Shown here: in pieces, positions 1 through 33,060 of the stretch
How positions within the stretch are numbered: the stretch's first letter is position 1
Layout of the letters: each line of letters begins with the position of its first letter
Assembly (NCBI GenBank): GCA_937861115.1
Contig: CALMBD010000223.1
Location: 1 to 33,060, forward strand
Direction of reading: 5' to 3'
From: an uncultured Bacteroidota bacterium
GTDB lineage: Bacteria > Bacteroidota > Bacteroidia > Chitinophagales > Saprospiraceae
Length of the DNA: 33,060 nucleotides
The notes under the pieces: generated by a model
Told to the model about the DNA's origin: nothing
The model's input: only the letters and a program-made list of their open reading frames with translations
Databases searched by the model: none
Made by a program: the position numbers and the translations under genes

Positions 1-9
1 ACAAACATT

Positions 10-26
10 TGACTTCTCCGAAGTCA
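10..26. terminator. Short perfect hairpin at window start, possible terminator
   Basis: The arms TGACTTC and GAAGTCA form a 7-bp perfect stem with a 3-base TCC loop, followed directly by TTTT and an AT-rich stretch. This would suit a rho-independent terminator of a gene lying before the window, or a regulatory dyad of the downstream peptide operon. Only the structure is seen; its role is inferred. Confidence 0.35.
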
Positions 27-148
27 TTTTAAAAATTCGGGATGACTCATGTTATCTGTGCATTGCCATGCGGGGTATCTGTCTATCGAACCCAACCTGC
101 GCTGCTCCCGATTTTCAGGGTCACACATTTTTTAAGATAAAATATTCA

Positions 149-193
149 GACTGCCAAAACATGGCAGTCACGCGCTTGAACTTTGTCAAAGTT
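149..193. promoter_or_regulatory. Two perfect inverted repeats upstream of the RiPP precursor
   Basis: Positions 149-169 hold GACTGCCA, a 5-base spacer and TGGCAGTC (8-bp arms). Positions 179-193 hold AACTTTG-T-CAAAGTT, a perfect 15-base palindrome. A third, weaker pair (AAGTGC 221-226 with GCACTT 236-241) follows. They lie 120-160 bases before the precursor start in a stretch with no convincing gene, so operator sites or leader-RNA structure for the operon are plausible. A TTTG at 182-185 sits 22 bases before an imperfect ACAATTTG (208-215), too poor a match to call a promoter with confidence. Confidence 0.45.
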
Positions 194-311
194 TTTAATT
201 GTTGCGCACAATTTGAAGCAAAGTGCACTCTGAAAGCACTTAAAAAACACGACGCTGAACATCCGCTCCATGGCGACAGACAGGAGAGGAGAATTATTCA
301 ATCTTTCTGAT

Positions 312-473
312 ATGCAAAAAAATGCAGAGGCTAGAAAGCCATCGTTCGCTGATCTGAAGGCAAAAGCTGGTAAAGCTTTCCTGAATGCTGACGCCGTTAA
401 AGGCGGAGTACTTGCTGAATGTCACCTGCCACCGCTTCCTCCGATCGAGCCGATCCGTACGGACAACATTTAA
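312..473 (+). CDS. Putative RiPP precursor peptide with double-glycine leader
   Basis: This small protein of 53 residues is probably the substrate of the enzymes encoded next to it. Residues 1-32 look like a charged, helical leader ending in NADAVKGG, with Val at -4 and Gly-Gly at -2/-1 as expected for C39 peptidase-containing exporters, one of which lies downstream. The remaining 21 residues are the predicted core: VLAECH, then a proline-rich LPPLPPIEPI, then RTDNI. The core has one Cys, one Thr, one His, two Glu, one Asp, five Pro and no Lys or Ser. An upstream in-frame ATG at 270 would add 14 residues. I prefer 312 because the 11 bases ending in its ATG (TTTCTGATATG) recur exactly at the start of the next gene (690-700). 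I do not recognise a named precursor family. That this is a real gene is inferred from context and leader shape. Confidence 0.68.
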   Translation: MQKNAEARKPSFADLKAKAGKAFLNADAVKGGVLAECHLPPLPPIEPIRTDNI

Positions 474-697
474 TTGGAGCGGAGCAGGGGCTGTGTTTGC
501 GCAAAACGCATGCATTAGCACCTGATCATTCAATTGCCTGCAGGTATTAGTACTTGTTTGGCGGGGGTAACGGTGTGCGAAAGAGGTGTAAGCAACAGAA
601 TGCACCCCCATTTCACAAGAGGGCGCTTCGGCTTTCATACTCTAGCATCGTTATCCCCTTTTCTATATTTTATTCAAGTGTAAATGCCGTTTCTGAT
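474..697 (+). other. Leader gap between precursor and E1-like gene
   Basis: This 224-base gap separates the precursor from the first modification gene. It contains a TTTGCGCAAA palindrome (496-505) and no convincing terminator or second precursor. A 27-codon ORF at 600-683 has no leader-like features. The gap may permit different expression of precursor and enzymes, a common arrangement in peptide operons, but nothing in the sequence proves this. Confidence 0.3.
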
Positions 698-1747
698 ATG
701 GAAAAACTCTTCGTCAAAAAATTTATCCCTGTCTATCAGGAAGGTAAATTTGTGTGTATCGGTTATGCAAATGATAAAGAGCGGTACCTTGAAATGGAGT
801 ATTCCGACCAGCTGATGATTCAGTTGCAACAAGTTGTGAGAGAAGGAATAAGTTCTGAGGATTTGGATATTCCATTGTTTTCAAAACTGAACAACCTGGA
901 TTTTCTTGAACCGCTGGAAAATTTTGCAGAGATCACAGATATTAACAGGGACAGAATCTACTTTCAGTATTTAGGCAACGATAACTTTAATGAAGGTATT
1001 TTTTCTACCCGCATTCTGATATTCGGCGCCGGCGCCGGCGGTTCAACAATTACCTACATGCTCGCCCAAATGGGGTTTCACAACCTCGTTTTAGTCGATT
1101 TTGATACGGTTTCAAAGACAGATATACACAAATCAGTGGTCTTGAAGGCCGCGGATATCGGCATGCCTAAAGTAGAAGCCGTCGCAAAACACATCCGACA
1201 TAATTTTGGGATAGACATTCAATACCAGGAGCACAAGTTTATTGCCTATGATGATCTGGAAGAAATCATCGGCAGATACAATCCGGATTTTATTATCAAG
1301 GCTTGCGACCCGGAACTGATTTTCAGATCGAACTTGAGCCGTATCTGTTTCGGGAATCGTATTCCTTACATCAATATGGCTTATGCCTTTGAAAAATTAA
1401 GGTTGGGGCCTCTTTACATTCCCGGATTTACGTGTTGCGACGAAAGTTTCAACAATTTACAAAAAAAGACATACGGAGAACATTATGACTTCAGGAACGA
1501 CAAAAAGCTATTTGTCGGCTCCCTGGTTCACCCTGCCGTTTCTTTTAATGTCAGCTTGCTGGGAGCCTTCATCCTGAAAGAAATTGTAATGTACCTGACA
1601 GGCCAGTATGAGTATTGCTTTACTATCGGCCGTCTGGTTGTTTTTAATCCGCTTTCCTTGGAATACCACTACTGGAATGCTGATTGCGAAGATAATTGCC
1701 CTGTATGCAAACCACTGTTAATCGATCATATATATGAAAATAATTGA
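698..1747 (+). CDS. MccB/ThiF-like E1 adenylating enzyme, RiPP-modifying
   Basis: This 349-residue protein belongs to the E1-like (ThiF/MoeB/MccB) family, whose members adenylate a carboxylate with ATP; MccB acts on the C-terminal Asn of microcin C7. The first 90 residues resemble a leader-binding region and end in RDRIYFQYL, as in E1-like proteins that act on peptides. The Rossmann loop GAGAGG is at 110-115 and VDFD at 133-136. PYINMAYAF...GPLYIPGF (223-244) recalls the corresponding MccB stretch. Several hallmarks are altered. The usual S-N-L-x-R-Q appears as T-D-I-H-K-S (141-146). The first zinc Cys pair (CYEC in MccB) reads CDES, preceded by another Cys, while the C-terminal pair CPVC (334-337) is intact. 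An in-frame TTG at 554 would add 48 unlike residues; ATG 698 is preferred. The last 14 bases overlap the next gene, so translation is probably coupled. Family assignment is firm; reaction and substrate are inferred. Confidence 0.85.
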   Translation: MEKLFVKKFIPVYQEGKFVCIGYANDKERYLEMEYSDQLMIQLQQVVREGISSEDLDIPLFSKLNNLDFLEPLENFAEITDINRDRIYFQYLGNDNFNEGIFSTRILIFGAGAGGSTITYMLAQMGFHNLVLVDFDTVSKTDIHKSVVLKAADIGMPKVEAVAKHIRHNFGIDIQYQEHKFIAYDDLEEIIGRYNPDFIIKACDPELIFRSNLSRICFGNRIPYINMAYAFEKLRLGPLYIPGFTCCDESFNNLQKKTYGEHYDFRNDKKLFVGSLVHPAVSFNVSLLGAFILKEIVMYLTGQYEYCFTIGRLVVFNPLSLEYHYWNADCEDNCPVCKPLLIDHIYENN

Positions 1748-2846
1748 CTTTGATCTGGATCCGCACTTCTTTCAACAAAACCAGAATTTGTTAAGAAATA
1801 TGTTGCGCTCATTATTTGAGGCAGCCTATCCGGATTTGGCAAATCAGCAAGTGCCGCTTCATGAGTCTGTATATGACGAGCCACTGCTATATTACCATTT
1901 GCTGGGTTCAAAGGCTTATTATCCGATTGAGCAAATCACGGCAGGATACCATAATTTAAGTGCAGAAAAGCCTCGCCTGGGAGACCTGCCCCATGCAAAA
2001 GACATACACGGAAAGACCTATTTCCCCGGGATCGGCTACCTGGATACTTCCGAAAATGGTTTATTGGACAAGACCGGCGGGAGGGAATGGCTTGGCAAGA
2101 CCGAAGTTGAGTTATATAAGTTTGTGCCTAATATAATTCTGGACCACGACCCTTCTGTCAATTACTGCCCGTCAGATTTGGCCGACGGCTACCGCAATGC
2201 GCTGACCCGGGCATTTGAAAAGATGCGCCTCAATACCCCTGAATTCTTCGAGTTGATATGTATGTGCACAAAAAATATTTGCCTGTTCAAGAGTGACAGC
2301 CTCAACTCCTTTGCCGGTATTACACAACACGGCACTTGTTTCATAAATATTGTCGAAGATGATTCAAGCGAGGTGTTTTTTATGGACGACCTGGCACATC
2401 AGTGCGGACATATCATTTTCAATATCCTGACGGCTAAAACAGAGGATTTTCTGAAGTTTGACAAGACTACGCTTATCCGGGACCTGGGTGGCTTTGACGC
2501 CGATGACCGGAATATCTACAGCATCTTTCACGGGTTGTTTACCTATTCCTGTATTCTGAGTTCATTGGACGCCTACCTGGAAAACACGGATGCTGAAGAA
2601 CAGCCATTGCTCAGGCTGGAAGCCTTCGCCCGGCTTGGGTTTTATGTTACCAAGATGTTTGTAGACCTGGAAAATCTGTATGGGAAGAACCTGTTTACTC
2701 CCTTGGGAGAAACTTACTATGCTGCTTTTATAAAGAATTATCAGTGCATGTACGACAAGTACCATACGACTATCAAAACCCTTCCATTCGCAAACCAACC
2801 CTATGTTTTTAGCTTCGAACAATTCCTAAAAGATTACACGTCATGA
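1734..2846 (+). CDS. HExxH-family putative peptide-modifying protein (HQCGH variant)
   Basis: This 370-residue cytoplasmic protein has no signal peptide. In the C-terminal half, DDLAHQCGHIIFNI (218-231) and YSIFHGLFTYSC (262-273) resemble the two conserved blocks of the HEXXH-motif peptide-modification proteins found in RiPP clusters. Some members of that group are described as 2-oxoglutarate-dependent peptide beta-hydroxylases. Here the central Glu is Gln (H222-Q223-x-x-H226), which argues against zinc-protease chemistry but leaves both His residues to bind a metal. The N-terminal half is not recognised. The gene overlaps the E1-like gene by 14 bases and the MBL gene by an ATGA, so it is part of the operon. 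It could instead be an inactive scaffold. Family placement is moderate; a hydroxylase role is inference. Confidence 0.6.
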   Translation: MKIIDFDLDPHFFQQNQNLLRNMLRSLFEAAYPDLANQQVPLHESVYDEPLLYYHLLGSKAYYPIEQITAGYHNLSAEKPRLGDLPHAKDIHGKTYFPGIGYLDTSENGLLDKTGGREWLGKTEVELYKFVPNIILDHDPSVNYCPSDLADGYRNALTRAFEKMRLNTPEFFELICMCTKNICLFKSDSLNSFAGITQHGTCFINIVEDDSSEVFFMDDLAHQCGHIIFNILTAKTEDFLKFDKTTLIRDLGGFDADDRNIYSIFHGLFTYSCILSSLDAYLENTDAEEQPLLRLEAFARLGFYVTKMFVDLENLYGKNLFTPLGETYYAAFIKNYQCMYDKYHTTIKTLPFANQPYVFSFEQFLKDYTS

Positions 2847-4300
2847 TAAAATCAATTTTGCTTGGCAGCCTGATATTGCTGGGAAGCCAGGCCTCCGCAC
2901 AACTGACTGCTGTAAACAGCACCTATTTCGAAGCCGAAAAGGTATTAAGAGAGGCTGAAATGGCGCTGAAGCCGGATTTATACGAATCCTTTAAAATAGA
3001 GGCATTGGGAAAGGAGTATGTTGAAGGCCATTTGGAGTCGCCCGGGCAATTGGACACCGGGCTGTTAAGCATTACAATTGATAATAAAGTACTCGAAACA
3101 TATACTGTAAACCTGAACATGGATTACAGAGGGAAAAAATACCAGTCCAGCTGTGTGTTTGCCGGCGATTCCTGTGCATATATGGACTATGGCGATACTA
3201 TTGCTGTAAAACAAAGCATAAAAGACCACACATTGCTTTATTTCTATTCACCGTATAACCTTGTAAAGAGTATTCAAAAAAATATACGGACACTGCACCT
3301 GGTTAGTGCAAAAGACAAGCATTTCAAAATTTTGGGTTTTAATGACGCATATGGGAATAAATTCTATGTACGCTACAACCGGACTAAAAAAGAATTCACC
3401 GAACTATGGATGCCGGCCTATCATCCGATTTTGGGAGATTACTTCGAAACCGTGACTTACGAAGGTTATAGTTGTGATAAAGGATTTTGTTTTCCTTCAA
3501 AAATCACACATAAAACGGCGAATGGCATATACAGAACCCTGGAGGTATCAAGCATTCAATTCGACCCCAAAAACACTGAAAGGCCTTTCCAGGGAGAGAT
3601 AGTCGAGATAGCAATGGATACTATTTCGAATCATTTATTTTTAATAAAGCTGCTTAACCTAAACAATAAGATGGTGGTCTCAAAACACCAAAATTATTTA
3701 TCCGTGTATGATGCACCGGTAAATATTGAAGTATGCCGTCAGATCATCACTTATTTGCATGAAAAATTTCCGGACTATCCTGTAAAGTATTGTTTTATAA
3801 GCCACCATCACCCGGACCACGCCGGCGGTGTGGGCGCCTTTATGGAAACCGGCTGTCGTATTGTAACTACACCCGGTAATATTTCCTATTTCAATCGTTT
3901 ATCCCGGGCCACCCATACGATGAAAGGCGACCGGATAAACAGGAAGAAAGCGGCCGGGCCATTTATCGACGACATTGCGCTGAACAAAAACAGGCTCTTT
4001 GACGACGGCGATTATCCTGTCGTAGCATACGAAATAGGCAATTCAACCGGGCATACCAACGAATACCTCCTTTTTTACTTTCCCCAAGACAAAGTGTTGT
4101 TTGCCGCCGACTTGGTGTTGTTTTATAAAAACGGCATTTATAGCCAGGGAGAACGGGCTTTTTCGGTATACAAGTTAATTGAAAGCGAAAAATTACCTGT
4201 AGAGCGCATTGTTACGGGATGGCCCTTGCACCATTTTAAGGACTACGGAACGGTGGAAGATATGAAAGCATGCCTGAAAGCAAAATACCCGGGATTGTGA
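2843..4300 (+). CDS. Exported metallo-beta-lactamase-fold hydrolase in the RiPP operon
   Basis: This 485-residue protein has a clear signal peptide (residues 1-19, cut near SQASA|Q), so it acts in the periplasm or outside. The C-terminal half is a metallo-beta-lactamase fold. H-x-H-x-D-H is at 321-326 (SHHHPDHAGG), a further metal His in STGHTNEY at 404, the bridging Asp in AADL at 423 and a late HH at 463-464, which is a full two-metal site. Residues 20-260 form an additional beta-rich domain I do not recognise. It starts inside the stop of the HQxxH gene (ATGA overlap). Family members hydrolyse esters, thioesters, lactams and many other substrates. In this context it may process the exported peptide or act in self-protection. 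The fold is certain; the role is unknown. Confidence 0.85.
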   Translation: MIKSILLGSLILLGSQASAQLTAVNSTYFEAEKVLREAEMALKPDLYESFKIEALGKEYVEGHLESPGQLDTGLLSITIDNKVLETYTVNLNMDYRGKKYQSSCVFAGDSCAYMDYGDTIAVKQSIKDHTLLYFYSPYNLVKSIQKNIRTLHLVSAKDKHFKILGFNDAYGNKFYVRYNRTKKEFTELWMPAYHPILGDYFETVTYEGYSCDKGFCFPSKITHKTANGIYRTLEVSSIQFDPKNTERPFQGEIVEIAMDTISNHLFLIKLLNLNNKMVVSKHQNYLSVYDAPVNIEVCRQIITYLHEKFPDYPVKYCFISHHHPDHAGGVGAFMETGCRIVTTPGNISYFNRLSRATHTMKGDRINRKKAAGPFIDDIALNKNRLFDDGDYPVVAYEIGNSTGHTNEYLLFYFPQDKVLFAADLVLFYKNGIYSQGERAFSVYKLIESEKLPVERIVTGWPLHHFKDYGTVEDMKACLKAKYPGL

Positions 4301-4311
4301 CCTGATTTCCT

Positions 4312-6516
4312 ATGCGCCAGAAATTTCCTTTTTACAAGCAGTTGGATCAAATGGACTGCGGGCCAACCTGCCTGAAAATGATCACTACTTTCTACGGGAA
4401 AAACATATCACGTGAATACCTGAGAGAGAAAACGTTCATTACCAGGGAAGGCGTAAGCATGGCGGGCATATCGGAAGCGGCCGAGTCTGTTGGTTTACAA
4501 AGCCTGGTGTTATTGTCTAACTACGATATGCTCGTCGACGACATTCCGATGCCATGTATTGCACATTGGCGGCAGCGGCATTTTGTTGTGGTGTACAAAG
4601 CGGATCGGAAACATGTTTACGTAGCAGATCCGGCGTTCGGGTTGATCAAATACCTGAAGGAAGAATTCCTTAAAGGCTGGATTTCACAGCCAAACCCGGT
4701 TAAGGAAAATTCAGAAGGAATTCTTTTGGTAATGGAGCCCTCTTTGATATTCTATGATACGGAAAAAGGAGCGGCGGTAAAAAAAAGTTTTTCGTTTCTG
4801 TTGCCATTTATCAAGCCGCACAAAAGGCTTATTGTACAGTTGTTTGTCGGGCTGTTTATCGGCAGTGTTATTCAGCTGATTTTTCCGTTTTTGACACAGG
4901 CAATCGTCGATATCGGGATTGGGCAGCATAATCTGAATTTTATTCACCTTGTGTTGGTGGGACAGCTGGTTTTGTTTGTCTCACAGACGATGACAAACGC
5001 CTTGAGAAGCTGGTTGTTGCTACACATTACCAGTCGTATCAACATTTCATTAGTCTCTAACTTTCTGATTAAACTGATGCGTTTGCCCATTGCTTTTTTT
5101 GATACCAAAACAGTGGGCGATTTGCTACAAAGAATACAAGACAATTCCAGGATACAGAACTTTTTGTCTTCCTCTTCCCTGAATGTACTTTTTTCTTCTT
5201 TTAGTATCGTTATTTTTTCATCCGTACTGTATTATTACAGTTTCCTGATTTTTTTAATACTGGTTTTTTTTACGCTTCTAAACATAGTTTGGGTGGCACT
5301 TTTTCTTAAAAAAAGGGCCGTTTTGGATTATAAACGTTTTGATCAGGCGGCAGGCAATCAGAGTAGTACAATCCAATTGCTTAACGGCATGCAGGAAATA
5401 AAACTGAATAATTCAGAGAAGCGGAGAAGATGGGAATGGGAACTGATACAGGTGCGTTTATTCAAATTGTCCATAAAAAGCCTGTCTCTTTCACAATTGC
5501 AAGATATCGGAGGAAACTTTATCCTGCAACTCATGAGTATCCTGATTACATTTTTTGCAGCCAAGCAGGTACTCGATAATGATTTTTCACTGGGTACCAT
5601 GCTTTCCATACAGTTTATTATCGGGCAGCTAAACGTACCCATAAATAGTTTCATCGGATTTATGCAGGCCTACCAGGATGCCAGAATTAGTCTGGAACGC
5701 CTGGCAGAAATCCATGACAAAGAAGATGAGGTGAAGGAGGGCGACAATCTTATAGACCAACTGCCGGCAGTTAAAGATATAGTATTTAAAGATGTGAGTT
5801 TCCGATATGGCGGAAGCACTTCGCCTTTGGTGTTGGAGCATATTAACCTTGTAATTCCAGAGGGCAAAGTGACTGCTATTGTGGGCGCCAGCGGTAGTGG
5901 GAAAACGACTTTGTTAAAATTGATCCTGAAGTTTTATGAACCCAGTGAGGGTCTTATAAACATAGGCCCTAATAATTTAAATAATTTTGACAGCGATTTC
6001 TGGAGAAAGAATATTGGCGTAGTGATGCAGGAGGGGTACATTTTTGCCGATACTGTTGCCAGAAATATTACCGAATCCGATTCGGACGGCGTTCTGGACA
6101 AAACGCGCCTGTTGCATGCGGTAAAGGTTGCAAACATTGAAGAGTTTATCGAAACCTTGCCAAATGCCTATAAAACCCGCATCGGAGCTAGCGGTAGCAG
6201 TATTAGCGGAGGACAAAAACAAAGGATTTTGATTGCCCGTACGGTGTATAAGAACCCCAGTTTTTTATTGTTTGACGAGGCTACCAGTTCTTTAGATGCA
6301 AACAATGAGAAAATCATAATAGAGAACCTCGAAAAGTTCTTCAGATCAAAAACGGTAGTTATTGTAGCTCACCGGCTCAGTACCGTAAAGCATGCAGACA
6401 ATATCGTAGTGCTAGATAAAGGGAGAATCATTGAAGAAGGTACGCATGAATATCTCACCAGCCTTAAAGGAGCCTACTATACCTTGATAAAAAATCAGTT
6501 GGAACTTGGAGATTAA
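4312..6516 (+). CDS. Peptidase-containing ABC exporter (C39 domain, PCAT)
   Basis: This 734-residue inner-membrane transporter cuts the leader off its peptide substrate and exports the core. Residues 1-130 are a C39 peptidase with catalytic Cys16 (QMDCGPTC), His90 (RQRHFVVV) and Asp106 (VADPAFG). A six-helix ABC membrane domain follows at about 165-450. The ATPase has Walker A GASGSGKT (525-532), signature SGGQ (632-635), Walker B FLLFDE (651-656) and H-loop His687. Length and domain order match bacteriocin exporters of the ComA/LagD/SunT type. The proposed substrate is the peptide at 312-473, whose leader ends in Gly-Gly. It follows the MBL gene by 11 bases and precedes its HlyD partner. All catalytic residues are present, so it should be active. 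Confidence 0.95.
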   Translation: MRQKFPFYKQLDQMDCGPTCLKMITTFYGKNISREYLREKTFITREGVSMAGISEAAESVGLQSLVLLSNYDMLVDDIPMPCIAHWRQRHFVVVYKADRKHVYVADPAFGLIKYLKEEFLKGWISQPNPVKENSEGILLVMEPSLIFYDTEKGAAVKKSFSFLLPFIKPHKRLIVQLFVGLFIGSVIQLIFPFLTQAIVDIGIGQHNLNFIHLVLVGQLVLFVSQTMTNALRSWLLLHITSRINISLVSNFLIKLMRLPIAFFDTKTVGDLLQRIQDNSRIQNFLSSSSLNVLFSSFSIVIFSSVLYYYSFLIFLILVFFTLLNIVWVALFLKKRAVLDYKRFDQAAGNQSSTIQLLNGMQEIKLNNSEKRRRWEWELIQVRLFKLSIKSLSLSQLQDIGGNFILQLMSILITFFAAKQVLDNDFSLGTMLSIQFIIGQLNVPINSFIGFMQAYQDARISLERLAEIHDKEDEVKEGDNLIDQLPAVKDIVFKDVSFRYGGSTSPLVLEHINLVIPEGKVTAIVGASGSGKTTLLKLILKFYEPSEGLINIGPNNLNNFDSDFWRKNIGVVMQEGYIFADTVARNITESDSDGVLDKTRLLHAVKVANIEEFIETLPNAYKTRIGASGSSISGGQKQRILIARTVYKNPSFLLFDEATSSLDANNEKIIIENLEKFFRSKTVVIVAHRLSTVKHADNIVVLDKGRIIEEGTHEYLTSLKGAYYTLIKNQLELGD

Positions 6517-6543
6517 TTAAACCAACAGCCATACGCTCAAATT

Positions 6544-7836
6544 ATGGAATACATATCTAAAATCAATGAGTTGGAAGACTCCGATGAGCCTGTCCGGGAG
6601 ATATTAGGTAAAGTACCGAGCTGGCTTGTCCGATGGGGAAACATGCTGATCTTGTTGTTTTTTATTAGTTTGATTGCGATTGCCAACCTGATCAAATTCC
6701 CGGAAAGTATTCTTACGACGACTACCATACTCTCAATTAATGCGCCTAAACCGGTGGTTTCCAGTGCCGGCGGGAAGTTGATTTGGCTGGATGCCCATGA
6801 AGGACAACATGTGGTCAAAGGCGCCTTGCTCGGATTTACAGAAAGTGTAGGCAAGCATCGCCAGGTGCTTGATCTATATGAACAGTTGAATCAGTTGAGA
6901 TCGGGCCTGAACGAAGGAACAGTAAGGAAGGTAAAGTGGTTTGACTTAAAGCCTTACAGAGACCTGGGCGAATTACAACAAGATTTTCAGGTTTTTTCTC
7001 AGGCCTGCATTACCTATCGAAACTATTTGGCAGGAGGGCTTTATCCTCAAAAGAGGGCTATGCTGGAGGCCGATCTGGAGCATTTGGCCCTGCTAAAAGA
7101 AAATCTGAAGAATCAAAAAAGTCTGCTGGAACAAGACTTTGTATTGTCACAACAGACATTCAGTATGAACGAGACGCTGCTGGAAGAAAAATTGATTTCC
7201 GAATCAGACCTCCGGAATGAAAAAAGCAGACTCCTGGGCAAAAAGATTACGTTACCGCAGGTAGAAGGCTCGATTATTCTGAACGAAACCCAGCAAAATG
7301 AGAAAAGAAAAGAAATTCTGGAGTTGGATGACATCATTTCCAAGCAAACCCAGTTGTTTCAGGAAGCCCTTAACCTATTCAAAGGCCAGGCAGAAGATTG
7401 GATGAAAAAATTCATCCTCACTGCCCCTGTTGATGGTATCGTAGCATTTAATTCTTTTGTACAAGAGAACCAACAGCTTCAACCCGGTCAACTGGTTTGC
7501 TATATCAATCCGGGAGACAGTCGCTATTTTGCTGAAGCATATATTCCACAGGAAAATTTCGGGAAAATAGGTATCGGACAAGAAGTACTATTGCGTTTCC
7601 CTTCTTATCCATACCAGGAATACGGGCTAGTACGAGGAAAAGTTGAATTCATTTCCCACATAGGCACCGAACAGGGTTATTTGTCCAAGATCGCCCTTCC
7701 CGACAATCTTTCAACGACCGCCAATAAAAAAATTCAGTACCGGGAGGGGCTAAGCGCCAACGCCGAAATCATTACAAAGGATATGAAACTGATTGAACGT
7801 TTGTACTACACCATCCTGCGTCTAAAAAAGTACTGA
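6544..7836 (+). CDS. HlyD-family membrane fusion protein of the peptide exporter
   Basis: This 430-residue periplasmic adaptor bridges the ABC exporter and an outer-membrane channel. One N-terminal transmembrane helix (about 35-55, NMLILLFFISLIAIANLI) is followed by a biotinyl-lipoyl-like half (PKPVVSSAGGKLIWL...GQHVVKGALLG). A long alpha-helical coiled coil covers about 100-285. The second lipoyl half and barrel follow (FILTAPVDGIVAF at about 290), then a C-terminal beta domain. It follows the exporter gene by 27 bases. No TolC-like channel gene is visible in the window, so a chromosomal TolC homologue would be needed. It is the last clearly AT-rich gene of the block. Confidence 0.92.
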   Translation: MEYISKINELEDSDEPVREILGKVPSWLVRWGNMLILLFFISLIAIANLIKFPESILTTTTILSINAPKPVVSSAGGKLIWLDAHEGQHVVKGALLGFTESVGKHRQVLDLYEQLNQLRSGLNEGTVRKVKWFDLKPYRDLGELQQDFQVFSQACITYRNYLAGGLYPQKRAMLEADLEHLALLKENLKNQKSLLEQDFVLSQQTFSMNETLLEEKLISESDLRNEKSRLLGKKITLPQVEGSIILNETQQNEKRKEILELDDIISKQTQLFQEALNLFKGQAEDWMKKFILTAPVDGIVAFNSFVQENQQLQPGQLVCYINPGDSRYFAEAYIPQENFGKIGIGQEVLLRFPSYPYQEYGLVRGKVEFISHIGTEQGYLSKIALPDNLSTTANKKIQYREGLSANAEIITKDMKLIERLYYTILRLKKY

Positions 7837-7840
7837 CACA

Positions 7841-8764
7841 ATGAAATACCTCCTTGGCATTCTTCTCCTCTCCTTTACTTGTTGCCATCTGGCCCGGACC
7901 CAAGCCATCGAAAAAACAAATTTCGAGTTAAAAAGCGCTTCCGGCGCTTCTTGCGTGTGGGTGGCGCCCAAAGCAGGAATGGTAAAAGGCGCTGTGGTCC
8001 TGATTGCAGGCTTCGGCGAGACGGCGGAGGGGGCGCTGACCGAAACCCTCATCCCGGCGGCTTTATGTGAGCGCGGAATAATGGCGGTAGTGGTGGGTTT
8101 CGGTCAGCGCATGTACGCGGACTCGTTAGTGACGGCAACACTCGATGAGGCGACGGCCGCTGTGCAGGAGCGCTATCACCTGGAATGCGCGTGTATTGCG
8201 TTGGGCGGATTTTCCATCGGAGGAGCCATCGCCCTGCGTTATGCCGAACAGTGCCACGAACAACCGGAGCGGCACCCTTTGTTGCCAAAGGCCGTTTTTG
8301 CCATCGATGCACCGGTAGACCTTATCGAGTTGTGGAATTATTTTGAACGGGAAATAACCCGAGACTTCGACCCTGACGGGGTAGCAGAAGCGAAATATGT
8401 ATCCGAACTCTTGAAGAAAGAAATCGGCACACCTGCCGAAAACCGGGCGCTGTATGAGGCGCTTACGCCCTACTGTCACAGCTGTCCGGCGCCCGGCAAC
8501 GAGCGCTTTCTGAAAAATACAGCCGTTCGGGCCTACCACGATGTAGATTTGGACTGGTACCTGAAACACAAAAAACGAAGCGCGTACGATTGCAATTTTC
8601 TGAACACCTCGGCGCTCCTTGCACAACTGTTACAATTGGGCAATGAACAGGCGACCTTTGTCAAGGGTAAAACCGGCTACCGCAGCAACGGCACGCGAAA
8701 CCCGCACGCCTGGTCGATCGTAGATGAACAGGAACTGGCAGCGTGGATCGATCAGATGTTCTGA
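7841..8764 (+). CDS. Exported alpha/beta-hydrolase
   Basis: This 307-residue alpha/beta-hydrolase-fold protein has an N-terminal signal peptide (about 1-21, with a CC pair near residue 14 that is not a clean lipobox). The nucleophile elbow G-F-S-I-G-G places Ser125, an oxyanion-type loop VVLIAGFGE lies at about 52-60, and the catalytic His is probably in NPHAWSI near the C terminus. It is likely a secreted esterase or acyl hydrolase of unknown substrate. It begins 4 bases after the HlyD stop, so cotranscription with the peptide operon is possible. However, its base composition is clearly GC-richer, like the following region, so it may be the resident gene next to an acquired cluster. Confidence 0.75.
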   Translation: MKYLLGILLLSFTCCHLARTQAIEKTNFELKSASGASCVWVAPKAGMVKGAVVLIAGFGETAEGALTETLIPAALCERGIMAVVVGFGQRMYADSLVTATLDEATAAVQERYHLECACIALGGFSIGGAIALRYAEQCHEQPERHPLLPKAVFAIDAPVDLIELWNYFEREITRDFDPDGVAEAKYVSELLKKEIGTPAENRALYEALTPYCHSCPAPGNERFLKNTAVRAYHDVDLDWYLKHKKRSAYDCNFLNTSALLAQLLQLGNEQATFVKGKTGYRSNGTRNPHAWSIVDEQELAAWIDQMF

Positions 8765-8811
8765 CGGGGGAACCGGTCGGTCGGGAAGCATGATGAAGGC
8801 AACACCCCGTC
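8763..8811. terminator. Weak inverted repeat between convergent genes
   Basis: GACGGGG (8763-8769) and CCCCGTC (8805-8811) can pair across a 35-base loop just where two convergent genes end. A terminator role is plausible, but the stem is short and the loop long. Confidence 0.25.
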
Positions 8812-8820
8812 CCGCCTCTC

Positions 8821-9474
8821 TCACTCCCTGTTCAAATAAATCACCAGATTCACCAGTTCAATGGCCTGTTTTTCCGTTTCCGAAAAGGTGTCTGTATCCT
8901 GAAAAAGCGTGTGCGGGGAATCGGGATATCGGGTCTTAAACTCCCGGTATACCGCCATCAGTTGCGTTTTCCCGGGTTCGTTCAGTTGCTCCAAATCTGT
9001 CATTATAGAGGCGACTTGATCGAAAGCGGCCTGCCGGGTTTCCGGAGATAGCAGCGGCTGTATCTTCATCCGGACAGGATTCAGGAGTATGGCATAAACA
9101 TCCGGGTAAAAGAAAAACTTGTCGAGCACGATCATCGTGTTGATATAGCTGTACGGCTGCATTTTTCTTTTCCCCTTCAACGATTTCCTGGTAACCCAGT
9201 TTTTAAAACGAAGCACTTCCTCCTGATAGATACTGTCGAGTGTGCTGATTTTTTGGCGCGCAGGTGCGCCAAGTGTGGAAAGCATGGCAGCCTTGTCTTC
9301 CGGCTCTGTCTGAATCAGAAAACGCCGCAGTTCAGCAAAGGAGGCCATGTTTATGGCAACATCCTGCTTGAATAGCGTATCGGCCTCCAGGATGCTTGTA
9401 CGTGTGGAATCCTGCTGTGCGCACAGCATTGCCGGCCATATCGTTACCAGAAGGAGTTTGAAAATTTGTTTCAT
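8821..9474 (-). CDS. Exported hypothetical protein
   Basis: This protein of about 217 residues starts at MKQIFKLLLVTIWPAMLCAQQ, a typical signal peptide cut after the CA|QQ region. An earlier in-frame ATG at 9495 adds seven residues before the signal peptide and is less likely. The mature part is largely helical and charged, with no motif I recognise. It lies 82 bases downstream of ligA on the same strand and could share its transcript. It converges with the hydrolase gene. Export is well supported; function is unknown. Confidence 0.65.
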   Translation of the reverse strand: MKQIFKLLLVTIWPAMLCAQQDSTRTSILEADTLFKQDVAINMASFAELRRFLIQTEPEDKAAMLSTLGAPARQKISTLDSIYQEEVLRFKNWVTRKSLKGKRKMQPYSYINTMIVLDKFFFYPDVYAILLNPVRMKIQPLLSPETRQAAFDQVASIMTDLEQLNEPGKTQLMAVYREFKTRYPDSPHTLFQDTDTFSETEKQAIELVNLVIYLNRE

Positions 9475-9556
9475 AGGCCTTGTTTTTTTAATCAAGGGTA
9501 TTCGGTCCTGATTGTTTCGATTGGTCCGGGCCGCCTGCCTGAACGGGCAGTATACA

Positions 9557-11746
<2,190 letters not shown>

Positions 11747-11794
11747 TCAGGCGTGGAAATCCGGGGTCGTACAACAATGTAACAATACAGCAAT

Positions 11795-12397
11795 TTACAT
11801 CTTCTTCAACGCCACTTCAGCCACTTCCATGGCTTTGGCGAGGTTGTCGTGGGGCGTATCCATGCAGTTGAGTGCGATACTGACCATCGAATGGCCCTTG
11901 CGGACCAGCAGGGTGACCGTGGTGGTGCTCCACAAAGCGCCTTCACCGAGGTTGGGGATGTCTTCCTCGTAGGTATCGCGGCGATCGCGTTTGAGCATTT
12001 CCAGTTGGAGCCTGGCGTGTTCGTCGGTGCCGTAACTGAATACCTGCACGATCAGGCTGTTATTCGGGTCGAGGTAGGTGGCGCCTTCCTTTTCATTGGC
12101 GCTTTCGCGTTCTTTCCAGTCGGGTTTGTTCCATTTCCGGATACAAAAAGCCTGGTCGGGCAGGGTGCCTGTATTCAGTACGTCGCGTGCGGGGTCGATG
12201 TCGAATATTTCCACCATATCCTGGTCTGAAATGAGTTCGCAGCCGTGGTTTTTCCAGTTGGCAGCCTGGTAGGCGGCCCATTTCACGGAGTCCTGCGCAG
12301 CTTTGGCGGCAGCCTCGGCAGCCTGTTTTTGGGCTTCGGGGTCGCAGGAGACCAGGAGTAAGGGTAAAAAAAGTACAACAGCGGCAAAACGTATCAT
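11795..12397 (-). CDS. Putative lipoprotein of unknown function
   Basis: This protein of about 200 residues starts MIRFAAVVLFLPLLLVSC, a lipoprotein signal peptide with the lipid-modified Cys in LLVSC, followed by an Ala/Lys/Glu-rich helix. A GTG at 12403 would add two residues; the ATG is preferred. The rest is an alpha/beta domain with no recognised motif. It lies 75 bases upstream of ligA on the same strand. It is probably anchored in the periplasm or outer membrane. Confidence 0.7.
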   Translation of the reverse strand: MIRFAAVVLFLPLLLVSCDPEAQKQAAEAAAKAAQDSVKWAAYQAANWKNHGCELISDQDMVEIFDIDPARDVLNTGTLPDQAFCIRKWNKPDWKERESANEKEGATYLDPNNSLIVQVFSYGTDEHARLQLEMLKRDRRDTYEEDIPNLGEGALWSTTTVTLLVRKGHSMVSIALNCMDTPHDNLAKAMEVAEVALKKM

Positions 12398-12710
12398 GAG
12401 CACCGATTTTAGTATCCTGAAATTTGCTTAAAGGTCACCAGTCACGCCATTTTTTTTGGCAAAACGGTTGTTTTTTTTCAAAAAGCGGGCAAAGATAATG
12501 CAGCAGCCGTATGCTTTATAGTGCCGGGAAGACGTCGTAAGCCGAAAAAAAGAGCAATACAATTCAAGGCTTGGTACATTGCCGCCGAATTTCTTTCTGC
12601 ATCTAGTCGACCCGGGCGGAGAAAAATTCGCACATTTGCCCGCCCCGATACCTGAAAATCAATTTTCAAAAACAGTTAAAAACATTTCAACTTAACTCAA
12701 CCGGACAATT
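12398..12710. promoter_or_regulatory. Divergent intergenic region between lipoprotein and POT transporter
   Basis: This 313-base gap must hold promoters for both divergent genes. It contains two runs of eight T near 12451-12478. A TTTG at 12636-12639 is followed after 20 bases by TCAATTTT, a weak match to the Bacteroidota promoter, 43 bases before the transporter start. No RNA gene or credible small ORF is seen. Confidence 0.3.
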
Positions 12711-14279
12711 ATGGCTGATACGCCTACACCTCAACCGAAAGGCAAATTCCCGTCCAGTATCCCGTACATCATCGGGAACGAGGCGGCAGAGCGCTTCAAC
12801 TACTATGGTCTTCGCGCCATCCTGACCACTTTCATGGTAGCGCAATTTTACAACCCCGACGGCTCTACCGATCCAGCGGTCGTGCAGGCCGCCGAGGCTA
12901 CTGCCAATGCCAAAACGCACGATTTCGTGGCTATGGTTTACCTGTTGCCCATGTTTGGCGGCATGATCGCCGACTGGTTCTGGGGCAAGTACAAAACCAT
13001 CCTGTGGCTGTCGCTGGTATATGCTGTCGGTAATGTCATGGTGGCCCTTTCGGTCAGCAACGAATTTATGTTCACCACATCGCTGATGCTTATTGCCGTA
13101 GGCGCCGGGGGTATCAAACCCTGTGTATCGGCCAACGTGGGCGATCAGTTCGACGAATCCAACAAACACCTCCTGCCCCGCGCTTTCGACGCTTTTTATG
13201 CGTCCATCAACTTTGGTTCGGTGCTTTCCATCCTGCTGATCCCGTATCTGAAGGCCAAGTTCGGCCCCACCATTGCTTTCGGCGTTCCGGCCATTGCCAT
13301 GCTGGTCGCCGTGTTCTTCTTCTGGGCAGGCCGCAACAAGTACCGCCGCGTGCCGCCGCCGAAGTTCGACCAAAACAAAATGGTCATCCTGCTGACGGCA
13401 TTCGGATCGCTGGTGGCCAGTTATATCTATTTTGACAAAATAATGCACGCCAGCATCGGTTCGGTACTGGGCGCCTGGGCAGTGGCCGTTATCGTCCTGG
13501 CCTTCGTTTTCAAAAAACAGTGGTTTGCCAAGCCGGGCAACTTTGTAGGCATCAACCTCTATGCGATGACCAACGGCGGCTTTGCCGCGGCAGCCAAAGA
13601 ATACGGCGACGAGGCCATCGAGGGCATCCGCTCCGTGTGGCGCGTGCTTGCGGTATTTGCCTTTATCCCCGTTTTCTGGGCCCTTTGGGACCAAAGCCAG
13701 TCGGAATGGGTGGTACAGGCCACAAAAATGGACCTCGACTTCCTGGGCATCACCTGGCAGGCCGAGCAGATATCTTTCGTCAATGCGGCGTTTATCCTGG
13801 CCTTTATTCCGCTGTTCTCGTTTGTAATCTACCCGGCACTGAATAAAGTCGGCATACAGGTTACGCCGCTGCGCAAGATCGGTGCAGGCTTTGTCCTGAC
13901 GGCATTGTCGTTTGTGATCATCGCAATTATCCAGGGCTGGATCGATGCCGGCGAACGCCCCAACATCAGTTGGCAGATCCTGGCATTCGTGGTGCTTACG
14001 GCCGGCGAGGTACTGATCTCCATCACGGGTCTGGAATACGCCTACACCCAGGCGCCGCCCTCGATGAAATCGACCATCATGGCCTGCTGGCTGATCACGG
14101 TTACCATGGGCAACCTCCTGGTGGCGGTTATTCAGACCAATATCAGCAACGGCGGGTTCTTCGCCCAGTTCCACGGCGCCGACTTCTTCTGGCTGTTTAC
14201 GGGAATATGCGCCGTTACAGCGCTGCTGTTTATGGCCATATCGCCGCGCATCAAGGAAAAATCGTACGTAGGCGGCTAA
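12711..14279 (+). CDS. POT-family proton-dependent oligopeptide transporter
   Basis: This 522-residue inner-membrane symporter of the POT/PTR (major facilitator) family imports di- or tripeptides with protons. The hallmark ExxERFxYYG is present at residues 24-33 (EAAERFNYYG) at the start of the first helix. It is followed by 12 or more hydrophobic segments and the FYASINFGSVLSIL stretch typical of the family. The long loop near 200-235 matches the extra helices of bacterial members. It is monocistronic by spacing, with a strong structured sequence directly after the stop. Confidence 0.93.
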   Translation: MADTPTPQPKGKFPSSIPYIIGNEAAERFNYYGLRAILTTFMVAQFYNPDGSTDPAVVQAAEATANAKTHDFVAMVYLLPMFGGMIADWFWGKYKTILWLSLVYAVGNVMVALSVSNEFMFTTSLMLIAVGAGGIKPCVSANVGDQFDESNKHLLPRAFDAFYASINFGSVLSILLIPYLKAKFGPTIAFGVPAIAMLVAVFFFWAGRNKYRRVPPPKFDQNKMVILLTAFGSLVASYIYFDKIMHASIGSVLGAWAVAVIVLAFVFKKQWFAKPGNFVGINLYAMTNGGFAAAAKEYGDEAIEGIRSVWRVLAVFAFIPVFWALWDQSQSEWVVQATKMDLDFLGITWQAEQISFVNAAFILAFIPLFSFVIYPALNKVGIQVTPLRKIGAGFVLTALSFVIIAIIQGWIDAGERPNISWQILAFVVLTAGEVLISITGLEYAYTQAPPSMKSTIMACWLITVTMGNLLVAVIQTNISNGGFFAQFHGADFFWLFTGICAVTALLFMAISPRIKEKSYVGG

Positions 14280-14417
14280 GAGGCTGCTTGAGTTAAACGT
14301 CTGACCGGGCTGCACAGCAAGAGGGGTTTGAACAGGAAATACAGCAGGTTTTGAATCTTTTTACCTGCAACACGTAAATCCTTTCCAAACACTGCTTGTC
14401 GTGCAGCCTCTTTTTTT
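14278..14417 (+). terminator. Large nested hairpin after the POT gene, with T-tract
   Basis: AAGAGGCTGC (14278-14287, overlapping the stop codon) is complementary to GCAGCCTCTT (14403-14412), followed by more T to 14417. The same right arm can instead pair with GGCTGCAC (14308-14315). Imperfect pairing continues inward for about 31 bases (14306-14336 against 14380-14410), and GCAGGT (14344-14349) pairs with ACCTGC (14363-14368) at the centre. It is probably the transcription terminator of the transporter gene. Its size is unusual and a small structured RNA is possible. Confidence 0.55.
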
Positions 14418-14446
14418 GCCAAAAACTGCCGAATTGAAGTGTGGCT

Positions 14447-14476
14447 TTTGCATATTGCCGTCAAGGCTTACCTTTG
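14447..14476 (+). promoter_or_regulatory. Bacteroidota-type promoter for the T9SS cargo gene
   Basis: TTTG at 14447-14450, an 18-base spacer and TACCTTTG at 14469-14476 match the Bacteroidota housekeeping consensus TTTG-N19/21-TAnnTTTG with a spacer one base short. Transcription would start near 14484, leaving a leader of about 60 bases before the ATG at 14545. Confidence 0.6.
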
Positions 14477-14544
14477 AAGCCGGCCCCCCATGGCCAAAGC
14501 AAACGCCCTCATAAATGAAAATTTACAAATAAACAGGCTGAAAC

Positions 14545-17376
14545 ATGAATTTAAAACTACTTCGCCTCTTCCTCTTCGCCTTTTGCCTGCCGTGGCTCCA
14601 AACGGCTGACGCCCAATGCGAGTACACACTTGAAATGTTCGACAGTTTTGGCGACGGCTGGGAAGGCGGTTCGCTTACCATAACCAACGGCTCGAACGTT
14701 TATAATTTTACTCTGAATAATGTGGACGACGACGGCATCGACAGCACCGTTACGTTTGTCGTTACCAACGGCGCACCGCTTTCGGTATCCTGGACGCCCG
14801 GCTTTACCGATTTTGAAGTGTCGTTCGTGCTCTATGACTACGATGGCAATGTCATCTATGAAGGCACTTTTCCGAATTCCGGGGTTGTTTTTACCGATAT
14901 TGGTTTTTGCCCTGACTGTCTGAAAGCCAAAAACCTGAAAACGGACAATGTGTATGATACCTATGCCAAACTGCGCTGGCAACCCGGCAGCGTAGATCCG
15001 GTGCTGGGCTGGTGGGTCGTTTACGGCGCAAAAGGCTTTTTGCCCAGTTCGGGCGTGGGCGACAGCGTATTTGTAAACATACCCAAAGTAACGCTTACCG
15101 GGCTCTCCAAAAAGACCGACTACGACTATTACGTCATCGAACAGTGCGACTCCACGACCGCTGCCACGGCAGTAGGGCCGGTTTCTTTTCAGACCTACTG
15201 GTCAGACGACGTGGGCATTGCCAATGTGCTCACCCCGCTCAGCGGTTGCGACCTCGGGGTAGAGACGGTAACCATCATCATGCAGAACTATGGCGCGCAC
15301 CCCCAATCGCTGATTCCGTTCCGCTTCACGGTGAACGGCCTCGATGCAGGCGTACCGCAACCTCAGGACGGTTTTTACACCGGCGTACTGGGCAAAGACA
15401 GCATGAAAGTCATCCAGTTTGAAACCACGTACGACTTTTCAGAGCCCGGCGAATACCTGATCGAGGTGTTTACCCAGATGACGGGCGACGAAGATACCCG
15501 GAACGATACGTTCAAATATTACATCAACAACCGCCTGGTATTGCCCTATTTCCAGGATTTCGAGAACTGGGACGGCGGCTGGCAGGTAGACAAAGACAAC
15601 AGTTTTTTGCCCAGTTGGGAATTCGGCGAGCCCGCAGGTAATACCATTTCTGCCGCGGCCAGCGGGAAAAACGCCTGGGTCACCAACCTCAATGGGGTAT
15701 ACAACGGCAACGAGGTGTCGTACCTGGAGTCTCCCTGCTTCGACCTTGCCGACCTGACTGAAGACCCGGTTATAGAGTTTTCGATCAATTATTTTACGGA
15801 ACTCAGTTTCGACGGCGCATACCTGGAAATGTCGACCAACGACGGGCAGGACTGGGAAAAAGTAGGCGCCATAGGAGAGGGACTCAACTGGTATACTTTT
15901 AACAATACCATTCTGGGGTTGGGCGATGTCTGGGCAGGCCAAAGCAACGGCTGGCTGACGGCGCGCATCAGACTTTCGGGCGCCGCCGGAAACAGTTCGG
16001 TAAAACTGCGCTTCGCCTTTGCGGCCGACTTTATCATCAACTATGAAGGCATCGGCGTAGACGACATCCGGATATATGTGCCCTTGGCCAACGACCTGGT
16101 GGGTCAGGATGCTACCTCCGCCGGCGAAAATGTAAATTGCGGGCTCGTTAATGACAAGGTTACATTTTCCTTTACCAACTTCGGTACGCAGCCTCAATCC
16201 AATTTCCAGGTAGGTTATTCCGTAAACGGCGGCGCACCAGTCGTCGAGACCATTACCGCAACCGTTCAGCCCGACGAATCGTTCAACTACACCTTTACGG
16301 CGCCATTCAACAGTCAGGATGGTGTATTTGATATTAAATGCTGGACCTCCCTGTCGAGCGAGCAAAACCTTGCCAACGATACCGCCTACTATACGGTCAG
16401 CCACCTCCCGCGCCCCGTACCGTTTTTCGAAGATTTTGAAGACCAGGTCATTCCCGACGGATGGGCTGTAACCGGATTTCCGTTCATCACCAATGGAAAT
16501 GCCAATACCTCCAATGTAATCGAGACAAACCTGTGGAGCAGCAATAACTCCTTTATTTACGATCTGCCGCGTTACGGAGAGATCGGCGCAGGCGATTCGC
16601 TTACGTTCGATTACCGCATCACCAATTTCGGCAGTGGAGGCACCGTGCCCACATCACTCGCCGGCGGCACCAAGATCGACGTGATGGTCTCGACCGACTG
16701 TCAGACCTTCCAGGCGATCTATTCGATCAATATCGTCACGCATACCCCATCGGTCAATATGAAGAATATCAAAATCAGTCTGGCGGCATATGCCGGACAG
16801 AGTATTGCGATCCGATTCAGGGGTACCTGGTCGGCCGGTGATTTCTATTTTGACCTCGACAATATCAACCTCCGCGCCTGCGCAGCCGACATGGGGCTTT
16901 ATCCCACCGTTGTGCCTTCGACAAACGGACAGAACGGGCAGGCAACCGTCAACGTTGGTCTCGGCAATCCGCCGTACACCTACGCCTGGAGCAACGGCGC
17001 CACTACCCAAACCGTAACCGGCTTGCCGGTAGGCCCGATAATCGTCACAGTGACGGATGCCCTGGGCTGCACGGATGAGTTGACCGTCAATATCGGCACG
17101 ACCTCCGCACAGGAAGTAGAAGGACTGCGTTCGCTCTCGCTGCGCCCCAACCCCACCTCGGGCCTGGCGGAACTAAACGTCGATTTCGACCGCGCCGTAG
17201 ATATGAATGTCGAACTGATCAACCTGCTCGGACAGCGCATCTGGGAAGCCAATGCATCGAATGCAACCGGTTTGTCCGAAACGATCGACCTGTCCGGTTA
17301 TCCCGATGGCATGTACCTCGTCCGGCTGACAGTGGAAGGACGCGTGCTGACGAAAAAACTGGTAAAAAGCAATTAA
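14545..17376 (+). CDS. Large secreted T9SS cargo protein with SprB-like repeat
   Basis: This 943-residue protein has a signal peptide (1-23, ending TADA|Q). A domain starting CEYTLEMFDSFGDGWEGG comes first. A fibronectin-III-like module follows (about 130-225). Then come two jelly-roll or MAM-like segments, each introduced by PYFQDFENW (about 333) or PFFEDFEDQ (about 630). Between and before them are CARDB-like segments (NYGAHPQSLIPF, NFGTQPQSNFQV). A SprB-like repeat follows (PPYTYAWSNGATTQTVTGLP, about 812-831). The C-terminal 80 residues are a type A T9SS sorting domain (LRPNPTSGLAELN...GQRIW...GMYLVRL...KKLVK). It is expected to cross the outer membrane by T9SS and be anchored to or released from the cell surface. 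No catalytic motif is seen; adhesion or matrix function is inferred. Confidence 0.88.
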   Translation: MNLKLLRLFLFAFCLPWLQTADAQCEYTLEMFDSFGDGWEGGSLTITNGSNVYNFTLNNVDDDGIDSTVTFVVTNGAPLSVSWTPGFTDFEVSFVLYDYDGNVIYEGTFPNSGVVFTDIGFCPDCLKAKNLKTDNVYDTYAKLRWQPGSVDPVLGWWVVYGAKGFLPSSGVGDSVFVNIPKVTLTGLSKKTDYDYYVIEQCDSTTAATAVGPVSFQTYWSDDVGIANVLTPLSGCDLGVETVTIIMQNYGAHPQSLIPFRFTVNGLDAGVPQPQDGFYTGVLGKDSMKVIQFETTYDFSEPGEYLIEVFTQMTGDEDTRNDTFKYYINNRLVLPYFQDFENWDGGWQVDKDNSFLPSWEFGEPAGNTISAAASGKNAWVTNLNGVYNGNEVSYLESPCFDLADLTEDPVIEFSINYFTELSFDGAYLEMSTNDGQDWEKVGAIGEGLNWYTFNNTILGLGDVWAGQSNGWLTARIRLSGAAGNSSVKLRFAFAADFIINYEGIGVDDIRIYVPLANDLVGQDATSAGENVNCGLVNDKVTFSFTNFGTQPQSNFQVGYSVNGGAPVVETITATVQPDESFNYTFTAPFNSQDGVFDIKCWTSLSSEQNLANDTAYYTVSHLPRPVPFFEDFEDQVIPDGWAVTGFPFITNGNANTSNVIETNLWSSNNSFIYDLPRYGEIGAGDSLTFDYRITNFGSGGTVPTSLAGGTKIDVMVSTDCQTFQAIYSINIVTHTPSVNMKNIKISLAAYAGQSIAIRFRGTWSAGDFYFDLDNINLRACAADMGLYPTVVPSTNGQNGQATVNVGLGNPPYTYAWSNGATTQTVTGLPVGPIIVTVTDALGCTDELTVNIGTTSAQEVEGLRSLSLRPNPTSGLAELNVDFDRAVDMNVELINLLGQRIWEANASNATGLSETIDLSGYPDGMYLVRLTVEGRVLTKKLVKSN

Positions 17377-17397
17377 GGGACTTAGAGGTTTAATAGT

Positions 17398-17458
17398 TTC
17401 GGGGTTTAAAGGTTTCAGGGTTGGGTTAACGCCAGCACGGAAACTTTTAAACCCCGAA
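17398..17458. terminator. Strong bidirectional terminator hairpin
   Basis: Arms 17398-17416 and 17440-17458 form a 19-bp stem with a single G:T mismatch; its outer 13 bp (TTCGGGGTTTAAA) are perfect. The right arm is followed by T7. It sits between the convergent ends of the T9SS cargo gene and rnhB, so it can end transcription from both sides. Confidence 0.8.
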
Positions 17459-17463
17459 TTTTT

Positions 17464-18069
17464 TTAAAACAACCTCATCTGCTCGCCCTGGGGCAACAGC
17501 CGGAACGATTTCCGGTGATAAGGCGAAATACCGTGTTGGCGAATCGCCTCGCGGTGCGCTTCCGTGGGATACCCTTTGTTGGAATGCCAGTCGTAATACG
17601 GGAATGCTTCGTGCAATTTCAGCATAAAGGCATCGCGGTGGGTTTTGGCCAAAACCGATGCAGCTGCAATTGCGGCGTACTTGCCGTCGCCTTTGACCAC
17701 ACAAAGATGGGGTATGCCCGCATAGGCCGTAAAACGGTTGCCGTCGACCAGGATGAATTCGGGGCGCTGTCGCAAGGCCTCCAACGCCCGGTGCATGGCC
17801 AGAAACGACGCTTTCAGGATATTGATGCGGTCAATTTCCCCGGCGTCCACTTGTGCAACCGCCCAGGCAATGGCTTCCTGTTCGATGACCCGACGCAATT
17901 TATCGCGCTGATTTTCAGCAAGTTGCTTCGAATCATTCAGCACCGGATGCGAAAAATCCTTCGGCAATATTACCGCCGACGCAAATACAGGCCCGGCCAG
18001 ACAGCCGCGTCCGGCCTCGTCGCAACCGGCTTCCGCTATTGCGGGATGATGAAAGGGAAGAAGTGCCAT
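17464..18069 (-). CDS. rnhB: Ribonuclease HII
   Basis: This 201-residue enzyme nicks RNA-DNA hybrids and excises misincorporated ribonucleotides. The family signature is present: [15 protein letters not shown] with catalytic Asp17 and Glu18, ILVDGN with the third Asp (about 106), and SVLAKTHRD with the fourth (about 136). AGCDEAGRG is the usual start of the domain, and the length matches short RNase HII enzymes. A good promoter lies upstream on the minus strand. Nothing is odd about it. Confidence 0.95.
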
Positions 18070-18076
18070 AGCCGGG

Positions 18077-18107
18077 TAAAAGTAAAGCAGAATAGGTGTA
18101 TTTCAAA
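18077..18107 (-). promoter_or_regulatory. Bacteroidota-type promoter of rnhB
   Basis: On the minus strand, TTTG (18107-18104), a 19-base spacer and TACTTTTA (18084-18077) match TTTG-N19-TAnnTTTG with one mismatch. The -7 box ends only 7 bases before the rnhB ATG, implying a very short leader or a leaderless transcript, unless the start codon is further in. Confidence 0.5.
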
Positions 18108-18119
18108 TTGCCGCCCCCT

Positions 18120-18166
18120 GTATCGCGGAATGGTATTCCGCGTCCCGGAATACCATTCCGCGATAC
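18120..18166. repeat. 21-bp perfect palindromic element (REP-like)
   Basis: Arms 18120-18140 and 18146-18166 are perfectly complementary (21 bp) around a 5-base loop. Each arm contains its own small dyad CGGAAT-GGT-ATTCCG or its complement. It lies between two divergent genes, so it is not a terminator in the usual place. Such nested palindromes are typical of dispersed REP-like elements; copies elsewhere cannot be checked here. Confidence 0.6.
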
Positions 18167-18223
18167 TTTTCTCCGACAACAACAGAAGTGCCTTTCTAAA
18201 ATAACCCGGCAAAAATTTTGACC

Positions 18224-18231
18224 TACTTTTG
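18224..18231 (+). promoter_or_regulatory. -7 promoter box before the phosphoribosyltransferase gene
   Basis: TACTTTTG is an exact TAnnTTTG match 18 bases before the ATG at 18250. No TTTG is found at the normal -33 distance, so only half of the consensus is present. The same octamer occurs before two other genes in this window (27071 and 31775). Confidence 0.4.
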
Positions 18232-18249
18232 GGCCAAAAGCGCTGAACC

Positions 18250-18810
18250 ATGCAATCCGGTACTTTCCCGAACGACGCCATAAAAATTCACGATCTCCAC
18301 TTCACACCTTTGCTGACGGAAGCACAGGTGCAACGCCGGGTGCAGGAAATAGGCGCCGCCCTGACCACACAGTTCGAAGGACAAAACCCGATGTTTATCA
18401 GCATATTAAGCGGTGCATTTGTATTTGCGTCCGACCTGATACGGGCATTCAGGGGCAACTGCGAGATCGGTTTTGTCAAACTCGCATCCTATAGCGGCAC
18501 CCGCTCCACCGGATCGATCCAGACGGTCATGGGTCTGGAGAAAGACCTTTCAGGCCGGCATGTGATCGTGGTGGAAGACATTGTCGACACCGGCCGTACC
18601 TTGCATTATTTTATCGGTCAGTTACAGCAACAATCGCCGGCCTCGATCTGCACCGTCACCTTCCTGCGCAAACCCGAGGCTGCCCGTTTTTCGGTACAGG
18701 TCGACCATGTCGGCTTCGATATCGACGACAAATTTGTGGTGGGCTACGGGCTTGACTATGAGGGACTCGGCAGGAATTTGCCCGGCGTTTACCAATTGCC
18801 GGAACAGTAG
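18250..18810 (+). CDS. hpt: Hypoxanthine phosphoribosyltransferase
   Basis: This 186-residue purine-salvage enzyme transfers phosphoribosyl from PRPP to hypoxanthine or guanine. The PRPP-binding motif VVVEDIVDTGRTL is at about 106-118, preceded by the substrate loop SILSGAFVFASDL (51-63) and the flexible-loop sequence YSGTRSTG (81-88). GFDIDDKFVVGYGLDY near the C terminus is typical of bacterial HPRT. Length is normal. It ends 4 bases before a convergent gene, within a shared hairpin. Confidence 0.93.
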   Translation: MQSGTFPNDAIKIHDLHFTPLLTEAQVQRRVQEIGAALTTQFEGQNPMFISILSGAFVFASDLIRAFRGNCEIGFVKLASYSGTRSTGSIQTVMGLEKDLSGRHVIVVEDIVDTGRTLHYFIGQLQQQSPASICTVTFLRKPEAARFSVQVDHVGFDIDDKFVVGYGLDYEGLGRNLPGVYQLPEQ

Positions 18811-18829
18811 TATCCTACTCCGCCGGCAA
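18796..18829. terminator. Bipartite hairpin spanning two convergent stop codons
   Basis: TTGCCGG (18796-18802) pairs with CCGGCAA (18823-18829), and inside it AGTAG (18806-18810) pairs with CTACT (18815-18819) around TATC. The two stop codons, 18808-18810 on plus and 18815-18817 on minus, are both inside the structure. It is probably a bidirectional terminator, although there is no clear T-run. Confidence 0.5.
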
Positions 18830-19681
18830 CACGCGGTCTTTCAGCAACAAATCGATATATGCCCCGGCGCCCGCTTTGTTCGGGTGCATGAAGTCGCCGA
18901 AAAATGCAGGATTTTCCAGCGCCTGCCGGTAATCATGAACGGGCAGGCCTGTCGCCTGTTCCACTGCGACCTTGAGCGCATCGAGGTTTTTCACCTGAAA
19001 TGAAGGGAAATAAGGGCTGATGACCAGCTCCACCGTTACGCCTTTTTTGCTAGCGCTGTCCACCAGCGCCTGTAGTTGCCCGACGAGATCGGGATGCACT
19101 TCCAGGTCATAGGAGCGCCCGCCCGCTTCAGCAGCAAGTTGCGGCGCGACGACGCGGTCGAGCAGCCAGTCGCTGTCGGTTTTGTTGCGGTGGTACAGCA
19201 CCCTTTGAAATACTTCGCCGTTGAACCGGTACAGGGCTGAAACCCGGCCGGCCCGCCATATTTCAGGTAACTTACTGTGTATCAGACTATCCAGACGAAA
19301 CGACCGGCCGGCAAAAGGCAGAAAAGCCGCGATCAGGGCGTCGTTCGAACGATCGCACAAAGTGATGTCTACGATCATTTTTTTCGGCGCCGGATAACGG
19401 TCGAGGTAGTCCTGTACCAGCACCCCGGCCAGGTCGGCAGGCAAACCGTTATAACTCATGTTGAATGTTCGGAGGCCCGTCTTTTCTTCGATAAAGGGTT
19501 GGTAAAACGTCAGGCCGCGCGAGTTGCCCACAAACAACAGGTCAGCCCCGGCCTCTCCCCGGTACAGGCGGGAATACCGGAACAGGCTTGCATCGGCCTG
19601 CCGCTGCAGCAACAACCCGCCGAGCCGGTCGCCGGCCAGCAGGAGTGTCAAAAATCCGGAGAACCAAAGCAGGTGTTTCAT
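18815..19681 (-). CDS. SGNH/DltD-like exported protein, partner of the MBOAT acyltransferase
   Basis: This 288-residue protein has an N-terminal membrane anchor or signal (MKHLLWFSGFLTLLLAGD). The SGNH block I is LLFVGNSRGLTF (about 48-59), with Ser in GNSRG as nucleophile. The C-terminal FGDFMHPNKAGAGAY (about 262-276) carries the Asp/His pair of block V. Proteins of this type (DltD, AlgJ/AlgX-like) sit outside the membrane and help an MBOAT protein pass acyl groups to a polymer. It starts 3 bases after the MBOAT gene, which fits that partnership. The acyl acceptor is unknown but is probably the locus polysaccharide. Confidence 0.75.
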   Translation of the reverse strand: MKHLLWFSGFLTLLLAGDRLGGLLLQRQADASLFRYSRLYRGEAGADLLFVGNSRGLTFYQPFIEEKTGLRTFNMSYNGLPADLAGVLVQDYLDRYPAPKKMIVDITLCDRSNDALIAAFLPFAGRSFRLDSLIHSKLPEIWRAGRVSALYRFNGEVFQRVLYHRNKTDSDWLLDRVVAPQLAAEAGGRSYDLEVHPDLVGQLQALVDSASKKGVTVELVISPYFPSFQVKNLDALKVAVEQATGLPVHDYRQALENPAFFGDFMHPNKAGAGAYIDLLLKDRVLPAE

Positions 19682-19684
19682 CGG

Positions 19685-21220
19685 TTAAAACTGAAAATAG
19701 ATGAAGGCGTTCGATCCAAAAGTGCCGAAAAAGGCGATCAGCCAAAGTAAAACGGCAAAAGCAGCCATGCGGAAGCCCGGTCGCTGCACCTGGCGTACAT
19801 TCCAGTGGTAACGGATATTCGAGAGTTCGATAGCCAGCAGAATACCGATCAGCAGGAAGCCTTTTACGACCTGAAACTTATTCACAACAGCCCCCATATT
19901 GAATCCTTCCAGACTGCCGATACCCGAGATCACCCGGTTGGCCGTTGAAAAACTGTCGCCCCCCGCCAGCCCGATGCTGCCGCTCCGGAAGTACACCCAT
20001 GCCAGCAGAGTCAGGCTGTACACAACGGCAACTTCGATAACCTGATTCAGCATGCCCGGTAGCCGGGTAAAATGGACAAAACGCCGCCATACCGGAGCCA
20101 CCGTGCGTTGCAGGATGAGAAACACCCCATGCAGCAATCCCCAGAAGACAAACGCCCAGTTGGCGCCGTGCCACAATCCGCCAAGCAGCATGGTGAGCAT
20201 ATTGTTCCGGTAAGTCGCCCATGCCCCCTGCCGGTTGCCGCCAAGCGGGATGTACAGGTAATCGCGCAACCAGGAAGAAAGCGATACATGCCAGCGCGTC
20301 CAGAACTCGCTGAAACTCCGGGAGAAATAAGGCGTGCGGAAGTTTTCCGGAAAACCGAAACCCATCATACGGGCGAGACCAATGGCAATGTCCGAATACC
20401 CCGAAAAGTCGCAATATATCTGGAAGGAATAAAAAACCACCCCGATCAGCAGGTGCAGGGAACCGAAGGATTCGGGCGCCTCGAATACCTGATCCACAAA
20501 CGGCGCAAGGCTGTCGGCAATGGCTACTTTTTTGAAAAAACCCCACAATACGCGCCCTGACCCCGAATACAGGTTGTGCCAGACAAATGGCCGGTCGCTC
20601 CGCATCTGCGGCAGCAGGTCGGCTGCGCGTACGATAGGTCCCGCCACCAATTGGGGAAACAGGGCGATGAATGTGGCAAAGCGCAGCAGCGAAGGTTCCC
20701 AGTCAATCTGACGCCGGTACACGTCGATGGTGTACGACATGCTCTGGAAAGTGTAAAAAGATATCCCCACCGGCAGGATGATGTTCAGCGTCGCCCAGGA
20801 AGGCGTCAAACCGGCCGCCGAGAAAGCAGAAGTGATGTTTTCAACGAAAAAGTTAAAATATTTGAAAAACCCCAAAACACCGAGATTCATGCACATACTG
20901 GAGACCAATACTGCTTTTCTGCCCCAGCCTGTCCGTGCGACAATAGCGGTAAACTTTCCAAAGTTGCGCAGGGCCGGGCTACCGGCATCGCACCGTTTGA
21001 GGGTAGCATCCGGAGCATCCAGATAACTGATCCACAGCCCAAACCACCAATCCATCACCGTCGAAAATGCGATGAGCGCAAGGAAACGCCAGTCCCACCA
21101 GCCATAAAATACATAACTGGCCAACAGACAAAAACCCATGCGCATGCGCCCGCGTGTACCAAAGTACAGCGGAAAAAAAACGGTGATAAAAATCAGAAAG
21201 GAAAGGCTATTGAAGACCAT
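19685..21220 (-). CDS. MBOAT-family membrane O-acyltransferase (AlgI/DltB-like)
   Basis: This 511-residue polytopic membrane protein begins MVFNSLSFLIFITVFFPLYF, the standard start of the AlgI/PatA group. The family core is present: FWTRWHVSLSSWLRDYLYIPLGGNR followed by MLLGGLWHGANWAFVFWGLLHG, where the second His is the conserved catalytic one. These proteins move acyl groups, usually acetyl, across the membrane onto alginate, cellulose, teichoic acid or other glycans. Placement in a glycan gene cluster and next to an SGNH partner supports polysaccharide O-acylation. Confidence 0.92.
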   Translation of the reverse strand: MVFNSLSFLIFITVFFPLYFGTRGRMRMGFCLLASYVFYGWWDWRFLALIAFSTVMDWWFGLWISYLDAPDATLKRCDAGSPALRNFGKFTAIVARTGWGRKAVLVSSMCMNLGVLGFFKYFNFFVENITSAFSAAGLTPSWATLNIILPVGISFYTFQSMSYTIDVYRRQIDWEPSLLRFATFIALFPQLVAGPIVRAADLLPQMRSDRPFVWHNLYSGSGRVLWGFFKKVAIADSLAPFVDQVFEAPESFGSLHLLIGVVFYSFQIYCDFSGYSDIAIGLARMMGFGFPENFRTPYFSRSFSEFWTRWHVSLSSWLRDYLYIPLGGNRQGAWATYRNNMLTMLLGGLWHGANWAFVFWGLLHGVFLILQRTVAPVWRRFVHFTRLPGMLNQVIEVAVVYSLTLLAWVYFRSGSIGLAGGDSFSTANRVISGIGSLEGFNMGAVVNKFQVVKGFLLIGILLAIELSNIRYHWNVRQVQRPGFRMAAFAVLLWLIAFFGTFGSNAFIYFQF

Positions 21221-21241
21221 GGTAAGGAGTCGCCATTTTCA

Positions 21242-21946
21242 TCATTCATCATTCATCGTTAGTCCTATTTTCTTTTTTACCACGGCATACCCCAATCCGT
21301 TGAGGTGAATACCGTCAGACGTGAACTGCGCCGACAATTTGCCTGTGGCGTCGGTCAGTTCGTTGTACAGATCGACGTAGGGAAGGGCAAAATCCCTGGC
21401 TATACGAGCGATGCCGGCATTGAGCGCCTGTATTTCCGTATTATCGGTTTGTAACGACCGGATATCCGTATTTACAGGCAGTACACTCAACAGCACGAGT
21501 TGCGCATCGGGTTGTTCCCGCCTGATCCTTTGCACTATGTCGCGATAGCGCGGTTCGATTTCCTCCGGAGATTTTCCCCAGAGCAGGTCATTCACGCCGA
21601 CCAGCAGAAACACCTTCGACGGCGCGTGTCGCAGGACTTCGTCCAGGCGACCCAGGATGCCCTCTACATGATCGCCGCCGATGCCGCGGTTGAGTACATG
21701 CGGCAGGTCGCTGTACATTTCCTGCCATTCACACTGTTCGATCTGGCTGTCGCCAAGAAATACAACAGCGCCGGACCGGGCGGGCATGCGTTCGAAGAGC
21801 GATTTGCGGTGTTGATACATGGCTGACTCACCGTGTAACAAACGTTGCAGTGCCAGTTTCCAGCCACCCACGCGGTTCACCGCATACAGTATACCGGCGG
21901 CCAGAAGCAGGTTGAGCAAGAAAGAAATGATCAAAAAACGTTTCAT
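21242..21946 (-). CDS. Exported GDSL/SGNH hydrolase
   Basis: This 234-residue protein has an N-terminal signal or anchor (MKRFLIISFLLNLLLAAGILYAV) and all four SGNH blocks: VVFLGDSQIE with Ser67, RGIGGDHVEG with Gly91, LLVGVNDLLWG with Asn119, and SDGIHLNGLGY with Asp211 and His214. It is most like acylhydrolases of the GDSL group (esterase or acetylesterase). Next to O-acyltransferase genes it may remove or transfer acetyl groups on the same glycan. It lies 21 bases upstream of the MBOAT gene's end-to-start gap, in the same operon direction. Confidence 0.88.
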   Translation of the reverse strand: MKRFLIISFLLNLLLAAGILYAVNRVGGWKLALQRLLHGESAMYQHRKSLFERMPARSGAVVFLGDSQIEQCEWQEMYSDLPHVLNRGIGGDHVEGILGRLDEVLRHAPSKVFLLVGVNDLLWGKSPEEIEPRYRDIVQRIRREQPDAQLVLLSVLPVNTDIRSLQTDNTEIQALNAGIARIARDFALPYVDLYNELTDATGKLSAQFTSDGIHLNGLGYAVVKKKIGLTMNDE

Positions 21947-21960
21947 ATAAGTACCGGGAC

Positions 21961-23007
21961 TTAGTAATCGCGCTGTTCAAATAAGGCGGTCCACCGTCGG
22001 CTGACTGGTTCGAACAACCAGCCGGCCAGCAGCGCCAAGGCAGCGAAAGGTAACAAAGACAGGCTATTCACGGCGATACCGGCTGCATGGAGCGCCCTGA
22101 TATACGATTCAAGAACAAACACATGCACCAGGTATAAGGAATAGGAAAAACTGCCGACCCAAAGAAAAAACCGGTTAAGTTGAGGCAACATATTTTCACT
22201 CAACCGATACAATGCAATGCACAGGGCGGTATACCCCAGCAAGGCTGGAATGTCGTTAAATATCTTGCCTGTTGCGCCGAATTGAAGGGTAAAGAGCAGC
22301 ATTAACCCGCTGAACAACAGCCCTGCCGGAAGGTATACCCACGCCGGGTAACGCCAGAAGTCGCCGCGGAGCCAGGCGCGGGTATCTTTCCCCTCATACC
22401 GCCCGGCCAGGACCATCCCCAGCGCAAACTCCCATAAAAATTGCAGAAAAAAACTATTCCAGACACGCTGATGGCCTTTTCCGAGCCACCATACCAACAA
22501 CCACCAGAATACGGACAACAACAGGCTCAGGGCCAAAAACTTACGATTATCCGGCAGCCGTTTTTTAAGCCGGTACAAAAACGGATATACCAGGTAAAAT
22601 TGAAGGATGGCGCTGATAAACCAGAAATGCCCCCCAAAACTTTCGATATACCGCTCCGAAAACATTTGATACAAACCCGCTCCGGCCAGCCAGGCGTCAA
22701 AACCATCGGGGAAAACATCCCAAAAAACGGCGGCTAAAACACTGATAGTCAGAGCAAGTACATATGGAAGCCAAACCTTTGTCAGCCTGCGCCGGTAAAA
22801 GTCGGTAATCCGGTATCCGGCGCCTGAAAGCCCCAGGCCAAAACCCGACAACAGAAAAAACAGGTGTACCCCCGTGCCGCCAAACGCTGTGGCTTTTTGC
22901 CAAAGCCCCGGCAGGTCGGCGCGTTGCAGCCCGTGGTAACACACGATGGTGAAAATCGCATACCCCCTGGCAAAATCGATGTAGGTTATCCTGCCCCTCC
23001 TGTTCAT
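21961..23007 (-). CDS. Acyltransferase 3 family membrane protein
   Basis: This 348-residue integral membrane protein of the acyltransferase-3 (OafA/NodX-like) family starts RRGRITYIDFARGYAIFTIVCYHGLQ. It contains the conserved R-x-x-x-IDFARG entry and the helix-1 His (CYHG) needed for activity. About ten hydrophobic segments follow, with the typical HLFFLLSGFGLGLSG and LVHVFVLESY stretches. Such proteins acetylate or succinylate sugars of O-antigens and exopolysaccharides. It lies 14 bases after the SGNH gene start in the operon order. Confidence 0.88.
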   Translation of the reverse strand: MNRRGRITYIDFARGYAIFTIVCYHGLQRADLPGLWQKATAFGGTGVHLFFLLSGFGLGLSGAGYRITDFYRRRLTKVWLPYVLALTISVLAAVFWDVFPDGFDAWLAGAGLYQMFSERYIESFGGHFWFISAILQFYLVYPFLYRLKKRLPDNRKFLALSLLLSVFWWLLVWWLGKGHQRVWNSFFLQFLWEFALGMVLAGRYEGKDTRAWLRGDFWRYPAWVYLPAGLLFSGLMLLFTLQFGATGKIFNDIPALLGYTALCIALYRLSENMLPQLNRFFLWVGSFSYSLYLVHVFVLESYIRALHAAGIAVNSLSLLPFAALALLAGWLFEPVSRRWTALFEQRDY

Positions 23008-23023
23008 GGCCGGCCGGTTGGCG

Positions 23024-24244
23024 CTATTTGTCCAGCACCTCGTCTACCGATACCACCTTGCGGTGTTCGGTATGTTTAAAATTTTTATCCGGATCGCGCA
23101 TCCTGAACAACCCGACCAGCTGGCGCCACATAAACAGCGGTGCGCTGCGGGCAGCCTTCCAGACCGGAGGAGGCGCATGGTCGAGTTTGAGGCACCAGAA
23201 GATATTGAGGATGAATATAAACACAGCAGCCACAACCGCCTCCGACCCGTGAGGCGAAATGGAAATGCCGAGCAAAACCAAAACGACTGCCATGCCGATC
23301 AAAATAAACATCGGCATGGCAAAGGTGACCAGTCCAAAGTATAACTGATTGAAACTGAAACGTGTAATCCCCAGCCAGATGAGCCCGGTGGCATTCGGAA
23401 GGTTTTGAAAATAGGAGTACAGCCAGCGGCTGCGCTGTGTTTCCACCGCTTCGCCCGTTTCCACCTTTTCATCGTAAACGATAGCCTGGCGGGCATAGGC
23501 GATCTTTTTATCCTGCCGAAGGAGAAAGTTCTGGAGGATTTTGTCCTCCTGAAGCATCTTTTTTCGCTGTTGTTGCCCGTGCCGGATCTCCGAACTCGCC
23601 AGATAGGTTTCATACAAACCCGCTTCCGTTGCCATACCCGACCCGCTGATTACCGCAGAGCAGCCGAGCATGTGCGGCACATAGCGTTCGGTATAGTTTT
23701 TATAATGTTCGCCAAGGCTGTCGAGTGCAGCGTAGGTGGTGTCCAGGTTTTTGGCCTTTCGCTGCCCCTGGATACAGAAATAACCCGCATTGGCGTATTT
23801 GTTGATTTCTTCCAGAAACTGCGGATGCGCCAGGTTGTCGGCATCAAAGATGGCAATATAATCGTGACAGTGCTTGAAGTGCTGCGCTGCATAGATGATG
23901 CTTTTGATCTTCAGTCTCAGCGGATTCACAGGCCGAAGCAAAACAAACCGCTCGTCGTGTATGCCCGGATCAAAGTCAGGGCACTCGTCGGCGACAAGGT
24001 AAATGACAAAATTCCGGTGCGTCTGTCGCAACAGCGACTGCACCAGCGGCACTGCGATTTCGGCGTTTTTGTAGGCGGTGATTATGCAGGCATAATCAAA
24101 GTTCCGTTCGGGAAAATACCGGGGTATCAGTTTCTCCTTACCCAATAAGCGGGCTACCGCTACCGTGATAAACGGGAACGTCAGCTCGGCGATGAAGAGC
24201 TCCGCGACAATAACATATATGGTATGGAGTACCTGCGTTATCAC
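23024..24244 (-). CDS. Membrane-anchored family 2 glycosyltransferase
   Basis: This 406-residue GT2 protein has an N-terminal transmembrane segment (about 1-35) and at least two C-terminal ones (about 285-350). The catalytic core shows FDYACIITAYKNAE at the nucleotide-binding start, IAIFDADNLAHP with the DxD motif, an acceptor stretch GCSAVISGSGMATE and ETQRSRWLYSYF, the equivalent of the Q/RxxRW motif of processive or membrane GT2 enzymes. The best start is a GTG at 24244, only 7 bases from the upstream gene, with no ATG near. It probably builds the backbone of the locus glycan. Confidence 0.87.
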   Translation of the reverse strand: MITQVLHTIYVIVAELFIAELTFPFITVAVARLLGKEKLIPRYFPERNFDYACIITAYKNAEIAVPLVQSLLRQTHRNFVIYLVADECPDFDPGIHDERFVLLRPVNPLRLKIKSIIYAAQHFKHCHDYIAIFDADNLAHPQFLEEINKYANAGYFCIQGQRKAKNLDTTYAALDSLGEHYKNYTERYVPHMLGCSAVISGSGMATEAGLYETYLASSEIRHGQQQRKKMLQEDKILQNFLLRQDKKIAYARQAIVYDEKVETGEAVETQRSRWLYSYFQNLPNATGLIWLGITRFSFNQLYFGLVTFAMPMFILIGMAVVLVLLGISISPHGSEAVVAAVFIFILNIFWCLKLDHAPPPVWKAARSAPLFMWRQLVGLFRMRDPDKNFKHTEHRKVVSVDEVLDK

Positions 24245-24251
24245 AATGTTG

Positions 24252-25199
24252 CTAGGAAGTTACGGTTTCGGAACCTGCAATGTGGTCTGCGTTTTCATAA
24301 GTGTTTTGGGATGGCGTACAAAGGTTCCACCAAACACCCTGCAAAAATGCATCCATATTCCGCCATTCCGCCCGCCACGTAAATATCAGGATATTTTTAG
24401 GAAGAACAACGACCATCAGGAACAGCAAAAAAACGGCAAACTGCCACCCGCTGATATTGCGGCGCATGAACAAAATGCGGTTTCGCGAGAGGTAATATGT
24501 TTTGATGGGACCAAGCCCTTTTACCGTACTGCTTTCCTTATGCCATACGCAGGCACGCGGCTCGACCCACACACCATACCCCGCCCGGCGAATGCGTTCG
24601 CACCAGTCCAGCTCCTCATAGTACAGAAAGTAATCCTCCCGCATGGGTCCGACGGATTTCAGGACGTTGGAAGACATGAACATGGCTGCGCCGTGGGCAT
24701 AAGCCGTTTGCCGGGGCATATCAAATTGCCCGCGATTGGTTTCGCCGGCGCCAATTGTCCGGTTCCTCCCGGTAAACGGATTGACCTGCGTCATGCCTGC
24801 GTATTGAATTACGGCAATCGGCGGATGTTGCGCGGGAGGGTAACAAATGAGCGGGCTGACAATACCGACCTGCGGGTTGTTTTCGGCAAAATGCACCAGT
24901 TGTTCGATACAGTTGCTCGTGAGTTCCGCGTCATTGTTCACCAGAAACAGGTAGTCGCCTGTAGCCCTTGACAAGCCGATATTGTTGCCGCCTGCAAACC
25001 CCAGGTTGTGCGGACTGCGCACAAAAACCACCTCCGGGTACTGCCGGAATATTTGCTCCGGGTTTTGAGCGCTACCGTTGTCCACCACAATAATTTCCAG
25101 GTTGTGGAAATCCTGCCGACGGATGCTGTCGAGCAGGGCACAGGTCAGCAGTTCCTGGTTGTAATTGACCGTAATGATGGAAACGAGTGGTGTACGCAT
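24252..25199 (-). CDS. Family 2 glycosyltransferase, rhamnosyltransferase-like
   Basis: This 315-residue protein starts MRTPLVSIITVNYNQ, the typical beginning of WbbL/RfbN-type GT2 enzymes. A TTG at 25244 would add 15 residues but would overlap the upstream gene, so the ATG at 25199 is preferred. Motifs are VVDNGSAQNPE, LGFAGGNNIGL, LVNNDAEL (the DxD-like NDA) and FLYYEELDWCERIRRAGYGV in the acceptor part. A hydrophobic helix near residues 260-280 suggests membrane association. It probably adds a deoxyhexose or similar sugar to the lipid-linked unit. Confidence 0.87.
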   Translation of the reverse strand: MRTPLVSIITVNYNQELLTCALLDSIRRQDFHNLEIIVVDNGSAQNPEQIFRQYPEVVFVRSPHNLGFAGGNNIGLSRATGDYLFLVNNDAELTSNCIEQLVHFAENNPQVGIVSPLICYPPAQHPPIAVIQYAGMTQVNPFTGRNRTIGAGETNRGQFDMPRQTAYAHGAAMFMSSNVLKSVGPMREDYFLYYEELDWCERIRRAGYGVWVEPRACVWHKESSTVKGLGPIKTYYLSRNRILFMRRNISGWQFAVFLLFLMVVVLPKNILIFTWRAEWRNMDAFLQGVWWNLCTPSQNTYENADHIAGSETVTS

Positions 25200-25221
25200 G
25201 ATCCCTGGGGGGGATTGGGGG

Positions 25222-26325
25222 TTATACGTCTTCTTTTTGGACAAAAGCCCCGAATGTTTTCATAATGATCTGTAGATCAGTCCATATGCTGTACTTTCTG
25301 GCGTAGGCGATATCGAGTTCAATGCGCTCTTCGGCACTCATGTCCGGGAAATCACGCTTGGTTACCTGCCACAGCCCCGTAATACCTGCAGGAGCCAGAA
25401 AGCGTGTGCTCCATTCGTCGCGGGTAAGCATTTCTGCCTCGTAGACCGGCAAGGGGCGGTTGCCGACCAGCGACATTTCCCCGCGCAATACATTGATCAG
25501 TTGCGGCAATTCGTCGATGCTGTACTTCCGGATAAAACGCCCGACCCGGGTGATGCGCGGGTCCTGGGCAAATTTGATGAAGACCGCGCCATTGCCGCTC
25601 AGTCCGTACAGGTTGAGGTGCTGAAGTTCGGCAATCTGCTGATCGGCGCCCTGGTACATCGAACGAAACTTGATAAAATCGAATACACGGTAATCTGCTC
25701 CGACCCGCTTGGAGTAGTAAAAAACCGGCCCTTTGGATTCCAGAATGATCGCCAGGGCGACCGGCAGCCAGATTAGCGAGGATAGCGCGATGCCCAGAAC
25801 GGCCCCTACAACGTCGAACACCCGTTTGACGAATGGAGTCTGGTATTGATAACTTTCACGCTGAATGGAAGCACCTATTTCCAGCAGCCGCGATTTGAAC
25901 TGATTCAGAAACGCCAGTCTCTTTTCCAGCAGACCCCACTTCACCGGAGCGGTATAACAATCGTCGATACCGTTTTCCAGCAAGAATTGCCGGTCGACCG
26001 GCTTCGGATCATCTGTACAGACAATAAAAGGCACATAACGAAGATCGGGGTGCTCCTTTAGTTGCGCAGCCAATTCAAAATTGTCGTGCCGCAGCCACTC
26101 CAGGTTGCAAAAGACGGCATAAGGCAACTGGAATGTATGCAAATCGGCAACGCGTTGCTCCAGCCAGTCCAGCGCCTCGCCGGCGTAGTTGATGATCTCG
26201 AAATAGTACGTTTTGTTTTCGTAGGGAAACCCGTGGATATTGGCATCGAAACTTTTTTCAAACCCGATAAAAAGCAATTCGCGGCTGGCTAGAGAGGGTG
26301 TCGGCTGAGAAAAATTAAAATTCAT
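25222..26325 (-). CDS. Initiating sugar-phosphate transferase with N-terminal degenerate receiver domain
   Basis: The C-terminal half of this 367-residue protein (about 165-367) is a bacterial sugar transferase (WcaJ/WbaP/PglC family), which moves sugar-1-phosphate to undecaprenyl phosphate and starts glycan assembly. It has FVKRVFDVVGAVLGI with one membrane segment, DFIKFRSMY, SIDELPQLINVLRGEMSLVGNRP (Asn replaces the usual Pro in VGPRP) and FLAPAGITGLWQV. Instead of the usual N-terminal membrane bundle, residues 15-145 resemble a receiver domain. VFCNLEWL occupies the phospho-acceptor strand with Asn for Asp, and FIVCTDDPKPVDRQFLLENGIDDCYTAPV resembles the T-loop to Lys-Pro end of receivers. 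A stand-alone receiver gene lies 66 bases upstream. Confidence 0.88.
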   Translation of the reverse strand: MNFNFSQPTPSLASRELLFIGFEKSFDANIHGFPYENKTYYFEIINYAGEALDWLEQRVADLHTFQLPYAVFCNLEWLRHDNFELAAQLKEHPDLRYVPFIVCTDDPKPVDRQFLLENGIDDCYTAPVKWGLLEKRLAFLNQFKSRLLEIGASIQRESYQYQTPFVKRVFDVVGAVLGIALSSLIWLPVALAIILESKGPVFYYSKRVGADYRVFDFIKFRSMYQGADQQIAELQHLNLYGLSGNGAVFIKFAQDPRITRVGRFIRKYSIDELPQLINVLRGEMSLVGNRPLPVYEAEMLTRDEWSTRFLAPAGITGLWQVTKRDFPDMSAEERIELDIAYARKYSIWTDLQIIMKTFGAFVQKEDV

Positions 26326-26391
26326 AAGAAGTGCGGGACGTGATGATCTGTTGATTATGGAATAAGAATAAGCGCAACAATTTGCCGGGTG

Positions 26392-26757
26392 CTAACCGAT
26401 TATTTGCGCGAGTCGCTCCTGCAGGGTTACCGGGCTGAAAGGTTTGCGGATATAGTCGCGTGCACCGAGTTGTCTGATACGGTTTTCCTCTTCGTCATTG
26501 CCCGATCCGCTGATAACAACCACCGGAATATCTGCATACATGCCGCTGCAACGCAACCCGGTAATAAATTCAATGCCGTCGAGGCCAGGCATGCCGATAT
26601 CGGTCACAATCGCATCGGGCAGGATGCCCTTACCCAGCCAGGTCATGGCATCCAGGCCGTCCCTGGCGCCCACTACCTCAAAGTTTCTGGACAAAAACGC
26701 CCCCATCAGGTATCGCAGGCTGTCGTGGTCTTCTACGAGAAGTATTTTCCTGTTCAT
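26392..26757 (-). CDS. Single-domain response regulator
   Basis: This 121-residue protein consists only of a receiver domain: MNRKILLVEDHDS with the acidic pocket (Glu9, Asp10), VTDIGMPGLDG with the phospho-acceptor Asp53, VVVISGSG and the switch Lys in IRKPFSP (about 103). It has no output domain, so it must act by protein contact. It lies 66 bases upstream of the sugar transferase carrying a degenerate receiver, in the same direction. It may control initiation of glycan synthesis, but this is inferred. No histidine kinase gene is seen in the window. Confidence 0.9.
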   Translation of the reverse strand: MNRKILLVEDHDSLRYLMGAFLSRNFEVVGARDGLDAMTWLGKGILPDAIVTDIGMPGLDGIEFITGLRCSGMYADIPVVVISGSGNDEEENRIRQLGARDYIRKPFSPVTLQERLAQIIG

Positions 26758-27103
26758 AGATAAAAAGTTCGGATGCCGTTGTGCGAGCAGGTAATTGCGG
26801 CATCCCTGTCTTTACAAAGATGATGCCGTCATGCCTGTGTTCCGCGAGTACCCGTTTGAGGCTGACGTTTGTCACAAACTATTGATCCAGAAAGACTTCG
26901 GTAAAAAGGTAAGAATCAGGCGGTTTTACATGGCGATTACCGGATATGGATTTTGCACACCCGCCCGCGAATAGGTAAAAGAATCGGACTTTTGCTTATA
27001 TCAGACATTCTGAAGTCCCCTGAAGGATGTACCCGGCGACAGGTACGGGCGGCATATTTGTTTCAATGGCTACTTTTGCCCATCCGCAGCCATCAGCACT
27101 TTC
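26758..27103. promoter_or_regulatory. Divergent intergenic region with a -7 promoter box
   Basis: This 346-base gap separates the response regulator (minus) and a glycosyltransferase (plus). TACTTTTG at 27071-27078 is an exact TAnnTTTG match 25 bases before the ATG at 27104; a TTTG at 27057-27060 is too close to serve as -33. No credible small gene is seen, and nothing notable was found on the minus-strand side. Confidence 0.4.
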
Positions 27104-28294
27104 ATGGACACGACAATACTCAAGGCAATATTCTGGACAGGGTTTTTGATTATTCTATATGCCTACCTGGGTTATGGCGTCCTGTTGTTTCTGATCGTGC
27201 GTGTCAAACGCCTGTTTATCAATACCATCCATACGACGGCTGCCTATGAACCTGACCTGGCTTTTATCGTCTGTGCCTATAACGAGGAAGACTGGATCGA
27301 AAAAAAGATTGTCAATTCACTGGCGACTGACTACCCCCGGGAACGCATCCGGTTTGTCTTTGTAACCGATGGCTCCGACGACCGCACGGCCGAGATTGTC
27401 CGGTCCTTTCCGTACCCGGAGCAGGTGCAATGGCTGCACCTGCACAAACCGGAACGCCGGGGCAAAATCGCCGCCTTTCAGCGCGCTATGGAGTACATAG
27501 AAGCCTCTGTCGTGGTCAGCACCGACGCCAATACCCTGGTTAACAGGGAAGCGGTACGGCGCCTGGTCCGCCATTTCTCCGATCCGAAGGTTGGTGCAGT
27601 AGCAGGCGAAAAACGCATCCAGATGGATAGCCGCGCCGATGCGGGCAGTGCTGGAGAGGGCATTTACTGGCGATATGAAAGCCTGTTAAAAAAATGGGAC
27701 GCCGAACTTTGGACGGTCGTGGGGGCTGCCGGAGAGCTGTTTGCTTTTCGCCGGGAAGCCTATATAGCAGTGCCCTCCGATACAATCGTGGAAGACTTTT
27801 ACCTCACCATGCGCATTGCACAAAATGGGTACCGGGTTCAGTATGAGCCGGATGCATTTGCCGTAGAAACGGCTTCGGCCTCTATTGCGGAGGAGCTAAA
27901 GCGCAAGGTGCGTATTGCAGCGGGCGGCCTTCAGGCTGTGGTGCGCCTGGCGCCGCTGTTGAATTTTTTTCGCTACGGTGTGCTGAGTTTTCAATACATC
28001 TCCCACCGGGTGCTGCGCTGGACGCTGGCGCCGATTTTTCTGCCCGTGTTGCTGGTGGTGAATACGATGCTGGCCGTCCGTGGGGAAAAGGGATACCTGA
28101 TTTTCCTGATCGTCCAGCTGCTATTTTACCTGGCCGCTTTTTTCGGCTTTTTAATGGAGCGACAGAAAATGAAGGTGAAGGCCTTTTTCGTCCCTTACTA
28201 TTTCTGTCTGATGAATTACTCCATGTACGCAGGCCTGGTTCGCCTGCTGCGCGGCAGGCAATCGGTGCTCTGGGAGCGTGCAAAACGCGCTTAG
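27104..28294 (+). CDS. Membrane family 2 glycosyltransferase
   Basis: This 396-residue GT2 protein has an N-terminal transmembrane helix (about 4-28) and three C-terminal ones (about 300-380). Motifs are LAFIVCAYNEEDWIEKKI, FVTDGSDDRT, VVVSTDANTLV (DxD), GAAGELFAFRREAY and IVEDFYLTMRIAQNGYRV (the ED acid pair), then KRKVRIAAGGLQAV in place of the QxxRW motif. The architecture suits synthesis of a beta-linked polymer with coupled export. It is the only plus-strand gene of the glycan region and ends overlapping the stop codon of dps. Confidence 0.88.
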   Translation: MDTTILKAIFWTGFLIILYAYLGYGVLLFLIVRVKRLFINTIHTTAAYEPDLAFIVCAYNEEDWIEKKIVNSLATDYPRERIRFVFVTDGSDDRTAEIVRSFPYPEQVQWLHLHKPERRGKIAAFQRAMEYIEASVVVSTDANTLVNREAVRRLVRHFSDPKVGAVAGEKRIQMDSRADAGSAGEGIYWRYESLLKKWDAELWTVVGAAGELFAFRREAYIAVPSDTIVEDFYLTMRIAQNGYRVQYEPDAFAVETASASIAEELKRKVRIAAGGLQAVVRLAPLLNFFRYGVLSFQYISHRVLRWTLAPIFLPVLLVVNTMLAVRGEKGYLIFLIVQLLFYLAAFFGFLMERQKMKVKAFFVPYYFCLMNYSMYAGLVRLLRGRQSVLWERAKRA

Positions 28295-28764
28295 GAAAGA
28301 TAAGCCCGCAGCATCCAGGCCATTTTTTCGTGCCGCTCCATCAGCCCGGTCAAAAAATCACTGGTTCCCAGGTCTTTGTATTCGTCTGCAGTGCGTGTGA
28401 CATCGCTGCGCAGCACCCGGATAATCGTTTCGTGGTCGTCGAGCAGAGTGCGCAGGATGTTTTCCTGTTTGCTCATGTCGATCGCATCTTCCGTTAACCT
28501 GGTGTTTTGGCGGAATTCGGCAAGCGTGGCTACAGGAAAATAGCCCAGCATCCGCACACGTTCGGCTACTTCGTCGATCACTTCATCCAGCTGGGTATAT
28601 TGTTCTTCAAAAAACTTGTGCAGTTCGGAAAAACCCGGGCCCGTTACGTTCCAGTGGGCATTACGCGTTTTGACATAAAGCGTGAATTCATCGGCCAAGA
28701 GCATGTTTAAAAGATTCGAAACCGACAGCAGGTGCTTGTCGGGTATTCCAATATCAGGTTTCAT
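28291..28764 (-). CDS. dps: Dps-family ferritin-like DNA-protection protein
   Basis: This 157-residue Dps/ferritin-like protein oxidises and stores iron in a dodecameric shell and protects DNA in starvation or peroxide stress. The ferroxidase signature is present in NAHWNVTGPGFSELHKFFEEQYTQLDEVIDEVAERVRMLG (His, Asp and Glu ligands at the subunit interface). Length is normal. Its stop codon overlaps that of the convergent glycosyltransferase, and a perfect palindrome lies upstream of its start. Confidence 0.92.
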   Translation of the reverse strand: MKPDIGIPDKHLLSVSNLLNMLLADEFTLYVKTRNAHWNVTGPGFSELHKFFEEQYTQLDEVIDEVAERVRMLGYFPVATLAEFRQNTRLTEDAIDMSKQENILRTLLDDHETIIRVLRSDVTRTADEYKDLGTSDFLTGLMERHEKMAWMLRAYLS

Positions 28765-28798
28765 AAATCGCTTTTAAAGGATAAAAGATCAGGTGAAA

Positions 28799-28860
28799 CA
28801 GCCGGTTTTTGAGAACTGCCATGCGTTTCAATTTGAAACAAACAGTCGCAAACCGGGCTG
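28799..28860 (-). promoter_or_regulatory. Palindromic site upstream of dps
   Basis: GTTTCAA-T-TTGAAAC (28825-28839) is a perfect 15-base palindrome about 60 bases before the dps start. It is enclosed by an outer imperfect pair (AGCCGGTTT near 28800-28808 with AAACCGGGCT near 28850-28859). It may be an operator of dps or the terminator of the operon ending at 28959; the two roles cannot be separated by reading alone. Confidence 0.45.
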
Positions 28861-28958
28861 CAGTTTCATATATTGGGTAACAACCAGGCATGGGCACTGT
28901 TCGCCCGTTGCTACCCTTTTGATCGGAAAAATACATGATCAGGCGTGCCAAACCCCGG

Positions 28959-29243
28959 TTATTTGTCAAAATACTGCTTCAGGTCAGAATAAAACGTCTC
29001 GAACGCCGCAATGCCCTCCGGGGTGATGCGGCAAATGGTGAGCGGGTAATTGTTCTTGTAGGTCTTTTCCACCGAAATATAGCCGGCATCCTGTAGTTTA
29101 CCGATCTGCACGCTCAGGTTACCGGCGGTGGCGCCGGTTTTTTCTTTCAGCAGGTTAAAGTCTGCATCCCGCACCGCCATCAGAAACGACATCAAGGCCA
29201 GACGCAACTGGGAAAGCAGCAATGGATCAAGATCTTTGTACAT
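28959..29243 (-). CDS. Small winged-helix transcriptional regulator
   Basis: This protein of 94 residues (start MYKDLDPLLLSQ at 29243; an ATG at 29261 would add six) is a single winged-helix domain of the MarR/ArsR-like type found in Bacteroidota. The recognition region is LLKEKTGATAGNLSVQIGKLQDAGYISVEKTYKNNYPLTICRITPEGIAAF. It has no sensor domain or Cys cluster. Its start overlaps the end of the upstream membrane-protein gene by 17 bases, which means tight cotranscription. It probably represses its own operon via the dyad at 29864-29887. Confidence 0.82.
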   Translation of the reverse strand: MYKDLDPLLLSQLRLALMSFLMAVRDADFNLLKEKTGATAGNLSVQIGKLQDAGYISVEKTYKNNYPLTICRITPEGIAAFETFYSDLKQYFDK

Positions 29244-29823
29244 GGCGACGCGATTGAGCATTAAGTAAATAGCCGGGGATCAGGTAACCCAGGACGGCCG
29301 TTGCGGCCTGCAACAGCAGGTGTTGCGGCGGACTTAAGAAAAGGCACCACAGCGCACCGGCCCAAATGACAGCAGCACCGAATATTAAAGGTCTGAACCG
29401 CAACAGGATACCGGACATGAATGTGGCAAAGCCCACCAGTATCAAAATAAAAGGTACGGGAGAGAGGCCGCCCCTGATAGCGGTTGGAATGGATATGGTC
29501 ATGGAAATGCCAAAACCCAACCAGATCAGCCCATACCAGCTGTGCATGACGTTTTGCGTCCGCTCGTTTTTGTTGCGCCGCCATTCATACAACAAGGCAA
29601 CAGGTACACCCACCACCACCATGACGATCCAGGCAATATCCGGACGCTCGACCGGCTGAATTTCCCACAAATAATAATGCGCAATACTGGCAAACACTAC
29701 CAGCCAGCCCCACAACAAAAAGTGAAAGCCGTTTTCCCGAAAGGAGTGTTTGGCAATATCTATGGTTTCGCGGATGACGCGCAGACTTTCCTGTGGTGTA
29801 AGGGTTTTTTCTTCGTTTTCCAT
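29227..29823 (-). CDS. Multi-pass membrane protein of unknown function, paired with a winged-helix regulator
   Basis: This protein of about 198 residues starts MENEEKTLTPQESLRVIRETIDIAK. A GTG at 29856 would add 11 residues and is less likely. A soluble helical N-terminus is followed by five or six hydrophobic segments (FHFLLWGWLVVFASIAHYYLW, IAWIVMVVVGVPVALLY, YGLIWLGFGISMTIS, FILILVGFATFMSGILL, and two more). Such membrane-protein plus small winged-helix pairs recur in Bacteroidota, but the function is not known to me. Confidence 0.72.
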   Translation of the reverse strand: MENEEKTLTPQESLRVIRETIDIAKHSFRENGFHFLLWGWLVVFASIAHYYLWEIQPVERPDIAWIVMVVVGVPVALLYEWRRNKNERTQNVMHSWYGLIWLGFGISMTISIPTAIRGGLSPVPFILILVGFATFMSGILLRFRPLIFGAAVIWAGALWCLFLSPPQHLLLQAATAVLGYLIPGYLLNAQSRRHVQRS

Positions 29824-29863
29824 TGTAAGGTGTCGGTTTGTTAAGTAATAAGGCACAAATAAA

Positions 29864-29887
29864 TAAACTAGTTTACAAAATAAACTA
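29864..29887. promoter_or_regulatory. Operator-like TAAACTA/TAGTTTA repeat cluster
   Basis: TAAACTAGTTTA (29864-29875) is a perfect 12-base palindrome. Its right half TAGTTTA (29869-29875) also forms a 7-bp dyad with TAAACTA (29881-29887) across CAAAA. Three half-sites in 24 bases, about 41 bases upstream of the membrane-protein start, fit a binding site for the winged-helix regulator of this operon. Confidence 0.6.
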
Positions 29888-29982
29888 AATTATCGACAAA
29901 AATATTCTCTTGCGCTCCGAATCGTCGGAAATATGTCGGAAAAAACAGATATTCGTAGCTATTAAATCTAACCCGCTTCAAT

Positions 29983-30678
29983 ATGCCCTCCGATACCTAC
30001 CGTGCCATAACCGCCTGGGCGGAAGAAGACCGCCCCCGTGAAAAACTACTGCTGAAAGGCAAACAGAGCCTGACCGACGCCGAACTCCTGGCCATCCTGA
30101 TCGGCTCGGGCACCATCGGCGAAAGCGCCGTCACCCTCGCACAGCGCATCCTGGCTTCGGCCAACGACGACCTGAGTGAGCTCGGCAAAAAATCCCTGAA
30201 AGAATTACAAAAATTTAAAGGCGTGGGTTTGGCCAAGGCCATCACCATAGCTGCGGCGCTCGAACTGGGCCGGCGCCGGGAGTCGACCAAACCGCGCACA
30301 CGCCCGCGCATCACCTGTTCACAGGATGCGTTCCAGGTCATAGCCCCTACCCTTGTCGATCTGGGCCACGAAGAGTTCTGGTTGTTGTTGCTCAACAAGG
30401 CCAACGAAGTAGTCGCGCATTCGCGGCTCAGCACCGGTGGCATGAGCGGCACGGTGGTAGATGCCAAACTTGCTTTCAGGACGGCAATCGACGCCGGCGC
30501 TGCCGGGATTATTGCCGTACACAACCATCCTTCCGGCAACCTGCAACCCAGCCAGGCCGATCTGGAAATCACCAAAAAACTCCGACACGCAGGGGCTTTG
30601 CTCGACCTTCCCCTGCTCGATCACCTGATCGTATCGGAACGGGGATATTACAGTTTTGCCGATGAAGGAACTTTATAG
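29983..30678 (+). CDS. radC: RadC-family JAB/MPN-domain protein
   Basis: This 231-residue protein of the RadC (UPF0758) family has a helix-hairpin-helix-like N-terminal part (LKELQKFKGVGLAKAITIAAALELGRR). The C-terminal JAB/MPN metal-binding domain contains HNHPSGNLQPSQAD, the HxH-x7-S-x2-D metal motif. The classical DNA-repair role has been doubted, and the biochemical function remains uncertain. The gene appears monocistronic, with an AT-rich divergent region upstream shared with the membrane-protein operon. Confidence 0.92.
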   Translation: MPSDTYRAITAWAEEDRPREKLLLKGKQSLTDAELLAILIGSGTIGESAVTLAQRILASANDDLSELGKKSLKELQKFKGVGLAKAITIAAALELGRRRESTKPRTRPRITCSQDAFQVIAPTLVDLGHEEFWLLLLNKANEVVAHSRLSTGGMSGTVVDAKLAFRTAIDAGAAGIIAVHNHPSGNLQPSQADLEITKKLRHAGALLDLPLLDHLIVSERGYYSFADEGTL

Positions 30679-30773
30679 CAGGAATCAATTACCTTTATAG
30701 GCCGCTATTTCCCCAAAGGCTTGTCTTTTATCTCAGAACAGGTAATCGAACAAAACGAAACCAGCAGGATATA

Positions 30774-31190
30774 ATGCAACACTTTACCAGATCTCTGTGG
30801 TGGAGCGCAGTAATTGGTATGGCCGGATTTATTACGGGCTGCCAGTTTGGCTCCCCATGCCGCGAATTGACAGGACAATGGACCAACAAGGAAGGCCAGT
30901 TTTTTGTGTTCGAACCCAACGGACACGCTTACTGGCTGGTAAAATTTGGAAGCGAGTTTGACACCTTTCCCATTCGCTACCATTACGACTGCAAAAAGAA
31001 CCCGTTAAGGCTGGACCTGACAGGTTTCAAGGCCGGACCGCTGACGGGCAAAACGCTTTACGGTATTCTGGAATGGACGAGCGACACCTCCTTCCGGTTC
31101 GACGGCGAACCGGGCCTTTCCCCCGATGTTCGCCCGGAAACCTTCAACAGTGAACAAACCCAGCGCTTTTTCCTGGATAAGACTGAATAG
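30774..31190 (+). CDS. Putative lipoprotein of unknown function
   Basis: This 138-residue protein starts MQHFTRSLWWSAVIGMAGFITGC, a lipoprotein signal with the modified Cys at about residue 23. The mature part (about 115 residues) contains ELTGQWTNKEGQFFVFEPNGHAYWLVKFG, reminiscent of small lipocalin-like beta proteins that begin with a GxW strand. A weak purine-rich stretch (AGCAGGA) lies before the ATG. It is convergent with the DUF3467 gene. Confidence 0.65.
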   Translation: MQHFTRSLWWSAVIGMAGFITGCQFGSPCRELTGQWTNKEGQFFVFEPNGHAYWLVKFGSEFDTFPIRYHYDCKKNPLRLDLTGFKAGPLTGKTLYGILEWTSDTSFRFDGEPGLSPDVRPETFNSEQTQRFFLDKTE

Positions 31191-31222
31191 GCAGCATAAC
31201 TGCTACGCCGGCCATTATGGTT

Positions 31223-31537
31223 TCAGGCCTGTGCTGTCGGCGTACCAAAGTTCATCGGCGGAACCGGCTGATCCGATTCTTCGATTTTGCCAAACTGCAT
31301 TTCATACTTCTGAACGTTGTCTTTCAACGCATAAAGCAGGCGCTTGGCATGCTGTGGCGTGAGGATAATGCGTGCTTTTACTTTTGCTTTTGGTACATTG
31401 GGCATCAGGCGAATAAAGTCTACCACAAATTCCGCATTGGAATGTGAAATGATGGCCAGATTTGAATAGATACCTTCGGCAACCTCCTCGGGCAGCTCAA
31501 TGTTGATAGCGGGTTGTTGGTTAGTGTTGTCGGCCAT
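31223..31537 (-). CDS. DUF3467 family protein
   Basis: This 104-residue protein carries the DUF3467 pattern common in Bacteroidota: INIELPEEVAEGIYSNLAIISHSNAEFVVDFIRLMPNVPKAKVKARIILTPQHAKRLLYALKDNVQKYE, with a variable Pro-rich tail. It is a cytoplasmic small protein of unknown function. It may be monocistronic, with its promoter in the gap that follows on the plus strand. Confidence 0.85.
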   Translation of the reverse strand: MADNTNQQPAINIELPEEVAEGIYSNLAIISHSNAEFVVDFIRLMPNVPKAKVKARIILTPQHAKRLLYALKDNVQKYEMQFGKIEESDQPVPPMNFGTPTAQA

Positions 31538-31864
31538 AGCAATTATGTGTTTAAACGCGTGACAGTAACTGTTCGTCGGGGAAAACGGGACGCAAAATTA
31601 CCTCAAAGAAACCAAAACGCCATCAAATCATTTTCCAAACGCAGCATTATCCGACCACCATTCGTTTCGGGTGGACCGAAACGATGCACCTGAGCCGGCC
31701 GTACCCCACAAGCGCAGCCGCTCCTATTATTTGACGATTTCAAGTGATTCACCGATGCGGGTGGGCAATTTTCATACTTTTGCGCCGCTTTTGGTCTTAA
31801 TAAAACAAATTATTGGACCGCCATACTGATTTTCGGCTGTGGCGGTCGGGCATAACCATCGAAC
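31538..31864. promoter_or_regulatory. Intergenic region with two hairpins and a -7 box before the Wzz-like gene
   Basis: This 327-base gap holds CGTTTCGG-GTGGA-CCGAAACG (31663-31683, perfect 8-bp hairpin), TACTTTTG (31775-31782, an exact -7 box match without a -33 partner) and GACCGCCA/TGGCGGTC (31816-31823 with 31840-31847, 8-bp stem, 16-base loop). The last hairpin would lie in the 5' leader of the Wzz-like mRNA, ending 17 bases before its ATG. Confidence 0.45.
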
Positions 31865-32998
31865 ATGAGTAACCGTGACAATCTGCTCGGCGTGTTCCAA
31901 ACGCTTTACCGCTGGAGAAAAGCAATTCGGAACATTTGCCTGATTACCCTCGTCATCAGCATCGGATTTTCCCTGATGATGGATAATTACTATAAAGCCT
32001 CCACCATTTTTTATCCGGCCAGTCCCGAACTGGCCAACCCGGAATTGATATTCGGATACACCGGCCAGGTGACCCACTATTTCGGTTCCGACCGTGATCT
32101 CGACCGTATCGATGAGATTGCCAATTCCAATGAGGTGGTCGACTATATGGTCAGGACCTTCGACCTCCACCGGCACTACGGCATCGACTCTTCCACGCTC
32201 AAAGGCAAAGCCAAAGTGCGCGAAATGTTTTTCAACCTCTACTCCGCTCAGAAAAACAAGAACGACGCAATCGAGCTGACCGTGGAAGACACCGATCCCA
32301 AACTGGCCGCAACAATGGCCAATGCTGCGCGGGATAAAATAAACGAGATCGCACAGCAACTGATTAAAGGAAGCCAGCAGCGCCTGTTGGCCACTTTTGA
32401 GGAAAATATCACCAAAAAAGCCGCCGAACTGGAAATGCTCGGCGACAGCCTGCGCGGCCTGCAGTCGAAATACAACATCTACAGCGTCACGGAACAGGGC
32501 GAACAACTTTCCGCGCAACTGGCCATGGCCGAATCCCAGATCGTTCGGAACAAAGCCAAACTCGAGGTACTGGAAGGCAATCCTGCTATCCCGCGCGATA
32601 CCATCGCATATATTAAAGCCAACCTGCGCGCTTTCGAACAGGAACGAAAAAGCCTGAGAAGTCCGGACGACAACAGTCAAAACCTCTCTGTCAAAAACTT
32701 TAGCGAAGGATTTCCAAAGGTGTCTACGCTGACCGATCTCCATTTCCAGGCGCGCAAACAACTGAGCTTCGACGTCGAGCGATACAACCAGATCAGATCC
32801 GCATACAATACGGATATCCCTGCCCTGCAGATCGTGGAAAAAGCCGAAGTGCCGTTGCTTAAAAGCCGGCCCAAACGCAGCATCCTGGTTATTTCATCCG
32901 TCATTGCTGCTTTTATGTTTGCCGTACTCGGCATCCTCATCGCTGAAGCATACCGCGATTTTCGCTGGTCGGATATTACAGGGGACGGTAGACGGTAG
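31865..32998 (+). CDS. Wzz-like polysaccharide chain-length/co-polymerase protein
   Basis: This 377-residue protein has the layout of the Wzz/chain-length determinant family. A transmembrane helix lies near 20-40 (NICLITLVISIGFSLMM). A large periplasmic part with a long coiled coil (about 150-260) follows. A second transmembrane helix (about 345-365, ILVISSVIAAFMFAVLGILIA) is preceded by the basic/proline stretch LLKSRPKRS. There is no cytoplasmic kinase domain. It would control chain length or export of the surface polysaccharide, whose other genes lie 3.5-13 kb away. The last five codons (GDGRR) and the stop lie in a 7-base tandem repeat, so the C terminus may vary. Confidence 0.88.
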   Translation: MSNRDNLLGVFQTLYRWRKAIRNICLITLVISIGFSLMMDNYYKASTIFYPASPELANPELIFGYTGQVTHYFGSDRDLDRIDEIANSNEVVDYMVRTFDLHRHYGIDSSTLKGKAKVREMFFNLYSAQKNKNDAIELTVEDTDPKLAATMANAARDKINEIAQQLIKGSQQRLLATFEENITKKAAELEMLGDSLRGLQSKYNIYSVTEQGEQLSAQLAMAESQIVRNKAKLEVLEGNPAIPRDTIAYIKANLRAFEQERKSLRSPDDNSQNLSVKNFSEGFPKVSTLTDLHFQARKQLSFDVERYNQIRSAYNTDIPALQIVEKAEVPLLKSRPKRSILVISSVIAAFMFAVLGILIAEAYRDFRWSDITGDGRR

Positions 32999-33060
32999 AC
33001 GGTAGACGGTAGACGGTAGACGGTGGACGGTGGACGGTGGACGGTGGACGGTGGACGGTG
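32984..33060 (+). repeat. Heptanucleotide tandem repeat, open at window end
   Basis: Eleven uninterrupted copies of a 7-base unit are seen: five GACGGTA (32984-33018), then six GACGGTG (33019-33060), running off the window. The first copies include the stop codon of the Wzz-like gene. Because 7 is not a multiple of 3, each added unit changes the frame. Confidence 0.95.

Follow-up and report, generated by a model that had tools for sequence, protein, structure and literature searches.

A putative RiPP operon of an uncultured Saprospiraceae bacterium pairs a candidate HQxxH peptide oxygenase with a Cys-His precursor and an apparently exchangeable MccB-like E1 enzyme

ThiF-type RiPP enzymes adenylate a carboxylate, which in the accessible parts of the published descriptions is the C-terminal Asn for MccB (PMC12150305, PMC12250964) and a Glu for GrcB, where a Glu-Cys thiolactone is formed (PMC12250964). 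For EnfB the C-terminal Ile is attacked by a backbone amide, the product being termed putative in PMC12150305, and for IndF it is attacked by a Trp indole (PMC12150305, PMC12250964). The nitrilobacillin (pes) pathway has an aKG-HExxH enzyme together with an asparagine-synthetase-like enzyme that adenylates the C terminus, and its precursors end in R(V/T)DN after a Pro (accessible part of PMC13060819). PMC12636437, PMC8939145 and PMC10352776 were also consulted.

The DNA analysed here (the window) comprises 33,060 nucleotides of contig CALMBD010000223.1 from an uncultured Bacteroidota bacterium (Saprospiraceae). A previous sequence-only reading had proposed a six-gene operon within 312..7836; all six ORFs were found at these places in the ORF list (Table 1), and Pfam backed every domain assignment except those of the HQxxH protein and the precursor, neither of which gave a Pfam match at E ≤ 1. 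Overlaps of 14 bp (E1/HQxxH) and 4 bp (HQxxH/MBL) and gaps of 11 bp (MBL-C39) and 27 bp (C39-HlyD) connect the genes. The earlier reading was right to see a RiPP-like operon here, in which the precursor has a Gly-Gly site, the E1 resembles MccB and a C39 protein with HlyD serves for export.

Table 1. Features of the putative RiPP operon and of the left contig border in the window.
Feature	Position	Strand	Remarks
MITE-like inverted-repeat element, end	1..55	.	contig breaks here; outside the pathway; left limit of view
Precursor candidate	312..473	+	ATG start, 53 aa, MQKNAEARKPSFADLKAKAGKAFLNADAVKGG/VLAECHLPPLPPIEPIRTDNI; ORF list and DNA
Untranslated stretch between precursor and E1	474..697	+	RNA folding compared with shuffles
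MccB-like E1, ThiF fold	698..1747	+	349 aa; Pfam ThiF (PF00899) 1.7e-27
HQxxH enzyme (predicted)	1734..2846	+	370 aa; aKG-HExxH-like fold; H222, H226, H266, R300
MBL-fold hydrolase	2843..4300	+	485 aa; Pfam Lactamase_B 1.1e-11
C39 peptidase-ABC exporter (PCAT)	4312..6516	+	Pfam Peptidase_C39 (PF03412) 7.9e-32, ABC domains
HlyD-type adaptor	6544..7836	+	Pfam HlyD_3 2.8e-14

With the RRE-ThiF/MccB-type enzymes (MccB, PaaA, GrcB, EnfB, IndF) the locus shares a full-length MccB-like E1 adjoining a small precursor, and with EnfB and IndF, as described in the accessible text, the C-terminal Ile of that precursor. It differs in that the neighbours of the E1 include an HQxxH enzyme and a C39 exporter, that the ATP-site Arg is replaced by Lys and that the C terminus is not Asn; unlike microcin C, the window precursor ends in Ile and that of the Dyadobacter locus L055 (see below) in Val. 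Likewise, the Gly-Gly leader, the C39 domain on an ABC exporter, the HlyD partner and a KGG directly before the core are those of PCAT double-glycine peptides, from which the locus is set apart by a Cys-His at a fixed distance past the cut and by the adjoining HQxxH enzyme. The combination of an aKG-HExxH enzyme with C-terminal adenylation recalls nitrilobacillin, and R(V/T)DN resembles the RTDN of the window precursor; however, that RTDN carries one extra residue, Ile, and the accessible description of nitrilobacillin has an asparagine-synthetase-like enzyme, an MNIO and M16 peptidases where the window has E1 and C39. Neither an asparagine-synthetase-like enzyme nor an MNIO was among the seven window proteins scanned, and the likeness may reflect convergence. 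A literature search (titles and starts of abstracts, few subscription journals) yielded no description of an HQxxH/Cys-His family, nor was a publication on SjiH among the matches listed. Of the proposal that the operon defines an undescribed RiPP type, the unusual operon for which this search found no published equal is retained, but not the E1 as its defining trait.

The precursor candidate consists of a leader with the stretch KAGKAFL, a Gly-Gly site and a 21-aa core, VLAECHLPPLPPIEPIRTDNI, which has Cys5-His6 in the motif stretch GGVLAECH and ends in PIRTDNI with a C-terminal DNI. Relatives of the locus were sought through the HQxxH protein. A scan of genome contigs with the single protein gave 34 candidate stretches with no relative confirmed, and a scan with an alignment gave 41 loci. 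In a set of 100 near relatives that contained the window's own genome, no other genome matched; among 395 genomes of the phylum there were five matches, one being the window's own, and a match in G213 was dropped, as it covered 57 residues only inside a long peptidase-like gene. Members of the family were seen in Bacteroidota and, judging from the titles of the records, at five Proteobacteria loci. Plasmid records with an E1-like match numbered 97 and those with an HQxxH relative two, neither of which was among the 12 of the 97 E1-like records listed.

When small ORFs (30-130 aa, same strand, at most 7 kb from the HQxxH gene) were inspected, GG-x4-CH was present in 34 of 44 loci, several of which hold two or more such ORFs. 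The motif occurred in 51 of 1,471 near ORFs and in none of 3,244 other ORFs used as controls, in ORFs of base-shuffled loci it was found 3 times in 26,416, and among Gly-Gly to Cys-His spacings from 0 to 14 none besides 4 exceeded two near ORFs. In five of the other loci (L071, L075, L079, L081, L084) the distance between Gly-Gly and Cys-His is different or Gly-Gly is missing, and in the remaining five (L060, L070, L073, L077, L078) the HQxxH gene starts less than 1 kb from the contig start. On a Pseudorhodobacter plasmid an ORF with GKGYEACH precedes the HQxxH relative, thus keeping Cys-His but not Gly-Gly. Since nothing but the enzyme had been used to find the loci, the motif independently supports ORF 312-473 as the putative precursor. 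In the window's own genome the pattern has 36 sites (that of the window included) compared with 44 for a reversed control, and no other GG-x4-CH precursor was seen in the 14 of 36 site contexts examined, 12 of them with an open frame.

Parts were counted anywhere in each locus (n = 44; contig ends may hide parts). A C39 exporter homologue was present in 38 loci, HlyD in 36 by phmmer and 35 by clustering, MBL in 11, a CPBP protease in 10, a carnosine-methyltransferase-like protein in nine, the loose family of TPR proteins in 26 and E1 in two, namely the window and L055. The counts show that a candidate precursor, the HQxxH enzyme and, in most loci, the C39 exporter go together. E1 plus HQxxH as the defining pair had to be abandoned, as E1 is restricted to two loci and appears cassette-like on a constant chassis. 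The recurring pair is rather the HQxxH enzyme and a candidate Cys-His precursor, with Cys-His four residues past Gly-Gly as the putative recurring substrate feature, and HQxxH plus GG-x4-CH may serve as search key for the family. No YcaO, radical SAM or lanthionine synthetase was found in the window (seven proteins scanned, remaining ORFs by reading). This absence had been regarded as characteristic; it is not type-defining, because some relatives carry other maturase genes in the locus: LanB- and LanC-like genes occur in L044, clustering places genes of L067 with the LanB-like one of L044, L069 and L084 matched a grasp-with-SPASM maturase model below its cut-off, and L069 also has an MvdD-type ATP-grasp gene. 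A link between MBL presence and an acidic residue before CH (9/10 versus 6/29 loci, Fisher 0.0002; letters counted by eye) was not used; on the tree it comprises only 3-4 independent pairs and has no significance there.

The one methyltransferase scanned (L045/L085) matched Pfam CARME, carnosine N-methyltransferase, at 7.1e-15 and, more weakly, the OvoA C-terminal model at 4.5e-9. Both families methylate the His imidazole, and this identity fits a modified His in the Cys-His pair. It is tempting to extend these observations to a RiPP superfamily, large and so far undescribed, whose zincin-fold oxygenase with Gln in the motif makes a new Cys-His structure, methylated at His in Flavobacteriia, and a second maturase is exchanged as a cassette; we regard this wider reading as tentative and rather unlikely. 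Here the product would be, for example, a cross-link between Cys sulfur and His imidazole or an oxidised Cys-His ring, and the second maturase would contribute E1 macrocyclisation, lanthionine synthesis or ATP-grasp/SPASM chemistry.

Searching the ORFs of the 44 loci with the window E1 revealed one relative, in Dyadobacter sp. CY345 (L055; 47% identical), and this sole other E1 locus also has a conserved small ORF beside the E1, as the sequence-only reading would predict. Searches of the order of G263 (390 genomes, E ≤ 1e-20) and of the family of G773 (222 genomes, E ≤ 1e-15) gave G773 as the single match; G773 and L055 are probably the same strain, as the E1 match sits at the L055 coordinates. 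Of 100 relatives, 81 matched the E1 at E ≤ 0.001, apart from the window at general ThiF level (best 6e-10); the best other match, L011, was by eye a MoeB-like gene without such an operon and was rejected. L055 is otherwise a normal Dyadobacter locus. Its DNA is 85-87% identical to L053 and L056 until about 20 bp before the precursor start and 83% identical to L052 until 40 bp inside the precursor, and beyond a point about 60-110 bp into the HQxxH gene it shares 87-92% identity with L052, L053 and L056, L054 being more distant (74-79%). Between these breakpoints L055 has precursor, E1 and a hydrolase, whereas the other Dyadobacter loci have precursor and a CPBP protease. The comparison shows that precursor and putative maturase were exchanged as one cassette in Dyadobacter, and E1 looks like an exchangeable cassette on a constant chassis. 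In a tree of HQxxH proteins calculated by a quick method L055 groups with L052 and L054 and the window forms a long lone branch (1.71), so that one E1 type appears on two separate backbones. Such a natural swap, with the same site and chassis and a different precursor and maturase, makes the gain of new chemistry by RiPP operons directly testable.

Both E1-linked precursors have KAG[KQ]AFL in the leader; their cores, 20-21 residues long, contain 3-5 Pro and no aromatic residue and end in DN[I/V]. These shared features rest on n = 2 because the data contain only two E1 loci. The cores of the CPBP-type Dyadobacter loci (L052, L053, L054, L056) have 0-1 Pro, 3-5 aromatic residues and different ends. 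Among loci without E1, L044 (the locus with LanB/LanC-like genes) has a Pro-containing core also with CDN, and L050 a core also with four Pro and no aromatic residue.

We consider it moderately likely that the window operon makes a modified and exported RiPP of a modular family by the following steps. With Fe(II) and 2-oxoglutarate the HQxxH enzyme would oxidise the peptide at or next to Cys-His, core positions 5-6. The MccB-like E1 would bind the leader, perhaps via KAGxAFL, and adenylate the C-terminal Ile/Val carboxylate, which an internal nucleophile would most likely attack to give a macrocycle, perhaps a thiolactone with Cys5 as first guess; the guess is based on the Ile/Val ends, on the lack of Trp and on Cys5 and His6 being the nucleophiles that are clearly shared. 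Cleavage after Gly-Gly by the C39 domain and export by the ABC/HlyD pair would follow, well supported by the established C39 logic. The MBL protein, exported as judged by eye from its export-type N terminus, may act outside the cytoplasm on the product or a competing peptide, in immunity or in late maturation such as a last trimming.

Alternatively, E1 could activate the C terminus so that it is amidated or joined to a small molecule, or could activate the side-chain carboxylate of Glu4/Asp4 next to Cys as in GrcB. GrcB indeed links the side chain of a Glu to Cys, and EnfB is capable of amidation (accessible part of PMC12250964), and an acidic residue directly precedes Cys-His in both E1-linked precursors; by eye, however, it does so too in most MBL loci that lack E1, and what accompanies E1 in the Dyadobacter swap is the DN[I/V] end and the leader change. 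We therefore regard this alternative as improbable, though it is the strongest of those considered, and prefer macrocyclisation.

For the HQxxH protein, each of the two top-ranking structures is either described as an aKG-HExxH enzyme or matches one, and the fold agrees with that of ChlB-HExxH. Like the aKG-HExxH peptide hydroxylases (TIGR04267/IPR026337; ChlB-HExxH, PflC/PosC, BpmH, PesO), the family combines this fold with three His and one Arg and occurs in RiPP operons. H222, H226, H266 and R300 are invariant in a seven-row alignment with a Pantoea TIGR04267 member and are presumably the residues around the metal site, with a predicted ligand role. The HQxxH motif previously noted is present as HQCGH, and in the 41 aligned homologues its second place is Q in 35, E in 5 and T in 1; the window thus deviates from the HExxH of TIGR04267. 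Its score for this model is 14.4 bits and that of L044 20.9 bits, both below the curated NCBIfam cut-off of 40; 13 of the 41 members matched at E ≤ 0.1 (best 2.2e-6) and none of 20 relatives. In contrast to the known hydroxylases, most members have Gln for Glu, the window lies below the NCBIfam cut-off, no Pfam model applies, and the family has GG-x4-Cys-His precursors and a C39 exporter. The earlier assignment as an HEXXH-type protein has to be revised: the fold is that of aKG-HExxH oxygenases and not plainly peptidase-like. We infer a divergent branch of the aKG-HExxH fold with predicted oxygenase function, and because of the long branch the activity in the window may be shifted from that of its relatives. 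For a protein without a Pfam family this would mean a predicted function in peptide oxygenation and a defined motif in its substrate, and the window supplies an E1 that appears to work beside it.

That the protein is instead a zincin peptidase or a non-catalytic binding protein, which trims or presents the precursor, seems quite unlikely. Zincin peptidases need Glu at the motif place, where 35 of 41 members have Gln with the three His and the Arg retained, the top structures point to aKG-HExxH enzymes, and in 38 of 44 loci the C39 domain already accounts for cutting off the leader.

The E1 comprises an N terminus, an adenylating domain and a Cys-rich C terminus, and its reported MccB likeness was substantiated: among solved structures the two-row E1 profile matched MccB chains best (best 1.5e-25), with 3h5a matched over residues 61-347 in addition to the ThiF domain. 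Its N terminus is of similar length to the MccB type and may be leader-binding (the model is poor, pLDDT 33.4 overall and about 41-69 for residues 1-80). By eye, the E1 retains the Lys of the ATP site and the Asp that binds Mg (residue roles from the accessible part of PMC12250964), one of the four zinc-type Cys of MccB is missing, and the ATP-site Arg of MccB and EnfB is Lys in the window and L055. With MccB as closest solved relative, a microcin C-like peptide-nucleotide (phosphoramidate) could be made in place of a macrocycle, but MccB acts on a C-terminal Asn (PMC12150305, accessible part) where Ile or Val is found here, and a 21-residue core behind a Gly-Gly leader and its export are unlike microcin C, which makes this product very unlikely. 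Least probable of all is a chance neighbourhood of E1 and HQxxH in a decaying operon with another substrate for E1, as suggested by the rarity of E1 and the long HQxxH branch, since all ORFs are open and overlapping or closely spaced and the E1-precursor pairing recurs on a different HQxxH backbone in Dyadobacter. PADLOC gave 32 models matching E1, the 25 listed being all of E1-E2 defence and located in its ThiF part, and none for HQxxH, MBL or the L055 hydrolase; a defence role was set aside because no E2-like partner was seen in the ORF list.

The RNA of 474..697 folds better than its shuffles (z -3.72; 0/200 as good), no terminator-like site was found on its plus strand, and L055 has a hairpin at the corresponding place, read by eye at about 1290-1318; any role, such as expressing precursor and enzymes at unequal levels, is guesswork. 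On the left the view ends at contig base 1 inside the MITE-like element; the first 52-55 bases of the window recur in the genome, both where contigs end and within complete copies of the element, which measure about 225 bp. In contigs C136 and C326, whose ends share the first 55 bases, no RiPP gene was seen by eye among ORFs of at least 120 aa near the ends. The genes from E1 to HlyD have a GC3 of 0.47-0.53, compared with 0.58-0.75 in 13 genes measured further along, and the GC content is 0.41-0.44 within 1-7500 but 0.48-0.58 starting at 9001; with these lower values the operon looks like an acquired island with its right edge near the HlyD end. An alpha/beta-hydrolase gene (7841-8764) is probably not part of the operon and was left out despite its start 4 bp past HlyD. 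It is dissimilar to the alpha/beta-hydrolase in the L055 E1 cassette (E 0.16) and has no homologue among the ORFs of the other loci, and its GC3 of 0.617 is in line with the chromosome.

Among the loci that hold homologues of the HQxxH enzyme, the residue preceding Cys-His in the candidate precursor was compared with the presence of the metallo-beta-lactamase-fold hydrolase gene (MBL): it was acidic in nine of the ten MBL loci with a readable precursor vs six of 29 others, a comparison with too few independent events to establish an association. In the four proteobacterial precursors with the GG-x4-CH motif (Gly-Gly, four residues, Cys-His), the core is longer and abundant in Ser, Ala, Val and Leu; two of them end in VRF or LRF. 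On a Pseudorhodobacter plasmid (L105), an ORF containing GKGYEACH is followed immediately by the HQxxH relative, and similar precursor tails were found in L068 and L076.

The position held by MBL in other loci is occupied in L048, L074 and L078 by a protein of ~390 aa, of which the L074 copy gave no Pfam or NCBIfam match at E<=0.01. Recurrent downstream of the HQxxH gene is a ~145-185-aa protein adjoining a TPR protein; in L046 this small protein forms a single fusion with the HQxxH enzyme, and its L065 copy had no Pfam or NCBIfam match.

Coordinates of the accessory features
Feature	Stretch	Position	Remark
Alpha/beta-hydrolase-like gene	window	7841-8764	4 bp past HlyD
Small protein	L065	4792-5250	similar small proteins in other loci
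~390-aa protein	L048	7897-9060	directly before C39 exporter
~390-aa protein	L074	5166-6341	directly before C39 exporter
~390-aa protein	L078	1963-3138	directly before C39 exporter
Proteobacterial GG-x4-CH precursor	L049	9615-9911	
Proteobacterial GG-x4-CH precursor	L062	9638-9895	
Proteobacterial GG-x4-CH precursor	L057	9589-9792	
Proteobacterial GG-x4-CH precursor	L059	2206-2427	
HQxxH relative	L105	5454-6591	Pseudorhodobacter plasmid
MITE-like element, part	window	1-55	contig start falls inside element
MITE-like element	L003, L004, L005		entered together with window 1-55

Just past the HlyD gene of the window operon, the GC3 of the alpha/beta-hydrolase-like gene resembles that of the chromosome; the E1 cassette of the Dyadobacter sp. 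CY345 locus (L055) includes an alpha/beta-hydrolase that is unrelated to this gene. The MITE-like element inside which the contig starts is ~225 bp long with inverted ends, and complete copies are present in three contigs of the same genome (C136, C187 and C306); the 55 bases found in the window recur at the ends of C136 and C326.
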